Assembly (NCBI GenBank): GCA_019358855.1 | Contig: JAHHII010000017.1 | Span: 1 to 64,000 of the forward strand | From: Timaviella obliquedivisa GSE-PSE-MK23-08B | Lineage (GTDB): Bacteria; Cyanobacteriota; Cyanobacteriia; Elainellales; Elainellaceae | Reading direction: 5' to 3' | Length of the DNA stretch: 64,000 nucleotides | Shown here: in pieces, positions 1 to 64,000 of the stretch | Layout: every line of letters begins with the position of its first letter | Numbering within the stretch: the stretch's first letter is position 1 | Program-made: the position numbers and the translations under genes | The notes under the pieces: model-generated | What the model saw: only the letters and a program-made list of their open reading frames with translations | Databases searched by the model: none | Told to the model about the DNA's origin: nothing

Positions 1-56
1 AGGGCATTTTGGAGGTTTTCTTGTTGGAGCGGACTGAGAAATTTAGGAACTGGCAT
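1..56 (-). CDS. Partial transposase N-terminus, IS630-like (cut by window edge)
   Basis: An open frame starts at ATG 54-56 and reads MPVPKFLSPLQQENLQNAL before leaving the window. From memory of the family, cyanobacterial IS630-type helix-turn-helix proteins often begin with M-P-x-P-K-[FY]-L-[ST] and a Gln/Leu-rich first helix, which this matches. Only 18 codons are visible, so no catalytic residue can be checked. The position next to a truncated sensor gene with a TA junction supports a transposase. It could instead be any small helical protein. Confidence 0.4.
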   Translation of the reverse strand, partial: MPVPKFLSPLQQENLQNA

Positions 57-124
57 CGGTTTAATTCGATTATCTTCTAGTCCCTATTTTACCCGGCTTT
101 ATGTATTCTAGATGATAGTCAGCT
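1..124 (-). mobile_element. Left end of an IS630/Tc1-type element (partial)
   Basis: The minus-strand sensor gene that ends at 108 loses its expected PAS-domain reading exactly after a TA dinucleotide at 125-126. Beyond it lies about 70 bp of noncoding sequence and then the start of another minus-strand reading frame (ATG at 54-56). IS630/Tc1 elements insert at TA, so 125-126 is the likely junction. The element runs off the window edge, so neither its far end nor the second TA copy can be seen. Assignment rests on the N-terminal residues of the partial frame and the TA junction; it is an inference. Confidence 0.4.
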
Positions 125-1646
125 TATCAATAACTAGCCCATCCCAAACGACATCACCATTGGGTTGTCGGGTTGGGCGCGCAATTCCTTGCAGCCACTT
201 CAGTTCTCCAGCAGGGGTAATAATGCGATATTGGCAGTGCCACGTTTGTAAGGTCTGGTAGGATTCTGTAATAGAGTTTTGGAAGAGTTCTATGTCATCA
301 GGATGAGTCCTACCACAGACAACACTAGGATCTTGCAATGCCTCATCTGGCTCAAAGCCATATAGGTCATGAAAGCCTGAATTAATGTAGGTATATTGAT
401 CAGAGCCATCGGCGCGAAGGCAGTACCCAAAAATTACACCCGGTACATTGTCAGCCATATTCCTAAACCGCGACTCGCTGGTTCGCAGCGCAACCTCGAC
501 CCGGCGGCGCTCTTCTAGTTCTAGTTGTACCTGCTGATACAGATTTGCTTGATAAATAGCAATTTCCAATTGACCTGCAATAGATTGAGCCAGAGCGATC
601 GGGTCGTTGTTCCAGGTAAAAGGTTGCTGGGTGGTGATGAGGGTGAAACTGCCCCATAAGCGACCTTCAACAACGAGAGGAATAAGCAACCAGGCTCCAG
701 GCATAATTCGGGCAATTTCCTGATTAATCTCATCATTTAGATACGTTGTATCTTCTACCTGCACAATCTGAAATTGTTTGAGTTGGGTTGCAAAAGGATT
801 TCCTGCATCGGAAATTTCTAGTCCGATCGCTGTTGAAGTCTCTAAATTATGGCGAAATTCTGCGATATGTCGCCAGACCCCTTGCTCTGGTAGGTATTGC
901 ACCACAAAGCAGTCTAGAGTTTTCAAAAGTTGAGCGGCTTCCGCTGTGGCAGTGGCAAAAATGGTGTCTAGGTCAAGGGAGTTGCGAACAGCCTGGAAAA
1001 CTCGGTTTAGCGCTTGTTCCTGTTGAATTTTCTCTTGCAATGCAGTGATATCTCGTCCCACCGATTGAATCTCAATGAGTTTCCCTTGGTCATCAAAAAT
1101 TCCTAAATTAATCCATTGTGTCCAGCCAATTTGATCATTAGCGCGTTTGTCTGGATTGGTGTTCTCAAAGATGGGATTTTCTGGGGTGAGTGCCGCAATC
1201 TTGCGGTTAATCGCATCAAAATCCTCTGGCGGAATAAAGCTACTCCATTGCAATCCAATGACATCGTTTAAGGAGCGACCTAAGGCAAGACATAGAGCAT
1301 CGTTGGCAAAGCTAATGGTAGAATCTGGCAGCGATCGCAAGATCAGGTCAGTTTGCGATTGGATCAATTGACGATAACGGTGTTCACTATTCAGCAGCGT
1401 ATTTTTGATGATCTGCTGTTTCAGTTCATGGCGCTTGCGTTCGGCTTCGATGTAAGCCAGTTGCCCTGTTGAGTCGTAAACAGCAATTCCAGTAGGCGTA
1501 GCCTCTAAAACCTGGGTTAGATAGCTTTTGCTCTCTGCTACTGCCGTACTTGCCAGCAGTGACTCTACTAAACGCTTGACGCTCTCTGGCGTATGTTTCC
1601 AATCTTCTGGAGAAATAGGCTCAGGCAGGGAGGGTTGTTTTTCCAT
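108..1646 (-). pseudogene. PAS-GAF-PAS sensor protein, C-terminally truncated (probable former histidine kinase)
   Basis: This 512-residue frame carries a stub of a PAS domain (about 45-66), a full PAS domain with PAC-like tail (about 90-205), a GAF domain (about 220-375), a short coiled coil (378-392) and a last PAS domain (about 393-507). The end reads DGLVID then KLTII and stop, where such proteins normally continue into ITERK plus a kinase or cyclase domain, so the output module is missing. The break coincides with a TA next to a putative IS end. The first PAS stub jumps from GQLAYI straight into a charged linker, suggesting an older internal deletion. It starts at ATG 1644-1646. Ligand and output are unknown; the remaining protein is likely soluble because no membrane segment is visible. 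Confidence 0.75.
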
Positions 1647-2679
1647 AACCGCAGCAGTGGGAACCTAATAAGGAACTATCCTAAAGTGTACCCATGTCAA
1701 TCCGCTTAGCAGAGAAATATTCTTTATACTCTTCGGTAACCTTTTTTACAAGTTGTCATACTGCCTACCACTGCTCTAAAACAAGTTGCATTGTCTTAAG
1801 CCTCCTCTTAGATGAATCAGCCCGAACCAAAAGAGTGTCTTTGACAAGCGATCGGAGAAAAACTTTGGCGACTCTCGCTTTAGCAATCCTGATCTTTCAA
1901 CTACAACCTAGAACGAACCTTAGAAACTAGACAAAAAGAATGGATTAAGGAATTGTAGTAAAAACGGTATCTACAGCACATCTACTTCATTTAAACCATC
2001 TATCAAGATCAATTCTGCAATCTTTTTAGAGAACTGACAAACGCAGAAGCCTCCATGAAAGCTTTCAAGGAAATCACTCATTAAACTTATTAAAAAGTAC
2101 AGGGTTAGCTTTCTAGCGCAAGTCCGAAAACCCTCTCATTCATATACCATAAACTGTGATGCTTTAACACTGAAACTGCGATCGCTCCCGCTCAAACTAG
2201 TACACTCACTGGTATACACTCTAGCTAATTAAGTAAGGTGATTAATTAGCTAGGCACCTTCTATGCCACCAGACTTTGTTCAAAAAGGATTCGTTCAAAA
2301 AGGATTCTAGGACACTACTGATTACTTCTTCTCATAAACATATCAGCCATCTCTGTAAAGAGCTAAGGGAGTTGCGTGAAAATAAAACCCCAATGGGATA
2401 CATTGACTTATCAGCCCCCTAAATCCCCCATTCTGGGGGACTTTGACAGGTTCAGAAGTCCTGCCCCAAAATGGGGGATTTAGGGGACGGTTCGGGGCGT
2501 TATTTAATCGCAACTTTTTAAGCAAATCTGTCTCGGCTGGTTGTGGTGCAATAGTGATATTCTAGTAGCTCATAGATTGGATATTAGGGACAGTAGTCCT
2601 TCTGTTAAGCAGATGGGCAAAGGTTGGGCTAACTGCGCTCCCAGCGTCCCAAGTACAAACTGCTAGGAAAAAGCTAGAG
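1647..2679. other. Long noncoding stretch with one MITE-like element
   Basis: About 1 kb separates the truncated sensor from the lipid kinase. It contains the MITE-like repeat at 2367-2518 and a short direct duplication of GTTCAAAAAGGATTC around 2278-2308. A 78-codon plus-strand frame at 1694-1930 has no recognisable family and a Ser/Thr/Leu-rich composition like random AT-rich DNA. I see no RNA gene. The last 100 bases should hold the lipid kinase promoter, but no convincing -10/-35 pair stands out. Confidence 0.6.
2367..2518. repeat. MITE-like element, family 1 copy A
   Basis: A 152-bp element begins GGGAGTTGCGTGAAAATAAA and its right end, read on the other strand, is AAAAGTTGCGATTAAATAAC, giving an imperfect terminal inverted repeat around AGTTGCG. 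It is flanked by TAA on both sides (2364-2366 and 2519-2521). The centre is a long GC-rich hairpin built from CCCCCTAAATCCCCCAT and its complement. It has no coding capacity. The same left end recurs at 17414 and a near-identical central hairpin recurs in two other elements at 9423 and 15113. Confidence 0.75.
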
Positions 2680-3615
2680 ATGAACACGCTCCTCATCATT
2701 AATCCTACCTCTGGACCTGCTGAGAATCCTCAGATGGTCACTGACCTCACAGAAATCTTGGAGACCCAAGGCATTCAAGCTGAAATCTGCACGACTACCC
2801 CTGACGAAGACGGGGAAGGTCTTGCGGCAGCGGCTGCCCGAGCAGGAGCTAAGCTGGTGATTGTGGCAGGAGGCGATGGCACTATTGAAGCTGTTGCCCG
2901 TGGGTTAGTGCATACTCAAACGGTATTAGGCATTATTCCTTTAGGAACGCGCAATAACATTGCGGCTAGCTTGAACATTCCAAACGATTTAACGCAAGCT
3001 ATCCAGATTGTGGCAGAGGGCGATCGCGATCGGTTTGATATGGGCAAGGCGAACAACCATTACTTTATGGAAGTAGTAGGCGTGGGTCTAGAAGCTTCCC
3101 TCTTTCCGTGTGGAGATGAGGTGAAAGAAGGAATTAAGAAAAATTATTGGGCTGCGCTCAGAAGTATGGTTTCAGGTGTCAAAACTTTTTTGCAGTTTAG
3201 AACTCATCGTTTGGTCTTACGCCTCGACGGCAGACGAATTCGTCGGCTACGCACCCTACAAGTCAATGTTTGCAATAGTCCTCGCTATGGAATGGAATTT
3301 TCCCTAGCGCCTGAAGCAAAAATGAACGATGGCAAGCTAGACGTTATTTATATCAATAATCCTTCTAAATGGGAGCATCTACGCCACTTCTTTACAGCCA
3401 TGCAAGGCAAACAGCTGCCCCATGCGCGGCTCAAAACTCATCGCGCTTCTAAAATTGAGGTTAGAAGCTATCCACTCCTAAAAGTCCATGCCGATGGAGA
3501 ATGCCTGGGCACTACCCCAGTTACCATTGAGGTGATTCCTCAAGCGCTTTGGATTTGCGTGCCCAAGCCTGAACAATGGGCGAGTCTATCAACAGAAGCA
3601 GCGTTTCTAGGGTGA
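2680..3615 (+). CDS. YegS/BmrU-family lipid kinase (diacylglycerol kinase catalytic domain)
   Basis: This 311-residue protein has the size and layout of YegS/DgkB-type kinases, which phosphorylate lipid hydroxyls such as diacylglycerol at the inner membrane face with ATP. The nucleotide-binding GGDGT motif is at residues 64-68 after LVIVA, and the second family motif LGIIPLGTRNNIAASL follows at about 89-104, with N in place of the commoner D in GTxND. The C-terminal half has the expected beta-sandwich with a DGE motif (VHADGECLG, near 270). No membrane segment is visible. Start is ATG 2680. It converges on a PAP2 phosphatase gene about 100 bp away, so kinase and phosphatase for related lipids sit back to back. 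The true lipid substrate cannot be read from sequence. Confidence 0.9.
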   Translation: MNTLLIINPTSGPAENPQMVTDLTEILETQGIQAEICTTTPDEDGEGLAAAAARAGAKLVIVAGGDGTIEAVARGLVHTQTVLGIIPLGTRNNIAASLNIPNDLTQAIQIVAEGDRDRFDMGKANNHYFMEVVGVGLEASLFPCGDEVKEGIKKNYWAALRSMVSGVKTFLQFRTHRLVLRLDGRRIRRLRTLQVNVCNSPRYGMEFSLAPEAKMNDGKLDVIYINNPSKWEHLRHFFTAMQGKQLPHARLKTHRASKIEVRSYPLLKVHADGECLGTTPVTIEVIPQALWICVPKPEQWASLSTEAAFLG

Positions 3616-3717
3616 GGCAAGCCTATAAAGGTTTCAGGAGAAAAGTTTTTTCTTAATTCTGATAGATTTTTGCGTGCTCTTCGAGATACCCGCAAGGGGT
3701 CGCTCCTCAATTTCAAC

Positions 3718-4389
3718 TCATATCCCGCCAATCTGAACTAACCCTTGCAGACATACTCCTAACCAGATGCCCCCTGCAACCCATCCACTTAAGACATCTG
3801 TTGGCCAATGCATACCCAGATATATCCGACTAAAACCCACTCCCAAGGTTAAGATCGCTGCCAAAGTTGTAGTAATGCCTAACGGGATGCTCAGACAGTG
3901 GCTAATGGCGGCGGCTAATAGCCCATAAAAGGAAATCGCGCTCATGGCATGACCGCTAGGATAGCTATAATCCATCGGACGCTCAGGGGAAGCCCACAAA
4001 TCGGGGCGTTTGCGTCGAAAAAAAGACTTGAAGATGCCGTTAAGCAGCCATGAGCCACTCAGCCCGATCGCTAAGACCAGTGCTGCAATAGACTCATTGC
4101 GGTAAACCAAAATTCCTCCAACTGCGAAAAGCAAAGGGATGGTAATCTCACCTTGAGCCAGCCAGGTCACTGCTGTCATGTATCGATCTAGGGCTGGGTT
4201 CGCCTGTGCTTTAAGAGTCAACAAGCAGGATTCTTCAAAAGGCAGCAACCAGCGCCACAAAAGGAAGCGAGCCAGGAAAACACAGATTGCCAGGACAAAT
4301 GCACCAGCAAGCAGACCTGCCAGTAAGTAAGGGGTGAAGTCAATGAGAGACTGGAACAGCCAGTAGAGGCGAGTGCTAACCTCCGCCAT
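3718..4389 (-). CDS. PAP2-family membrane phosphatase
   Basis: The 223-residue protein carries the three PAP2 signature blocks: KSFFRRKRP at 121-129, PSGH at 144-147 and SRIYLGMHWPTD at 187-198, with the catalytic His pair in the second and third blocks. Several hydrophobic helices (about 20-48, 80-118, 150-180, 200-218) make it an integral membrane enzyme. Family members dephosphorylate phosphatidic acid, undecaprenyl diphosphate or related lipids on the outer side of the membrane. The gene is convergent with a lipid kinase, which suggests phosphatidate turnover, but undecaprenyl-PP recycling for the polysaccharide locus is equally possible. Start ATG 4387-4389. Confidence 0.9.
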   Translation of the reverse strand: MAEVSTRLYWLFQSLIDFTPYLLAGLLAGAFVLAICVFLARFLLWRWLLPFEESCLLTLKAQANPALDRYMTAVTWLAQGEITIPLLFAVGGILVYRNESIAALVLAIGLSGSWLLNGIFKSFFRRKRPDLWASPERPMDYSYPSGHAMSAISFYGLLAAAISHCLSIPLGITTTLAAILTLGVGFSRIYLGMHWPTDVLSGWVAGGIWLGVCLQGLVQIGGI

Positions 4390-4691
4390 TTACGATCTCC
4401 TCAAGGGGGTTGACTGTTGCGATTTAGCAACTTGTGATTTGGAAATATTGTAGGCTATCCGCTGGCTTGGTGGAAGAAGCGATCGCTCAGACTTCATCAC
4501 CAGGCTCTTAAAATAACACAATACAGTCAACTAAAAGACAGGCAACTAAGCGCGATCGGGCAATTTATCCACATTAAACTCGGCTCGATCGCGTACAATG
4601 TCTAGATTAAAAGGTCTAGATTAATAAGTTATATTCTCAGACTACTTCCACAACATAGGAATCGTTCACCCATGTCTTAGTGCTAGCTAAA
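4390..4691. other. Intergenic region upstream of PAP2 gene
   Basis: About 300 bp lie between two minus-strand genes. The stretch is AT-rich with two HIP1-like sites and a near-perfect direct repeat of GTCTAGATTA (around 4599-4622). It must hold the PAP2 promoter and the 3' end of the DUF305 transcript. No hairpin followed by a T-run was recognised. Confidence 0.5.
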
Positions 4692-5387
4692 CTACTGCCC
4701 GTACCATGCTTTTTTCCACTGCTGCATCTGAGAAATTTCTTGCTGCTGACTAGCGATAATGTCTTGAGCAAGCTCCTTAACTTCGGGGCGATCGCTCTTC
4801 TGCAATGCCTCTTTCGCCATTGTCAATGCCCCTTCATGATGAGGAATCATCGCATTGAGGAAGCGCAGATCAAACTGATCGTCTGCGGCTCCTAAGTCAG
4901 TATTCATCATCATGCTAGACTTCATTTCTTCAGACATCGGCATCATGTGCCCCATCTCTGAGCTATACATCATGGGTGTGGCGCTGGCATCAGGATACCA
5001 AGCTGTCCGCCATTCTTTCATCTGAGCAATCTCTTTTTGCTGAGCGTCAATGATCGTTTGAGCCAATTGCTTAATTTCTGGTCGCTGTGACTTCTGCAAG
5101 GCTTCCTGAGCCATTGTGACCGCGCCTTCATGGTGAGGAGTCATTCCGTCAACAAATCGCAGGTCAAAGTTTTCATCTTTGGGCCCCAAGCTCATGTTCA
5201 TAGAAGACCCATGATTCATTCCCTCCATCTTGCCCATTGGACTTTGTGCCACGTCGGGTGCAGATGAAGCAGGTTGATTGTTGGCGGAGGAGCCAGTTGG
5301 GGAACTTGAACAAGCAGCAAGAATTATACTTCCCATGAAAGCGATCGCTAGTAAAGGAGTTCTTCGTTTCATAACTTTTGGATTCAT
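4692..5387 (-). CDS. DUF305 lipoprotein with two tandem DUF305 domains
   Basis: The 231-residue product begins with a signal peptide and a lipobox ending LAAC (Cys about residue 26), so it should be a lipid-anchored periplasmic protein. Two DUF305 copies follow (about 72-137 and 166-230), each with the FDLRF...MIPHHEGA core; the paired histidines are conserved in both. Between them is a Met/His-rich linker (MMYSSEMGHMMPMSEEMKSSMMM), a composition typical of copper-handling proteins. It lies downstream of the copper ATPase cluster but behind a 263-bp gap, so it may have its own promoter. Met6 (MKRRTPLL) is an alternative start with a more standard signal peptide. Role inferred: periplasmic copper or silver binding; the biochemical activity of DUF305 is not established. 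Confidence 0.85.
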   Translation of the reverse strand: MNPKVMKRRTPLLAIAFMGSIILAACSSSPTGSSANNQPASSAPDVAQSPMGKMEGMNHGSSMNMSLGPKDENFDLRFVDGMTPHHEGAVTMAQEALQKSQRPEIKQLAQTIIDAQQKEIAQMKEWRTAWYPDASATPMMYSSEMGHMMPMSEEMKSSMMMNTDLGAADDQFDLRFLNAMIPHHEGALTMAKEALQKSDRPEVKELAQDIIASQQQEISQMQQWKKAWYGQ

Positions 5388-5650
5388 CCTATTGTTCTGT
5401 AATTGATAATTTTAGCTCATCTCTATTCTAAACTTTTCGTTCACTGATAGAGTCAGGGTCAAGTAGTATACTGATCTTTGACCTAATCACTTGCTCAATA
5501 ACATGGTGTGGATAAAACTCATCACGAAAATTGTGACAGACAATTATGAAACTAGGATGAAAAGATCTAAATATCTAGAAAAAATTGATGTCTAGCTAAG
5601 ATAGCAGAGCTTGATTCGGTAGACAAAATTAATCATTTAAGTTGACAAAC

Positions 5651-6259
5651 TTATACTGAATACTCTTGTTTAATTAGCTTTTTAATTGAGGTTGCAACTG
5701 GGGCTGAAGAGTTTTCTAGATTGGATGAAGGACTGGATGACGTTACCTCTACTACTCCGTGAAACATATTCATGCCACAGACAAATTCATAATTCCCTGG
5801 TTTTGTAGGAGTAAATTCAATAGCTGTAACTTGGTTAAGTGCTAGGTTTTGGGCAATATGGAAGTCAGGCAACTGCACCTCCTCTAAACAACTGCTGGGG
5901 TCACGCCGCAAGAAATTGAGCCGAACGGGTTGTCCTACTTGCACGACTATTCGGCTTGGCTCATAACCCCCATCTACAGTGACTGTTACTTCCTGAACTC
6001 CCTCACGAGCTTCTACTTGCTGAGATTTAGGCTTGCTGAGAAGGAACCACCAGAGTTCTAGACCTATCAACCCTAATCCCCCTAGCGTTACAGCAACCTT
6101 GTTGGCTAAAGGTTGGTCAATGCGTTGAAACTGAGTGGATGAAGACTGAGGTGGCATATTGTGTGCAGCAGGCATTTCCGCTGCCACTGCCCTAGAGATT
6201 GCACCTAGCAAAAATCCCAATCCTGCAAGGGTTCCAAAAAATGTAGTTTTTTTTAGCAT
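5651..6259 (-). CDS. Membrane-anchored cupredoxin-domain protein
   Basis: The 202-residue start at 6259 is chosen because AGGAG sits at a good distance before ATG. The longer open frame to 6499 only overlaps the ATPase gene. The product has an N-terminal hydrophobic signal (about 1-30), a second hydrophobic stretch near 55-75, and a cupredoxin-like domain from about 85. The copper-site tail CGMNMFHG (near 165-172) supplies Cys, Met and His ligands. It follows the copper ATPase gene by 31 bp and so is very likely in its operon. Probable role: periplasmic copper acceptor or relay. The C-terminal 25 residues are Ser/Pro-rich and end in KKLIKQEYSV. Confidence 0.85.
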   Translation of the reverse strand: MLKKTTFFGTLAGLGFLLGAISRAVAAEMPAAHNMPPQSSSTQFQRIDQPLANKVAVTLGGLGLIGLELWWFLLSKPKSQQVEAREGVQEVTVTVDGGYEPSRIVVQVGQPVRLNFLRRDPSSCLEEVQLPDFHIAQNLALNQVTAIEFTPTKPGNYEFVCGMNMFHGVVEVTSSSPSSNLENSSAPVATSIKKLIKQEYSV

Positions 6260-6290
6260 TGACTTTGCTCCTAATATTCGTTCAATTGGT

Positions 6291-8549
6291 TTAATAAATG
6301 GGTCTAGGTCGAAAGTTGCGTAGCCGCAGAGCATTTGTAACCACCGAAACCGAGCTAAACGCCATCGCTGCTCCTGCGATGATGGGGCTGAGTAGCCAGC
6401 CAAAGAAGGGGAACAAAATCCCAGCCGCGATCGGGATACCTGCCACGTTGTAAACGAAGGCAAAGAAAAGGTTCTGACGAATGTTTCGCAGGGTAGCACG
6501 AGATAACTGGATTGCAGTCACAACACCTTGTAAGTCACCTGAAATTAGGGTGATATCGCTGGCGGCGATCGCCACATCAGTCCCGGTTCCGATGGCAATT
6601 CCCACATCGGCTTGAGCCAGAGCAGGCGCATCATTAATACCATCACCAACCATGGCTACAATTTTTCCTTCAGCCTGAAGCGTGCTGATCATCGCGGCTT
6701 TTTGATCAGGACGCACCTCTGCCAATACTCGGATAATGCCAACTTCACGGGCAATAACTTCTGCGGTTGGACGATTATCTCCGGTAAGCATAATCACTTC
6801 TAGTCCAAGTTTTTGCAACGTGCGAACGGTATCAGCAGAAGTGGGCTTGAGAGCATCAGAAATTCCCATAATGCCTTGTATTTTTTCATCTACAGCAACC
6901 CAAATGACTGTTTTACCTAAATACTCCAGCTTGTCTCTTTGCAGGGCTAGAGCCTGAGTATCAATTCCTAATTCACTCATCCAACGCTGAGTTCCAATTT
7001 GAACCAACCGACCTGATACATCACCTTGAACGCCACTCCCCGCGATCGCCTCAAATTCCTGTACATCAGTCAACTCCACTCGTTGAGACTGAGCATACTG
7101 CACTACAGCTTCTGCTAACGGATGCTCTGAATTTCGTTCTACAGATGCCATAAGCTGTAAGAGTTTGAGTTCATTACTGTGAGCAATGCCGTTGACCGTC
7201 ACAAAGTCTGTGACTGTCGGTTTACCTTGGGTTAGTGTTCCTGTTTTATCAAGCACAATAACCTGTAGTTTGTGCGCTAACTCTAGGCTATCTGCACCTT
7301 TAATGAGAATGCCATTTTCTGCGCCTTTACCTGTGCCAACCAAAATAGAAGTAGGGGTTGCTAATCCCAATGCACAGGGACAAGCAATGATCAGCACACC
7401 CACAGTTGTAGTCAGTGCTAGCGTCACGTTACCCATGACGTTATACCAAATAATGAACGTGGCGATCGCTACAGCAATGACCGCTGGGACGAACCATCCG
7501 GTTACCTGGTCTGCTAGCTTTTGGATCGGAGCTTTAGAGCCTTGAGCCTGTTGCACTAATTTAACAATCTGAGCCAGAAAAGTATCTTTCCCGACTCGCG
7601 TAGCTCGAAACTTAAAGCTTCCGGCTTTATTAATCGTGGCTCCAATCACCTCATCTCCAGGCTGCTTTTTAGCCGCTACACTCTCGCCTGTTACCATCGC
7701 TTCATCAACAGTTGAGGTGCCTTCAAGCACTTCACCATCAACTGGAATTTTTTCACCAGGTCGCACCAAAATCACGTCACCAAGCTGAACTTCAGCGATC
7801 GCCACTTCCATCTCTTGCCCATTGCGGACGATGCGGGCAGTCTTCGCTTGTAACCCCATGAGTTTACGAATCGCCTCCGACGCTTGTCCTCTGGCGCGGT
7901 TTTCAAACAAACGCCCCAGCAGAATCAGCGTAATCACAACTGCCGCAGTTTCGTAGTAAACACTAGGCGTAAGTCCTTGAGCAATCAGAACTCTGGGAAA
8001 GAACGTAACAAACAGTGAGTAGAAATATGCCGCACTAGTGCCCAAAGCAATCAGAGTGTCCATCGTAGAAGCATGGCGCTTGAGTGCTTTCCAACTGTTG
8101 ATATAGAAGGACTTTCCACACCAAAACTGCACAGGTGCGGTCAATAGAGCTTGTAGCCAAAAGTTATGCAGCCACATCGGAATCAAGGGAACAGAAAGCC
8201 CTGTCATCGCTGGAATAGAGCCGATCACTAGAATTGCGCTGATCACGCCGCCCGTCCAGACTTTGCGCGTTAAGTCTCGTGATTCTGCCTGTCGCGTCTG
8301 ACGTTCTATATCGTTCTCTCCGTTCAGCAAATCCTGCTCTTGAACTGGTTGGGCAGAGTAGCCAGCGGCAGCAACAGCATTTTGAATTGATTGCACGTCC
8401 GTTTGCTGAGGGTTATAGGTAATGCTGGCTTGTTCAACACCAAAGTTAACGCTGCATTCACTCACGCCTGGAACAGAACGAATGGCATCTTCAACGCTAT
8501 GGGCACAAGAAGCACAACTCATGCCCCGAAGTTTCAATGTTATGTCCAT
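6291..8549 (-). CDS. copA: Copper-translocating P1B-type ATPase
   Basis: The 752-residue protein has an N-terminal HMA domain with GMSCASC (Cys12 and Cys15), eight expected membrane helices, the actuator motif TGES (about 284), the transmembrane metal site CPC in ACPCALG (about 388-390), the phosphorylated Asp in DKTGTLT (about 432), the HP motif in HPLAEA and the hinge GDGINDAP (about 632-639). These are diagnostic for Cu(I)-exporting P1B ATPases. In cyanobacteria the same family includes plasma-membrane CtaA and thylakoid PacS, and sequence reading alone does not tell which membrane is used. It lies 81 bp after an Atx1-like chaperone gene and 31 bp before a cupredoxin gene, consistent with chaperone-to-pump transfer. 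ATG at 8547-8549 lacks a clear Shine-Dalgarno. Confidence 0.95.
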   Translation of the reverse strand: MDITLKLRGMSCASCAHSVEDAIRSVPGVSECSVNFGVEQASITYNPQQTDVQSIQNAVAAAGYSAQPVQEQDLLNGENDIERQTRQAESRDLTRKVWTGGVISAILVIGSIPAMTGLSVPLIPMWLHNFWLQALLTAPVQFWCGKSFYINSWKALKRHASTMDTLIALGTSAAYFYSLFVTFFPRVLIAQGLTPSVYYETAAVVITLILLGRLFENRARGQASEAIRKLMGLQAKTARIVRNGQEMEVAIAEVQLGDVILVRPGEKIPVDGEVLEGTSTVDEAMVTGESVAAKKQPGDEVIGATINKAGSFKFRATRVGKDTFLAQIVKLVQQAQGSKAPIQKLADQVTGWFVPAVIAVAIATFIIWYNVMGNVTLALTTTVGVLIIACPCALGLATPTSILVGTGKGAENGILIKGADSLELAHKLQVIVLDKTGTLTQGKPTVTDFVTVNGIAHSNELKLLQLMASVERNSEHPLAEAVVQYAQSQRVELTDVQEFEAIAGSGVQGDVSGRLVQIGTQRWMSELGIDTQALALQRDKLEYLGKTVIWVAVDEKIQGIMGISDALKPTSADTVRTLQKLGLEVIMLTGDNRPTAEVIAREVGIIRVLAEVRPDQKAAMISTLQAEGKIVAMVGDGINDAPALAQADVGIAIGTGTDVAIAASDITLISGDLQGVVTAIQLSRATLRNIRQNLFFAFVYNVAGIPIAAGILFPFFGWLLSPIIAGAAMAFSSVSVVTNALRLRNFRPRPIY

Positions 8550-8630
8550 ATTTATTTGAGGGAAGGGAATGGGCGATCAATCTCAACCTAAAACTTGCTC
8601 AACCTAAAACTTGAAACTCAAAAGCTCGAA

Positions 8631-8825
8631 CTAGGCGACGGTGTAGCCTGCCGCTGCGATCGCCTGCTTAATCTCAGCTTCAGGTTTTTGCGTCTCAATG
8701 TTGACCTGCTTGGTTTTAGTGTCAGCCTCAACTTTGGCAGCGGGATCTATAGCGGTAACAGCTTGAGTAATCGTTTCAACACAGGCAGAGCAAGCCATAT
8801 TGGAAACTATGAATTGAAGTGTCAT
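8631..8825 (-). CDS. Atx1-like copper metallochaperone (HMA domain)
   Basis: This 64-residue protein is a single HMA domain with the metal site MACSAC (Cys12, Cys15) and the closing IAAAGYTV typical of the fold. Length and architecture equal the cyanobacterial Atx1 chaperones, which carry Cu(I) to the N-terminal domains of P1B ATPases. Lys and Glu-rich surfaces follow the metal loop. It is the first gene of the copper operon, 43 bp downstream of a promoter with MerR-type geometry. The partner is most likely the ATPase encoded immediately after it. Confidence 0.9.
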   Translation of the reverse strand: MTLQFIVSNMACSACVETITQAVTAIDPAAKVEADTKTKQVNIETQKPEAEIKQAIAAAGYTVA

Positions 8826-8867
8826 GGTAAATAGCAGTGAAGCTGCTCTTAATATAGGATTATTTTT

Positions 8868-8899
8868 ATTATCAACTCTCCTCTTAACAGGAGAGTCAA
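8868..8899 (-). promoter_or_regulatory. MerR-type promoter/operator of the copper operon
   Basis: On the minus strand TTGACT (8894-8899) and GATAAT (8868-8873) are separated by 20 bp instead of the usual 17. The spacer is occupied by a perfect 8-bp dyad, ACTCTCCT and AGGAGAGT (8875-8882 and 8889-8896), with six bases between. An over-long spacer filled by a dyad is the hallmark of promoters untwisted by MerR-family activators such as CueR, ZntR and MerR. The seen elements are exact; binding by a MerR protein is inferred. No merR-like gene is in the window. Confidence 0.75.
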
Positions 8900-9085
8900 G
8901 AAGGATGGAGATAATTGATAACTTTCCTCATCTAAATAATTATTATAGGAATGCAAGCTTTGTGATTTTATCTCTCTTACCTTTGGCTACGCCCTAGAGT
9001 AGATGAGTTTTATATCTAAGATATGGCTCAATATACTTTAAGACCTGAGTAAAAATTTTACACTACTAAACACAGAGGAAGAGTA

Positions 9086-9310
9086 ATGGCGAAAGAACTC
9101 AAGAAGGGCGATCGCGTCAAGTGGAACACATCGAATGGGGAGACAGTAGGAGAGGTTAAGAAGAAGCTGACGCAGCCAACGGATATTAAAAAGCATCATG
9201 TTGCCGCATCTGAAGAAGACCCGCAATACCTTGTGGAAAGTGAAAAGACAGGTCAAGAAGCAGCACACAAACCCAAGTCACTTGAGAAATTAGAGAAGTC
9301 CCAAGGTTAA
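9086..9310 (+). CDS. DUF2945 (HVA1/TUDOR-like) small protein
   Basis: The 74-residue product starts KKGDRVKWNTSNGETVGEV, the beta-barrel opening of the DUF2945/hypervirulence-associated TUDOR family, and ends with a Lys/Glu-rich tail including ESEKTGQEAAHKP. It has no signal or membrane segment. The family is small, cytoplasmic and functionally undefined; it recurs in stress-related clusters. The start is supported by AGAGGAAGAG just upstream of ATG 9086. It is transcribed divergently from the copper operon with 260 bp between them. Confidence 0.85.
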   Translation: MAKELKKGDRVKWNTSNGETVGEVKKKLTQPTDIKKHHVAASEEDPQYLVESEKTGQEAAHKPKSLEKLEKSQG

Positions 9311-9889
9311 TCAAACCATTAGTCAACTCTTAAGCAGGCATTAGGTATCAATTAACTAGAAAAATCGATGAATGCACCCCTTACTATTACCGTTAAGCGA
9401 TCGACTCATGTAACTGACCTGAGAGGTTGTCTGAGCAGTCTATGGGTTGCTATCCAATCCGCCCCCTAAATCCCCCATTTTGGGGGACTTTGAGGAAGGA
9501 GTGGCTTGGAAGTCCCCCAAAATGGGGGGTTGGGGGCGAGTGTAAGAATCTTTGATACTTCTCAGACATCCTCTGACGTGCAAATTGAGATTAGTAAACT
9601 GCTAGAAAACCAAAAAATTTATCTAAATTAGTACAGAGTTTTCTTTTCCACTCGTGTGAATAGTACCGATGCTCCTAGAGGTCGTAGGTGCTTGAATCAG
9701 AGCGTGTAAACCGTTTGTCTCTAACTTTTGACTGTCTTAATCTCATCCTTCGGGATAGTGCTAAGCCTTTTGGCTCATGCAATATTACTTGCAGCCTTTA
9801 ACTGCTTAGAACCCTTTCTCAGACTATCGAGTTTGAGGAAAGGTATCTCAAGACAGATGTGGCTGACACAGAAAACAGGGAGAAAAAAT
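9311..9889. other. Intergenic region holding a MITE-like element
   Basis: Between the DUF2945 and DUF2267 genes lie about 580 bp. The element at 9423-9573 occupies part of it. The open frame of the DUF2267 gene can be extended upstream to 9728, but that part is hydrophobic, lacks homology that I recognise and precedes a good ribosome binding site at 9890. I see no other feature. Confidence 0.5.
9423..9573. repeat. MITE-like element, family 2 copy B
   Basis: The 151-bp element opens GAGGTTGTCTGAGCAGT and closes ACTTCTCAGACATCCTC, a terminal inverted repeat of 17 bp with two mismatches. It is flanked by TGA on both sides (9420-9422 and 9574-9576). Its centre is the same GC-rich hairpin module (CCCCCTAAATCCCCCAT with complementary arm) found in family 1. 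A second copy lies at 15113-15261. Ends beginning GAG with 3-bp TNA duplication fit the IS1031 branch of the IS5 family, so such a transposase may move it in trans. Confidence 0.8.
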
Positions 9890-10432
9890 ATGTCTGATGA
9901 AATTTATAAAGCAGCTATTCCAGAAATCGACCCCACAGAAGTTGAAGATGCTCGCATTATCAACGCTGGCAAGCACGATTCATTTTTAGAAAAGGTGATG
10001 ACTCAGAGCGGACTTGCAGATCCCTACGATGCCAGAGACATTACTGAAGTGGTCTTTCGCACAATGCGCGACATGATGACAAATGAAGCAGTCGATCATG
10101 TTGCTGAGGAACTACACTCTCCACTTATGGAAGAAAATAAGGACAGAACCCTCTATACTGCTACACCGTTAGCTACTGAAGTGGAAGATCTTTGGCAAGA
10201 TACTAATCCCATCGTTCATTTTCTAAGCCGCGTTCGTCCGGCGCTTAATATTCGTGATACGACTTTTCTGTTTCGGATTAAGCAAGAATCATCTTTGCCC
10301 GCTACCGTCGAACCAGAACAAGTTGTTAAGGCAGTTTTTTCGGCTACTAAAGATGAGCTATCACCTGATCGCATTCAAGAAATTGCTGAATTTCTTCCGG
10401 GTACTGTCCGCCAGCTTTGGCAAGATGCATAG
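9890..10432 (+). CDS. DUF2267 protein
   Basis: Starting at ATG 9890, which follows GGGAGAAAAA, the product has 180 residues and carries two DUF2267-like repeats (about 27-95 and 105-178). The first contains ARDITEVVFRTMRDMM and the second VVKAVFSATKDELSPDRIQEIAEFLPG, the typical helical pattern with an inhibitory-looking LP near the end. The protein is acidic, soluble and has no signal peptide. DUF2267 has no proven activity; it is often found among envelope and general stress genes. A longer frame back to 9728 is possible but poorly supported. Convergent with the Cry-DASH gene. Confidence 0.85.
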   Translation: MSDEIYKAAIPEIDPTEVEDARIINAGKHDSFLEKVMTQSGLADPYDARDITEVVFRTMRDMMTNEAVDHVAEELHSPLMEENKDRTLYTATPLATEVEDLWQDTNPIVHFLSRVRPALNIRDTTFLFRIKQESSLPATVEPEQVVKAVFSATKDELSPDRIQEIAEFLPGTVRQLWQDA

Positions 10433-10580
10433 TCCCATAGACTTGCAACTACATATCCTGTAACAGGCAAGAGCAGGCTAAAAAGTTGCCAAATTGCCCT
10501 ATAAATATCCAGTTTCCTTGATATTTCAGGGGAAAAGCCAGGTTAATCTGGGAATGCAGCTAAACAAACCTTTTCCCCAA

Positions 10581-10602
10581 CCCCTCTCCTTCAGGAGAGG
10601 GG
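10581..10602. terminator. Hairpin between convergent genes, possible terminator
   Basis: CCCCTCTCC and GGAGAGGGG form a perfect 9-bp stem with loop TTCA, lying between the 3' ends of the DUF2267 and Cry-DASH genes. No long T-run follows on either strand, so termination is plausible but unproven; this hairpin type is also seen as a dispersed intergenic repeat in cyanobacteria. Confidence 0.4.
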
Positions 10603-10665
10603 CTTTGAATAAATTCAAACTTTTTTGAACTTGTCTTCATTGGTGCTCAAGATAAACTGGCTCAG

Positions 10666-12159
10666 TCATCTAGCGCGAAACGATCGCCCTTTTAGTTTTG
10701 CGATCGCTCGATTATAGATCTGTTCCTGCTCCTGTGCAGATTGAAATAGATCAACAATGGGATGTGGATAGTCTGTGCCAATCTTAACGGCAAATCGATC
10801 CTGTTCAACAGGCAGAAGTTTCCAGGGTTCATGAACTTTTTGGGCAGGCACTTGAGCTAGCTCAGGCAACCAGTGCTTGACATACTCCCCTTGTGGATCA
10901 TAGTCTTTTGACTGCTTAACGATATTAAAAAACCTGAATCCACGTGCATCGTTGCCAACTCCAGCAGTGTAATTCCAGTTACCCCAATTACTGCAAACAT
11001 CGTAGTCAATCAAAAGCGACTCAAACCACTCTGCACCCATGCGCCAGTCAACGCCTAAATTCTTCGTCAAAAAGCTAGCCACATTTTGCCGACCCCGATT
11101 AGACATAAACCCGGTGTTGGCTAATTCGCGCATGTTAGCATCTACGAGCGGAAATCCTGTTTTGCCCAAGCACCAACATTCAAACTTCTGCCTATCTTGC
11201 TTCCAAGGAATTGAAATGCCTTGTAATCCTGTTGCATGAAAGAGGCGATCGCCGTGTTTAACCGTAATAAATCGAAAGTAATCGCGCCATAGCAATTCAA
11301 AGATCAGCCAGTAGGTAGAATCATTGCAGACACGTTCTCTTTCATAGGTCTGTACCTGTTCATAAATGTAGCGTGGCGACAGACATCCGAGCGAGAGCCA
11401 GGGCGAAAACTTTGATGAATAGTCAGCCCCTCTCATCCCATTGCGGGTATCTTTATAAATTTTTAGGTGATCCTGCTGCCAAAAATATTGCTTTAGTCTA
11501 GCGATCGCAGCAGTTTCGCCCCCTTGAAATTTTAGAACAGCGCGATCGTCAAATTCAGGAGTTTCTAGGTCAAATTCAGCCAGTTGTGGCAGCTTACCCA
11601 CCTCAACGTCGGGGAGTGGAGGGACTTGGCTAGGAGAAGGCAATGCGGGTTGAACACTGCTGTCTTTTTCAACTTGTTTACGAAAACTAGTAAATAGCTC
11701 TGGCAGTTCCTTGACCTTAAAAGAAAAATCATCAGGATGATAGAGCGTATGACTCCAGAAAGTATTGATCTTAACGCCCAGAGCCTGTAATGCTCTTTCT
11801 AGCGATCGTTCAATCGCTTTTTCTTCAGATGCTGCTTCTTGGTAGTAATAAACTTCTGTAATGCCTAACACTTTCACAAGCTCAGGAATAACTTGTTCAG
11901 GTTTCCCTGTGCGAATGAGTAAATCACTATTGCGCGATCGCCATCCTTGTCGTAAATCAGCAATACTTTCCAGCAAAAATTGTGCTCGAAATGCTCCTGT
12001 TTTCGGGAAACCAAAGGTAGTCTTGCCAAAGTGACGGGGGTCAAAACAATAGAGTGGAATCAGGTAAAGAGGTTGCGTCAAGAGCGCCTGATGAAGCGGT
12101 TCGTGGTCATGAAACCGCTGATCGTTGCGATACCAGAGTAAAATTCGGGATCGAGCCAT
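10666..12159 (-). CDS. cry: DASH-family cryptochrome/photolyase
   Basis: The 497-residue protein has the N-terminal photolyase alpha/beta domain (1-135, RILLWYRNDQRFHDHEPL) and the C-terminal FAD-binding helical domain (about 215-480). Key stretches are KDTRNGMRGADYSSKFSPWLSLGCLSPR, WELLWRDYFRF-like ELLWRDYFRF, and NRGRQNVASFLTKNLGVDWR followed by NWGNWNYTAGVGNDARGFRFF. The last block with N-W-x-Y-x-A-G-V-G-N-D is characteristic of Cry-DASH. These enzymes repair cyclobutane dimers, mainly in single-stranded DNA, using blue light, FAD and MTHF. It ends in a basic tail. Stress genes surround it. Confidence 0.93.
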   Translation of the reverse strand: MARSRILLWYRNDQRFHDHEPLHQALLTQPLYLIPLYCFDPRHFGKTTFGFPKTGAFRAQFLLESIADLRQGWRSRNSDLLIRTGKPEQVIPELVKVLGITEVYYYQEAASEEKAIERSLERALQALGVKINTFWSHTLYHPDDFSFKVKELPELFTSFRKQVEKDSSVQPALPSPSQVPPLPDVEVGKLPQLAEFDLETPEFDDRAVLKFQGGETAAIARLKQYFWQQDHLKIYKDTRNGMRGADYSSKFSPWLSLGCLSPRYIYEQVQTYERERVCNDSTYWLIFELLWRDYFRFITVKHGDRLFHATGLQGISIPWKQDRQKFECWCLGKTGFPLVDANMRELANTGFMSNRGRQNVASFLTKNLGVDWRMGAEWFESLLIDYDVCSNWGNWNYTAGVGNDARGFRFFNIVKQSKDYDPQGEYVKHWLPELAQVPAQKVHEPWKLLPVEQDRFAVKIGTDYPHPIVDLFQSAQEQEQIYNRAIAKLKGRSFRAR

Positions 12160-12704
12160 AGTTTTTTATCGGGTGTCTTACCTTGGTTATTCATATGCTA
12201 GGCAGATTCTTGAATAATTTGCAAAGGCACCCTTTAGGAGAATAGGCATTCTTGAAGACCACTCACCTTCTTCAGTCATTTTTCTTAGAGGCGTTCCAGC
12301 GCTTGGGGGCAGGTTGTACCGTGTAAGGAGGGACGTTTTGAGATTACGCCACATTTACATCAACTTCTGCTTCTACATCCTTCTGCTGGCATAGAGGCAC
12401 AAAGAGTCTGAATCAGTTCGATCTTTGCTCAATGGACTTCATTGAGCGCGTTCAAGTGACGATCTTTTTTTATAGTTCGATGACTTTAGTTGGGCTGATT
12501 TTCAGCACTCGTGCCGCGTCCCGAATCCCGCTATCCTTCATTGCCATTTTAGTAATCTGCTGTTGGACTTCAGGAAGGTAACCTCAATAGGCTGTTTGAT
12601 TCTCCCTCGTTTCCACACGTCTGGAACATTACGACTAATTCTGGTGAGAATAAGATCAGCATCTCACCAGAATTAATCGTTATTTAGCACTGACTGATCT
12701 AGTT
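12160..12704. other. Intergenic region holding an IS1-type relic
   Basis: About 545 bp between two minus-strand genes. The right half contains the translated remains of an IS1-like InsA (see 12474-12640). The left part, 12170-12460, gives only scattered residues that could be the decayed InsB part. No intact gene or RNA was recognised. Confidence 0.5.
12474..12640 (-). pseudogene. Relic of IS1-family InsA-type transposase protein
   Basis: On the minus strand the residues GYLPEVQQQITKMAMKDSG, then IRDAARVLKISPTKVIEL, then a stop can be read from about 12590 down to 12474. This is the helix-turn-helix part of IS1 InsA proteins (LPEVKQQI...GSGIRDTARVLGIS...). An in-frame stop precedes GYLPEV, and downstream only a possible AEVD (around 12365) recalls the InsB catalytic region. 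The copy is clearly inactive. It marks an old insertion between the Cry-DASH gene and the stress cluster. Confidence 0.6.
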
Positions 12705-13148
12705 TTAATTACCCAGTAGATCTGCTTTAGCCTGAACGATCTTTTGAGTAAGTTCTTGGCGATCGTTTGCCCGTACTAAATGCCGCCAACTAAACTGAAC
12801 CAGGGTGATTAGACCGACGAGCTTCAGCAAAGATGACATTAAAGGAATATCATCGATAGCATCTAACGATGCAAACAAAACTCTGATACCCAGAAAAGCG
12901 AGAAGAAGCCAGCCCAAATTACTTAGAAGTTGACGATTTCCCTTAAAGAACGCCACTGTCGATTGAGTAACATTATCAAAGAAATTTGCTGCTTGTACTT
13001 GAAACGAGGTTAAAGATTCCTCCGCCAACTCAGTTGAAGAGGAGGCAGCAGGCAGAAGAGGTTGTTCGAGAACTTGATCCACCTCTGCCAGACTAGGTTC
13101 CATCGTTATTTCGTTGTACTCGTTGGTTTGCATAGTGTCATGGGTCAT
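12705..13148 (-). CDS. CAAD-domain membrane protein
   Basis: The 147-residue start at 13148 is preferred because AAGGAGCAAAACA precedes the ATG; the longer frame to 13241 runs into the upstream gene. The N-terminal 60 residues are acidic and disordered. From about 68 the CAAD (cyanobacterial aminoacyl-tRNA synthetase appended domain) signature follows: FFKGNRQLLSNLGWLLLAFL, a second helix IPLMSSLLKLVGLITLVQFSW, and the closing RHLVRANDRQELTQKI. The domain has two membrane helices and anchors proteins to thylakoids; here it is free-standing, as in CURT1-like proteins. Likely role: membrane or thylakoid shaping or tethering under stress. It is the last gene of a five-gene minus-strand run. Confidence 0.85.
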   Translation of the reverse strand: MTHDTMQTNEYNEITMEPSLAEVDQVLEQPLLPAASSSTELAEESLTSFQVQAANFFDNVTQSTVAFFKGNRQLLSNLGWLLLAFLGIRVLFASLDAIDDIPLMSSLLKLVGLITLVQFSWRHLVRANDRQELTQKIVQAKADLLGN

Positions 13149-13227
13149 TGTTTTGCTCCTTGTTAAAAGTTGTGATGTAATTTTTGGAGCAATCGGTAGC
13201 TTATGGCTACTAACTGCTCCAAAAAAT

Positions 13228-13740
13228 TTACTTGTGACCACCTAGCCACTTAGCTGCCACTGCTCCTAATGCAGCACCAATGACTGGGTTGCTGAGAAAC
13301 TTCACTAAGGCAGGCTGGTCAGCCAGCACTTCGTGAAAGATATCGGGGTGATTGTGGTAAGCAAAGCCCGCAAGCTTACTGACATCGTCAGCATTCATTT
13401 GTTTGGAATGGTGGCTCGATAATCCTAATTGCTTTTGCAAGTCACGATCGCTCAACCCTCGTTTCTTCAAATGATTAATGAACTCTTGGGCAACGTCATC
13501 TCTTTCGTTAGGTTTGATCTGTGCGATCGCCTTTTGGAGTTCTGGTTCCATCTGGCTAGCTGGAATTTGCTCTGGACGCATTGATCTGCTGAACAATTGA
13601 TGTCTTTCAGAACGAGAAGACCGTTGAGCAAAATCATCGAAGTTTTGGTAGTCCGAGCCTGATTCATCAGGCAGCATTTCCTTATCTCCACCTGCCAAAT
13701 CTTTCATAACTTGGCGTTTGTATTCGTCACTGCTAGACAT
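13228..13740 (-). CDS. Uncharacterised 170-residue protein
   Basis: I do not recognise a named family. The start is well supported by GAAGGACGG before ATG 13738-13740. The first 70 residues are polar and probably disordered, rich in Ser, Asp and Arg. Residues 65-130 form predicted helices (LQKAIAQIKPNERDDVAQEFINHLKKRG and SDRDLQKQLGL), and the C-terminus ends with the glycine/alanine-rich stretch NPVIGAALGAVAAKWLGGHK, which may be an amphipathic or membrane-touching helix. It lies between a CAAD-domain gene and a small lipoprotein gene in the stress cluster and probably shares their transcript. Function unknown. Confidence 0.75.
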   Translation of the reverse strand: MSSSDEYKRQVMKDLAGGDKEMLPDESGSDYQNFDDFAQRSSRSERHQLFSRSMRPEQIPASQMEPELQKAIAQIKPNERDDVAQEFINHLKKRGLSDRDLQKQLGLSSHHSKQMNADDVSKLAGFAYHNHPDIFHEVLADQPALVKFLSNPVIGAALGAVAAKWLGGHK

Positions 13741-13828
13741 AGTATTAACCGTCCTTCAAAATTGATGTTGAATTGATCAGGCTGAAAGTGCAGACAGCTT
13801 GTTAACAAGCATGAGCAAGCTACTGTTC

Positions 13829-14275
13829 TTAGCTAGCTGACTGATACTCAATTTGCTTGGATTGCGCATCATAGCGGGCTGTCAAAATCAGTTCTTTGTC
13901 GGGTGCGTACATTAAGACCGTCAGGTCTTGGTTAGGAAAGTTTTTACGGAAGCCTTGCGCCAATGATTGAGCCAATGCTTTCACTTCATCAGGACGAACC
14001 TTTGACGAAATCACGGCTCCTAATTTGTTGTTATCTCGAACAAAGGCATCTTTAATAAGACCTTTGCTTGCTTCCACTATCCAATCACCAAACTCTTGAC
14101 CAGCGGCAGAGTCTCCTCTCGCCAGTTGACCATATTCGACGCTGCGATCGAGACTACTAGGGTAGTTCGACTGAGGCTCTCGAGTGGCAACCCCGCTACA
14201 TGCAGTAGTAAAAGCAAGAGTCAGGACTAAAACGAGAGCCATTAGGCTTTGGCGAACGCGATGAGAAATGTTCAT
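13829..14275 (-). CDS. Small lipoprotein of unknown function
   Basis: The 148-residue product has a classic lipoprotein signal: basic N-terminus, hydrophobic SLMALVLVLTLAF and a lipobox TTAC (Cys about residue 26). The mature part contains GQLARGDSAAGQEFGDWIVEASKGLIKDAFVRDNNKLGAVIS and a C-terminal beta-rich block (LTVLMYAPDKELILTARYD). Family not recognised by me. Predicted location is the plasma or outer membrane, facing the periplasm. AGAGGCGC stands ahead of ATG 14273-14275. Co-directional with DUF2382 genes, so an envelope stress role is possible. Confidence 0.75.
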   Translation of the reverse strand: MNISHRVRQSLMALVLVLTLAFTTACSGVATREPQSNYPSSLDRSVEYGQLARGDSAAGQEFGDWIVEASKGLIKDAFVRDNNKLGAVISSKVRPDEVKALAQSLAQGFRKNFPNQDLTVLMYAPDKELILTARYDAQSKQIEYQSAS

Positions 14276-14363
14276 AGTTATTGCGCCTCTGAAAACAACT
14301 TAGTAAATCGGTCAAACAAGATTATGGAAAGACTCCTGCGAAAGACTGCTCTAGCAAATATTG

Positions 14364-15002
14364 TTAAATTGCTCCTAAAGTGTCATCTTTCAGCACAACG
14401 CTAACCTTCACAGCTTCCACTGAATTAGATTGCGCTGCGATCGCTTCAAGAAATTGAATTGCTGCGGTTATAGAGGTAAAGCTACCCTCAACTGTTGAAG
14501 GAAGGGGAGTGCTAGCTGCCTCCCTGCCAAGTTTTTGCTCTTGGACTTGCTCTTGGACTTGCCCTTGGACTTGCCCTAAGTCAACCACTGCCAACTGCTT
14601 ATACTCTGGGCTAACCTGCTCAACAATTAACTTCTCGCGGCGAACTGGAACTTCGATAATTCGTGTTTCAATTTCCTTACGAATGGTGACTTCACCCACT
14701 TTGCGCTTAATGCGATTGACCATCAATCGCTCTTCGAGAATCTGAACAGTTTCCTCAGCTACGACTGATGGAGTCATGATGAGGTCTTGTTCAGTTGCTA
14801 AATTCGTCTGCTGCGGAGCAGATTGGTTGAGAGCAGAAATATGAACCTGCCTGGGTGACTCTAAGGGAACCGAGGTTTCCAAAGGGACGGAGAACTCTAG
14901 GCTGCCAGGTTGCGGGTGAATAGGTTGACTGGATCTAGGCGATCGCTGCTCATCAGACGATGAGGTTCTAGTATCAAAATCTTTGGGGTTGGAAGGTGTC
15001 AC
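14364..15002 (-). CDS. DUF2382 domain protein
   Basis: This 212-residue protein starts at GTG 15000-15002. After a disordered Ser/Pro/Gln-rich first 85 residues, a DUF2382 segment (about 86-140) reads QILEERLMVNRIKRKVGEV then TIRKEIETRIIEVPVRREKL, alternating basic and acidic strands as in that family. A Gln-rich insert GQVQGQVQEQVQEQK (about 146-160) comes from a 12-bp tandem repeat. The tail has a possible beta domain ending in KVSVVLKDDTLGAI. DUF2382 occurs in stress-induced proteins of desiccation-tolerant bacteria, function unproven. A MITE-like element lies just upstream, between this gene and the PRC-barrel gene. Confidence 0.85.
   Translation of the reverse strand: MTPSNPKDFDTRTSSSDEQRSPRSSQPIHPQPGSLEFSVPLETSVPLESPRQVHISALNQSAPQQTNLATEQDLIMTPSVVAEETVQILEERLMVNRIKRKVGEVTIRKEIETRIIEVPVRREKLIVEQVSPEYKQLAVVDLGQVQGQVQEQVQEQKLGREAASTPLPSTVEGSFTSITAAIQFLEAIAAQSNSVEAVKVSVVLKDDTLGAI
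14535..14580 (-). repeat. 12-bp coding tandem repeat (VQ[EG]Q units)
   Basis: Inside the DUF2382 gene, almost four units of TTGCTCTTGGAC/TTGCCCTTGGAC follow head to tail on the plus strand and encode the repeated tetrapeptide V-Q-E/G-Q on the minus strand. Whole-codon units keep the frame, so copy number could vary without disrupting the protein. Confidence 0.8.
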
Positions 15003-15112
15003 GATAGGATTCCCACAATGATAGCTCAGGCAGAGTTAAGAATTGCCCTGCCTAAATTCTTCTAAAAACTGAGCATTACCAATTTCATACTCTCAACATC
15101 TAGCTTGATTAA

Positions 15113-15261
15113 GAGGTTGTCTGAGAAGTCTAGGTTGCTTCCAATCCGCCCCCTAAATCCCCCATCTTGGGGGACTTTGAGGAAGGAGTGGCTCGGAAGT
15201 CCCCCAAAATGGGGGGTTGGGGGGCGAGTGTAAGAATCTTTGATACTTCTCAGACATCCTC
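15113..15261. repeat. MITE-like element, family 2 copy C
   Basis: The 149-bp element is nearly identical to copy B at 9423-9573, opening GAGGTTGTCTGAGAAGT and closing ACTTCTCAGACATCCTC; here the inverted repeat has a single mismatch. TAA flanks both sides (15110-15112 and 15262-15264). It separates two DUF2382-encoding genes and may affect transcript read-through because its centre can fold into a long GC-rich hairpin. Confidence 0.8.
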
Positions 15262-15279
15262 TAAGAGCAACTTACTCAC

Positions 15280-16158
15280 TTAAGAACGACTTTTGGAATG
15301 ACGGACATCTGCCCCTTCATCCACCACAGGTCGCCCTTGAGTATCTAGGTTTAGCTCCTCACGGCGCAGCGTTTCTTCAGCATTGACTGTTTCGTGATCA
15401 ACTTCTTTTCTAACGCTAACTTCTTCCCGCACAAATGCTTCTTTATGAATGTCTGCCGCTTCTTCATAAACCTCTACTCGTGCTACTTCCCCTTCCTGGA
15501 AAGCTGTCCCATCCGGTGTAACGGCTGCGTCAAGATCAGTAGGTGTCGTGCGTTCAACTACCACACGTTCTTTTTCAAGAGGAACAGAAACTTTAGCATT
15601 CTCGGTTTCTACCCGTTTACCCACTACAACTTCACCCGTTTTAGAACGGGTCTTGTTGGCGATTAGTCGCTCTTCGTACAATCGCAAATTTTGATGGGCG
15701 CGATCGTCCAAATTGTATAGTGCTGGATCACGGTCATAGGCGTAGGTATCACGGTCATAATCTCGAGAGGTGGAAGCATTATCTGCATTCTCTCCTGTGC
15801 CCATGGGACGATACACACCACGCACTTGCTCCTCGTGCTCATAATCCACAGGCATAGTGCCATCATACGAGGGCAGAGCCTCGACTTGGGTACGAGTCAA
15901 ACCATCAACTGCAATGCGACGATTTGAATAATCAACTCGAGAACGACCGATCGGTAGTAAGACTTTCTTACCTAAAATCCAAACACCTGTATTAACAATT
16001 AAGTAACGAATTTTGCCTGTATCATCCACTAATACATCATCGATCGAACCAACCTTATCTGATTTGGCGTAAACGTCATAACCAATAATATCTTGATCTT
16101 GGTTTTCAAAGTGAGCCCGATAGTCAGGGTCAAAATCTCGAATCTTATGAAGTGGCAT
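15280..16158 (-). CDS. PRC-barrel plus DUF2382 protein
   Basis: The 292-residue protein begins with a PRC-barrel (about 15-95: DIIGYDVYAKSDKVGSIDDV, then VDDTGKIRYLIVNTGVW). A Tyr/Asp-rich linker follows (about 110-155), then a DUF2382 domain (about 158-275) with LRLYEERLIANKTRSKTGEV and VGKRVETENAKVSVPLEKER and a second strand set around VREEVSVRKEVDHETVNAEE. This combination is the standard stress-protein architecture found in cyanobacteria, Deinococcus and actinobacteria; the activity is not known. Two tandem copies of the ribosome binding site region precede ATG 16156-16158. It is the first gene of the minus-strand run 16.2-12.7 kb. Confidence 0.9.
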   Translation of the reverse strand: MPLHKIRDFDPDYRAHFENQDQDIIGYDVYAKSDKVGSIDDVLVDDTGKIRYLIVNTGVWILGKKVLLPIGRSRVDYSNRRIAVDGLTRTQVEALPSYDGTMPVDYEHEEQVRGVYRPMGTGENADNASTSRDYDRDTYAYDRDPALYNLDDRAHQNLRLYEERLIANKTRSKTGEVVVGKRVETENAKVSVPLEKERVVVERTTPTDLDAAVTPDGTAFQEGEVARVEVYEEAADIHKEAFVREEVSVRKEVDHETVNAEETLRREELNLDTQGRPVVDEGADVRHSKSRS

Positions 16159-16694
16159 AATTTTCCTCTACAGCGACTTTTCCTCTACAGCGACTAAAGT
16201 ATTTCTATCGCTTTACTTAAAATCTACATGCTTAGTTAGAGAGGTTCATCCTCCCCAAGTACGATTGAGCCTGTGCCGAGAGAAGTACCCTGTTTTGCTC
16301 AGTAATAACCTGATAGCGCTACCTTTCTTCCAATCATTTAACGCGGGATGATTAGCTTGTATGGCTACCTAAAGAGAGTTGACAGCCTTCTAGCAGCATC
16401 CTAGATTGAAAGTAAAGATGTAAACTTTACTTAAGAGTCTATGTAAATAAAAAGGACCTGTACTCTCAAAACCTATGGACTATGTATTTAGGCAGAACCG
16501 ATTTCATTATTGGCGTTGCTATTACGATTGCGGATTTTAGCAGTTAGTTTCAGTAGCCCTACTTATATTTAATTTCTTCTGTTTATATTGTGGTTACATT
16601 GATATATTTCGCTGCTGTGCTCAAGTCATGAGTTAGAAAACCGTTATCTAGAAAAACTAACGCTTTATTTTCAAGTGTTGCATTATCTACAAAT
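16159..16694. other. Divergent promoter region of stress cluster
   Basis: About 535 bp separate the PRC-barrel gene (minus) from the HTH gene (plus). Next to the PRC start is a tandem 17-bp repeat (16161-16194). The remainder is AT-rich and should hold both promoters. I could not fix a -35/-10 pair with confidence. Confidence 0.5.
16161..16194 (-). repeat. Perfect 17-bp tandem duplication including the ribosome binding site
   Basis: Read on the minus strand, GTCGCTGTAGAGGAAAA occurs twice head to tail immediately before the PRC-barrel gene. Each copy carries AGAGGAAAA, so the transcript presents two Shine-Dalgarno-like sites, of which only the second is at working distance from ATG. Confidence 0.85.
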
Positions 16695-17192
16695 ATGAAA
16701 TTACGCGAGGAAGATTGTTCTGCTTTTGGTCGGCTTGTCTTACAGTATCTTAAAGATAATCCGCAAATTAGTATGAGTGAGCTTGCTAGACAGGTTAAAC
16801 TCTCTCATGCAGGGTTAAGTTGGATTTGTCTCAAGCGAAGTAGCCCCAACGAAGAGACGGCAGGGCGTGTTGCTCAGGTAATTGGAGCAGACTTTAATAA
16901 GATTGCTCGTCTTGTCCATGAGAATAAATTAGAGAAGTTAGCAAGTCTTAGCAACTTGAACTATGTTGCAAAACTCGATAAAAAATGGGTGTCTAGACCG
17001 ATTCCTGTAGAAGATGCGATCGCAGGATTAAATGCTGTGTTTCATGCGTACCATTATGTTGTTAGAAATGTTCCTGAAGTGGAAAAACCGACTGATTTTC
17101 AAATATATAAGGAGTCATATGAAATTGTTAGTGGACAATTTGTAAATAACGGTAAAAGGTTTGTAAAAACAAAGTCTCAGGATCGGCTTTAA
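16695..17192 (+). CDS. HTH-domain protein (XRE-like), probable regulator
   Basis: The 165-residue protein has an N-terminal helix-turn-helix region (about 8-65): QYLKDNPQISMSELARQVKLS and HAGLSWICLKRSSPNEETAG, followed by VAQVIGADFNKIARLVHENK, which is how lambda-repressor-type domains pair ISMSELARQ with a recognition helix. The C-terminal part (80-165) has aromatic-rich helices and no family I know. It is alone in its orientation, flanked by a long promoter region and by decayed genes. It could regulate the divergent PRC/DUF2382 cluster, but that is a positional inference only. Confidence 0.7.
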   Translation: MKLREEDCSAFGRLVLQYLKDNPQISMSELARQVKLSHAGLSWICLKRSSPNEETAGRVAQVIGADFNKIARLVHENKLEKLASLSNLNYVAKLDKKWVSRPIPVEDAIAGLNAVFHAYHYVVRNVPEVEKPTDFQIYKESYEIVSGQFVNNGKRFVKTKSQDRL

Positions 17193-17413
17193 AGGAATTG
17201 AGTTAGAAGATTTCATACTAATTTCATAATTGTGTGAGAAGCGTACGACCAGTGGCTTGCCATGAGTCTTCATTTTTAGTTGTCCTCTCTTTTACCAACC
17301 GCTTGTGATGAACGATTCACCTCAGTCTTCTCGCTTTCGCGGGACAGTTAAACGTGTTGAAAAAATGTCGATACTTTATGCTTCCAGGACTCTCTTTGGT
17401 CTAATGCTGCTAA

Positions 17414-17550
17414 GGGAGTTGCGTGAAAATAAAACACCAGTGAAATGCATTGACTTTTCAGCCCCCTAAATCCCCCATTCTGGGGGACTTCCGAACCTTT
17501 CAAAGTCCCCCAGAATGGGGGATTTAGGGGGCGGTTCAGAGCGTTATTTA
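17414..17550. repeat. MITE-like element, family 1 copy D, right end missing
   Basis: The left end GGGAGTTGCGTGAAAATAAA is identical to copy A and is preceded by TAA (17411-17413). The centre has the common GC-rich hairpin, more symmetrical here than in copy A (CCCCCTAAATCCCCCAT against ATGGGGGATTTAGGGGG). Identity to copy A stops at GCGTTATTTA (17541-17550), after which the sequence becomes an HlyD-type coding fragment. The right terminal repeat and any second TAA are therefore lost. Confidence 0.7.
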
Positions 17551-17733
17551 GCTGATCTACGCCTTGCCCAACGCAACTATCAACAACAGCAGAAAATTGC
17601 GATCGCCGACATTAATCAAGCCCGTGTAGCTCTAAAATTCGCCCAAGAAAAATACGATCGAGATCAGCAGCTAACCACAGAAGGAGCGATTCCCAAACGA
17701 CAATTTTTAGAATCAGAATCTCGACTACACTAG
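17551..17733 (+). pseudogene. Fragment of HlyD/RND-type membrane fusion protein
   Basis: About 60 codons read as a coiled-coil hairpin: ADLRLAQRNYQQQQKIAIAD, then INQARVALKFAQEKYDRDQQL, then the turn TEGAIPKRQFLESESRLH. The A-I-P-K-R turn followed by E-S-x-x-x is typical of the alpha-hairpin of periplasmic adaptor proteins of efflux pumps. No signal peptide, lipoyl or beta-barrel domain remains, and a stop follows at once. It begins at the broken edge of a MITE, which suggests that recombination removed the rest. Confidence 0.65.
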
Positions 17734-17837
17734 AGTTTATCGGAAATTAGGATTGTAGAATAGGACAAGCAGTGTTGTCTATTAGCCTCCAAGGTAGCCA
17801 AATGAAAATGAGCTACCAATAGCTAAAGAATAATACT

Positions 17838-18226
17838 TATCGGTTTTAGGTGATGAAGAACAGCTTTATCGCCTATTAATGAATCTAGTTACAAACGCTA
17901 TTCAGTATACGCCAGCTAACGGTCAGGTAATAGTCATGCTTGATAGAAATGATCAGCAGGCACTAATTCACGTTCAAGATAATGGAATTGGGATCACTAC
18001 TGCTGATCAAAACCAAATTTTTGAGCGTTTCTACCGCGTTGATTGCGATCGCTCTCGCCAGACTGGAGGAGCAGGGCTAGGGCTAGCAATCGCTCAGGCG
18101 ATCGCCCAGGCACATCAGGGTAGCATCCAAGTTCAAAGTAGTTTAGGGGAAGGCAGCAGGTTTACAGTACAGTTACCGCTGATTACTATTGCCATTTGGC
18201 GACAAGATTCAGCACAGCGCCGATAG
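17838..18226 (+). pseudogene. C-terminal fragment of a sensor histidine kinase
   Basis: The frame reads LSVLGDEEQLYRLLMNLVTNA, carrying the N box, followed by G1 (VQDNGIGIT), F (IFERFYRVD) and G2 (GGAGLGLAIAQAIAQ) boxes of the HATPase_c domain. Sensor, HAMP and phospho-acceptor His regions are absent upstream and no response regulator gene follows. FERFYR is typical of OmpR-class partner kinases, such as metal-responsive ones. It lies 105 bp after an HlyD adaptor relic, so both may descend from a lost efflux/two-component locus. Confidence 0.7.
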
Positions 18227-18459
18227 GACTCAGCGCAACGCTTGCAGCGTCGGGTACAGTCTTTTGACGACCTTTGGCTTCTGTCTTTAGAGGGATAAAC
18301 CAAATTGTTAAAATCGCTTATCCTACCCAAAGATTTCAAGGATTATCAGTAAATTTAGGAGGTAATCGACTTCTTAGAAGAGCTATTCAGCTCCGTTTTT
18401 TGCATTGTATTCCCGCTATTAGAGTTAAATTTAGTATTTTTTGTAAAGGCATTCCTCCT

Positions 18460-20583
18460 ATGTATCTACCACTGTGGCCCGGCAATGTTTACCCTTTAGG
18501 TTCTTACTGGGATGGGAAAGGAACAAACTTTGCTTTGTCCTCTGAAAACGCAACGGGTGTCGAATTATGCTTGTTCGATCGCAATGATCAAGAAACTCGC
18601 TTGTCTTTAACAGAGGTTAGTAATTTCATATGGCATGGTTATTTGCCAGGTGTGGGGCCAGGGCAGCGCTATGGATATCGAGTGCATGGTCCCTACGAGC
18701 CCCAGAGAGGACTTCGCTTCAATCCTCATAAGCTCTTAATTGATCCCTATGCCAAGGCGTTAGATGGAGATGTAGGTAACGGTCCTGAAATCTTTGGGTA
18801 TGACTGGAACAGCCCTGACCAAGATTTATCTTTCTCAGAGCTAGACAGTGCTTCGCGAGTGCCCAAAGCAGTTGTGGTCGATCAGTCGTTTGATTGGCAA
18901 GGCGATACTCTTTTGCGAACCCCTTGGCATGAAACCATTATTTATGAGGTGCATGTCAAGGGATTTACTAAGCTCCATCCCGATATTCCTGAAGAATTGC
19001 GGGGAACTTATGCCGGAATGAGCCATCCAGCTGCGATCGAACATTTACAACAGTTGGGCATTACCGCTATTGAACTGATCCCGATTCATCATTTCTTAGC
19101 CTATCCAGGACATTTAGCTGATAAAGGACTGAAGAATTATTGGGGCTATGATTCCATTAACTACTTTGCACCTCACGCGGCATACAGCGCAAGTGGTACA
19201 GGTGGACAGCAAGTAACAGAATTTAAGGAAATGGTCAAGGCGCTACATCATGCTGGCATTGAAGTGATTCTTGATGTGGTTTATAACCATACGGGCGAAG
19301 GAAATCAGTTGGGTCCTACCCTTTCCTTTCGAGGAATTGATAATTCTAATTACTACCGGGTTGTAGAGGGGAACGAGCGCTATTACATGGACTTTACAGG
19401 CTGTGGTAATTCTCTTTGTATGCGCCATCCTCAAGTATTAAAGCTTATTACTGACAGTTTGCGCTATTGGGTAACCGAGATGCATGTTGACGGCTTCCGC
19501 TTTGATTTAGCTTCTGCGTTAGCGCGTGAGCTATATGAAGTTAATAGCTTGGCTGCATTCTTCAACATCATTCATCAAGATCCGGTGCTTGCAGGGGTGA
19601 AGTTAATCGCTGAGCCGTGGGATGTGGGAGAGGGCGGCTACCAGGTCGGTAATTTTCCGGTACTTTGGTCGGAGTGGAATGGCAGATACCGTGATACTGT
19701 CCGAGATTTTTGGCGGGGTGAAGATGAGACATTGGGGGAGTTTGCTTATCGCTTCACGGGTAGTCCCGACTTATATTTTCAGCAGAATGGACGACGTCCC
19801 AATGCAAGCATTAACTTTATTACGGCTCATGACGGTTTTACGTTAAATGATTTAGTGAGTTATAACGAAAAACGCAATGAGGCGAATGGTGAAAATAGTC
19901 AGGATGGAGAAAGCCATAATCGTTCTTGGAACTGTGGAGTAGAAGGTGTAACGGATGATCCAGAAGTGTTGCAGCTACGGGAACGTCAACGGCGAAATTT
20001 GTTGGTTACGCTGATGTTATCTCAGGGCGTACCAATGCTGCTAGGTGGCGATGAGTTAGGACGATCGCAGATGGGTAACAATAATGGTTACTGTCAAGAC
20101 AATCCGCTTTCCTGGTTTGATTGGGACTTAGTTAAAGGAAACGAAGATTTAGTTAACTTCTGCCGTGAACTAATTTATTTCCGCCGGGGGCATCCGGTCT
20201 TTCGTCGCCGCAAGTGGTTTCAAGGTCAGCCCATTCGAGGGGTGCCTGATATTGGGTGGTATGATCCAGACGGGACAGAGCATACAGAAGAAGAATGGCA
20301 AAAAGGTTACCCTAAAATTATTGGAGTTTTCTTGAATGGAGAAGGAATTCCTAGCCCTGGTGCCCAAGGGCAAAAAGTTCGGGATGACAGTTTTCTAATC
20401 CTCTTTAATGCCTATTGGGAAATGGTTGAGTTTATCTTACCGATGGCAATGCCCCACGTCCGATGGCAAATGACTGTTGATACTAAAGAGCCTCGCTTTA
20501 TTCAAGAGGAACGGATTTTCACTGCTGACCAATCGGTGCCTTTAATCGATCGCTCTATGGTTGTCCTGTGTCTATTAACTTAA
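18460..20583 (+). CDS. glgX: Glycogen debranching enzyme GlgX/TreX (GH13)
   Basis: Starting at ATG 18460 the product has 707 residues, the normal length for GlgX. It has an N-terminal CBM48 (about 10-120, WPGNVYPLGSYWDGKGTNFA) and a GH13 barrel with region I DVVYNHTGEG, region II DGFRFDLAS (nucleophile Asp), region III AEPWDVG (acid Glu) and region IV TAHDGFTL (stabilising Asp). NEANGENSQDGESHNRSWN is the usual isoamylase-type insertion. The enzyme hydrolyses alpha-1,6 branches of glycogen-type glucans. The upstream extension to 18274 is not supported. treZ follows after 100 bp on the same strand, so the released linear maltodextrin may enter the trehalose route. Confidence 0.93.
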   Translation: MYLPLWPGNVYPLGSYWDGKGTNFALSSENATGVELCLFDRNDQETRLSLTEVSNFIWHGYLPGVGPGQRYGYRVHGPYEPQRGLRFNPHKLLIDPYAKALDGDVGNGPEIFGYDWNSPDQDLSFSELDSASRVPKAVVVDQSFDWQGDTLLRTPWHETIIYEVHVKGFTKLHPDIPEELRGTYAGMSHPAAIEHLQQLGITAIELIPIHHFLAYPGHLADKGLKNYWGYDSINYFAPHAAYSASGTGGQQVTEFKEMVKALHHAGIEVILDVVYNHTGEGNQLGPTLSFRGIDNSNYYRVVEGNERYYMDFTGCGNSLCMRHPQVLKLITDSLRYWVTEMHVDGFRFDLASALARELYEVNSLAAFFNIIHQDPVLAGVKLIAEPWDVGEGGYQVGNFPVLWSEWNGRYRDTVRDFWRGEDETLGEFAYRFTGSPDLYFQQNGRRPNASINFITAHDGFTLNDLVSYNEKRNEANGENSQDGESHNRSWNCGVEGVTDDPEVLQLRERQRRNLLVTLMLSQGVPMLLGGDELGRSQMGNNNGYCQDNPLSWFDWDLVKGNEDLVNFCRELIYFRRGHPVFRRRKWFQGQPIRGVPDIGWYDPDGTEHTEEEWQKGYPKIIGVFLNGEGIPSPGAQGQKVRDDSFLILFNAYWEMVEFILPMAMPHVRWQMTVDTKEPRFIQEERIFTADQSVPLIDRSMVVLCLLT

Positions 20584-20683
20584 GCAAGTTAGGCGATCGC
20601 TCCAGTATTAATTGGTTAACCAATTACCTTTGATAACCAGACCTGAGCATTGCTATTCATTCATCATTTGGAGATTGTTTACT

Positions 20684-22549
20684 ATGCAAGTTGGCGCTAA
20701 GTATTTGGGCAATAATCAGTGTAAATTTACAGTCTGGGGTCCTAAGTTAGATTTTGTGGCTGTGCAGTTGGTTTCGCAAAACGATCGATTGATCCAGATG
20801 GAGCAGCAAGATAACGGCTATTGGCAAGCGATCGTCTCAGATGTTCCACCCGGAACTTGCTACTTTTATCAACTCAATGGTGGTGAATGCAGACCTGATC
20901 CAGCCTCCCATTTTCAACCAAGAGGAGTTCATGGTGCTTCTCAAGTCATCGATCATCAATTTAGCTGGACAGATCAGCATTGGCACGGCGTGCCCCTTGA
21001 ATCCCTGGTTATTTACGAGCTCCACGTAGGCACTTTTACGCCTGAAGGCACTTTTGAGGCGATCATTCCTCGGTTAAAAGACCTGCGCGAACTGGGTATT
21101 ACGGCGATCGAATTAATGCCGATCGCACAGTTCCCAGGCAGTCATCCTCCGCAAGAGCAAGATCAGGGACATGACTATCGCAATTGGGGCTACGACGGAA
21201 CTTACATTTATGGGGTGCAGAACTCCTATGGTGAGCCTGCAAGTTTGAAGAAGTTAGTTAATGCCTGTCATCAAGAAGGAATTTCCATAATTTTAGATGT
21301 TGTCTACAATCACTTTGGACCTGAAGGTACTTACGTTCATCAATATGGATCTTACTTCACCGAAGCTTACCAAACCCTTTGGGGCAGTGCACTTAACTTT
21401 GACCATCAACATAGCGCTAATGTCCGCAACTTCTTTATTCAAAATGCACTGTATTGGATGCGAACCTATCACATTGATGCGCTGCGCCTAGACGCTGTTC
21501 ATGCAATTTATGACTTAGGGGCATACCACCTTTTAGAAGAGCTCTCAGACCGAGTTGTAGAACTCTCAGATGAACTAGGGCGAAAACTATATTTGATCGC
21601 AGAAAGTGATCTGAATGATCCTAAAATTATCCGTTCGAGTGATAAGGGAGGTTATGGGCTTGATGCTCAGTGGAGCGACGATTTTCACCATGCCCTCCAT
21701 GCGCTACTCACAGGCGATCGCATTGGCTATTATCAAGACTTTGGTCAGTGCCAACAGTTGGCTAAAGCATTTCAACAAGCCTTTGTGTACGACTGGCAGT
21801 ATGCACCGCATCGTCAGCGTTTCCATGGTAGAACCCCTAAAGGCTGTACGCCTTCTCAGTTTGTGGTCTGCATCCAGAACCATGACCAGGTTGGCAACCA
21901 GTTGAAGGGCGATCGCTTATCTCAGATTATTTCCTTTGAAGCTTTGAAGCTAGCAGCGGGCGCAGTTTTATTATCTCCTTTTATCCCGATGTTATTTATG
22001 GGCGAAGAATACGCCGAGGATGCGCCCTTTACCTACTTTGTAAGCCATTCTGACCCTGAGTTAATTCAAGCAGTTCGACAAGGACGCAAACAAGAGTTTG
22101 AAGCGTTCCATTACGACGGTGAACCTCCAGATCCAGAGGCAGTTGAAACATTCCTGATGTGTAAGCTGAATTGGGATAAACGTAAAGAGGGCAAGCACCA
22201 AGTCTTATGGTCGTTTCATCAACATTTAATTCGCCTTCGCAACACTCTACCGTCGCTACTTCGGCAGGATTTTCAATCAATTCAAGTTGGCAGCGATGAA
22301 GATAAACAGGTTGTTTGGTGGCGGCGCTGGAATGAAGATCACCAAGTTTTCTGTTTAATGAACTTTAACACTACCACAGTAACCTTTGAATCAGATGTAA
22401 GCTCATTTGCGGGACATAAAATTCTAGACTCTGCACTAGAACAATGGATGGGTTCTGGCTCTGCTGCCCCAGAAGCATTGCATCCTGAACAGCTTATTAC
22501 TTTATCGCCTCAGAGCTTTGTACTATACCAGTCCAATAGCGTTGCCTGA
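20684..22549 (+). CDS. treZ: Malto-oligosyltrehalose trehalohydrolase
   Basis: From ATG 20684, preceded by TTGGAG, the product has 621 residues. It shows CBM48 (about 1-95: GAKYLGNNQCKFTVWGPK), the TreZ landmark LVIYELHVGTFTPEGTFEA, and GH13 regions DVVYNHFGPEG, ALRLDAVHAI (nucleophile Asp), IAESDLNDP (Glu) and QNHDQVGNQ (Asp). TreZ releases trehalose from maltooligosyl trehalose made by TreY. No treY lies in the window, so the first step must be encoded elsewhere. With glgX it forms a probable two-gene unit. Trehalose is a drying and salt protectant, in keeping with the preceding stress cluster. Confidence 0.95.
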   Translation: MQVGAKYLGNNQCKFTVWGPKLDFVAVQLVSQNDRLIQMEQQDNGYWQAIVSDVPPGTCYFYQLNGGECRPDPASHFQPRGVHGASQVIDHQFSWTDQHWHGVPLESLVIYELHVGTFTPEGTFEAIIPRLKDLRELGITAIELMPIAQFPGSHPPQEQDQGHDYRNWGYDGTYIYGVQNSYGEPASLKKLVNACHQEGISIILDVVYNHFGPEGTYVHQYGSYFTEAYQTLWGSALNFDHQHSANVRNFFIQNALYWMRTYHIDALRLDAVHAIYDLGAYHLLEELSDRVVELSDELGRKLYLIAESDLNDPKIIRSSDKGGYGLDAQWSDDFHHALHALLTGDRIGYYQDFGQCQQLAKAFQQAFVYDWQYAPHRQRFHGRTPKGCTPSQFVVCIQNHDQVGNQLKGDRLSQIISFEALKLAAGAVLLSPFIPMLFMGEEYAEDAPFTYFVSHSDPELIQAVRQGRKQEFEAFHYDGEPPDPEAVETFLMCKLNWDKRKEGKHQVLWSFHQHLIRLRNTLPSLLRQDFQSIQVGSDEDKQVVWWRRWNEDHQVFCLMNFNTTTVTFESDVSSFAGHKILDSALEQWMGSGSAAPEALHPEQLITLSPQSFVLYQSNSVA

Positions 22550-23374
22550 TACGGTAAGTGCTATTGAAGGACTTAAACTTGCTTTGGTTAATGCAATAAA
22601 CTTTACTTCTCTACCATTACATCTTGAGCACTACTAAAAACATTCTTCATGTTGTGATCTTAGATAGGTTAATGCGATTTTGCAAGAACCGCCAAAAGCA
22701 TACTAGAGAACCAGCGTGAATCAATTAAATAACGAAAGTGCGGAAAGGTTAAATAATCGGGGCAGCCGTGAGATCAACCGCGCGATCGCAGTTTTCAGGC
22801 ATACCCTTAACTGCTGAAGAACGTGAACCTTATAGACCGCGATCGGCGATTGAACTAGAAAGAGAATGAGATTCTGAATCAAACCATTCATCAAGTAGAA
22901 CAGGCGCTGGGCGATCAAGGACAAGTTTTAGTACAGGTTTCTGGTATTGAACCCATCCTATGTCGAAGAGCGCAATCAACAACAAACATGGATTGATTGG
23001 CGATTTACAACAGATGAGGCGCGAGTCAAATTGAAACGACTTTACCCATTAATTAATACTTGACAGACCACTAGATAACATTGCAGAGATTGATCCTTCT
23101 AACTACTCTATTCGTCATTATTCTCAGCGGTTAGCAAAAACTTTAGAGACATGGTTTAGTCGCTAAAAATTTAGTGGTAAGGGTCTACATCTTTGCTTTT
23201 AAACTCAGTAATCGCTTAGAACCAGTATCATGCCAACATCAAGATATTTACTTTTTGATTAACCAGCATGTCTCTTTAATTAACCAGCATATAAGAGCAC
23301 AGTTGATTTCACTTTAGAGAAAGAGAAAAGGATGGTGAGTGATACTTAATGTCTAAAGTCGGTAACTATTTGGA
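22550..23374. other. Noncoding region with a transposase-tail relic
   Basis: About 825 bp between treZ and the acetyltransferase gene. Apart from the possible transposase tail at 22958-23064, the frames are broken. A following stretch (23064-23166) can be read as NIAEIDPSNYSIRHYSQRL and ETWFSR, not recognised. No RNA gene or hairpin terminator was identified. Confidence 0.45.
22958..23064 (+). pseudogene. Possible IS630-type transposase C-terminal relic
   Basis: A short frame reads YVEERNQQQTWIDWRFTTDE then ARVKLKRLYPLINT and stop. Tails of the form W-x-F-[ST]-T-x-x-A-R-x-K-L-[KR]-R-L-Y-P are, from memory, frequent at the end of cyanobacterial IS630-like DDE transposases. No upstream catalytic part is preserved. 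If right, it is the second trace of this family here, besides the element at the window start. Confidence 0.4.
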
Positions 23375-23944
23375 TTATTGCTTAGAGGTAGAAGTTTCAG
23401 CAGGCTGGGGCGATCGCGCTTTGATCGGTTGAGCCGGATTACCTGCATAAATCATCATCGGTTTAAGAGATTGACTAGTAACGCTACCCAGACCTAGTAC
23501 CGATCCTTTACCGATAGTTACACCAGGACCAACCACACATTGAGCCGCCAACCAGCTACTTTCTTCAACGTGTATTGGCGCAGTCAAAAGTTTGAAATGA
23601 GGATGATTCCAATCATGATTTCCCGTGCAAAGGTAAACCCCTTGAGACAGGCAAACGTGGCTTTCGATCGTGATCATTGCAAGGTTATCAATCCAAACGT
23701 TTTCGCCAATCCAAACATAATCGCCCACTTGCAACCGCCAAGGAAACTTAATGCGAACGTTAGGTTTAATGCGAACACCTTGACCAATTTGACTACCGAA
23801 ACAGCGAAGAATTTGCACTTTAACGGCAGACATTGGTAACCAGTTTGTTTCAACCAAAGGTGACCCAATGAAGTACCATAGCAATTGCTTCCAGTAAGGG
23901 GCACCTGGAGTATAGGAATCAAGCGTATATTGGTCGAGGCGCAT
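23375..23944 (-). CDS. WcaF-like O-acetyltransferase (left-handed beta-helix)
   Basis: The 189-residue start at 23944 is chosen because the extra ten codons of the longer frame overlap the tail of a decayed glycosyltransferase read in another frame. Hexapeptide repeats run from about 50 to 165 (IGQGVRIKPNVRIKFP, VGDYVWIGENVWIDNLAMIT, VCLSQGVYLCTGNHDW, GPGVTIGKGSVLGLGSVTS). GNHDWNHPHF holds the catalytic His, and AGNPAQPIK is the usual C-terminal motif. This is the colanic-acid WcaF type that acetylates sugars in exopolysaccharide precursors. It stands at the 3' end of the polysaccharide locus. No clear Shine-Dalgarno is seen. Confidence 0.85.
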   Translation of the reverse strand: MRLDQYTLDSYTPGAPYWKQLLWYFIGSPLVETNWLPMSAVKVQILRCFGSQIGQGVRIKPNVRIKFPWRLQVGDYVWIGENVWIDNLAMITIESHVCLSQGVYLCTGNHDWNHPHFKLLTAPIHVEESSWLAAQCVVGPGVTIGKGSVLGLGSVTSQSLKPMMIYAGNPAQPIKARSPQPAETSTSKQ

Positions 23945-23951
23945 GGCAAAT

Positions 23952-24080
23952 CTATTTCTGGAGTTCTGCTTCAATTAATCGAATGCTTAATACGAGTTCT
24001 GCGAGAACGCGCTGAAAGGCGTAGTACCAACCGTACCAACCATCAAGAATTCCACCTTTAAGAATGAGACAGTCGCTGCC
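23952..24080 (-). pseudogene. C-terminal relic of a GT2 glycosyltransferase
   Basis: On the minus strand a frame reads SDCLILKGGILDGWYGWYYA then FQRVLAELVLSIRLIEAELQK and a stop at 23952-23954, eight bases before the acetyltransferase start. GT2 enzymes of the WaaE/WcaA group end with a membrane-associated [LF]-K-x-G-[FI]-L-D-G-x-x-G segment followed by a helix, as here. An in-frame stop lies immediately upstream of SDC and no catalytic domain is seen in the adjoining 240 bp. The relic shows that a glycosyltransferase gene was lost at this end of the locus. Confidence 0.5.
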
Positions 24081-24321
24081 CTAACGCCGATCCTTAGATG
24101 AGGATGACGAAAGGTGCTAAAACTGGCGCTGCTAGAATCGCAGTATGAAAATCTGGCGCACTAGACCTCTTGACATGGCTAGTTTATTGAAAAAAGAATA
24201 GTGTTAAAGCCCTTATGAACTCCTTATGTTTAAACTCAATAATTCAAGGATCCAACGCAGCAAAAAGAACTTTAGCTTTTTTCTTTCACCAATAAACCAA
24301 TCCTGCTTCCTTATCCAGCAG

Positions 24322-25221
24322 TTATTGAGAATTTAAACTGTGTCGTCGTGATACGCTCATCAAGATTAGCGCTGCCTCTGGCGAATCAGGATTCACGCCG
24401 CACAGCCGCTGGGCAAAGCGGATATTCCAATCGGCTTTGCCCAGATCTCCCTCAAGTATAGATGCCCCGACGGTGCGATTGTGTGGATAAACTTGTACGT
24501 CGAAGCCAAGTGGCTCTAGAATTCGGTGGTAAAAATCACGAGTGACACCATCTCCAGGGCGGTGGTGCGTCTCAGAAGTAGTGCTCCAATACTGTTCCTC
24601 TGCGGTTGCGTGCCCACCTCGTCGAATGAGTTGATAGAAGGGGAGGCGCAACTTCCAGATCAGTTTAGCGATCGGGTTATTGTTCCACATCGATCGCTGC
24701 ACGTCGTGATCAGTCAGCAGTAGCCCACCCGGACGGATAATCCGAGCGGCTTCATGCAGAACACTCTCCATGTCGTCGCTGTGGTGTATTGTGGCATTGA
24801 GTATCACCACATCGGCAAAACCAGATACAAAAGGAAGTCTTTGTGCATCTGCCAGAACAGTCTCATACCCTAGCTCTTGAGCAATTTCTAGTGCACCTTC
24901 AGAAAAGTCTACGCCGATTATCAGGCTGGGTATACCACAGCAATCACGTAATGCCCGATACATATTTCCCGGTCCGCAGCCAATATCCACCACGATTTTG
25001 CTTTGCCAACTGCCAATCACCGCTTGCCAGCGTGCTTTTAAGTCTTCATCTTGATGGCAAGCTTCCAGATAGTCTCGTCCCCACTCTGGATGTCCAAAAT
25101 AGTAGGCATTGGCTTGGGCAGATAAACTAAGAAGTTCAACAGGAAAGGTCAGGATATTATTTTTCCACTTGCCTCGTGTATCAGTCGTAATATACTCTGC
25201 AAGTGCTTGAGATGATTTCAT
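24322..25221 (-). CDS. Class I SAM-dependent methyltransferase
   Basis: This 299-residue protein contains a Methyltransf_11 fold with motif I VVDIGCGPGNMYRAL (about 77-91), the acidic loop GVDFSEGALEIA (about 104-115), motif II ADAQRLPF and ADVVILNATIHHSDD, and motif III RPGGLLLTDHD. The C-terminal third, containing QLIRRGGHATAEEQYW, is an added lid. It is soluble. Position within the exopolysaccharide locus suggests methylation of a sugar or lipid-linked intermediate, but the substrate is not evident. ATG 25219-25221. Confidence 0.85.
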   Translation of the reverse strand: MKSSQALAEYITTDTRGKWKNNILTFPVELLSLSAQANAYYFGHPEWGRDYLEACHQDEDLKARWQAVIGSWQSKIVVDIGCGPGNMYRALRDCCGIPSLIIGVDFSEGALEIAQELGYETVLADAQRLPFVSGFADVVILNATIHHSDDMESVLHEAARIIRPGGLLLTDHDVQRSMWNNNPIAKLIWKLRLPFYQLIRRGGHATAEEQYWSTTSETHHRPGDGVTRDFYHRILEPLGFDVQVYPHNRTVGASILEGDLGKADWNIRFAQRLCGVNPDSPEAALILMSVSRRHSLNSQ

Positions 25222-25286
25222 TATTCCTTCTGAGGTTATTTAGTTCTAAATTTGGGCAACGAATCTACCTTTCAAGTCGCTATTGA

Positions 25287-26456
25287 TTATGCGGGTTGGC
25301 AATTGAGGATTGATTGATACACTTCGATCATTCGGATTGCGATTTTGTCCCAGGTATAGTTTTCTATAATGAGTTGCTGGGCGCGATCGCCCATGGCTTT
25401 GGCTTCGTCGGGATATTTGAGGCAGTGGATGAGGGCGTCGGTGATCGCATCTGCGCTAATATCAACAACATGAGCAGCATGAGCAATTAAAGCTTCAGGA
25501 AAATTACAACTTGTTGTAATAACACAAGGTAATCCTGATGCCATAGCTTCTAAAACTGATACACTGAATCCTTCTGAATAAGAAGGTGCAACATATAAGT
25601 CGGCAGCTGCAAGTGCACCTGATTTTAGCGAGCCTGTAATCATGCCTGTTACGGTAGTTGCATCCAAGCATCCTACCTGCGTAAAGTATTTTTCGACTGT
25701 GGGCAGAAAACCTATGCTATCTGGACCTGCGATAACTAAGTGAGTTAGAGGAAACAGAGCATGGACTTTAGCAAAGGCAGGCGCGAGTAGGTCTAGTCCT
25801 TTTTTAGGATCAAGGCGACCTAGGAAAAGGATAAGTATTTTATTACGGGTGCGAGGAAAATGTTGGTAGAACGTTTCTGGATTAGACGAATGCTCAAAAT
25901 CTCGACGACAAATACCGTTGGGGACTACAACAGCATGGTTAAATCCGAGTGCCTTAAGCTGATTGGATTCCGCAATTGTGAGCGCTTGAACCGCAACAGC
26001 ACTATTTAGAGTTGAGTTCTCCAAAAATTGATAGTAGATTCTTTTCTTCCAAGCTTTGTAGCCTAATGCCCAAGGCTCTAGCATCCCATGAGGTGTCGCT
26101 AGATATGGAACATTACGAAACTGACAGACTTTCTGAGCCGCTGATATTAAAGGTGCAAAAATGGCATGAGTATGCACTAGATCATATTCTGCTACATGTT
26201 TAAACAACCAATAGATTAGAGAAGGGCTAACAATAAAATCATTTATATTCCAGCTTGCGAAATATCGAACTCGATATCCAGAGCAATAAATCCAAGTATC
26301 TAAAGGAACGTCTAAGGTGTTAGAGTCATTTGCATGGGTTGTAATAAGATCTACAGAGACATTGAGTGCACCAAGCTCTTTTACGATCTCGGTTACGACT
26401 GTGGCAACTCCGCCGTAAATCGAACTAACATACGGCGTGATGACTAAAATTTTCAT
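25287..26456 (-). CDS. Glycosyltransferase family 4
   Basis: The 389-residue protein is a GT-B enzyme. Its N-terminal domain opens ILVITPYVSSIYGGVATVVT and the C-terminal Glycos_transf_1 domain has GRLDPKKGLDLLAPAF (about 215-230) and PSYSEGFSVSVLEAMASGLP, the E-x7-E signature that binds the sugar nucleotide. It should work at the cytoplasmic face, adding a sugar from a nucleotide donor with retention to the lipid-linked repeat unit. It is 18 bp from the preceding gene, so co-transcribed. Donor and linkage are unknown. Confidence 0.9.
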   Translation of the reverse strand: MKILVITPYVSSIYGGVATVVTEIVKELGALNVSVDLITTHANDSNTLDVPLDTWIYCSGYRVRYFASWNINDFIVSPSLIYWLFKHVAEYDLVHTHAIFAPLISAAQKVCQFRNVPYLATPHGMLEPWALGYKAWKKRIYYQFLENSTLNSAVAVQALTIAESNQLKALGFNHAVVVPNGICRRDFEHSSNPETFYQHFPRTRNKILILFLGRLDPKKGLDLLAPAFAKVHALFPLTHLVIAGPDSIGFLPTVEKYFTQVGCLDATTVTGMITGSLKSGALAAADLYVAPSYSEGFSVSVLEAMASGLPCVITTSCNFPEALIAHAAHVVDISADAITDALIHCLKYPDEAKAMGDRAQQLIIENYTWDKIAIRMIEVYQSILNCQPA

Positions 26457-26474
26457 GAGTAGCGTCTCAAAGGG

Positions 26475-27608
26475 CTAGGTACGATTTATGGCATGACGAA
26501 CTGCTCTGATTAGACCTTGGGCAAGGTAGTCAGGCGAAAATTTTTGAATATGGCTTAAAGAAGCTTGACCAAATTTAGTAAGATCTAATTCTCCTGAACT
26601 CATCTTCAGCATGAGTTCAGCTAGTGCTTTAGGATGTTCTGGGTCAAAGCCAAAACCATTAACTCCTTCAATCACTAAATCCTCAAAGCATCCACAGCGG
26701 TTAGAGACCAAGACGGGTAGCCCTGCTGCCATTGCTTCATTGACAACAAGTCCCCATTGCTCATGGGTGCTGGCATGGATGAAACAACCTGCATGGGCAA
26801 AGTAAGGCAACTGCTCGTTTTGCTGAAGAAAACCAGGTAGGTGTATACAGCTTGCTAAACCCAGATCTTGAATTTGCTTTTCAAGCAGCGATCGCAACTC
26901 TCCATCGCCACACAACACTAAATCCCACGATTTATCTCCTGCCATTTGGCGATAGGTAGCGTAGGCACTGATAATTGATGGAAGATTTTTTTTGTGGACA
27001 AACCGATTAATCGTCAGAAAATAAGGCTTTTGTAGGGGTTTTAGGAGAGTGCGAATATGGCTGGGATGAAAGGTTCCGTTGCCTACCACGTTATATCCGA
27101 GGAAGATTGATTCATCATCCATGCCTAGTTGTATGAGGTAGCGTTTCTGTGGCTGCCCACCGACTAGTGCTGCCTGATATTGGCTAATGAGTAATCGCTT
27201 CAGGTTCTCTTTCCAGGATGAACGAACGAAATCGGCTTCAGTTGTTTCAGAAAAGAGAATTGTAGGTTTGTGGAGCCAGCGACACCACAGAAGTGCAGCC
27301 AGCATCGCAGGGCGTGCGTAGCCAGAAATGGCAATGACATCCGGCTGAACCTGATTTAGCAGTTGATGAAGAGACTTTACCAGGGTTAAAAATGAAACCT
27401 GTTCGATCCGTCGATCAGGCAGAACCGCGTAGATAGGGAAGGGCAAGCTGGAAATTTCGGTTTGCCATGGATATTCGGTTTCGCTACGGGCTAGTTCAAT
27501 GCCACAAACTTGCCACTGATGGATCTGCACTGCGTTAAAAAATCCTTCAATTCGTGCCAGATGATAAGGACCATAGTTAGAGAAAAGTAGCGCGACTTTT
27601 AAGCTCAA
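26475..27608 (-). CDS. Glycosyltransferase family 4
   Basis: The 377-residue GT-B protein starts at a TTG that overlaps the TGA of the upstream polymerase gene (TTGA), with GGAG seven bases before it, suggesting translational coupling. The C-terminal domain has TINRFVHKKNLPSIISAY and ASTHEQWGLVVNEAMAAGLP with the paired glutamates. The N-terminal domain has the acceptor-side YGPYHLARIEGF. A role in repeat-unit assembly is inferred from position directly after wzy. Confidence 0.9.
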   Translation of the reverse strand: MSLKVALLFSNYGPYHLARIEGFFNAVQIHQWQVCGIELARSETEYPWQTEISSLPFPIYAVLPDRRIEQVSFLTLVKSLHQLLNQVQPDVIAISGYARPAMLAALLWCRWLHKPTILFSETTEADFVRSSWKENLKRLLISQYQAALVGGQPQKRYLIQLGMDDESIFLGYNVVGNGTFHPSHIRTLLKPLQKPYFLTINRFVHKKNLPSIISAYATYRQMAGDKSWDLVLCGDGELRSLLEKQIQDLGLASCIHLPGFLQQNEQLPYFAHAGCFIHASTHEQWGLVVNEAMAAGLPVLVSNRCGCFEDLVIEGVNGFGFDPEHPKALAELMLKMSSGELDLTKFGQASLSHIQKFSPDYLAQGLIRAVRHAINRT

Positions 27609-28897
27609 AAGTTGTCTCCATAGTGAGGAAAAATCATTTGATCAGGCTGTGTTCTCACTCTAGAAAAGTAGGCAGTTACCCCTACAAAGAAAACTTGAAA
27701 GATGACTTCTTGGCAGAACCTGCCAATTCCATGAGTAATGCCAATCATGGCAGAACTAATGAGTCCCATATAAAGCAAAGCGCTGACTGTACTTTGTTGA
27801 TAAACCGCCGAAATCCAGAGATGCTTGAATAGATAGGCGATCAGTGCTAATAATAAACAACCGAAATAGTAAAACTCAACAAACGTATCTCCAATAGCGG
27901 TGACTGTGGCTCCAGACGGAGATGTGTATCCATAGAGAGAGCCCAGATCATAATTTGTCAGTCTAAATTGCAGGCTGGCTTTAAAGCCATATCCTACAAT
28001 CTGTCCTGGAACATACTGAAAAACGATCGCATCCCAGAAGCCAGTGCCATAGCCAAATTGATTAGTTTTTACCGCAGCATCCATCATCAGTGCGGCATTG
28101 CGTAATTCTAAGATATCTCCCTCCAATAAGGAGTCAAAGCTTTGTTGCGCAGACGAAAATAGCGCTTGCCAATCTCCACTAAATACCAGTTCCCAAAAAC
28201 CGCCTCTCAAGTCACCAAACAACGGAATTAGGTATAGCCCTCCAATCGTTGCAAGAATGAAACACCAACGGGGTGGAAGATATCGTAAAACGAACCAGAA
28301 CGAGAAGCCAATTACGACTAGAAAAGCGATAGTAGGCTGGCGACGACCACTCAGGATGATGGCTTGTAAAACAGGCAGAGAGGCAAGTACTGTGAAAACT
28401 AGATTTTTAAGTTTCGGGTACTTCAGGGTTTGAATCAGAAAGATGCCGAACGCAATATAAATAACGTTACTGAAGAAGAAGAGAATGGTGGCAGGGCCCT
28501 GCCAAGTTCCTAGGCTAGTTGTTTGTATCGTGATCCTAGTCAGAAGAAAGATAGAGAAATAGGCGATCGCCAACAAAACGATACCTGCTCTGAAAAGCTT
28601 CTGCTCGTCCAAATTAATGTTGAGTTTTGTAAGAAACCAGGGGGTTGGTCTGAATTGATAGCCAATCCAGCACATTGCTGCGCAGAGGATGGTCATGAGT
28701 AACACCCTTGATAATGCTTCTGGAGTGACTACGGTTGGAGTATCACGCAAGGCGATCGCTTGAGGTAAAATAAATGAAACAAAGATTGCCCCCATAAAAA
28801 AGGGAAATTGATAAGTGCGCTCTGGACGAATCAGCCCCCAGCCTAATAGTCCAATACAAGTTAGATTCAGCAGATCCAGGTAGAGTTGATGATCCAT
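27605..28897 (-). CDS. Wzy-like O-antigen/exopolysaccharide polymerase
   Basis: The 430-residue protein is mostly hydrophobic, with about ten to twelve membrane helices and two larger loops. The loop around residues 225-300 (GDLRGGFWELVFSGDWQ to QFGYGTGFWDAIV) and the SLYGYTSPSGATVTAIGDTF region recall O-antigen polymerases, which show little conserved sequence. Size, topology and its setting among glycosyltransferases make it the best candidate polymerase of this locus. A ligase of the WaaL type is less likely because none is expected in a Wza/Wzc-linked export locus. It overlaps the next glycosyltransferase gene by four bases. Confidence 0.75.
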   Translation of the reverse strand: MDHQLYLDLLNLTCIGLLGWGLIRPERTYQFPFFMGAIFVSFILPQAIALRDTPTVVTPEALSRVLLMTILCAAMCWIGYQFRPTPWFLTKLNINLDEQKLFRAGIVLLAIAYFSIFLLTRITIQTTSLGTWQGPATILFFFSNVIYIAFGIFLIQTLKYPKLKNLVFTVLASLPVLQAIILSGRRQPTIAFLVVIGFSFWFVLRYLPPRWCFILATIGGLYLIPLFGDLRGGFWELVFSGDWQALFSSAQQSFDSLLEGDILELRNAALMMDAAVKTNQFGYGTGFWDAIVFQYVPGQIVGYGFKASLQFRLTNYDLGSLYGYTSPSGATVTAIGDTFVEFYYFGCLLLALIAYLFKHLWISAVYQQSTVSALLYMGLISSAMIGITHGIGRFCQEVIFQVFFVGVTAYFSRVRTQPDQMIFPHYGDNF

Positions 28898-28900
28898 AGG

Positions 28901-30061
28901 TTAGGTCTGAGTATGAGCCATCAGCTTTTGATAAAGTCTGGCAAGTTTTTCAGAGTTATGCATCCACTGATGATGACGTTCTAGTAGAGATTGAGCATTG
29001 AATCGGTGAATCCGCTGTTGCTCCGATGAATAAACTGCTTCATGAATGGTTGCTGCCATCGCCCTTAAATCTCTTTTCGGCAGTACATAGCCTGTATCCG
29101 GATTCAGAATTTCCCTCACACCGCCTTCACAAGCAAAACCTATGACCGGAACCTGGCAAGCCATTGCTTCTGCAACCACTAGCCCAAAAGGTTCCCAGTG
29201 AGAGGTGAGACAAAACGAATCTATCGCATGATAAGCACTTGTGGTTTGTTCAAGCACACCTGTGAAGATTACGCGATTCTCAACTCCTAATGCTGTAGCT
29301 AGTTCCCTTAAGGATGCGGCATCCGGACCATCACCTACGACAAGTCCCCAAAAATTGGTGGGTAAAAGGCTGATGACTCTTAGAAAATCATCGGTGCCTT
29401 TCATAGCAGAATGAAGTCGTCCAACGAAACCGACTACAAACACGTTGTTGGGTAAGCTAAACTGCTGGCGAGAATAAAGTCGATCTTCTACACTAGCGGG
29501 GTAGAATCGATCGCTATCTACCCCGTTATACAAAACACAAGTTTTCTCAGAGTTGTATCCACCCCATTCAATCTGACTTTTGCACGTATCCTCCGTAATG
29601 CATATGAGAAGATCAGTGGATTTTTGTTGTACCCAACTTGCTAAAGAACTGCGTGACATCTGCGAACCAGGACGATTTGCACCCAAATGAGCATGGACAA
29701 CCTTCAGAATACCAGGATGAATGAATGTCAACAGATGAGACCAGAGTAACCCATCATGATGATGCAGAATGTGTGGTTGAAATTGCTGAATAAATGCTCG
29801 TAACCGTCCCATTTTAAGAACATCGCGGGAGTCCTGGAGACCCAGATAGTGAGCGCGTTGAGTGCTTTTGCCTTGCAGAGAATCGCTCAATTCTGTTTGA
29901 AAAGGACCAGGTTCGCCGTAGAGAAACAGGCAGTGAGCATCTACTTCGTGAGCAGGTAGGCGCTTAACGTATTCAACGGCTACACGCGCTGCACCTCCCG
30001 TTGCAATATCATCTCGTTGACAAATATGGAGTACTTTTAGAGGATCTGGGGCGAGAGCCAT
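28901..30061 (-). CDS. Glycosyltransferase family 4
   Basis: The start at 30061 (MALAPDPLKVLHICQRDD, 386 residues) is preferred over 30151, which would overlap the upstream gene by 115 bp; even so the two overlap by 25 bp. The GT-B protein has N-terminal GGAARVAVEYVKRLP and C-terminal GFVGRLHSAMKGTDDFLRV and SHWEPFGLVVAEAMACQVP with the E-x7-E signature. Three bases separate its stop from the wzy start. Presumed role is addition of one sugar of the repeat unit. Confidence 0.88.
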   Translation of the reverse strand: MALAPDPLKVLHICQRDDIATGGAARVAVEYVKRLPAHEVDAHCLFLYGEPGPFQTELSDSLQGKSTQRAHYLGLQDSRDVLKMGRLRAFIQQFQPHILHHHDGLLWSHLLTFIHPGILKVVHAHLGANRPGSQMSRSSLASWVQQKSTDLLICITEDTCKSQIEWGGYNSEKTCVLYNGVDSDRFYPASVEDRLYSRQQFSLPNNVFVVGFVGRLHSAMKGTDDFLRVISLLPTNFWGLVVGDGPDAASLRELATALGVENRVIFTGVLEQTTSAYHAIDSFCLTSHWEPFGLVVAEAMACQVPVIGFACEGGVREILNPDTGYVLPKRDLRAMAATIHEAVYSSEQQRIHRFNAQSLLERHHQWMHNSEKLARLYQKLMAHTQT

Positions 30062-31191
30062 CCGTTGCTCTCTAAGATCTGGTAAAGTTTTTCGGCTTGC
30101 TGTTCCCATGTGTTGGCTTTGGCTATTTCTAATCGGCTTTTGGAGTTCCAAGTAGGGTTGTTGAGTGCAAAGCGAATTTTCTCGCTATAGTCAGTAGGAT
30201 CTTGAGCAATTAGCAAAACATCACTCCACCGATTTACTTCTGGCACAACATTGTTTGCAACAATAGGACGGGAAGTACCCATATAATCCCAAAGCTTAGT
30301 AGGGCAGGCATTGAGATTAAAATTGCAGTCGGAATAAAGCATCAACAAAACATCAAATGACTGGAGGTATTCACCTAAACGGTTATGTTCCACGGTTCCA
30401 ATAAAATGAACGTTGGGAAGTTTTCGCACTCGTTCAACTTCCTTCCACCATTGGGTAGAGCCTTCGTTGGGTTCTGGTGCTTTTCCACCCAACAGGAACG
30501 TAACCTCCGGGGTACATTCTGCAACTTGTGCAAGGTAGTAGAAGTCAAATCGGTAGTTTAGTGTGCCAATATAGCCAGCGATCGGTCGAGGATAGGAGTT
30601 TAGCTCTGAAGGCAGTGACTGAGTCTGGACTAGGGGTTGCTCAACCATAAAATCGGGGGAGCAACCATGGGGGATATGAATAATGCGATTAGTTTGACTG
30701 GGGCAGACTTGTTGCAAATGTTGGGCACGATGGTGGGCAACACAAAGCGTCAGGTCAGCTTGAGCTATAGCTTGTAATTCTACCTGTACTGTTTGTGTTT
30801 CACGCTTTGCCCAGTAATCTCGATAGTCATCAATACTGTAGTAAACTGATGGCGATCTGAGAGCTTTTGCTAATGACGTGTAATAGGGAAAGTTGAAGAT
30901 GAAGACTAGCGGATTTCCCCCTTGAAATTGTCGAATATGATGAATCAAAAATCTTTGTGTTAATAACCAGTAGTGAAACAGCCAACCTGGAGGACAGCAA
31001 ATACGTTGCTCCCAAACACCTGATGAAATAGGCTGTGGTTTCCAATCGGTACTATAGTGCCCATAGCGTTGCTTAAATGCGCGAAAATCTACTGGACGTA
31101 GAAGTAGAACATCAGCAAAGTCATGACAGGCAGAAAAGAGTTGCTCTGTCCAATAGAAGTTTGCATCTAGAACAACAAGTTTTGGTTTCAT
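30037..31191 (-). CDS. Glycosyltransferase, GT-B fold (GT4/GT1-like)
   Basis: The 384-residue protein is a divergent GT-B enzyme. It has YYSIDDYRDYWAKRE in the N-terminal domain (about 117-131), a typical interdomain AGYIGTLNYRFDFYYLAQVAE (about 205-225), and a C-terminal FDVLLMLYSDCNFNLNACPTKLWDYMGTSRPIVA. The second paired Glu of classic GT4 is replaced by a Lys/Asp-containing CPTKLWDYM block, as in TuaH/WsaF-type transferases. It should act in the cytoplasm in repeat-unit assembly. Its 3' end overlaps the following glycosyltransferase. Confidence 0.82.
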   Translation of the reverse strand: MKPKLVVLDANFYWTEQLFSACHDFADVLLLRPVDFRAFKQRYGHYSTDWKPQPISSGVWEQRICCPPGWLFHYWLLTQRFLIHHIRQFQGGNPLVFIFNFPYYTSLAKALRSPSVYYSIDDYRDYWAKRETQTVQVELQAIAQADLTLCVAHHRAQHLQQVCPSQTNRIIHIPHGCSPDFMVEQPLVQTQSLPSELNSYPRPIAGYIGTLNYRFDFYYLAQVAECTPEVTFLLGGKAPEPNEGSTQWWKEVERVRKLPNVHFIGTVEHNRLGEYLQSFDVLLMLYSDCNFNLNACPTKLWDYMGTSRPIVANNVVPEVNRWSDVLLIAQDPTDYSEKIRFALNNPTWNSKSRLEIAKANTWEQQAEKLYQILESNGWLSPQIL

Positions 31192-31223
31192 TTAATACAA
31201 ACCCTTGTCATACATAAATTTTG

Positions 31224-32039
31224 TCAATTGCGCTTAGAGCTTGGGCTGTTTTTTTTGACTTGCTGAGAGACATATTGCAGCCTTGCTAAAATTTTGCAAA
31301 AGAAATATTTGACTTCAAAAAGCGATCGCTCCCAAGTCGGAATTTGCTGCTGATACTGCTTCATCAATTGCTGTATACGCAAGGCATTATGTCCGTTAGC
31401 ACAATCAATAAAAGTTTTTGTGCCTGAAATTAAGCGATAATTTCCCCAAACTTGATCAACATATTCTAAGTGGGCGACTTGAACCGCTCGGAATAAAAAA
31501 TCAACGTCCATTGAATAATGGTCATCTACTAGGTAACAGCCGATTTTCTCGTGCAAAGATCGATGATAAAAATAAGCCGAAGGGTTAAGCGGGAAGGGGT
31601 TAATATTTTGCCCAAGCAATAAATCAGTAAGCTTCAAATGTTTGGGGCGGTTGATGCCCATTAACTGTTCTGCATCGTCCCAGACATGACAGTTTCCCAC
31701 AAGTAGCGTAGGTTCGGGTAAGGTTTGGAATAGCTTTAGAACCTGATTTAAGACATTTGGCTCATAGTAATCATCCACGTTCAACATTGCGATTATTTCG
31801 CCTTTAGCAAGGTTAATTCCTTTGTTCATTGCATCGGATTGTCCCTGATCTTTTTCTGAAATCCAACGGATGTGGGAATATTGGGCAGCATAGCGCTGAA
31901 TAATTTCTACAGTGCGATCGCTTGATCCCCCATCAATAATGAGGTGCTCAATATCCAGACAAGCTTGATCGAGCACTACATGAATGCATGATTCGATAAA
32001 GCGATCGCCGTTATATACAGGAGTAATCACACTAATCAT
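31224..32039 (-). CDS. Glycosyltransferase family 2
   Basis: The 271-residue GT-A enzyme starts ISVITPVYNGDRFIESCIHV. It has the nucleotide-binding IIDGGSSDRTVEII (about 35-48), WISEKDQGQSDAMNKGI and the metal-binding NVDDYYEP (about 87-94, DxD-like), and it lacks membrane helices. The family inverts configuration while transferring a sugar to a lipid-linked acceptor. The most similar architecture is that of WcaA/WbyL-type transferases. There is a 299-bp gap upstream with no gene, so a promoter may lie there. Confidence 0.9.
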   Translation of the reverse strand: MISVITPVYNGDRFIESCIHVVLDQACLDIEHLIIDGGSSDRTVEIIQRYAAQYSHIRWISEKDQGQSDAMNKGINLAKGEIIAMLNVDDYYEPNVLNQVLKLFQTLPEPTLLVGNCHVWDDAEQLMGINRPKHLKLTDLLLGQNINPFPLNPSAYFYHRSLHEKIGCYLVDDHYSMDVDFLFRAVQVAHLEYVDQVWGNYRLISGTKTFIDCANGHNALRIQQLMKQYQQQIPTWERSLFEVKYFFCKILARLQYVSQQVKKNSPSSKRN

Positions 32040-32338
32040 AGTTCACCAATGTAAGAGCAGCCTTGCAAATCGTCAGTTGAGCTCAAGAAGATAGGACTAA
32101 TCCAACTGCTGAAGTCTATAGATATGGGAACAGGGAAAACGCAGGCGACAACTGGTCTTACATTAAGAAACCGTAATTAAGTAGCATCCTAGTCAGCCTG
32201 GAATAATCGTAATACCCCATAATTAAAGTTTCAAACTTTTGTCAGCAAAAAACCTTAAAGATTCTTTGCTAACAAGGGTTTGGAGGATTCGGTTTTCATG
32301 CAGACAAAGTATTCGTGAGAGAGCGGAGATTGATATAC

Positions 32339-33448
32339 TTAGGAAGGTTCTGAACAACTGATACTGATATGGTCTATCTCCGATATCATTTGAGGCTCAA
32401 AAAAGTTTTCTGTATCCCTAATATTTTGTTGATCTTTTGTGCTAAACAAGAGCGTTTCGATCATAAGTTTATAATTATCAACATCGATATTGATTGCTTT
32501 TTGGAAACCTGATCGTTGCCTAGCCTTTCGCAGAAAATGTGCAGCTAAGAAGAACGGAAAGCTCAGTACTAAAGATGTTAACATTTTGCTTGAAATAGCA
32601 ATTTTGAGCCATTTGATCAATAGTTGAAAAAAATCATCATCTGAGACAATTCCCATTCTGAGAAGTCTCCAAAAGATTTGATGTCGCAAAAATATCTGTT
32701 GGATAATTGGAAGATTTAAGCGTTCTCGGTAAGGATTATCTTTTGAAGTCATCCAAATAACATCTTTAATTTGTAGAGAATCTGCGTTTAGAAAAAACTT
32801 CTGAGTCACTTGATCTGGGTGTAAGCGCATTGCACAAACCACACTGTCAGTTGCAACAACTGGATATTTAAAGGATAGGGCGACATAGAGCTCCCAATCC
32901 CCGATACCAGAAAGTGTCGTATTAAATCCTCCAATCTTATGAAAAATGCCTGTACGGTACATACAAGCGCTTGGAAAGAAGCAGTTAAAGTTCTCTAACT
33001 TCGCCCACTGGCTGCTGCTTCTAGAAGCTGGAATATAAGGAGCGAGTGTTTTATAGATCGCAATTTCTTTTTTATCAGAAACCTCCTCAAATTCGATGTA
33101 ACTTCCAAGACATATACTTGATTCAGGCATCTCTTCAAGTGCTTTTATCTGTAGTTCTAATGCATCAGGAAACAGTAAATCATCGCTATACAGAAATTTC
33201 ATGAAATCTGTTTGGCACAAAGATGCTCCCCGCATAGCATTTTGAAATTGACCAAGATTTTCATCAAAACGATGATATGCAATGTTCAGGCTTGGAAACT
33301 GTTCTACAACCTCTTGTAAATTTTCACTTGATGCATCATCTGCAACAATAACTGTGAAGTTCTTATACGTCTGCCAATGCAAAGAGTTTAATGCTTGCAC
33401 TAACATCCTAGAACGATTATAAATCGGGATAATGACTGTTAATTTCAT
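32339..33448 (-). CDS. Glycosyltransferase family 2
   Basis: The 369-residue protein has a GT-A N-terminal domain: LTVIIPIYNRSRMLVQALNS, VIVADDASSENLQEVV (about 31-46), NLGQFQNAMRGA and the metal site LYSDDLLFP (about 85-93). The C-terminal 150 residues are helical with a hydrophobic stretch ISSKMLTSLVLSFPFFLAAHF (about 288-308) that may associate with the membrane. Six bases separate it from the preceding methyltransferase gene. Donor sugar unknown. Confidence 0.88.
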   Translation of the reverse strand: MKLTVIIPIYNRSRMLVQALNSLHWQTYKNFTVIVADDASSENLQEVVEQFPSLNIAYHRFDENLGQFQNAMRGASLCQTDFMKFLYSDDLLFPDALELQIKALEEMPESSICLGSYIEFEEVSDKKEIAIYKTLAPYIPASRSSSQWAKLENFNCFFPSACMYRTGIFHKIGGFNTTLSGIGDWELYVALSFKYPVVATDSVVCAMRLHPDQVTQKFFLNADSLQIKDVIWMTSKDNPYRERLNLPIIQQIFLRHQIFWRLLRMGIVSDDDFFQLLIKWLKIAISSKMLTSLVLSFPFFLAAHFLRKARQRSGFQKAINIDVDNYKLMIETLLFSTKDQQNIRDTENFFEPQMISEIDHISISCSEPS

Positions 33449-33454
33449 TAATTT

Positions 33455-34129
33455 TTAGATTGTGAATAAAGTTAGATTACTCAAATGAGCAAAGATTTGA
33501 GTAGACTGGCTGAACTCAAACACAGCTTTTCTCGTACCTGCAAAACATTGTTGGTCAGTGTCATGGCAAGCTAAAATAGCCCCTTTTACAAGCAGTGGAT
33601 ACCATGCTGCAATATCGAACGCAGTATTAACATAATCATGCAATGCATCAATAAAAATCATGCTGATAGGCGGATACTGCCAAGCCATCGCTGCCGATCC
33701 TGATACTGTCCGCTCATGAATTACATTTTTTAAATCGGTAGTTCTAGCCTTAAAGAAAAGTAAATCTTCTTCAAAACCGCCATAGCCAATGTAAGGATCA
33801 ACAGCAATTACTTGGCGTTGAGTAGATTGGGCTAGCAGTTGAGTAGTAACTCCTCGACATGAACCAACCTCAACTACAACAGTATCTGTAAGATGCTCGG
33901 TAGCTGCTAACGCAGCCAACAAATATTGAGCCTGAATGGGTGTAACCGCTGTATCCGAGTAATTTAAATCAGGAATGGATGGTAAGGCGGAAAGAAACTT
34001 TTCAGACAATTTATATTTTTCAAAGTTCCACTGAGCCTCTTTTTCAAGAAATCGAGCTTGAATTGTGAACCCAAGCCGCTTTGGATGAAACTTGGAATAT
34101 TTTTTGATAGAAAATGGATCGGTTTTCAT
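33455..34129 (-). CDS. Class I SAM methyltransferase (Methyltransf_24-like)
   Basis: The 224-residue protein shows motif I VVVEVGSCRGVTTQLLAQS (about 83-101), the acidic VIAVDPYIGYGG (about 106-117) and ISMIFIDALHDYVNTAFDI, in which the HDY block and a later ILACHDTD are typical of Methyltransf_24 and cephalosporin hydroxylase-like proteins. It is soluble. It sits between a GT4 and a GT2 gene with short gaps, consistent with methylating a sugar of the polysaccharide. Confidence 0.85.
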   Translation of the reverse strand: MKTDPFSIKKYSKFHPKRLGFTIQARFLEKEAQWNFEKYKLSEKFLSALPSIPDLNYSDTAVTPIQAQYLLAALAATEHLTDTVVVEVGSCRGVTTQLLAQSTQRQVIAVDPYIGYGGFEEDLLFFKARTTDLKNVIHERTVSGSAAMAWQYPPISMIFIDALHDYVNTAFDIAAWYPLLVKGAILACHDTDQQCFAGTRKAVFEFSQSTQIFAHLSNLTLFTI

Positions 34130-34152
34130 AAGAATAAAGGCTCCAAGAAGTT

Positions 34153-35358
34153 CTAGACAGTTTGTAGAATTGATAACAATCGTTCGCTATATCGATTCCA
34201 TGTGTAATTCTGGGCGCGTGCTCTAGCGGCGATTGCCATCCGCGCGCGCAGTTCCCGATCTTCAACTAACTCCTGAATCCGACTTGCAAGCGTTCCTGAC
34301 TCCTGTTCCGACACAATAAAGCCTTCAACACCATCCCGAACAACAGAACCCGCAGCTTTTGTTGTAATTACGGGTACTCCAGCAGCAAGTGCCTCATAAA
34401 CCACTTCAGCAGAGCCTTCGGCTAGACTAGGCAACACAAAAATGTCGGCTTGCGCATATTCATGTTGAATTTCGGTGCGAGGCACTCGCCCTAAAAAAGT
34501 GAGATGATTCGTTATAGAGTGGTGGCGAACTGTGTCAGATACCCCACCAGCAACTCGAAACTCATATCCTAAGGGATGCAGGGTTTGTGCTGCCATTCCT
34601 AAAAGATGAATACCCTTTCGCAAATCGGCAGTGCCTACAAATAGAATACGCTTGTGAACAGGCGTATTCTGCAGTCGAAACCAAGAGTCTCCCACAGCAT
34701 ACGGAACTAAAGCACAGCGTTCGGAGGAAATACCAGACTCTTTCATGCCTTCACATACAAATTCTGAAGGTACGATAAAACGATCGGTGTATTGACAAAG
34801 TGCTTGAAACCCCTCGTAGTCCCCCTCAATTACTTTGGATGGCAACATCGGTTCTAAGCCAGGGAATTGTTCTCGTTGCTGTTGCACAATTGAGTGGGTT
34901 TGTGGAGCGATATAAACCTCAGAGATGATTTGTAAGCCCTTATCTTTTGCAAACTTAAGAAAAGGAAAGCCTTCACCAAACATTGAGAAGATGTGCGTGG
35001 CTTTCCCAACTCCTGCATGGATCATAGCCCGTCCGAACTCGCGTTCATACTGACCGAGAGCTTGATGCTGTTTTAGAGAGTCAGATTTTGCAAATTGTAA
35101 TCGCAACAGATAGCGCAGGGCAGCACCATCAAACGTACGAACTTTGTCCTGAATTTGCTCTGGTACCTGACGATCAATCAGTCTTTGAATAGCTGGTTTT
35201 CTAAAAGGATTTGGACAAATTTTTTGCAACACAGATCCAAGTCCAGCATTACCACACAAATCTGTGTAGAAAGCCTCTAATAATCCCGCCGTTTCAAGTA
35301 TGGCTGGCACTGCATAGTTGCGCCGCGCTCCAGTTTGAACAGCAATAAATTGGTTCAT
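34153..35358 (-). CDS. Glycosyltransferase family 4
   Basis: The 401-residue GT-B enzyme has FVGTADLRKGIHLLGMAAQ (about 235-253) and LPSLAEGSAEVVYEALAAGVP (about 315-335) with the paired-Glu signature; GTADLRKG replaces the usual GRLxxxKG. The N-terminal half opens FIAVQTGARRNYAVPAILE, rather different from the other GT4 members here, so it probably has another acceptor. A 76-bp gap separates it from the upstream GT4 gene. Confidence 0.88.
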   Translation of the reverse strand: MNQFIAVQTGARRNYAVPAILETAGLLEAFYTDLCGNAGLGSVLQKICPNPFRKPAIQRLIDRQVPEQIQDKVRTFDGAALRYLLRLQFAKSDSLKQHQALGQYEREFGRAMIHAGVGKATHIFSMFGEGFPFLKFAKDKGLQIISEVYIAPQTHSIVQQQREQFPGLEPMLPSKVIEGDYEGFQALCQYTDRFIVPSEFVCEGMKESGISSERCALVPYAVGDSWFRLQNTPVHKRILFVGTADLRKGIHLLGMAAQTLHPLGYEFRVAGGVSDTVRHHSITNHLTFLGRVPRTEIQHEYAQADIFVLPSLAEGSAEVVYEALAAGVPVITTKAAGSVVRDGVEGFIVSEQESGTLASRIQELVEDRELRARMAIAARARAQNYTWNRYSERLLSILQTV

Positions 35359-35434
35359 TCACGTTACCTATGCTTTTGACGTATTATCCAGCGATCGCTC
35401 CTGCCTGTGTCGGCTAAAAGCACAATTGTAGTTT

Positions 35435-36577
35435 TCATTTGTAAATATTTTTATGAAAAAACTTTTGTGGTTGAAGTAATGCATCCTGCCACTTTGCCGC
35501 TACTACTGTGTATCCATAGCGGCTTTCAGTCCACTGATGTAGCCGATGTGAATTAATTTGACCTAAGCGTAGCTTCTGACTCATTGCTAACAGCCCTGTA
35601 ACAAAAGCATCCCACTCAAGTTCTGTAATCACAACATCTGGATTGTCTTTTCCGAATTCTTTTGTACCTCCTGCTGCTGTTGCCACAATAGGTATACCTC
35701 GTTGCATTGCTTCAACCAGTACTAAGGGTAATCCCTCAAAGAGACTGGGTAGAACAACAACATCAGCTTGAGCTAGAATTTCCGGTAGTTGACTCACGGC
35801 ATAGTTACCATGTAAACAAATTCGATCAGAAAGATGATGGTCTACAACAAACTGTCTCAATTCACTTAGAAGACTGCCTCCGGGGTCGAAGCCATAAACA
35901 TCTAACCGCGCTGGACTAAGCGGTTTAAGAGCCGTAATGTTTTTCCATTCTTTGACTAATTGATTAGGTCTTTTGTGTTCAACAATTCTCCCTAGATAAA
36001 CAACTCTTAGCTCTCTCTCTCCACATTCTGGACGTTGTAAAGGGCTAGGCATGGGTTTATCGGACGTTAAAAATGGGATAATACCAATAGGCTTAGTTGA
36101 ACATAATTCGACCATACCTTGTGCCACCTTTTCAGAGTTGGCGATAACTACATCAAGAGATTCTGCACAACGCCAGCCTAAGCTCTCTACCATTGGAGTT
36201 GACACAATTTCGTGATATATGCTGACCGTCTCTGGAGAAACTAAATTACGCAAATAGATATGCGATCGACCTGTACTAATACAGTACAAACTTGTGAATC
36301 TCTGTTTGCTATGAAAAGGAGCCGTAAGTAAAGAATGTATCATCGAAACTGGTCGAGAGTTGAGCAAAAGGTTAGGAGGGGTCAGAAATTTCACACCCTC
36401 GTCTTGAATCTCGGCAATTTCCGAGCGTGACCAATCACTTCCCGTAGCGGAGATGACAACCTCTGCTTTCGCTTGGCGTAAAATCTTACAAAGTAGCGAT
36501 AAGTGAGTTTGAATTCCACCTCGTCCCAAACGCCCAGCACTGATAAGAACGGAAGGTTGATATTTCAGAATGTTCAC
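35435..36577 (-). CDS. Glycosyltransferase family 4
   Basis: The 380-residue GT-B enzyme carries SAGRLGRGGIQTHLSLLC at the N-terminus, VYLGRIVEHKRPNQLVKEW (about 189-207) and PSLFEGLPLVLVEAMQRGIP with the paired Glu. The start is unclear: the first in-frame initiator, GTG at 36575-36577, overlaps the Shine-Dalgarno-like AAGGAG, which lies better for ATT or CTG a few bases on. About 210 bp of noncoding DNA precede it, so a promoter may lie between this gene and the ABC transporter gene. Confidence 0.85.
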   Translation of the reverse strand: MNILKYQPSVLISAGRLGRGGIQTHLSLLCKILRQAKAEVVISATGSDWSRSEIAEIQDEGVKFLTPPNLLLNSRPVSMIHSLLTAPFHSKQRFTSLYCISTGRSHIYLRNLVSPETVSIYHEIVSTPMVESLGWRCAESLDVVIANSEKVAQGMVELCSTKPIGIIPFLTSDKPMPSPLQRPECGERELRVVYLGRIVEHKRPNQLVKEWKNITALKPLSPARLDVYGFDPGGSLLSELRQFVVDHHLSDRICLHGNYAVSQLPEILAQADVVVLPSLFEGLPLVLVEAMQRGIPIVATAAGGTKEFGKDNPDVVITELEWDAFVTGLLAMSQKLRLGQINSHRLHQWTESRYGYTVVAAKWQDALLQPQKFFHKNIYK

Positions 36578-36787
36578 TCCTTAGATGTAAATGGTTATTA
36601 AGTAGTTTCTAGTTTCCGTGTTCGTCTATTCTTTGCTAACCTTTACGACATTAGTCAGTTTATCACCATACGAAAATCATTTCCTTGTGACTCTCAAGAC
36701 ATCGTTCATGGTCACGAGTCAAAATACGAGCATTTCTTAGTTATATTCAAGTTCGTTAACAATCGATTACGGCGGCTCAAAAGATTC

Positions 36788-38608
36788 TTATGCAGTTAAC
36801 TCAACTATGGACGAATTTAACGACGATTGAGTACAGTAAAGCGACCAGTATTGACCCTGAAGATTTAACAATTGTAGATGTGTGCCTTGTTCAATCACTC
36901 TGCCTTGGTGAATGACAACAATGTTGTCTGCCCGCTCAATGGTGGAAAGCCTGTGAGCGATTACAATCACTGTGCGATCGCGGCTCACCTCTTCAATTGC
37001 CTTCTGCACAATCTGCTCAGAGGTCGAATCCAGCGCGCTAGTGGCTTCATCTAGGATAAGGATATCTGGATCTCGGAGGATAGCTCGGGCGATCGCGATT
37101 CGTTGACGCTGACCACCCGACAGCATGGTGCCGCGATTGCCCACCACTGTATCAAATCCTTGAGGTAACGCCTGAATAAATTCATCCGCATATGCTTGCT
37201 TTGCTGCCGCAAAAACTTCTGCATCGGTTGCATTAGAGCGACCATAGGCAATGTTTTCTCGCACCGAGGTATTGAAGAGAAAAGTGTCTTGGCTGACAGT
37301 AGCGATCGCCTTCCGCCAAGAACTAATCTGTAAATCTCGCAAGTCTATATCGTCAACCTTGAGGCTACCTTGGTAGGGATCATGAAAGCGCAGAATTAAG
37401 TCAACTAACGTAGACTTTCCACTACCAGAATGACCCACAATAGCAGTGACCTTCCCTTGAGGAATTTTCAAATCTAAATCCCGCAAGACTGGCTCTGAGT
37501 TATCAGAGTATCGAAAGCCAAGACACTCAAAAGTTAGATCTGATTTTAGAGAACGATAGAGCAGCTTGCCGTCAGGTAAACTTGTCCCAGCCGTATTCGC
37601 AAGAAATCCCTGAATGTTCTCTAGGCTACCCGACAGCAAAAAGAGTTGCGATCGCAATCCATTCAGATGATTTACTCTTGGCAGAGTTCTTAATAGCGTT
37701 AGTGTATAAGTAAGCAGAATTGATAAAGATACAGCGGCTGAGCCTGTAAAAACCTGAGTTCCCATAAGAATAATCACTAGCAAAACTGTAATTCCGGCAA
37801 CTTCGGTGAGTGGGGCAACTGCCGAATTAAAGCGGTAAGCCATAAATTCTGCTTGATAGCGGTCTTGAAGTGCTTGTTTAGCCCTATCAAACTCTCTCTG
37901 CTCTGTCCCAAAAGACTTAATAACTCGCATCCCACTGATCATTTCAGCAACCAGCACAGAGAAATTTTCAATCGCTAGTGCGGATTGTCGTCCATATATC
38001 TGAACACCTCGAATAATAAAACGGAGTGCAACAACTACAACAACTAAACTGACAATAGTAATCAGAGTTAGTGCTGGAGATAAATAGACAAGAAAAACCA
38101 GCAGGAAAGCCGTGGATAAAACTTCTCTACCTAGCTCAAGGATATTAGAAACTAACTGTTCACTTCGCTGAGCTTGCTCATTTACATAGCTTAATAATTC
38201 GCCCAAGCTAGCCTTTGTATAAAAGGGAAGCTCTAGTTCTAGAAATCGCTTGATACAATTCTGTCTCAGCAGAGTCCCACTTTGCAGCATGAAAGCATTA
38301 ATGCTTATGTTAGATAAATATTGACTACCATTTTTTATGATGGTAAGGCTTAACAAAGCCAGTAGAATAGTAAGTAGCTTGGATGAATGAGGCAACTGCT
38401 CATAGAAGTTTAGAAAACTTGATGCAAAACCAAAGCCATGAGTTTTAGTAGAGGTCGAACTGTTCCCTAAGAGTTGTAGCAGAGGTAGAGTTAAAGCAGT
38501 GCTAGCAACTTCAAGACAAGAAGCCAGTACGGATAGACTCAACCCCAAGTAAGCAAGATGCCATTTAGGAGAAGCAGACTGATAGAGAAAATGCAGAAAC
38601 TTATACAT
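36788..38608 (-). CDS. ABC exporter, fused membrane and ATPase domains; candidate lipid-linked oligosaccharide flippase
   Basis: The 606-residue protein has six membrane helices in its first 320 residues and a C-terminal ATPase with Walker A GHSGSGKST (about 392-400), signature LSGGQRQR (about 496-503), Walker B ILILDEATS (about 517-525) and switch His in IAHRLST. MsbA and PglK-type homodimeric exporters have this layout. PglK flips lipid-linked oligosaccharides in Campylobacter. No Wzx-type flippase gene is found in this window, and the gene lies in the middle of the glycosyltransferases, so it may take that role. Export of another lipid or peptide cannot be excluded. Confidence 0.9.
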   Translation of the reverse strand: MYKFLHFLYQSASPKWHLAYLGLSLSVLASCLEVASTALTLPLLQLLGNSSTSTKTHGFGFASSFLNFYEQLPHSSKLLTILLALLSLTIIKNGSQYLSNISINAFMLQSGTLLRQNCIKRFLELELPFYTKASLGELLSYVNEQAQRSEQLVSNILELGREVLSTAFLLVFLVYLSPALTLITIVSLVVVVVALRFIIRGVQIYGRQSALAIENFSVLVAEMISGMRVIKSFGTEQREFDRAKQALQDRYQAEFMAYRFNSAVAPLTEVAGITVLLVIILMGTQVFTGSAAVSLSILLTYTLTLLRTLPRVNHLNGLRSQLFLLSGSLENIQGFLANTAGTSLPDGKLLYRSLKSDLTFECLGFRYSDNSEPVLRDLDLKIPQGKVTAIVGHSGSGKSTLVDLILRFHDPYQGSLKVDDIDLRDLQISSWRKAIATVSQDTFLFNTSVRENIAYGRSNATDAEVFAAAKQAYADEFIQALPQGFDTVVGNRGTMLSGGQRQRIAIARAILRDPDILILDEATSALDSTSEQIVQKAIEEVSRDRTVIVIAHRLSTIERADNIVVIHQGRVIEQGTHLQLLNLQGQYWSLYCTQSSLNSSIVELTA

Positions 38609-38614
38609 TAAGAA

Positions 38615-39343
38615 TTACTGCCGCTGAAAAATTAGCAATTTTTGCCCATGACACTCCACGGCTGGAGCCACAGCGTGGAGTTCAGCAGACTTCATATGGT
38701 CAAACAATCTGATATGTTGATCATCCGTAGCTTCATGCAACTCCATAAATACCAAATTAGTTCTTTTCAAAATCTCAATTTGAGCCGGAATAAACTCAAA
38801 TTCTCCACCCTCTATGTCAATTTTCATCAAATCAATACTTTGCTCATCTTCTATTACCTCAGACAGGTCAAGATAAGAAATTTCATGGGGCTTAGTATTT
38901 ACCGCCTGATGAATTCCAGTTGCCAGAAAGTTTTTAGGATTAATCCAGAGGGTTCCATATCCTGATTTTTGTCCTAGCAAGGCTTGATTCAAGAATGTTC
39001 GATCTTGAATTCCTGCATTTTTTAAATTCTTTTGAATGATAGGAATGAGGTAGGGGTTTGGCTCAATGAGTATGTAGCGTGCATCTGAGGTTTTAAACTT
39101 ACTTCTTATACAAATATCAGATAGGATGCTAAAGTGACCACAGTGGGTACCACAGTCAACCACTAGTTTGGGTGGTTTCTGAATCCACTGAAAGACCTGC
39201 CAGTAAAATGGATGGCAAAACACATCATTGAAACTGGCAACTTCATACTTGTTTTTGAGTGAAATCTTAGACTGGCTCGATACGTTGAATTCACAGGTAA
39301 TCCAACGCGACAAGCGCCGATATAAAAAAGAAGAAAAATTCAT
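38615..39343 (-). CDS. FkbM-family methyltransferase
   Basis: The 242-residue protein has the FkbM order: motif I KLVVDCGTHCGHFSILS (about 59-75), RYILIEPNPYLIPIIQKNLK (about 89-108), and the family-typical SIDLMKIDIEGGEFEFIPAQ (about 173-192) followed by LVFMELHEA. Members methylate hydroxyl groups of sugars or polyketides. It lies seven bases upstream of the ABC exporter gene, thus co-transcribed. Substrate presumed to be a sugar residue of the repeat unit. Confidence 0.9.
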   Translation of the reverse strand: MNFSSFLYRRLSRWITCEFNVSSQSKISLKNKYEVASFNDVFCHPFYWQVFQWIQKPPKLVVDCGTHCGHFSILSDICIRSKFKTSDARYILIEPNPYLIPIIQKNLKNAGIQDRTFLNQALLGQKSGYGTLWINPKNFLATGIHQAVNTKPHEISYLDLSEVIEDEQSIDLMKIDIEGGEFEFIPAQIEILKRTNLVFMELHEATDDQHIRLFDHMKSAELHAVAPAVECHGQKLLIFQRQ

Positions 39344-39781
39344 GGTAGGTGAGCAGAGAGACTAGTTATTCAGACTTACGGATTTATATTGATAAATCAA
39401 TATAAATCAATGCAATCGGTATAAACGCAGATGCACGTCGTACAACTCGTGAACTTCATACCCTTCATCTGGCAGCAATTCTGCCAAAAAAGAACCGTCT
39501 TACCCCTTAACTCCAGTCAGTAAAGCTCTCTTTTTAGTCATTACAGTATCTTCAGGTCTCAATTCTTAGTAGTGCCATAGCGTTTCCCTATCCCGTGAGA
39601 GACAGCAAGAGGCTCAAGCCCCTTGTCCAACAAGCTAATCCATACCTTATCTGCTCAGGAACTGCTATAGATATCCTGCTGATATCGCTTTTCAGTGGAT
39701 TCTGGCACTGATTTCTAGATTCACTATTCCTTGCCGTACTATTTCAGATCATCCTTGCGTGTAGCACGATCGCCCCTCCAC
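39344..39781. other. Intergenic region holding a gmd relic
   Basis: About 440 bp between two minus-strand genes. It contains the decayed beginning of a GDP-mannose dehydratase gene (39424-39541). The stretch 39560-39780 shows no reading frame or repeat that I recognise. Confidence 0.5.
39424..39541 (-). pseudogene. Relic of GDP-mannose 4,6-dehydratase start (gmd)
   Basis: From an ATG at 39539-39541 the minus strand reads MTKKRALLTGVKG, stop, DGSFLAELLPDEGYEVHEL. This matches the N-terminal Rossmann segment of Gmd (ALITGxxGQDGSYLAELLLxxGYEVHG), with the Gln codon of the G-x-x-G-Q-x-G loop turned into TAA. The similarity fades after about 40 codons. Gmd starts the route to GDP-fucose, GDP-rhamnose and GDP-perosamine, so an ancestor of this locus probably made such a sugar. 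Confidence 0.7.
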
Positions 39782-40231
39782 CTACCCCACAAACCCAAAA
39801 TCCTTCACCCCTTTAAACCCTAGCATCCGAGAATTCCTGCGCGTAAACTCGCCTACTGAAGGATTACCGTGGGGATTAATGACCCCATTTGCCTGCTGCC
39901 ATAGTTCTGGAGGAGCAACCGAAAGATTGTAAACGCTACCCACTTTACGCACATGATACCACTGGTTAGCCTGGCACACGCTACACCAAAATGCCTCTAG
40001 CCATTCCCCATTCAACGCGATCGCTGTTTGGTTTGCCATCAACATCATCGCATTGATTCGAGATACGCCTCGTTGTTGAAGCTGATTGGGCTGATCAGCA
40101 AACAACGTGTATTTAGGGCTGACACTATCGAGATAACAAGAATGAACAGGACAATAAATTGGGCGGCGCTTGGAGCGCTTCCGGTTTCGGTCACACCTTT
40201 TCTGCAATTCGACCTCCATGACAGTAATCAA
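39782..40231 (-). CDS. Conserved cyanobacterial protein with two Cys motifs, function unknown
   Basis: The 149-residue protein has a basic start (KRCDRNRKRSKRRPIY), then CPVHSCYLDSVSPKYTLFAD (about 27-46) and later EAFWCSVCQANQWYHVRK (about 79-96). The C-P-x-H-x-C and C-x-x-C sets could together bind one zinc ion. It resembles small proteins that I have seen in many cyanobacteria without assigned function. It interrupts the exopolysaccharide cluster and need not belong to it. Met5 is an alternative start. Confidence 0.7.
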   Translation of the reverse strand: MITVMEVELQKRCDRNRKRSKRRPIYCPVHSCYLDSVSPKYTLFADQPNQLQQRGVSRINAMMLMANQTAIALNGEWLEAFWCSVCQANQWYHVRKVGSVYNLSVAPPELWQQANGVINPHGNPSVGEFTRRNSRMLGFKGVKDFGFVG

Positions 40232-40593
40232 TACTTAGAGAAGGTTACGGCGGAGAGACTGAGATCAAAAAGACCATCGAAGCCCACTCCAGAATCATTG
40301 AAGATTCAGTTTATGTTGAAATTAGATCCTGCGATTAATTCAATTTTATTTCGCTATCTATGTACTCTTTACAAACCTATGCATTCGTAATCGGGATATT
40401 TTCAAACAAAAGTAAAATTTTATCTCCTAATTGCTAACCTTTTCATAGATTATCTATCATTTTATTCATTTAGCTCTTATCCTAATCCTGTTCATCTAAA
40501 GTTTACCTTGCTGTAAATCTTGTATTCTAAAACTCGTTAAGTTCGGGATCCAATCTTCTTCGAATCCATAGTGTTGTTGTCTAGAATACAAAG
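40232..40593. other. AT-rich intergenic region
   Basis: About 360 bp precede the Cys-motif protein gene on the minus strand. A plus-strand frame reaching in from 40028 is antisense to that gene and has no support. I see no repeat or RNA gene; the promoter of the downstream minus-strand gene should be here. Confidence 0.5.
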
Positions 40594-41856
40594 TTATAAA
40601 CTTCGTTGCTGAACGATCTGTGATCCTCGATCGCCAGGTTGCTTCGCCATCGCTTGCAGTAACACCTCTAGGTACTGCTGAGCAATCATCTTGGGGGTAA
40701 AGTGATTTTTGAGATAGCGCCGTCCTAACTTGCCCATCCGTTCTGCCAGGTCGCGATCGCTCATCAACAATTGAATAAATGCAGCCAGTCCCTCAGCATC
40801 TCCATTGGCAAACGTTTTGCCACACTGTGCCTCCTCAATCAATTGGTTGAGATAAGAATGGGGAGGACAAACTACTGTCACTGGTCGTCCTGCAGATAGG
40901 GCTGGATAAAGCTTACTCGGTGCTACTAAACTCTCTACGCCCTCACTTACACTCACCAACGATAAATCGCAGGCTGTCAGTGAATAGGGCAACACTTCTC
41001 GATCTTGATAGGGCAAAAACAAAAAATTGTTTAATCCTAGTTCTTTGATTTGCTCTATTAAGATTTTGCGCTTGGCACCATTGCCAATACAGACAAACTG
41101 AATCGGTTGATTTCGCAACAGTTTAGCAGCCTCTAGAATCGTTTCCATATCATGGCAACGTCCCATATTGCCTGAGTAGAGAATTGTAAAAGGTTGAATC
41201 AGGTCATATCGCAATGCAAACCAGTTTTTGTTTTTAGGAACGGGTGTAATCCAGCTTGGGTCAGACCAACTGTGAATGACTGAAACTTTGTTAGCGACCT
41301 CTGGGCAGTGACCGATAATTCGCTGTTTCATATCTGGACTTAAGACAATCAGTCCTTGAGCATTTCGCCAAACGCGTTCATTCATCGCCTGCCAAAAGCG
41401 AGCCAGCCAATGACGACCGGGAATCACTTCCAGTTCAATGGCAATATCCGGATAAAGATCATATAGAACACAGACATAGGGCACCTTAAACAACAGATGA
41501 TTCAAGTAGCCCAAGACGGGTAAGAACGGTGGAGCTGTGGTGACTACAAGGAGATTTCGACGACGGTAATTTTTGAGGAGATGTAACGCAGCCCGGATAG
41601 TAAAAAGAACACCATTAATTGCCTTGCCGCGAACCTGCTTGGGCCAAAACTGAGCAGAGCGCGATCGCTTCACCTGTAGCGAACCGATCTTTTCATATAA
41701 CGGTGCAGAGTCTGAGTGAAAAGCATAGCCTGGTTGTCCTGTAAACACCTTGACATCAATGTCAAATTGACGGAACTGATGGACTAATTCTTCAATTAAC
41801 TGCCCCGTTGCCGCAAAATCGGGTGGGAAAAACTGAGTCACCACCGATAGGTGCAT
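40594..41856 (-). CDS. WbuB-like glycosyltransferase family 4
   Basis: The start at 41856 (MHLSVVTQFFPPDFAATGQL, 420 residues) begins right at the conserved first strand, while the frame to 41970 adds 38 unrelated residues. The GT-B protein has ILYSGNMGRCHDMETILEAA (about 228-247) and SVSEGVESLVAPSKLYPALS with the glutamate-containing loop typical of WbuB, in which S-K-L-Y replaces the E-A-M block. WbuB enzymes add the second sugar (often L-FucNAc) to undecaprenyl-PP-GlcNAc. Its position right after the initiating transferase gene fits such an early step. The C-terminal 20 residues are polar and variable. Confidence 0.85.
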   Translation of the reverse strand: MHLSVVTQFFPPDFAATGQLIEELVHQFRQFDIDVKVFTGQPGYAFHSDSAPLYEKIGSLQVKRSRSAQFWPKQVRGKAINGVLFTIRAALHLLKNYRRRNLLVVTTAPPFLPVLGYLNHLLFKVPYVCVLYDLYPDIAIELEVIPGRHWLARFWQAMNERVWRNAQGLIVLSPDMKQRIIGHCPEVANKVSVIHSWSDPSWITPVPKNKNWFALRYDLIQPFTILYSGNMGRCHDMETILEAAKLLRNQPIQFVCIGNGAKRKILIEQIKELGLNNFLFLPYQDREVLPYSLTACDLSLVSVSEGVESLVAPSKLYPALSAGRPVTVVCPPHSYLNQLIEEAQCGKTFANGDAEGLAAFIQLLMSDRDLAERMGKLGRRYLKNHFTPKMIAQQYLEVLLQAMAKQPGDRGSQIVQQRSL

Positions 41857-42007
41857 TTCTGATCCAGTGGGCTGGGATCGGCAAGTTTCTCCGAAACTTT
41901 CTGATGTAAAATTTGCCGATCGGTTCGGCTGCTGATCAAGAACCATACTGTCAACTCCTGCCGGGTGCAAACATCAACCGGAACATATTTTCGAGTAAAT
42001 TTATAAC

Positions 42008-43054
42008 TTAGCTTTGGCGCAGATAATGCCAAGACTTCCAGGTCATGCACCCTAGTAAGCCCGTCGTGGCTCCTATAATTCCTAGAGAATTCGGAACATT
42101 AGCAACCATCATTGCTAAACTGCCTGCCCATAGCGCCAGGGTGTAAATTAGCAGCACCGCGAATCGGTGAGGTAATCCTGCTTGCAAAAGACGGTGGTGT
42201 AGATGGCGTTTATCTGCTGTAAACGGTGATTTTCCATGACGCAATCTTGCAAGAATAACTGCTGTCATATCAAAAATCGGTACTGCCAGAATTACAAAAG
42301 GCAGCAGAATTGCTGTCGCCACCGCACCTTTCACTAAACCTGTAATGCTCACGCTGGCAACCATAAAGCCGACAAAGTAAGAGCCTCCATCTCCCATAAA
42401 AATTTGGGCTGGATTGAAGTTGTAATACAGGAAGCTAAACAAGCCTCCCATCAGTGCAGCACTGAGTAAAGCTGCAGCTGGCTGTCCTGTAAATAGGCAA
42501 ACGATAAACATCGTCAATGCCGCAATCCCTGATGTCCCTGCGGCAAGTCCATCTAGACCGTCTATCCAGTTAATGGCGTTCACAACGCCCGTTAGCCAGA
42601 TTACGGTTAGGGGCAAGCTCAATCCGCTAATGTTCACTAGCCCTACACTAGGAATTGTGACAAAATCAATTCTCACTCCCATCCACCAAACTAAACTAGC
42701 AATACCCACTTGTAAAATGAGTCGAGTCAGGGGAGATAATCCCGTTAAATCATCCACTAGACCAATTAAAAAGAATCCAAAACTTCCCCAGAAAATGACC
42801 CAAAACTCAAAGGTTGAGTTGGCGCTAAGTGAGGTTAACCCATTTAGACTGTTGACCCATAGCAACGCCGTTAACGTACCGATACAGATCGATATACCAC
42901 CTAAGCGAACCATAGGCTGCTGGTGAACTTTGCGAGAAGTTGGCAAATCAACACAGCCATACTTTAGAGCCATCATTTTAATGATGGGGATACTCACCAA
43001 AACAGCGATCGCAGAACATACGAAGGCAAACACATACGACCACATGAGGAACAT
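42008..43054 (-). CDS. WecA/TagO-type polyprenyl-phosphate glycosyl-1-phosphate transferase
   Basis: The 348-residue protein has about ten or eleven membrane helices and the PNPT signatures: GLVDDLTGLSPLTRL (Mg-binding Asp pair, about 98-112), NAINWIDGLDGLAAG (about 160-174), FMGDGGSYFVGF (about 217-228) and the cytoplasmic HLHHRLLQAG (about 286-295), the HxHH-type loop. Enzymes of this family load undecaprenyl phosphate with a HexNAc-1-phosphate and so start polysaccharide repeat units. It is the most upstream minus-strand gene of the locus, directly behind the 1.4-kb regulatory region. Confidence 0.92.
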   Translation of the reverse strand: MFLMWSYVFAFVCSAIAVLVSIPIIKMMALKYGCVDLPTSRKVHQQPMVRLGGISICIGTLTALLWVNSLNGLTSLSANSTFEFWVIFWGSFGFFLIGLVDDLTGLSPLTRLILQVGIASLVWWMGVRIDFVTIPSVGLVNISGLSLPLTVIWLTGVVNAINWIDGLDGLAAGTSGIAALTMFIVCLFTGQPAAALLSAALMGGLFSFLYYNFNPAQIFMGDGGSYFVGFMVASVSITGLVKGAVATAILLPFVILAVPIFDMTAVILARLRHGKSPFTADKRHLHHRLLQAGLPHRFAVLLIYTLALWAGSLAMMVANVPNSLGIIGATTGLLGCMTWKSWHYLRQS

Positions 43055-43205
43055 GACAAAATGCAGCTCAATAAAGATCTCGAGAATTGACCATTAAATG
43101 TGCAGGAGGAAGTTTTGCATCAGAAGAAAGACTGTTACAAATGCTCGAGCACTCGCTTTCAGGCAACTCTTCGGTGAGTGCAATGTATCCGTAAGTCTGT
43201 ACATG

Positions 43206-43233
43206 TGAGACTCTTGAAGCTTTAAGAGTCTCA
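43206..43233. promoter_or_regulatory. 28-bp palindrome upstream of the wecA-like gene
   Basis: TGAGACTCTT and AAGAGTCTCA form a perfect 10-bp inverted repeat around the 8-base centre GAAGCTTT, itself largely palindromic. No T-run follows on either strand, which argues against a terminator. A DNA-binding dimer site or a leader hairpin about 150 bp before the wecA-like start is likely. Confidence 0.6.
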
Positions 43234-43328
43234 GCCTGAACCCTATGCACCTAATGAGTAGAACTTCTAGAGCACCCTAGAATGGCAGATGGATCTCCGC
43301 TGAAAACAAGGAGAAGAAATGGGTCACT

Positions 43329-43466
43329 ATTCAATACGGCAAATGCTTAAGTAAAACTCTTTCCCTGAATATCTCTTAATCTAGTTAAATCTGCAAGATT
43401 CGATACGGCAAATGCTAAGTAAGATTCTTCCCTGAATATCTTTACGCTCCAGCTAAGTCTGTTAAG
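43329..43466. repeat. Imperfect 69-bp tandem repeat
   Basis: Two adjacent 69-bp units begin ATTCAATACGGCAAATGCT and ATTCGATACGGCAAATGCT and share CCCTGAATATCT in the middle; the last third is more diverged. The copies lie in the control region between divergent polysaccharide operons and may duplicate a regulatory site. Confidence 0.7.
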
Positions 43467-44453
43467 ACCGCTTACAAAAAATTAGCATAGCAGAGTGGAA
43501 ATTGATACAGCTATGACTTTACCAATACTTCAAAGTTCCAATATTATTTTCAGCATCTAAATCAATCAATTAATATGTCACAAAAAAAGAACTTGAGAGG
43601 AACTTAACGGTATAAAGTGAGTTTAGACGATTCTCAGGGAAGCCAATTCTTCAAGTATAAAATCAGTAATATTGATGGTTTTTGTATAAACAGAAGTATT
43701 AAATAAATAGTGCTTACTGAGCCGAAACTTTATAGAAAGACAATTCATTAATCAAGCTCAATTACTACTTAAAAACAAGAGCAGAGCCAATCTCCGCTTG
43801 AGCTAGCCCCAGGTTATCGAGCTAGATTGAGCAACAAAACCGGCTGATGTCGAAACAAATTGATCAAAATGGTGGTTCGACAGTAACTTGGTCAACCTAA
43901 AGGAGAGGTCGAAAGATTGGACTTAAAATGGCAGCGTTGAAAGCTGGTGTGCTCCCTTGGTAAGGCAACCGACGCGTCTCAGATAAAGCTTATGTACTTT
44001 TTTTCAGATGCCAATACGAGTGCAACCCTAAATTTAAAATTTTCGTACTTTGTAAGTTACGAACTTTTCCCTGGCTATCCTGAAATTAATTGAATCATAC
44101 CTTTCAAATATAAATATGCTCATAAAATAAAGTTTCCATAAAGCTTGCCTGATTAGAGAAAGAATGACTGAAATACTTGATTGTAGAACTGCTTGAAGAT
44201 GCTTAGGCAATCTTGAGGTTACAGATCACCTGCTGCCATGGTTTCGAATCGGAACTATGATGGTGACTATGTTAGTGCTCGGTCATGCCTGTTATCTTTT
44301 ATCAATGCAATCTAACAACAGTTATCTACTTATTAGTTACTAGGGTGTGAGAAATAGTCTCAAGTTAATTGGCAAGAGTGTTCTACAGTTCGTAAACATG
44401 GATTGCCTTACTAAGATACGCGTGTTTATTCTTGCAAACTAAAAAAATATCTG

Positions 44454-46508
44454 ATGCGTGCTCTAGCTCTTTTCCCCCTCTCGGCGATCGCAGTTTTTCC
44501 ACCTAGCTTACTCGCAGTTTATGAACTAGGGCAGCAATCTCCCCGATCTCCTACATCGGATTCTGATCGCTCAGAACCTACGGCGATGAAGGCGGATTCT
44601 ACAGCTATTTTAAAGCAGGCGCAAGCCGTCAAGCCAAAATCGTTGACACCGCAGCCTAGACCAGAGGCAAAGGCGATGCCACAATTTTCGCCCGTCCTCC
44701 CTCCCCCTCCTCAATTGACTGCTCTAGCGCAGAAGCCAGTTTATGTTGCTCCCATTCCCGATGTTTCAACCTTGCCTATTGATCAGATCGTGGCACGGTC
44801 GTTGGGTATGGAAGTGTCGAAGATGCAGGCTAAACCAACTTCGCCAGTTATTGCTGTCAATCCTTTACCCATCTCTGTCGTTATCGATCCACCTGAAATG
44901 ATATCTCAGGTGGAAGTTACTCCCCAATCTCTGCCCACGCCTGCTACTGCACCGATTCTTGCTGGGACTGATCCGTTATCTGTTCCTATCATTACTGATT
45001 CACCCGAAATGATATCTCAGGTGAATGTTAAGTCTCAGACTTCGCCTACTCCTGCTTCTACACTAATTCCTTCTGAGACTGATCCGTTATCTGTTCCTAT
45101 CATTACTGATTCACCCGAAATGATATCTCAGGTGGAAGTTACTCGCCAATCTCTGCCCACACCTGCTCCTACACCCATTCCTTATAGTGTTCCATCATCT
45201 ATTCGCACAGAGCCTTCTGTTTCCCCGACAGATGCATTAGGAGGAGCATCTATTGATGAAACCTATGCTTTAGGAGCAGGAGATCGCATTCAAATCAACT
45301 TATTGAATGTCCCAGAGTATAGCGGTCCCCAGCAAGTTCTGGCAGATGGATCAGTCAACCTGCCTTTAATTGGGAAAGTTTCTATTAAAGGGATGACGCT
45401 GCCAGTTGCTGAAGCGACGATCGCCAGCCGCTACGAGCCGGAACTCCGTCATGCGATAGTCACTCTAGTTTTAGTACAGCCTCGTCCGCTGCGAATTGCG
45501 ATCGCGGGTGAAGTCCAGAAGCCCGGGTCGTATACCTTACCACTAGCTGAGGGAGACCAATTCCCTAGCATTGCCCAAGCGATTCAAGGAGCAGGAGGGG
45601 TGACCCAAGCTGCTAATTTGCATCAAGTGCAGGTGAGGCGGCAACAGTCAGGGTCGAGTCAAACTATTATGGTTGATCTTTGGGAGCTAGTCCGTAATGG
45701 CGATCAGAATCAGAATCTGGCACTACGAGATGGAGACACGATTGTGATTGCTGCCGCTACAGAAGTGAATATGGCAGAAACGGCTCAGTTGGCAGATTCT
45801 AACCTTGCTGCCAGCGCTGGTCAAGCTTTGGATGTAACAATTGTAGGCGAAATTTTTCGCCCCGGTGCTTACAGGATCGGGGCTGAGAGTAGCTCCGGAA
45901 CTAATAGCGATCGTCCTAGAGTTACTCAAGTCATTCAACTGGCGGGCGGTGTCAAACCCACAGCAGATTTACGTCAGGTACAGGTGCGCCGCGTCACGCG
46001 GAGCGGTGCAGAGCAGTTAATTAACGTTGATTTTTGGAAACTCCTACAAGCAGGAGATTCTAGCCAAAATTTGATTTTGCAACAAGGTGACACAATCACA
46101 ATTCCCTTGGCTGAAGATACCACCGCAGCAGAAGCCTCCCAGTTAGCCTCTGCCAATCTTTCGCCTGATACAATTCAGATTAATGTAATAGGCGAAGTTA
46201 AAGAACCTGGAGCCGTACCACTTCCAGCAAACACAACTTTAAACCAAGCCCTTCTAGCTGCGGGTGGATTGAATGATCGATCTGCCAGAGAAGTCGAACT
46301 GATTCGCTTAAATCCGAATGGCACGATTACGCAGCAAAGAATCAAAGTAGATTTGAGAGAAGGGATTGATGCAGAGAGTAATCCAATTTTGTGGAACAAC
46401 GACATCATCATTGCCGGGCGATCGCGCTCTGCTCAATTGGGAGATCGACTCAACAGTATTCTGGGTCCATTTTTGCAACTCATATCGCCCATCCGCGCCT
46501 TGTTTTGA
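44454..46508 (+). CDS. Wza-like polysaccharide export protein with SLBB domains
   Basis: The 684-residue protein has a hydrophobic N-terminus (about 1-24), a long Pro/Ser-rich segment (25-270), a Poly_export domain beginning GAGDRIQINLLNVPEY (about 273) with VNLPLIGKVSIKGMTL, and three SLBB domains at roughly 360-440, 470-560 and 585-660 (IAGEVQKPGSYTLP, IVGEIFRPGAYRIG, VIGEVKEPGAVPLP). Such proteins form the outer-membrane export channel with a Wzc partner. No lipobox Cys is seen, unlike E. coli Wza, and the disordered N-terminal part is far longer than usual and carries three 37-residue repeats. It is first in a plus-strand pair with the Wzc-like gene 53 bp downstream. Confidence 0.9.
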   Translation: MRALALFPLSAIAVFPPSLLAVYELGQQSPRSPTSDSDRSEPTAMKADSTAILKQAQAVKPKSLTPQPRPEAKAMPQFSPVLPPPPQLTALAQKPVYVAPIPDVSTLPIDQIVARSLGMEVSKMQAKPTSPVIAVNPLPISVVIDPPEMISQVEVTPQSLPTPATAPILAGTDPLSVPIITDSPEMISQVNVKSQTSPTPASTLIPSETDPLSVPIITDSPEMISQVEVTRQSLPTPAPTPIPYSVPSSIRTEPSVSPTDALGGASIDETYALGAGDRIQINLLNVPEYSGPQQVLADGSVNLPLIGKVSIKGMTLPVAEATIASRYEPELRHAIVTLVLVQPRPLRIAIAGEVQKPGSYTLPLAEGDQFPSIAQAIQGAGGVTQAANLHQVQVRRQQSGSSQTIMVDLWELVRNGDQNQNLALRDGDTIVIAAATEVNMAETAQLADSNLAASAGQALDVTIVGEIFRPGAYRIGAESSSGTNSDRPRVTQVIQLAGGVKPTADLRQVQVRRVTRSGAEQLINVDFWKLLQAGDSSQNLILQQGDTITIPLAEDTTAAEASQLASANLSPDTIQINVIGEVKEPGAVPLPANTTLNQALLAAGGLNDRSAREVELIRLNPNGTITQQRIKVDLREGIDAESNPILWNNDIIIAGRSRSAQLGDRLNSILGPFLQLISPIRALF
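44862..45182 (+). repeat. Three 111-bp coding repeats in the Wza-like gene
   Basis: Residues 137-173, 174-210 and 211-243 are repeats of a 37-residue unit centred on PEMISQVEV with a following PTPA-type proline run. The second and third units share the identical stretch PLSVPIITDSPEMISQV. DNA identity between units is high, so recent duplication or slippage is likely. They lie between the membrane anchor and the export domain. Confidence 0.85.
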
Positions 46509-46561
46509 TAAAAACCTGAGATGTTGCCAAAGTATTTATTAACTCTACCCCTAGCAAAAGC

Positions 46562-48763
46562 ATGGAAACTCCCTTAACTCGTCCTCCCATTCCAACCAAT
46601 AACTCACTACCGCCAATGCTGCAAGCCCGCCCTTCACCTTGGGCAACTCAGTCAGACGATGAATGGGACTTACGACGTTTTTTGTCTATGGTGCAGCGTC
46701 GAAGTTGGGCGATCGCTGGAATTGCAGCCTTGTCTATGGGTTTTGTTCTCTACGCTACCTTTTCTCAAAAGCCAGTTTACGAAGGGCAGTTTCGCCTCTT
46801 AGTCGAGCCTGTGAATGCGAACAACAGCTTGCCAGACATCACATCGGTGCTGGGCACTTCAGCAAGTGGCAACCTCAATCAAGCCACTCTTGACTACGAA
46901 ACTCAAATTCAGGTTTTACGCAGCCCTGAGTTGATCAACAAAGTCGTCAAAGATTTGCAGAAGCAATACCCTGGCATGAGTTACGAGATTCTCATGAAGA
47001 ATCTCACGATTACTCGCCCCAGTGAGACCAAAATCTTGGAAGTCCAGTTTCAGGGCAGTGACCCGACTGAAATTCAGAGCGTTCTTAATGCTTTATCAAA
47101 AGCTTATTTAAACTATAGTTTGGTAGAGCGACAAACTAACCTACGCCAGGGTCTTAAGTTTATCGATAAACAATTACCAGACCTTCAGCAAGATGTAGAT
47201 GAGCTCCAGAATCAACTGCAACTCTTCCGGCAGGAATATGACTTTATTGATCCCGACAGTCAGGTTTCGCAAATTACAGATAAGGTAACCAATATTGATC
47301 AGCTTCGTTTAGATCTTGATCAAGAGCTTGCCAAAGCCCGCTCCTATTCTGATACTCTTCAAGGTCAGTCTGGATCTGTGGCAGCACTCAACGATGCCCC
47401 AGTCTATCAAAGTTTGATTACTGAGTTACGGCGAGTCGAAACGGAAATTTCTAGCGAACTCACCCGATTTAAAGGAGGGAACATCAATATCCAGATTTTA
47501 AGAGAAAAGCGTGACAACCTCCTTCCTTTACTCCGCCAAGAGGCGCAGCGAGTGTTGGGTATTAAGTTAGCTGAGGCAACTACCCAAATTCAAATTTTGG
47601 AAGTTCGAAGTCAGGCACTTGCTCAAGCTCAAGGACAAGTTGATCAACAGGTAAGACAGATTCCTGCTTTAGCTAGGCAGTACAGCGATTTGCAACGAGA
47701 TCTGGGAATTTCTGTAGAAGCTTTAAACCGATTCCTTGCTAACCGACAAACTCTTCAAGTACAAGCGGCTCAAACGGAAATTCCTTGGCAGATAATTGAA
47801 GCCCCCCTCCTGTCTGAGGTTCCTATATCGCCTAACATCCCACGGAATTTAATTTTAGGCTTGGTTGCTAGCAGCTTACTAGGCATGGGCGCAGCTCTTC
47901 TCTTAGAAAAGCTGGATAGTGTTTACCATACCCTTGACGATCTTAAGGCTAAAACAAAATTGCCGATTCTTGGTAGCCTGCCAGTGGCGAAAGAATTAGT
48001 CGAAGGGATGACCCCTCTGGAACAAGCTGCTAATTGGTTTGATAAAGCAGTTCCTCGACTACCAACAATCTTAAAGGGTTCTTCAGAATTAGATAGGTAT
48101 TCAAGGTCTTCCAGTTTCTTGGAGGCGTTACGAGTTCTCTACACCAACATTCAACTATTAAGTTCCGATCGCCCGATTCGTTCTCTAATTATTACTTCTG
48201 CTATGACAGGAGACGGTAAATCAACTGTTTCCATGTATCTAGCTCAAACTGCTGCTGCTATGGGTAAGAAGGTGTTGCTCATTGATGCTGATTTGCGTAG
48301 CCCTCAGGTTCATAACAGATTAAATCTTCCCAATGAATTAGGCTTAAGCAACTTGATCTCCAATGACTTAAGAATTAATCCACTGATGCATCGACCTCAA
48401 ACCGCTCCTGGCTTAACTGTTCTCACCGCGGGTCAAATCCCGCTTGATCCAACGAAGCTATTTGCCTCTCAAAGAATGCGAAACTTAATGGAGAAGTTGC
48501 AGCAGTCATTTGATCTCGTGATTTATGATGCCCCACCTTTAGTCGGTTTGGCAGATGTCAGTTTGCTAGCACCTCATACCGATGGTTTGGTTGTAGTAGT
48601 TAGAATGGGACAGACCGATCGCGCTGCCCTAACTCAAGCTTTAGAAAACTTGAAACTTTCGCAGAGTCCGGTTTTAGGTATCGTAGCAAACGGTGTGAAG
48701 AATACGTTTGAGTCTTATAATTCTGACAAGTATCAAAACATAGCATCCCGCTCTGATGCATAA
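46562..48763 (+). CDS. Wzc-like polysaccharide co-polymerase with BY-kinase-type ATPase domain
   Basis: The 733-residue protein has a Wzz domain (about 38-130) with first membrane helix SWAIAGIAALSMGFVLYATF. Long coiled coils follow (about 190-400), then a second membrane helix NLILGLVASSLLGMGAALLL (about 425), and a cytoplasmic P-loop domain with Walker A TGDGKST (about 548), A' KVLLIDADLRSP and B FDLVIYDAPPL. These features define PCP-2a/BY-kinases that set chain length and gate export. The usual C-terminal tyrosine cluster is poor: only two Tyr remain in ESYNSDKYQ. It should pair with the Wza-like protein encoded just upstream. Confidence 0.9.
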   Translation: METPLTRPPIPTNNSLPPMLQARPSPWATQSDDEWDLRRFLSMVQRRSWAIAGIAALSMGFVLYATFSQKPVYEGQFRLLVEPVNANNSLPDITSVLGTSASGNLNQATLDYETQIQVLRSPELINKVVKDLQKQYPGMSYEILMKNLTITRPSETKILEVQFQGSDPTEIQSVLNALSKAYLNYSLVERQTNLRQGLKFIDKQLPDLQQDVDELQNQLQLFRQEYDFIDPDSQVSQITDKVTNIDQLRLDLDQELAKARSYSDTLQGQSGSVAALNDAPVYQSLITELRRVETEISSELTRFKGGNINIQILREKRDNLLPLLRQEAQRVLGIKLAEATTQIQILEVRSQALAQAQGQVDQQVRQIPALARQYSDLQRDLGISVEALNRFLANRQTLQVQAAQTEIPWQIIEAPLLSEVPISPNIPRNLILGLVASSLLGMGAALLLEKLDSVYHTLDDLKAKTKLPILGSLPVAKELVEGMTPLEQAANWFDKAVPRLPTILKGSSELDRYSRSSSFLEALRVLYTNIQLLSSDRPIRSLIITSAMTGDGKSTVSMYLAQTAAAMGKKVLLIDADLRSPQVHNRLNLPNELGLSNLISNDLRINPLMHRPQTAPGLTVLTAGQIPLDPTKLFASQRMRNLMEKLQQSFDLVIYDAPPLVGLADVSLLAPHTDGLVVVVRMGQTDRAALTQALENLKLSQSPVLGIVANGVKNTFESYNSDKYQNIASRSDA

Positions 48764-48923
48764 GAACTAGTTAGGGTGAAGCTTTTAATTACCTAAGGTT
48801 AGGCTCGCGTTCTATGCTGGATTACTGTAATTATTACGTCAGGGGACGTTTCCAAGCTTCTATGCCTGGAACAAATCTAGATGAATAGAACGATCGCCAG
48901 ATAGAGAGAAGGAGAAACAGCCC

Positions 48924-50285
48924 ATGGATTTTCTATCTGATGCTACCGTAAGTGAAAAAATGCGGGTGATGGAGCAGAAAGTACGGTGGGGCGATCGCTC
49001 CATGACACAACAAAACATTGATCAAACACGTTTAGTTTTGGATGATGACCAAGTCGCATCGCCTAACTTTTCATTTCTGGTACTAGGCGATACAGATGCA
49101 GGCTTGCCAACCCAACAGAACCCGCAATGGGAAATTGCCAAAGCCCTCCTTCCCCACTTAAAAACGAGTCGTTTCACCCTTCATACCGGAGATGTGACGT
49201 ATCCGTTAGGAGCCGCTGAGTTTTACCTCAACCAGTTTCTCACGCCCTACCGTGACCTTCTGTTAGACGGCAAACAACCCAGCAGTAACTCACCCCTGGT
49301 GTTCCATTCACCTTTTTTCCCAGTACCCGGTAACCATGATTACTACGATCTCTCCCCCATTCCTAAACTGGCTGCAACATTATTAAAACCACTGCGGCAC
49401 TGGGTCAAAATAGGATCAGACTGGTCAAGTTCTGGATATGGGCGAGATTATGCAGAGGCATTCCTAGATTGTTTAGATCATCTTCCATTGGGAAAGCCGC
49501 TTAACCAACATTTGCAAAGATACTATACTGCTCAAACGGAAACAGGTCGATGCTTGCGCTATCAGCCTAATCAATTTACAAGGCTGCCAAATCGGTACTA
49601 CACGTTTCAGTATGGAGGAATTGCCTTTTTTGCTTTGGATTCCAACACGTTTAACAAACATGAAATTGACCATGCACAACTCAATTGGCTTCAGCAACAC
49701 CTGATTGACTCTTGGCATCAGCCTAACATTCGTGGGCGTGTAATTTATTTACATCATTCTCCGTATACAACAGAGTCCATGCATTGTGATCAGCCTGAGG
49801 TTTTAATGGTTCGTCATCAGTTGCGCTATATGTTAGATCGGGTGGCAAAAGAAATTAAACCTTTGATACAGAATCAACCCCTTGTCAATCTAATTCTCAG
49901 CGGTCATTCTCATTGTTTAGAGTATATTCGCACCTTAGATACCTGTCATGCAGATAGCCACTTGGACTGGGTTGTTTGTGGTGGAAGCGGGGCAAGTTTA
50001 CGCCGCCAACGCCAAAGTGGCTCTCAGCTAATGGAAATGATTGGGCAAAAAGGCGTTCAACATATTCAGGTTGTGGCTCAGTCTCAGTTGTATGTTGGGC
50101 GGCAAAGACAAGGTAGGCAGGAGCAGAATCCTCACACCTTCTTGCGGATTGATGTTCAAGAAGGAACTCCTCCACGCTTTGTACTACGTCCCTTTGTGGT
50201 ACAAAAGCGGCAGCAATGGATTAGTTATCCCTTAGAGCCTGCTATTACTCTTCCGTCTGCTGCTATTACCCTTCCATCTGTTTGA
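48924..50285 (+). CDS. Metallophosphoesterase (calcineurin-like)
   Basis: The 453-residue protein has the five metal-binding blocks: FLVLGDTDAG (about 51-60), HTGDVTYPLG (about 87-96), VPGNHDYYD (about 134-142), YLHHSPY (about 276-282) and LSGHSHCLEY (about 327-336). This is the dinuclear metal site of calcineurin-like phosphoesterases. No signal peptide is visible, so a cytoplasmic enzyme is likely; the length is above the average of small phosphodiesterases because of an insertion around 150-215. AAGGAGAAACAG precedes ATG 48924. Substrate unknown. Confidence 0.88.
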   Translation: MDFLSDATVSEKMRVMEQKVRWGDRSMTQQNIDQTRLVLDDDQVASPNFSFLVLGDTDAGLPTQQNPQWEIAKALLPHLKTSRFTLHTGDVTYPLGAAEFYLNQFLTPYRDLLLDGKQPSSNSPLVFHSPFFPVPGNHDYYDLSPIPKLAATLLKPLRHWVKIGSDWSSSGYGRDYAEAFLDCLDHLPLGKPLNQHLQRYYTAQTETGRCLRYQPNQFTRLPNRYYTFQYGGIAFFALDSNTFNKHEIDHAQLNWLQQHLIDSWHQPNIRGRVIYLHHSPYTTESMHCDQPEVLMVRHQLRYMLDRVAKEIKPLIQNQPLVNLILSGHSHCLEYIRTLDTCHADSHLDWVVCGGSGASLRRQRQSGSQLMEMIGQKGVQHIQVVAQSQLYVGRQRQGRQEQNPHTFLRIDVQEGTPPRFVLRPFVVQKRQQWISYPLEPAITLPSAAITLPSV

Positions 50286-50560
50286 AGAGTCTTTTGTTTT
50301 TTGAACTCCACTAATTTTGTTTTCTCTCCCAAACTCCAACTACCGCTTCATCTATAGAGGGTAAGGAGGTCAATCCTTAAGAACCTGCAAATATGAATGA
50401 AGACTGGCAAGGGAAATAGCAAGAACTTCTATGAGTTCTTCACTAAAGCAGATCTGCTCTGATAAATGAATTTCAGTCATCCTGTTGAAGTCCTCTCATA
50501 ATTCAGAATCTCTTCTTTAGAGTAACTTGGGTTTTAAGAAAAACTAGGAGTTTACCCGCT

Positions 50561-51622
50561 TTAGAGAATACTTTTATAATGGATTGGAAGCCGAATTAAG
50601 AATTTCGTTCCTTGATCTATTTCAGAATGAACATCTAAGCTCCCCCCGTGTTTTTCTACGACAATTTGACGAGCGATCGCCAGTCCTAATCCTGTTCCTT
50701 TACCAATCTCTTTGGTTGTGAAGAACGGATCAAATACTTTGTCAATAACATTAGGAGGTATTCCAACACCATTATCTGCAATAGAGATAACGACCTGTTC
50801 CTGAGAGTGATATTCAGTCCGAATTGAAATTATTCCGTTCTCTGGCAGTGGTTCTACTTGTGGGGCTGTTTCCGAGGAGATCTTTTTGGCGATCGCATCA
50901 ACGGCATTGCTTAAGATATTCATAAATACCTGGTTAAGATCTCCTGCGACACAAGTCACAGGTGGAAGTTCGCCATAGTGTTTAAAGACTTGAATCTTAG
51001 CCATTTTTTGTTGAAGGATCATGAGGGCATTGTCAATGCCCTCATGGAGATCAACTGCTTTGTAGCCAACCTCACCCAAACGAGAAAAATTACGCAGTGC
51101 CAAAACAATATCTCGGATTCGTCGGGTTCCTGTAGCCATGGATTGCAATATTCTTGGGATATCGTATTCAAGAAACGTAATATCAATGTTCTCTCGTTTG
51201 AGGGAAATTTCTGCCGGAGGAGATGGGAAATAACGATGATAGATGCGGATTAACTGAAATAAATCTTGGATACATGCAGCCAAAGGAGTTAGGTTCCCAT
51301 GAATAAAACTAACAGGGTTATTGATTTCGTGAGCAATACCGGAAGTAGTTTGCCCTAAAGCAGACATTTTTTCACTTTGAATCATTTGCAGTTGCATCAT
51401 CTGCATTTTTTCTAGTGCGTTCTGCAAATCTTGACTTTGTTTCTCAAGAGCCTGTTTTGAGGTTTGTAATTCATGAATGACATTCTTGAGCAAAGCTTCT
51501 TTCGTAGCAACATCGGATTCAATTTGTCCCCGTTCTTTCTCAGAGCGCTCCAATTTCTTCCGCAAAATACGGATGGTTTTCTCCAATTCCTCAATTGGTG
51601 TAGGATGATCCTGGTTCCTCAT
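50561..51622 (-). CDS. Histidine kinase with N-terminal coiled coil
   Basis: The start at 51622 (353 residues) is preferred because TTAGGAG precedes it and because it falls just after the FIST gene stop, leaving five bases. Residues 8-85 form a long coiled coil. The kinase core has the H box SGIAHEINNPVSFIHGNL, N box NILSNAVDAIAKK, G1 IADNGVGIPPNVID, F FDPFFTTKE and G2 GKGTGLGLAIARQ, as in the NtrB/HPK4 class. No membrane helix or sensor domain is present, so the FIST protein encoded directly upstream is likely its input partner. No response regulator gene is adjacent. Confidence 0.88.
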   Translation of the reverse strand: MRNQDHPTPIEELEKTIRILRKKLERSEKERGQIESDVATKEALLKNVIHELQTSKQALEKQSQDLQNALEKMQMMQLQMIQSEKMSALGQTTSGIAHEINNPVSFIHGNLTPLAACIQDLFQLIRIYHRYFPSPPAEISLKRENIDITFLEYDIPRILQSMATGTRRIRDIVLALRNFSRLGEVGYKAVDLHEGIDNALMILQQKMAKIQVFKHYGELPPVTCVAGDLNQVFMNILSNAVDAIAKKISSETAPQVEPLPENGIISIRTEYHSQEQVVISIADNGVGIPPNVIDKVFDPFFTTKEIGKGTGLGLAIARQIVVEKHGGSLDVHSEIDQGTKFLIRLPIHYKSIL

Positions 51623-51627
51623 ACGGT

Positions 51628-52785
51628 TCACGCATCTCCTAAAAGCAGAGTGACAAAGGTCTTGTTGTGAAGTCTTGTCTGACCGCGTTGTTCTAGCGGT
51701 GCAATTTCGCCATAGGCGTAAAACCCGCAGCATAACAAGCCTGAGGGTAGATGAGTTTTAACAAGCTGATATTCTTGAGAGGTCAAGGTTCCTAAAATAC
51801 GGCGACGGGCAGCACAAGAAACTAGTAGAGCCGTGGTTGGCTTGCTTCCTGGGTAGTGGGCGATCGCTTCTTGCAGCGATGTTTCTGATGCCGTTAAGAT
51901 GTCTGCACGCGATGCGTCGGTAATTTGAACGATCGCTTGTTCGGGGACATCTGCAAAAAACGTGACACTGCCAGATTCTAGATCGTAGCTATTGGGTGCC
52001 CGCATGTAGAAGCGATCCATCTCTTCAAAGACCGCGAGAGCATAAATGGCATAATTGGCTGCAAATCTCTCTGTACCCAGATACTGCTGGTAAAAATTGA
52101 GAGCAGGCTGTCCATCAATTTCATACACAACGTTTCCCTGAACCTTAGTAATGTGGCTTTTAGGACTAATGGGTGTCCATCCACTAGCAACGCCATGGGA
52201 GACTAGCAAATTGCCCGAAAATAACAGGACAGGGACTGCATCGCTGAGCACCTGATCTTGAAAAAATTGGTAAGTTTGGTCAAAGGTATAGTCATCGGCG
52301 GTCATTCCTCCCACAATGGGAACGTCTTCTCCTAAAATTTGCTTGAGACTTTCTACAATAACCACGCCACTGCTAGTTAAGCTTTCAGGAAAGGTCAGAC
52401 ATAGCTTCGGTTGATCTGTGCTATTTCCTCTTGCTTGCGCGATCGCTTGTTGGGCGGCATGGATAGGATTTTGCGAGACGTTTTGTCCTACTCCTGCCCG
52501 CATTTCTACAGTGTCTGAAGCGAACAGCATCAGCATGAGAGAATCTTGCTGAAACTCCAAAACCGAAGAAATTTCACCATTCGTGGTGCCGCCAATTAGC
52601 TCAATGCCAGGAAAAGTCTGCTGAATTTCTTGCAAGATGAGTTTGTGATCAAAATCGATCGCTGTGAAGAGAATGCCTGCTTGGGGAGTCATTCCAGCCA
52701 AAGAATGACTACATTCATGGATAACATCAGTAATCGCAATGAGCGAATCTGGGTCGTTGCTATGACCAACCACACTTTTGAACAT
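51628..52785 (-). CDS. FIST domain signal-transduction protein
   Basis: The 385-residue protein comprises a FIST N-terminal domain (about 25-215, with IELIGGTTNGEISSVLEFQQ and VPIVGGMTADDYTFDQTY) and a FIST C-terminal domain (about 220-365, with ALNFYQQYLGTERFAANYAI and LPSGLLCCGFYAYGEIAP). FIST proteins are cytoplasmic sensors thought to bind small ligands such as amino acids, and are often coupled to kinases or cyclases. Here the partner is the histidine kinase five bases downstream. ATG 52783-52785. Confidence 0.9.
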   Translation of the reverse strand: MFKSVVGHSNDPDSLIAITDVIHECSHSLAGMTPQAGILFTAIDFDHKLILQEIQQTFPGIELIGGTTNGEISSVLEFQQDSLMLMLFASDTVEMRAGVGQNVSQNPIHAAQQAIAQARGNSTDQPKLCLTFPESLTSSGVVIVESLKQILGEDVPIVGGMTADDYTFDQTYQFFQDQVLSDAVPVLLFSGNLLVSHGVASGWTPISPKSHITKVQGNVVYEIDGQPALNFYQQYLGTERFAANYAIYALAVFEEMDRFYMRAPNSYDLESGSVTFFADVPEQAIVQITDASRADILTASETSLQEAIAHYPGSKPTTALLVSCAARRRILGTLTSQEYQLVKTHLPSGLLCCGFYAYGEIAPLEQRGQTRLHNKTFVTLLLGDA

Positions 52786-53040
52786 AATTTAGTCTTTTTT
52801 AGTTTTGCAGCTTATATCAATCCGCTATCAGTCAATGGTATTTGTGGAGGTTTCATCCTGTTTAAGATTTCCCTTAATTTATGGATTATGTCTAATGAAT
52901 GAGTCAGTAATTCTAGGAAAGAGGGTGGCTTGCCTATGGAGGAAATTCAATAGATCAGCACGATCGCCCGGAAAAACTTTAGCCGTAATAGATTTGGTAG
53001 ATTAAATCCAGTTAGACTAATTGAGCGCAAAGCAGCAGCT

Positions 53041-53047
53041 AGAGGAG
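53041..53047 (+). promoter_or_regulatory. Shine-Dalgarno deciding the rhodanese start
   Basis: AGAGGAG is followed by six bases and GTG 53054-53056. This makes GTG the likely initiator over the TTG at 53021, which has no such site. Confidence 0.7.
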
Positions 53048-53053
53048 TTCAAA

Positions 53054-53554
53054 GTGTTTGCAATAAGACAAGCGATCGCATTTAACTTACTTAAAAAGCT
53101 GATTCGCTTGAAATTCCCTAGTGTGCAACGAATGACGACTATAGAGTTTGCCCAAACGTTGATGAATGATCAGCAATCTCAGCCGCTAATTTTGGATGCT
53201 AGAAGTGAGGCAGAGTTCGCGGTCAGTCATCTGGCAGAAGCTCAACTATTCGATGGCACCAACTTGGCGATCGCACCTGCTCTCAAAAATGTCTCGAAGC
53301 ATACCCCAATCGTCGTCTACTGCTCAGTAGGTTATCGCAGTGCCAGGGTTGCGCAACAGATCATGAGTGCTGGTTTTCAGGATGTTTCTAACTTAGAGGG
53401 CGGTCTTTTTCAGTGGATCAATGAAGGGCGCATAGCGAAGCAACTCTGCCCTGGAGCGTTGGTTCAAGATGGGCAACTCACCCAACTCGTTCATCCTTAT
53501 AATGCAGTGTGGGGAGCCCTGTTGAACAAGCAGCACCGTCTAATCTTTGATTAA
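53054..53554 (+). CDS. Rhodanese-like sulfurtransferase domain protein
   Basis: From GTG 53054 the product has 166 residues. A rhodanese domain covers about 30-130: LILDARSEAEFAVSHLAEAQ, then the active-site loop VYCSVGYRSARVAQQIM with catalytic Cys, and NLEGGLFQWINEGR. The C-terminal 35 residues are an added tail ending in a conserved-looking NAVWGALLNKQHRLIFD. It has no signal peptide. Single-domain rhodaneses move sulfane sulfur or serve as redox or arsenate handling proteins. The next genes on the same strand are an acyltransferase and a TIGR04283-type glycosyltransferase, so one transcription unit is likely. Confidence 0.87.
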   Translation: MFAIRQAIAFNLLKKLIRLKFPSVQRMTTIEFAQTLMNDQQSQPLILDARSEAEFAVSHLAEAQLFDGTNLAIAPALKNVSKHTPIVVYCSVGYRSARVAQQIMSAGFQDVSNLEGGLFQWINEGRIAKQLCPGALVQDGQLTQLVHPYNAVWGALLNKQHRLIFD

Positions 53555-53592
53555 ACCAGGGCTGCGTTTAAAGAAATCCTTTCGCAGGAAGA

Positions 53593-54783
53593 ATGGAAAA
53601 TGAAGGAAGTTTTACTAGGATGAAGAATCCTCAAAGACGCTACGATCTGGACTGGCTGAGAGTGCTGGCAGTAGTACTCTTAATTTATTTCCATACGGCT
53701 GCCATTTTTTATCAAGGCGATTTGGGACAGTTTTACGTCACCAATTCGGAGATCAGTCCAGCGATCGGCATTTTCATTCTATTTGTGCATCAGTGGCATA
53801 TGCCGCTATTTTTTTTCCTCTCAGGAGCCGCTACCTGGTTTTCTTTAGAAGCACGTACCGCTGCACAATATGTCAAAGAGCGGTTTCAGCGGCTCCTGAT
53901 TCCGTTCCTGTGGGGAACGCTAATGTTGGTGCCGCTCCAGGTGTACTATCGTCATTTACAGAGCTCAGGCGATCGCGCTTCTTATCTTCAGTTCTACCCT
54001 CAGTTCTTCAACGGTATTCGCCCAACTGGAAATTTTGAATGGGCACATCTTTGGTTTGTCATCTATCTCTTGGTATTTTCTCTCGTTGCCCTGCCCAGTT
54101 TTCTATGGCTCAAACAAGTAGCTCAACAAAATTGGTATATAAAATTGAGTCTAGACCTGGAACGGCTGGGATCAATATTCTATTTGGCTCTGCCCTTAGC
54201 GCTAATTGAAGCCCTATTTCGCCCTAAGTGGATTGGTTTTCAAAATCTCTATGATGATTGGGCAAATGTTTTGCTCTACCTAACCTACTTTGTTTATGGC
54301 TATGTCTTTGAATCAGAGCGCCGCCTGTGGCAAATTGTCGATCGCCAAAGATCCTTTATATTTGGAGCAGCAATCATTGGTATTTCTATTTTGTTGGGGC
54401 TGTGGATAATGGGCAAGGTTCCAGAACGGAGCTACTCGCCCAGCTACATGATTTATCAGGCGTTTCGAGGTTTCAACGGCTGGTGTTGGGTGGTGGCACT
54501 CCTGAGTTTGGGGCGATCGCATCTCAACTTCAATCATTGGCTGCTGCAATATGCGAGTAAAGCCTCCTATCCGTTCTATCTTGTGCATCAACCCATCATT
54601 GTTGCGATCGGATTCTATATTGTGAAATGGCAAACGGGAATTCCACAAAAATTTATCATCATTAGCACAACAGCGCTCGTCCTATCATTGGGGTTGTACG
54701 AATTGATCATCAGACGCTTTAATGTCGTCCGTTTTTGCTTTGGGCTGAAGCCGTCTGCTGCCTCGTTAAAAGTAGGAAACTAG
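53593..54783 (+). CDS. Acyltransferase 3 family membrane protein
   Basis: The 396-residue protein has about ten membrane helices and the family opening RRYDLDWLRVLAVVLLIYFH with the conserved His (about 30-31), plus VHQWHMPLFFFLSGAATWFS and FLWGTLMLVPLQVYY. It belongs to the OafA/OpgC-type group, which moves acyl groups from a cytoplasmic donor to sugars or lipids outside. The start is uncertain: ATG 53593 follows CAGGAAG closely, while ATG 53620 (MKNPQRRYD) is nine codons further. It ends one base before the next gene begins. Confidence 0.87.
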   Translation: MENEGSFTRMKNPQRRYDLDWLRVLAVVLLIYFHTAAIFYQGDLGQFYVTNSEISPAIGIFILFVHQWHMPLFFFLSGAATWFSLEARTAAQYVKERFQRLLIPFLWGTLMLVPLQVYYRHLQSSGDRASYLQFYPQFFNGIRPTGNFEWAHLWFVIYLLVFSLVALPSFLWLKQVAQQNWYIKLSLDLERLGSIFYLALPLALIEALFRPKWIGFQNLYDDWANVLLYLTYFVYGYVFESERRLWQIVDRQRSFIFGAAIIGISILLGLWIMGKVPERSYSPSYMIYQAFRGFNGWCWVVALLSLGRSHLNFNHWLLQYASKASYPFYLVHQPIIVAIGFYIVKWQTGIPQKFIIISTTALVLSLGLYELIIRRFNVVRFCFGLKPSAASLKVGN

Positions 54784-54784
54784 A

Positions 54785-55516
54785 ATGCCGCGTGTCTCAA
54801 TTATTATTCCCACATTAAACGAGTCCAGCAGCCTAGGACGCACGTTGCGACACCTGGCAGTGCTTGATCCGCCACCTTTAGAAGTACTGGTTGTCGATGG
54901 CGGAAGTCAGGATGAAACCATTGCAATTGCCCAAGCTGCGGGTATCCATGTTCTCTCCTGCAATCGTCAGGGGCGCTCTGTGCAAATGAATGATGGCGCT
55001 CGAGTGGCGATCGGAGATATTCTTTGCTTTCTCCATGCCGATACCTGGGTGCCAGATGACTTGGTGAGAATGATAGAGCAAACATTAGCCGACCCAAAGA
55101 TTGCCTGTGGCGGCTTTGTCTCTCTAATGACTAGCGCCCAGCGTACCCGGTGGGGAATTGCGCTACACCATTACCTAAAAACCTACTACGCACCCTTACT
55201 ATTTAGACCTCATCTATTTTTTAAAGGATTGCGCCTGTTATTTGGTGACCAGGTAATGTTTTGTCGGCAGACAGACTTTTGGGAGTGTGGCGGTTTTAAT
55301 GAAGCGCTACCCATTATGGAAGATGGTGATTTGTGCTTGCGGTTGCTCCAAAAGGGAAAAATCCGTCAGGTTAATCGCGTCGTGCAAAGCTCCGATCGCC
55401 GAGTGGCACACTGGGGAGTTTGGAAAGCAACGGCAATATATGTCTACATCGGGGCGTTATGGGGAATTGGCGTTTCTGCAACCTATCTCAAACAATTCTA
55501 TGAAGACATCCGTTGA
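54785..55516 (+). CDS. TIGR04283-type glycosyltransferase (GT2)
   Basis: This 243-residue GT2 enzyme starts RVSIIIPTLNESSSLGRTLRH, has VLVVDGGSQDETIAIAQAAG (about 37-56), GRSVQMNDGARVAIGDILCFLHADTWVP (about 61-88) and QVMFCRQTDFWECGGFNEALPIMEDGDL (about 159-186). LHADT and PIMEDxDL are characteristic of the TIGR04283 group, whose members accompany arsenosugar genes in other bacteria. No arsM or arsS gene is in the window, so an arsenic role is uncertain. Its stop overlaps the 3' end of the convergent DUF547 gene by about 19 bp. Confidence 0.88.
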   Translation: MPRVSIIIPTLNESSSLGRTLRHLAVLDPPPLEVLVVDGGSQDETIAIAQAAGIHVLSCNRQGRSVQMNDGARVAIGDILCFLHADTWVPDDLVRMIEQTLADPKIACGGFVSLMTSAQRTRWGIALHHYLKTYYAPLLFRPHLFFKGLRLLFGDQVMFCRQTDFWECGGFNEALPIMEDGDLCLRLLQKGKIRQVNRVVQSSDRRVAHWGVWKATAIYVYIGALWGIGVSATYLKQFYEDIR

Positions 55517-56202
55517 TTGAGGCTCCAATCGTAGTAGAGATAGACAATGGGGGTGCTGGCTGACAAAGGCAAGTCGGGTTGGAGGAAGGAACGAACATAG
55601 TCTGGAATGGAGGGCGATACAGCCAGAAAATCTTGCTGATACCATTTAAAGATTTTGCTGCAATACAGAATTCCAGCTTGAGCATCATAGCGAACCTTGT
55701 CGGAATTACTGATAAACCGCGCCGCATCTTCTTCAAGCTGCCGAGTTACCTTTTCAGGGGTGTAAGCCTCGCTCCGAAGCAAGGGGCAACCCAGGGAAGC
55801 ACAGACAATTGCAAAGTGAATACGTGGCTCTTGCAGGCGATCGCGCAGCATCTGATTTTCGATTTGAGCCAGGCTATAGGTCTGATGACCCACGCGATAT
55901 ACCCGCCGTTGAAAAAACCATAAAAAGGCGAGCCAGTTAGGAATTCCAAATATAGACGGTCGAATTGAGGCGATCGGATAGCGTTCTAAAATGGTCGAAA
56001 CTGTGAATGCATTGTAGAGGTTAATCCAAAGGGCAAGCTGCTGTTCAGGGGTGGGAGCGGGGTCAAGGTCTAACTGTTCTAAATCAGTCAGCCAACGGGT
56101 TAGCGTTTGAGGGTGCTGAACTTTCCACGCCTGATAATCAACTCGTCCCTGCAGGTCTACATACTGATGCAGCAACCCATCCCACACTGCAAAGTCAATC
56201 AT
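55498..56202 (-). CDS. DUF547 protein
   Basis: The 234-residue product from ATG 56200-56202 has the DUF547 features: VDYQAWKVQHPQTLTRWLTDL near the start, QLALWINLYNAFTVSTILERYP (about 65-86), QTYSLAQIENQMLRDRLQEPRIHFAIVCAS (about 112-141) and LGCPLLRSEAYTPEKVTRQLE. A Cys and a paired H-F-A-[IL]-V-C-A-S segment are typical, recalling a papain-like fold, but no activity is established. It has no signal peptide in this reading. It is convergent with and overlaps the TIGR04283-type gene. Confidence 0.88.
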   Translation of the reverse strand: MIDFAVWDGLLHQYVDLQGRVDYQAWKVQHPQTLTRWLTDLEQLDLDPAPTPEQQLALWINLYNAFTVSTILERYPIASIRPSIFGIPNWLAFLWFFQRRVYRVGHQTYSLAQIENQMLRDRLQEPRIHFAIVCASLGCPLLRSEAYTPEKVTRQLEEDAARFISNSDKVRYDAQAGILYCSKIFKWYQQDFLAVSPSIPDYVRSFLQPDLPLSASTPIVYLYYDWSLNQRMSS

Positions 56203-56345
56203 GAGCAACGTTTTTCTAAGTGATTTAGACTGCTTTTATCATAGTTACTTTGTAAGAATAAAAGAAGCGGTTTAACTTAATCGTCTGAGTCAATTATCTT
56301 TAATGCGATCAAATACTCACTTCTATCATTCACCGTGACGATGAC

Positions 56346-56645
56346 TTACCTTCTTTCAGCTTGTTCCAGATCAACTGAAATTCTGCTTGCATTCAGCGTA
56401 TTCGTAACATTGACAGCAGCTTCAAAATCAGAGTCAAAGGCTAAAACAAAAACAGGTGTAACGCTGTAGCGATCGACTGACAAAACCCGATGGACGATCG
56501 TTTCTTTATCGATGATGAGATCGGTTATGATTTTGCTGTTGTCTCCGTTCAAAAAATCTTTGAGCCGACTCAGATAGCCTATAGAAATGAACAGCTTCGG
56601 AATCTTTTCCACCTGTAAATAGTCAGCGCTAGGAGAGATGGGCAA
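56346..56645 (-). CDS. Hypothetical 99-residue protein
   Basis: A frame from TTG 56643-56645 encodes an alternating alpha/beta-looking protein containing IPKLFISIGYLSRLKDFLNG and VTPVFVLAFDSDFEAAVNV. No family is recognised and no Shine-Dalgarno precedes the TTG. It lies 113 bp downstream of a DUF433 gene on the same strand; DUF433 genes are often paired with a toxin-like gene, but this product does not resemble the usual DUF5615/PIN partner. It may be real because it lacks an overlapping alternative. Confidence 0.4.
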   Translation of the reverse strand: MPISPSADYLQVEKIPKLFISIGYLSRLKDFLNGDNSKIITDLIIDKETIVHRVLSVDRYSVTPVFVLAFDSDFEAAVNVTNTLNASRISVDLEQAERR

Positions 56646-56758
56646 GCTTAAAAATTACCAACCCTAGATTTCAAGATGTTAGATTTCTTGAAGATGATAT
56701 TAAAGTCAGGAAATTTAACTTCTTTAACAATCTGCTCATTATCTGCCCAGTTTAGGGC

Positions 56759-56989
56759 TTAGGACTGAGAAGCGATCGCGTCGTCAATTTCTTCTGTATT
56801 TTGAGCGTAGTAAGTGCGGGCGGCTTTCAAGTCATCTCTAGTCAACTGAGGGTAGTCACCCAGCAAATTCGCCTCTGAGCATCCTTGCGCAGATAGTTCA
56901 ATTAATTTCCACACCGGAATTTGTGTCCGACCAATACAAGCGGCTCCGTTGCAAATTCCAGGTGTCTTTCGGATCTTTGGTGTTGCCAT
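56759..56989 (-). CDS. DUF433 protein (antitoxin-like)
   Basis: The 76-residue protein shows the DUF433 pattern: RKTPGICNGAACIGRTQIPV (usual P-x-x-x-x-G-x-x-C-I-x-G-T-R-[IV]-P-V), VWKLIELSAQGCSEANLLGD and YPQLTRDDLKAARTYYAQN. Members are winged-helix-like proteins, many encoded next to a DUF5615/PIN nuclease and treated as antitoxins. No such partner is adjacent here; it may be an orphan. ATG 56987-56989. Confidence 0.85.
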   Translation of the reverse strand: MATPKIRKTPGICNGAACIGRTQIPVWKLIELSAQGCSEANLLGDYPQLTRDDLKAARTYYAQNTEEIDDAIASQS

Positions 56990-57075
56990 GTCTCAACTTT
57001 AACATATTGCTATTAAGAAGATGTACAGCTTCGCTTAAGTGGGCGCTCATGTCGATGCAATTTTTTCTCAATCTG

Positions 57076-57906
57076 CTAGCTGGACTGCCGGATTATTTCA
57101 ACTAACTGAATTTGATTCTGGCTAAACCCAGCAAACTTGAGCGGGTCTAGCATCGCAGCATTACCATATTGAGCATCTAGGCGGATGACTTGTTGGTAGG
57201 CTTCTTCAGCCAGGGTGGGTTCGTTGCTGCTCCAGTGAGCGATCGCCAGCGCTAGCCAGGGATGTGGGTTCTCAGGCTCTAACTGTGTGGCTTGTTGAGC
57301 ATTGGCGATCGCATCGGGGTAGCGATTGAGTCGGTGGTAAGCCAAACTCAAGTTAAAGTACCCAATTTCATTATCAGATTGAAGTGCAACGGCTTTTTGA
57401 TGAGTCTGAACGGCTGCATTGAGATCACCACTGACCAAATACACAATTCCCAAAGCATTGAGCGCTGGAACATGAGTGGGCTGTTGAACCAGTGCTTGCT
57501 TTAACTGGTGAGTGGCATCTGTTTCGCGACCTGCCAGATGAAGCGTCCAGCCCAGGATGACACGCCCAGAAAGTTCACCGGGATCTAACGCAACAGATTT
57601 TTGCAAAGCCGCGATCGCCTCGTCGTAGAGTCCTTGGTTACGATAGTCCAGTCCTTGCTGCCGGAACGTGTTAGCGGCGGTTCGCTCTGCCGCAGTCGGT
57701 GGAGAGGGTGTAGGCGATACCGTCGTAGCAACAGGACTAAGCGAGGGCAATGAGGAAGATGGCGACGAGGAAGATAGGGTAGTTGGGCGATCGCAACTCG
57801 CCAATCCTAGCGTCAGCAGGGCGATCGTTACACATCCTTTCAAAGTCACCTTTGTTGTCAATCCCTCTTGCACCACCGATCTTCTTGCCTTAAAAACTGA
57901 TACCAA
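57076..57906 (-). CDS. TPR-repeat lipoprotein
   Basis: The 276-residue frame opens with a lipoprotein signal ending LASC (Cys about 38 from the TTG at 57904-57906; GTG codons nearer the hydrophobic part, such as before TLKGCV, are alternative starts). A Ser/Pro-rich linker (about 42-70) precedes five or so tetratricopeptide repeats (about 75-265), for example FRQQGLDYRNQGLYDEAIAA and PHPWLALAIAHWSSNEPTLA. TPR domains mediate protein contacts; location is probably the periplasmic side of a membrane. Genes for a small hydrophobic protein and a TonB-like protein lie directly upstream. Confidence 0.82.
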   Translation of the reverse strand: MVSVFKARRSVVQEGLTTKVTLKGCVTIALLTLGLASCDRPTTLSSSSPSSSLPSLSPVATTVSPTPSPPTAAERTAANTFRQQGLDYRNQGLYDEAIAALQKSVALDPGELSGRVILGWTLHLAGRETDATHQLKQALVQQPTHVPALNALGIVYLVSGDLNAAVQTHQKAVALQSDNEIGYFNLSLAYHRLNRYPDAIANAQQATQLEPENPHPWLALAIAHWSSNEPTLAEEAYQQVIRLDAQYGNAAMLDPLKFAGFSQNQIQLVEIIRQSS

Positions 57907-58052
57907 AACTCTCCCTTTTCCAGTCTATCAGCGATCGCCATGATTGATAATACGACTGAAGACAACATGATAATGCCACGATGAGAGATGAGATCAAATA
58001 CCGTAGAAATGTAAAAAATAAAGGTCGTAGCCCAGATTGCAAACGCTGTCAA
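57858..58052 (-). CDS. Possible small hydrophobic protein (64 residues)
   Basis: A TTG at 58050-58052 overlaps the TGA of the TonB-like gene (TTGA) and opens a frame with TAFAIWATTFIFYISTVFDL and GIIMLSSVVLSIMAIADRLE, two likely membrane helices, then KGEFWYQFLRQEDRWCKRD. The overlap would allow translational coupling, and the last charged stretch is protein-like. It overlaps the TTG-started reading of the TPR gene by 49 bp, which favours a later start for that gene. No family recognised; could be spurious. Confidence 0.35.
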   Translation of the reverse strand: MTAFAIWATTFIFYISTVFDLISHRGIIMLSSVVLSIMAIADRLEKGEFWYQFLRQEDRWCKRD

Positions 58053-58822
58053 ACCCCCGATAATATATTCATCTCCTCTGGAGTCATTGGTCGTTCAGTA
58101 GAAGAATAAATAGTACCTTGTGGTGTTGAAATAAAACTGAGATAGTAAGGCTCTTCGCCTGCTTTAGAAACTCGATAAACCTGTCGCCCAGTCTCATCTG
58201 CTAAAGGTAACGGATCTAATACATAGCCTTTATCTTGAAGATCTTGCTGAATGTTAACGGCGATCGATCGCCACTGAGTGTCAGCAGTTTGCCAGCAGCG
58301 CTCAGACCCTGCACATCCTGCCTGCGCACCAGAAACATGGGGAAAGCCTGCGAAGGGGTCAGGAGGAATTGTAGGACTAGGTGATGGCGTAGATAACGGC
58401 GTAGGTAAAGGATCAGGTGATGAACTGGGTGAGGGGCTGGGCGAAGGTGGGGAAGGGATAGGAGTAGCGGCCACAGGAGCAGGAGACGGTGGGGAAGGAG
58501 AAATATTCACCCGAGATGCTCTTGGCGAGGGTGGAGAACTAGGCAACGGTGGCACAGAGGAAGGCAGAATCTGAGAAGGGTTGGGCAAAGGGGAAGGCTG
58601 TCTGATTGGAGAAGGCTTCAGGAGAGGCACTGGAGAAGGCTCAGCAAGAGGCAGACGAGTAAGCTTGATAGGTTTGGTTGGGGGTGCTTCGGTAGAAGGC
58701 GGGGAAGCAAGGGGGACAAGTAAAAGTAATCCATGCAATACCACTGAAGCGACCCAATAGGGACGCTTGATCTTTTGAACCAAGAGAGTTGCCAAACTCT
58801 TTCCGTGCTTCCATGAATGCAT
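58049..58822 (-). CDS. TonB-like proline-rich membrane-anchored protein
   Basis: The 257-residue protein has one N-terminal membrane helix (VASVVLHGLLLLVPLA, about 25-40) and a 120-residue Pro/Ser-rich spacer (about 45-165). Its globular C-terminal part (about 175-257) contains two Cys in QAGCAGSERCWQ and NIQQDLQDKGYVLDPLPLAD. The form is that of TonB/TolA-like periplasm-spanning proteins, but the terminal TonB motif YP is not evident. Iron uptake genes begin 340 bp away on the other strand. Role in energising outer-membrane transport is a guess from shape and context. Confidence 0.7.
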   Translation of the reverse strand: MHSWKHGKSLATLLVQKIKRPYWVASVVLHGLLLLVPLASPPSTEAPPTKPIKLTRLPLAEPSPVPLLKPSPIRQPSPLPNPSQILPSSVPPLPSSPPSPRASRVNISPSPPSPAPVAATPIPSPPSPSPSPSSSPDPLPTPLSTPSPSPTIPPDPFAGFPHVSGAQAGCAGSERCWQTADTQWRSIAVNIQQDLQDKGYVLDPLPLADETGRQVYRVSKAGEEPYYLSFISTPQGTIYSSTERPMTPEEMNILSGV

Positions 58823-59165
58823 TAGGGCTTCGCCAAAAAACTGAGTTTATTAATAAAGATTCTAAATACTTATTCTAATTCTGTCCTTCATTTTAGAGCA
58901 ACTTGTCAAAAAATAAAACCTGTCTAGCATTATTTTTTAACGTTAACCCTTGCTAGAAACCATCTTCAGGTCTTCTAAGGGATCTGATGCGATCGCTAAA
59001 GCTGCAACTCAGCATAAACTAACTTTGACATTAAGTTTTTCCTATTGCAAATCTATGTCATTATTTGTAGAGACGCAATAGCTTACTAAGCGAGTTGCTT
59101 GACTGATGCATCTAAAAAAACTACAGAAATAATCTACAGGCGAGTACTTTAGGAGAGAACTGACG
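58823..59165. other. Promoter region between TonB-like gene and futA
   Basis: About 340 bp, AT-rich. A perfect palindrome TTAACGTTAA lies at 58937-58946. TTGACA at 59025-59030 could be a -35 for futA but no good -10 follows at 17 bp. No exact Fur-box array was recognised by eye. Confidence 0.4.
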
Positions 59166-60218
59166 ATGGCGATGAATCGGCGTGTTTTTATAGGCGCAGG
59201 GACTGCCCTAGCAGCAGTTGCATTGGGGCGAACCGCTCCGACCCGGGCACAGCAAGCGCCTTCAACAAAGGTGTTAAATCTTTACTCATCTCGGCATTAC
59301 GACACAGATAATGCCTTATACCAAAGTTTTACCAACAAAACAGGGTTCCAGGTCAAGCTAGTTGAAGCCGAAGCTGACCAGTTAATTGAGCGCATCAAGA
59401 GCGAAGGTGCCAGTAGCCCAGCAGATGTGTTGATTACAGTCGATGCAGGTCGGCTTTGGCGGGCAGAGCAGCAAGGCTTGTTTCAAGCGGTTGATTCCAG
59501 TCTGTTGAAGCGCGTTGTTCCCGAGAATTTGCAGCATCCCGATGGATTGTGGTTTGGTTTCTCTAAACGGGCGCGGGTGATTATGTATCACAAAGATCGG
59601 GTGAATCCGACGCAGCTTTCAACCTATGAAGCGTTAAGTGATCCCAAATGGCGTGGCAAAATTTTGGTGAGATCTTCAACCAATGTTTATAACCTGTCTT
59701 TAACTGGCTCTATTTTGGCGGCAACGAACGCTCGTGAAACTGAGAATTGGGCGCGAGGCTTAGTGGCAAACTTTGCGCGTCCGCCCGAAGGAGGAGATAC
59801 GGTTCAAATTCAGGCAGTCGCCGCCGGATTAGGAGATTTGGCGATCGCCAATACTTACTACTTAGCACGGTTAATGAAGTCGGATAAGCCCGAAGAAAAA
59901 GCGGCGGCTGAGAAAATTGGTGTGTTCTTCCCCAACCAGGGCGATCGCGGCACTCACGTCAATATTAGTGGTGCGGGTGTGCTTAAAACGGCTCCCAACA
60001 AAGCGGCGGCAGTTCAGTTTCTAGAGCATTTAGCCAGCCCAGAGGCACAAGAGATTTTTGCTTTGGGTAATAGCGAGTATCCAGTGGTGCAAGGCAGTCG
60101 CGTTGATCCAGTCATCACAAGCTTTGGAGACTTTAAGGATGATCCATTAAATGCAGCGGTCTTTGGTCGCAATAATGCTGAAGCGCTTCAAATTATGGAT
60201 CGCGCGGGATGGACATAA
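59166..60218 (+). CDS. futA: Ferric iron ABC transporter substrate-binding protein
   Basis: The 350-residue protein starts with a twin-arginine-like signal ([18 protein letters not shown], cleavage likely after TRA about residue 28). The mature part reads [20 protein letters not shown], with conserved Tyr in SSRHYDTD and further ligands in NTYYLARL and [15 protein letters not shown], as in FutA1/FutA2 and the FbpA class. FutA captures Fe(III) in the periplasm or, for FutA1, at the inner side, for import by FutB/FutC. AGGAG stands ten bases before ATG 59166. The permease and ATPase genes follow within 3 kb. Confidence 0.93.
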
Positions 60219-60238
60219 AAATGTCTAAGTAAAGCCCG

Positions 60239-60274
60239 TTGTAGCATGTCTCATACTTGTAGCATGTCTCATAC
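60239..60274 (+). repeat. Perfect 18-bp tandem duplication after futA
   Basis: TTGTAGCATGTCTCATAC occurs twice head to tail about 20 bp after the futA stop. The second copy runs into a hairpin stem at 60271. Recent duplication is likely because the copies are identical. Confidence 0.85.
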
Positions 60275-60318
60275 AAAGCCTGATTCGCGATCGCCCAGAT
60301 TACGATCGGGCTTTGTAT
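60271..60318. terminator. Hairpin downstream of futA, probable terminator
   Basis: ATACAAAGCC and GGCTTTGTAT form a perfect 10-bp stem around a 28-base loop that itself contains two CGATCG copies. It follows the futA stop by 53 bp and is symmetric, so it could end transcription from both sides (futA and the convergent pentapeptide gene). No long T-run is present. Confidence 0.45.
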
Positions 60319-60442
60319 CTTACTGGATGCTTAACGAATTCTGTGTATCAACGCGCTGTTATTTCCCATCCCAAAATTCTACATCCGTCATACCATAGTG
60401 ATTAGACCAAATTTCTTCGGAGTAAAACCATCGGTAAAAAAA

Positions 60443-60949
60443 TCATGGCTTCACCTGATCATTTGGCAAGATTGCTCCCGTCAGCGTTGCGCCTTGCAAC
60501 TTAGCTCCCTGCAATTTTGCCCCCGTTAAATTAGCTTGGCTTAAGTTTGCACCCCTCAAATCAGCATTGCTTAAATTAGCATTGCGCAAATATGCCCCCG
60601 TTAAGTTAGCTTTACTCAAGTTTGCACCACTTAAATTAGCTGAGGTGAGTGCCACACCTTGAAGATTAGCGTTGCTCAGGTCTGCGTTACTCAGGTTAGC
60701 ACTATCTAAGAGGGCTTCGCTCAAGTTACTTCCAGTTAACTTAGCATTGCTTAAGTCAGCCCGATTTAGCAGACCCTTACTAAAATCAGCGTTACTAAAA
60801 TCGCTGTTAGCTAACTGACATTCGACACAGCTTTTAGTCTTGAGTAGATCGACGCGAGGATCGGGCTTAGCGCATCCACTCATCAGTGAAAAGAACAGGA
60901 TAGAACTGAGAAAAATACTAATTTTTTGTAAATACATAAAAAGACTCAT
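60443..60949 (-). CDS. Pentapeptide-repeat lipoprotein
   Basis: The 168-residue protein has a lipoprotein signal ([17 protein letters not shown], Cys about 26), a short Cys pair in [10 protein letters not shown] and then about 20 pentapeptide repeats of the form A-[ND]-L-S-x (about 45-160), which fold into a right-handed quadrilateral beta-helix. Its ATG overlaps the TAA of futB in TAATG, so both are probably translated from one transcript. A periplasmic, membrane-anchored scaffold is likely. A role in iron uptake is suggested by coupling only. Confidence 0.87.
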
Positions 60950-62628
60950 TAATTTTCACCTGAAGACGAAGACTGCCTTCGACGAATTTGCCAGCTTAAG
61001 GTTAGCACTGGAATCATTCCGACCAGAACAATTGTTAGCGCTGGTGCGGCTGCCTCTGCTAGCCGTTCATCTGAAGCAAGTTGGTAAACGCGCACAGCTA
61101 GCGTGTCAAAATCGAACGGGCGAACAATTAAGGTCGCAGGCAATTCTTTCATGACATCAACAAAAACGAGCAACGCAGCCGTCAACAATCCGCTTCGCAT
61201 CAAGGGGACGTGCACACGCGTTAAGGTTTGCTGAGTATTGTGCCCCAAAGAATGAGCAGCCTCGTCTAAGTTGGGTTTAATTCGTTCTAAGCTCGCTTCA
61301 ACAGTGCTAAAAGCTACTGCCAAAAAGCGAACAAGATAGGCAAAAATGAGTGCCGCGATCGTGCCGCTTAACAGTAGCCCAGTAGAAATACCAAAGGTCG
61401 ATTTCATAACAGCATCCACTAGCTGATCAACCTGCCCCATCGGAATTAAGATTCCGACCGCAATCACCGATCCTGGAATGGCGTAACCCATGACCGCTAA
61501 TCGCACTGCTAAAATCATGCTCCGAGTCGGATGCAACCGTAAGCCATAAGCCATAATCAAGGCGATTGCCCCGCAAATGCCTGCCGTTAGCCCTGCCATC
61601 AACAAGCTATTCTGAACAAAGCTCCAAAACCGAGGATTAAAAGTTTCATTCCAACTGGCTAGAGTCAGTTGCAACAGAGTTATTGCCGGAATCACAAATC
61701 CTATCAAAATGGGTAAAACGCAAACGCTCTGAGCGATCGCTTCCCGCATTCCACCCAGGGCGTATCTGGGTATTCGCTGATCGAGGCTGCCGCTTTGATA
61801 ATACTTTGCCCGTTGTCGAAACCAGCGTTCGACTAAAATCAGCACCAGGATGAACCCCATCAAACAAGCCGCCAGTTGTGATGCCGCAATCCGTTCACCC
61901 ATGCCGAACCAAGTGCGGTAAATTCCTGTGGTAAAGGTGTTAACGCTAAAAAACTGCACCGTTCCAAAGTCGCTAAGCGTTTCCATTAATGCTAAAGCTG
62001 TACCTGCTGCGATCGCCGGACGTGCCAACGGCAAAGCCACCCGCCGAAAACTTTGCCAAGGATTACAGCCCAAAGCCCGGCTTGCTTCTAAGGTGCAAAC
62101 AGATTGCTCTAAAAACGCGACTCGCGCTAATAAGTACACGTAGGGATAGAGCACTAATGTCAGCATCAAGATTGCGCCAGGCAGCGATCGCACGGGTGGG
62201 AACCAATACTCTGCGGCACTGCTCCAGCCAAACAATGCTCGTAAACCTGTTTGTATAGGGCCGTAATACTCCAAAAGCTCGGTGTAAACATATGCCAAGA
62301 TGTAGGCGGGCGCTGCCAACGGCAGTAACAGCAGCCACTCAAGCGCTCGACTGCCCCGAAAGCGACACATTGTAACCAACCATGCGGTGCTAACGCCAAC
62401 GCCAATGACACCGCAGCCCACTCCTAACATCAATGCCAAAGAGTTAAAGAGATAACTTCCTAAAACAGTAGAAGCCAAATGCGACCAAATATTGCCGCTG
62501 GGGGTCAAAATACTGCTGAGGACTGTCAGAATCGGCAAGGACAATAAGAGGGCGATCGCTCCTACTAGTAAAGTCCAACCTTCTAATCGCCAAGACTGCC
62601 AGCGCGTTGAGCCAGAAAAATATTGCAT
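60949..62628 (-). CDS. futB: Ferric iron ABC transporter permease
   Basis: The 559-residue product from ATG 62626-62628 is a fused permease of the FbpB/SfuB type with twelve membrane helices in two halves of six. Each half has an EAA loop: [27 protein letters not shown] (about 178-204) and [28 protein letters not shown] (about 455-482), where the ATPase docks. With FutA and FutC it imports Fe(III). The gene is divergent from futC with about 130 bp between starts, a natural place for shared control, and is followed by a coupled pentapeptide lipoprotein gene. Confidence 0.93.
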
Positions 62629-62761
62629 CAATCTAAGAAAAGGCGAACTTAAATCCCGCTAATTGAGAATCTATTTCAGGAATCACTCTATCATGAGTCT
62701 GTGGCGGTTCACCGAACTCACCCATCGAACTGTTCAAATATTCAAATTTCTTAGCGATCGC

Positions 62762-63814
62762 ATGTCTCTCGTCTCGCCAATTCTTCAAATTGAAAATGTC
62801 ACCCGCCAATTTCCTAAAACCCCTACCCCTGCGGTTACCCAAGTTTCCCTCACCCTCCATCCTGGTGAAATTTTAGGATTATTGGGCCCTTCAGGCTGCG
62901 GCAAAACAACCTTGCTGCGACTCATTGCTGGGTTTGAGCCGCTTCAATCAGGTCACATCACCCTAGCCGGACAAATCGTAGCAGGCAATGGACATTGGGT
63001 TTCACCCGAACGACGGGACATGGGCATGGTATTTCAGGACTATGCGTTATTTCCTCATTTAAGCGTCGCTAAAAATATAGCATTTGGATTAGCGGGGCAA
63101 AAAGTAAAGGCAGACCCTGTGCTTCAAACTCTTGCCCTGGTTGGGCTCAAAGGATTAGAAAATCGCTATCCCCATGAGCTTTCCGGTGGGCAGCAGCAGC
63201 GTGTCGCCCTTGCCCGTGCCCTCGCCCGTCGCCCTTCACTCATTCTGCTAGATGAACCGCTGAGTAATTTGGATGTGCAAGTGCGGCTGCATCTACGTCG
63301 AGAGATTAGAGAGATTTTGAAAGACACTCACACTACTGCAATTTTTGTCACCCATGATCAAGAAGAGGCGCTGGCGATTTGCGACCAAGTAGCAGTGATG
63401 CATCAGGGGAAAATTGAACAGCTTGATAACCCCGAAGCGTTATACCGCTATCCTGCCTCTCGCTTTGTCGCTGAGTTTGTGACGCAAGCTAATTTTTTAT
63501 CGGCACAGCGCCATAGCTCTATTTGGCAGACTGAGGTAGGAAGCTTTTCAATTAAGCAGGATCTTGCGGAGGAGACAGGAGCTTTGATGATTCGGCAAGA
63601 AGATTTAAAGCTGCACCCTAGCCCAGAAAGTCAAATTGTGGTACGCGATCGCCATTTTCTAGGACGTGACTACGCTTATTGGGTGCAAACGCCCTCAGGA
63701 ACGATTTTACAGGCGCGCTTATCATCAGGCACGATCGCAGTTGGCGATCGGGTCAACTGTCTTGTCAATCCCGATGCAGTTAGATTGTTTCCTTCAGGTC
63801 AACAACCTAGTTAA
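62762..63814 (+). CDS. futC: Ferric iron ABC transporter ATPase
   Basis: The start at 62762 (MSLVSPILQIENVTRQF, 350 residues) is preferred to 62663, which adds 33 residues not expected in the family. Motifs are Walker A GPSGCGKTT (about 43-51), Q loop VFQDYALFPH, signature LSGGQQQR (about 143-150), Walker B LILLDEPLSNLD and switch His in FVTHDQEEAL. The C-terminal 110 residues form the TOBE-like regulatory domain (RDRHFLGRDYAYWVQTPSG). It belongs to the FbpC/PotA group and powers FutB. Confidence 0.93.
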   Translation: MSLVSPILQIENVTRQFPKTPTPAVTQVSLTLHPGEILGLLGPSGCGKTTLLRLIAGFEPLQSGHITLAGQIVAGNGHWVSPERRDMGMVFQDYALFPHLSVAKNIAFGLAGQKVKADPVLQTLALVGLKGLENRYPHELSGGQQQRVALARALARRPSLILLDEPLSNLDVQVRLHLRREIREILKDTHTTAIFVTHDQEEALAICDQVAVMHQGKIEQLDNPEALYRYPASRFVAEFVTQANFLSAQRHSSIWQTEVGSFSIKQDLAEETGALMIRQEDLKLHPSPESQIVVRDRHFLGRDYAYWVQTPSGTILQARLSSGTIAVGDRVNCLVNPDAVRLFPSGQQPS

Positions 63815-64000
63815 CAGGCTCTACAGTACTCACACGCTAGCGTAGAAGCTTCACGGCATCCTTCATGGCTTCATCGCAGCTACTTAACCCAACCCCGCAG
63901 TATAAAGTTCTAGTAAAACTACTGGGGAATTAAAAATTTGTTAAAGAATTCTTAAAGTTGCCATGAGATTCATATCAAGGCACAAATTGAGTTCGCTTCA

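Follow-up and report, generated by a model that had tools for sequence, protein, structure and literature searches.

The window analysed here comprises 64,000 nucleotides of Timaviella obliquedivisa GSE-PSE-MK23-08B (contig JAHHII010000017.1). Within it, five genes follow each other in one direction, as the original prediction had stated, and all five were found as open reading frames on the minus strand. These genes, a repeat located between the first two and a divergent neighbor are as follows.

15280 to 16158, minus strand: PRC-barrel and DUF2382 protein of the AvaK/YsnF type, 292 amino acids (Pfam, TIGR02271)
15118 to 15256, no strand assigned: palindromic, MITE-like repeat of 139 bp between the first two genes (genome copies)
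14364 to 15002, minus strand: second, partial DUF2382 protein, 212 amino acids (weak Pfam match)
13829 to 14275, minus strand: lip, putative lipoprotein without a named family, 148 amino acids (alignment, AF2 model, gene order)
13228 to 13740, minus strand: p170, predicted all-helical protein without a named family, 170 amino acids (alignment)
12705 to 13241, minus strand: stand-alone CAAD (Curt1-type) protein, 178 amino acids, likely true start at 13148 (Pfam)
16695 to 17192, plus strand: helix-turn-helix (HTH) protein, divergent from the PRC/DUF2382 gene (HTH_24 match)

The PRC/DUF2382 gene at the head of the run belongs fully to the AvaK/YsnF family, exceeding both Pfam cut-offs (PRC, 47 bits against 21.2; DUF2382, 118.1 bits against 23) as well as that of TIGR02271 (67.5 bits against 49.75), and its proposed domain composition is thus correct. 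The second gene, also proposed to be of the DUF2382 type, has a score barely above the cut-off (23.9 against 23 bits), but the domain is partial, covering profile positions 2-48 of 111, or about 47 positions. TIGR02271 scored 22 bits in this gene, below the cut-off of 49.75, and a complete DUF2382 or TIGR02271 domain was not detected there with Pfam and NCBIfam. Two of the expected neighbors were found by Pfam, namely, a DUF2267 gene and a gene matching Hva1_TUDOR (PF11160), which we take to be the former DUF2945. The divergent HTH gene (HTH_24, 26 bits, cut-off 21.9) is a candidate regulator of the run; a relative is present upstream on the opposite strand at 6 loci of the best 80 of 153. No RNA family reached the gathering threshold in positions 8000-18500.

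For the last gene, the CAAD assignment holds, with 72.2 bits against a cut-off of 30.7. Comparison with relatives indicates that translation probably starts at the ATG at 13148 (MTHDTMQ..), and an overlap with p170 is therefore not required. The genome contains three CAAD matches, of which this gene is one. The domain in its 178-residue frame is not fused to an aminoacyl-tRNA synthetase; the long CAAD-bearing frame (1025 residues, contig C6) is presumably ValRS. In a 19-row tree, the CAAD protein of the window forms one clade with the copies of five relatives, apart from the other stand-alone CAAD protein and the ValRS-type CAAD of the same genome; the underlying profile came from a mixed cluster, and the tree retains a hydrolase-like row without CAAD, encoded upstream on the same strand at locus L069. 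The protein sequence shows two hydrophobic stretches. The CAAD domain is homologous to Curt1 according to PMC4893482, and as a stand-alone member of the Curt1/CURT1/CAAD thylakoid curvature proteins, the window protein is better read as a Curt1 paralogue.

The two central genes encode proteins for which no Pfam or NCBIfam match reached a cut-off. As assessed by eye, lip carries an N-terminal signal and an invariant cysteine (Cys26, in all 48 alignment rows), preceded by Ala25 in 90% or more of these rows. By the lipobox rule, this is an N-terminus of the bacterial lipoprotein type. Residues 57-148 were modelled by AF2 as a compact alpha-beta domain (pLDDT of about 95). The alpha-beta arrangement of this domain may resemble that of CamS, the 'sex pheromone precursor' lipoprotein (Z of 9.0 at 3.4 A over 95 residues and Z of 8.4 at 2.9 A, with 95-100 residues aligned in the two matches; models without a clear match typically reach 7-8), and that of the FliF ring domain (Z of 7.5 over 71 residues, 2.2 A). 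However, both differ from lip in showing 8 to 13% identity and no Pfam match, and with Z values at or just above the usual no-clear-match level no common function is claimed. The CamS family was not among the 13 Pfam families matched (E<=1) by any of the 48 lip members. A defense system was also considered and dropped, as PADLOC returned, at E<=0.01, just a partial PsyrT match to lip (12.8 bits, E of 0.0066) that was taken as chance.

The p170 protein is predicted to be helical, has no visible signal peptide and is strongly conserved, with a mean column identity of 77% over 52 rows. A search of these 52 relatives against Pfam gave a best E of 0.0081 among the 25 of 30 families listed, and no curated family. 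The Gly/Ala-rich C-terminal helix originally noted stands as far as composition is concerned, whereas the helix itself was modelled at low confidence, with pLDDT values of 72, 56 and 46 for successive blocks of residues 141-170. Sequence profiles of lip and p170 matched solved structures at an E of 0.12 or worse, and Foldseek gave no match at E<=0.001 for either model, although absence from either list excludes nothing. A second look at p170 (VIA) gave a best Z of 5.8, which has little meaning for helical models and whose empty outcome likewise excludes nothing. PHROGs returned a single match for lip (E of 0.13) and none for p170. Neither protein corresponds to a curated family or to a convincing solved fold.

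The two unassigned proteins form a widely conserved unit. At GTDB loci (the best 80 of 153), lip precedes p170 on the same strand in all 80 cases, and 75 of these have a spacing of no more than 250 bp. Across 242 genomes of the class, lip lies upstream within 620 bp and in the same orientation at 88 of 91 p170 places, the other three being partial matches. Both genes co-occur in 81 of these genomes, whereas one has p170 alone, as a remnant, and two have lip alone, as a fragment in one and at full length in the other (G172), which lacks p170 (Fisher p of 5e-61, without correction for phylogeny). Where a genome holds two full-length copies, as five do, both are paired. The pairwise distances of lip and p170 correlate over 78 rows (r of 0.66, permutation maximum 0.13). 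The pair was counted in 82 of the 242 class genomes and in 51 of 386 genomes of the phylum sample, some of these being remnants; the counts rest on a limited number of scored candidates per genome, and weak copies may escape. On contig C5, the genome of the window carries a further AvaK-lip locus, in which p170 is reduced to a remnant. In four genomes of one family, the p170 match begins only at profile position 58-66, the conserved N-terminal part being missing, and no lip was found there except for a 39-residue N-terminal match in one of them. As these p170 relatives are so divergent, the N-terminal difference may represent one old event. Mobile carriage of the pair was considered and discarded: none of 148 pattern-matching stretches in viral contigs encodes a p170 relative, and plasmids yielded one degenerate pair, in Synechococcus sp. 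PCC 7502. Among the matches listed from the open-licence literature, no paper on the pair was found.

The view that all five genes constitute one conserved module did not survive this comparison. While the proposed check of neighborhood conservation showed lip-p170 to be widely kept, DUF2382 and CAAD were minority partners: a PRC/DUF2382 gene lies upstream at 20 loci and a CAAD-bearing gene downstream at 7 (best 80 of 153), and the five-gene run was rejected as a conserved unit for this reason. Only 5 of the 7 downstream CAAD copies, all from near relatives, group with that of the window, and the exact run is therefore local. That it nevertheless acts as a single functional module is very improbable in our estimation. 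The common strand, the lack of any terminator-like site reported between genes on that strand (in a scan yielding fewer sites than in shuffled sequence, 2 versus a mean of 4.4) and three further loci with AvaK upstream and CAAD downstream (L032, L033 and L036) speak for such a module, but two loci with CAAD lack an upstream AvaK (L037 and L034), and the first two genes are parted by 277 bp. This interval holds the 139-bp repeat, which splits the run between these genes; a genome search (159 candidates) found at least 40 copies of it with 92-100% identity.

The pair is frequently located near general-stress genes. Such a gene was found upstream of the pair, on the same strand and within 3 kb, at 57 loci of the best 80 of 153: CsbD (PF05532) at 37 and an AvaK/YsnF-type PRC+DUF2382 gene, as in the window, at 20. 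PRC/DUF2382 genes occur within 3 kb at 21 of these 80 loci and CsbD at 37, compared to one each at 5-8 kb (460 kb of near against 347 kb of far sequence). CsbD is absent from the window's run, and the only CsbD match of this genome is located on contig C5. According to PMC4103569, CsbD proteins are described general-stress proteins present at the Anabaena cell surface, and PMC7660261 reports that AvaK homologues were raised in an alkane-overproducing Nostoc punctiforme strain, in which Npun_F5453 was 3.65-fold up. An identification of Npun_F5453 with lip was dropped because the Nostoc-type loci L069, L073, L059 and L072, which carry an additional PRC/DUF2382 gene in the opposite orientation, are unlike the three forward genes in PMC7660261. 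AvaK/YsnF proteins have no recognized domain in common with lip or p170. A stress link of the two unassigned proteins, as initially suggested, is reasonable because the pair recurs beside the known stress genes CsbD or PRC/DUF2382.

This enrichment is partly due to common ancestry, since uvrB is concentrated near the pair as strongly (25 near, 0 far). It is thus possible, if somewhat unlikely, that lip-p170 is a conserved unit with a housekeeping or other role, located in a stress island whose genes are mere syntenic neighbors, as are uvrB and rpe. In agreement with this, of the 74 rows that could be scored, one of them the window, 18 have no CsbD and no AvaK upstream, and partner identity tracks clades, each partner changing 8 times, whereas shuffles gave 18.5 and 24.6 on average. 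Against this reading, CsbD lies upstream in the same orientation at all 39 of the 80 loci with a CsbD gene in the retrieved stretch, 37 of them within 3 kb, and PRC/DUF2382 does so at 20 loci, although 5 of these have an extra copy in the opposite orientation. CsbD is separated from lip by 89-684 bp and PRC/DUF2382 by 42-1880 bp. Moreover, one metagenome-assembled genome has two pairs with unlike stress partners, one behind AvaK (L057) and the other behind CsbD (L060). A SigF/SigB-type promoter (GTTT-N11-16-GGGTA) was absent from the sense strand of all 57 stretches upstream of the first gene and of all 80 stretches before lip, where mononucleotide shuffles gave means of 0.3 and 0.5, respectively. 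A looser match upstream of the PRC gene of the window, noticed by eye, was dropped. Hexamers enriched in the upstream stretches resemble coding sequence and ribosome-binding sites.

We consider it an even bet that lip and p170 are a two-gene unit of the cyanobacterial general-stress set that jointly stabilizes or remodels a membrane. In this mechanism, lip would be exported and attached through a lipid anchor to the far face of the plasma or thylakoid membrane, and p170 would touch the same membrane from the cytoplasmic side by means of its Gly/Ala-rich C-terminus, which is conserved. A lip-dependent step may involve the N-terminal part of p170, because the one lip-less lineage with a p170 relative lacks that part. 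With the two proteins predicted on opposite membrane sides, a direct contact is not obvious. These separate compartments and the near-strict pairing would also suit an envelope sensor (lip) and a cytoplasmic effector (p170) that signal rather than protect, perhaps together with the divergent HTH gene present in the window. We regard such a signaling pair as improbable, given that the HTH gene occurs at only 6 loci of the best 80 of 153 and that Pfam and NCBIfam scored no domain for DNA binding, sigma binding or enzyme activity above cut-off in p170, the 52 relatives of which approach any Pfam family at best with an E of 0.008 (among the 25 of 30 families listed).

Membrane stabilization or remodeling under general stress remains our preferred role for lip-p170, a good candidate stress-protection unit of cell membranes, and the Curt1-type CAAD protein would be a lineage-specific addition consistent with membrane shaping. 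More tentatively, the pair may be a hitherto undescribed cyanobacterial system of two proteins that protects membranes, in which a lipid-anchored and a peripheral helical protein on opposite sides are combined with exchangeable CsbD or AvaK partners; certain lineages would add a Curt1-type membrane-bending protein or an amphipathic-repeat protein of about 1,050 residues. The patchy presence of the pair makes comparative tests possible. Two co-inherited and highly conserved families that have no Pfam or NCBIfam name are tied here to the widespread CsbD and AvaK/YsnF proteins, whose own roles are poorly understood, and lip-p170 represents a concrete, deletable target for understanding how cyanobacterial membranes survive stress.

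The conserved unit of the run is two genes, namely, lip, encoding a 148-aa lipoprotein, and p170, encoding a 170-aa helical protein, and the five-gene run that had been proposed as a stress module is a local version of this pair. All five genes were found on the minus strand of the window, and their order and domains were confirmed by ORFs, Pfam and NCBIfam:

15280-16158 (-), PRC-barrel and DUF2382 protein of the AvaK/YsnF type, 292 aa
14364-15002 (-), partial DUF2382 gene
13829-14275 (-), lip
13228-13740 (-), p170
12705-13241 (-), stand-alone CAAD gene
9428-9568 and 15118-15256, palindromic repeat of 139 bp, MITE-like, with at least 40 near-identical genomic copies (40 of 159 candidates scored)

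A gap of 277 bp, containing one of these repeats, separates the PRC/DUF2382 gene from the next gene, and the scan reported no terminator-like sites on the minus strand within the run. As listed, the CAAD ORF overlaps p170, but this overlap is probably not real because relatives point to a start at the ATG at 13148. The window proteins Lip and P170 matched no curated Pfam or NCBIfam family, in agreement with the original prediction; in individual Pfam scans of 48 Lip and 52 P170 relatives, matches were scattered over families, with best E-values of 0.0025 and 0.0081, respectively.

A GTDB scan for p170 relatives gave 153 stretches, of which the best 80 were used as loci; 79 are titled as cyanobacteria, and L082 is labelled Gracilibacteria. 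In all 80, lip is located upstream of p170 on the same strand, at a distance of at most 246 bp in 75 loci; four loci have gaps of 393-513 bp, and L055 has one of 2,220 bp. The contig of L038 holds only the end of lip. Among 242 genomes of the class searched whole, p170 was present in 82, lip in 83, and both in 81, whereas neither was detected at E<=0.001 in the remaining 158 (Fisher 5e-61, a description only, since it ignores shared ancestry). For 88 of the 91 p170 places, a lip gene precedes p170 on the same strand at a distance of 17-619 bp; the other three comprise a stop-containing remnant (G136), a partial match at a contig start (G192), and another partial match (G145). At three of 91 lip places p170 is missing: lip is a full gene in G172 but fragmentary in G148 and G160. 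All five genomes in which two full-length copies occur (G020, G068, G135, G137, and G203) possess two pairs. Matches to p170, some partial, were also found in 51 of 386 genomes of a wider phylum sample, as well as in 25 of 60 genomes of relatives. It is close to certain that lip and p170 are one inherited unit. The genome of the window contains a second such locus:

L138 5876-8174 (contig C5), AvaK gene, the same 139-bp repeat, intact lip, and p170 remnant (residues 113-170)

The stress company that had been predicted is borne out in part: on the same strand within 3 kb upstream of the pair, a gene of the general-stress family CsbD is present in 37 of 80 loci and a PRC/DUF2382 gene in a minority (20 of 80), both occurring together only in L088. 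Counts at any position within 3 kb were 37 and 21, compared with one locus each in the 5-8 kb band, and 5 of the 20 loci also have an opposite-strand PRC/DUF2382 gene. However, uvrB, which has no stress-protein character, is just as concentrated near the pair (25 near, 0 far), and clade-level synteny therefore explains part of such counts. The fewest partner changes were 8 for AvaK, 8 for CsbD and 6 for uvrB (shuffle means, 18.5 for AvaK and 24.6 for CsbD) on a quick concatenated tree in which 29 of 74 inner branches are open and partner gain is indistinguishable from loss. Neither CsbD nor AvaK is upstream in 18 of 74 scorable rows, and one MAG has two pairs, one behind AvaK and the other behind CsbD.

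A CAAD-bearing gene is downstream on the same strand in only 7 of 80 loci (3.6 kb off in L033), so that, of the predicted module, the pair is conserved whereas the whole run is local. A 19-row tree places the window CAAD in one group with the copies of L032, L033, L034, L036, and L037 (99*); the other stand-alone CAAD of the genome, its long CAAD-bearing protein, and the CAADs of L052 and L106 lie outside this group. CAAD is described as homologous to stand-alone Curt1 proteins of thylakoid curvature (PMC4893482). Based on this homology, the seven loci and the single clade with five of them, the gene is a local addition to the pair, with a plausible membrane role. A different CAAD gene is upstream on the other strand in eight loci, mostly named Nostocales. 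The L106 copy is apparently a fusion: its 426-aa ORF, downstream of p170, has a hydrolase-like N-terminus and carries the CAAD domain at the C-terminal end.

Catalase-type genes adjoin the pair in two loci, L032 (Mn catalase) and L169. Further neighbours include two proteins that no Pfam family covers:

L069 8744-11920 and 17 other loci, close downstream of p170, same strand: ~1,050-aa protein in which amphipathic-looking segments recur, with weak apolipoprotein-like matches (20 of 80 loci in total)
L061 6229-6693 and 22 other loci, beside the pair: c6, ~150-190 aa, repeated 'GIRPI' motif

A relative of the ~1,050-aa protein, 46-58% identical, is encoded on contig C5 of the window's genome. 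Directly 3' of a truncated p170, L165, L166, and L168 have a very long protein gene (Pfam TamB in L165, look-alikes in the others). In the window, an HTH protein gene (16695-17192) is divergent from the run, with relatives upstream on the opposite strand in 6 of 80 loci.

Averaged over alignment columns, identity reaches 77% in P170 (52 rows) and 65% in Lip (48 rows), the putative lipobox cysteine being among the invariant positions of the latter. Their pairwise distances correlate (r 0.66; permutation maximum, 0.13), as shared species history alone can bring about. In one family, four genomes (G333, G367, G495, and G535) have a divergent p170 relative that adjoins uvrB, CsbD or c6; the match begins at profile position 58-66, and the N-termini are short and unlike that of P170. 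The search for lip in these four gave nothing but a 39-residue N-terminal match in G333 (E 0.004), and G165, of the same family, is without either gene. These sequences hint at a link between Lip and the N-terminal part of P170; this would be the most specific clue to mechanism, but it comes from one family and perhaps from one event.

Residues 57-148 of Lip are modelled with confidence (alpha-beta-beta-alpha-beta-beta-beta). Among solved structures, CamS lipoproteins come closest to this model (Z 9.0 and 8.4), followed at about Z 7.5 by protease-prodomain-like and FliF ring domains, and all Foldseek E-values were above 0.001; the modelled likeness to these structures may reflect just a common fold arrangement, and no function is read from it. 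P170 is modelled as helical (mean pLDDT 73), and structure searches found no solved relative.

Judging from its neighbour genes, the lip-p170 unit likely serves general stress. From the predicted lipid anchoring of Lip, the Gly/Ala-rich C-terminus of P170, and the lineage-specific Curt1-type neighbour, we infer that it would protect or shape membranes.
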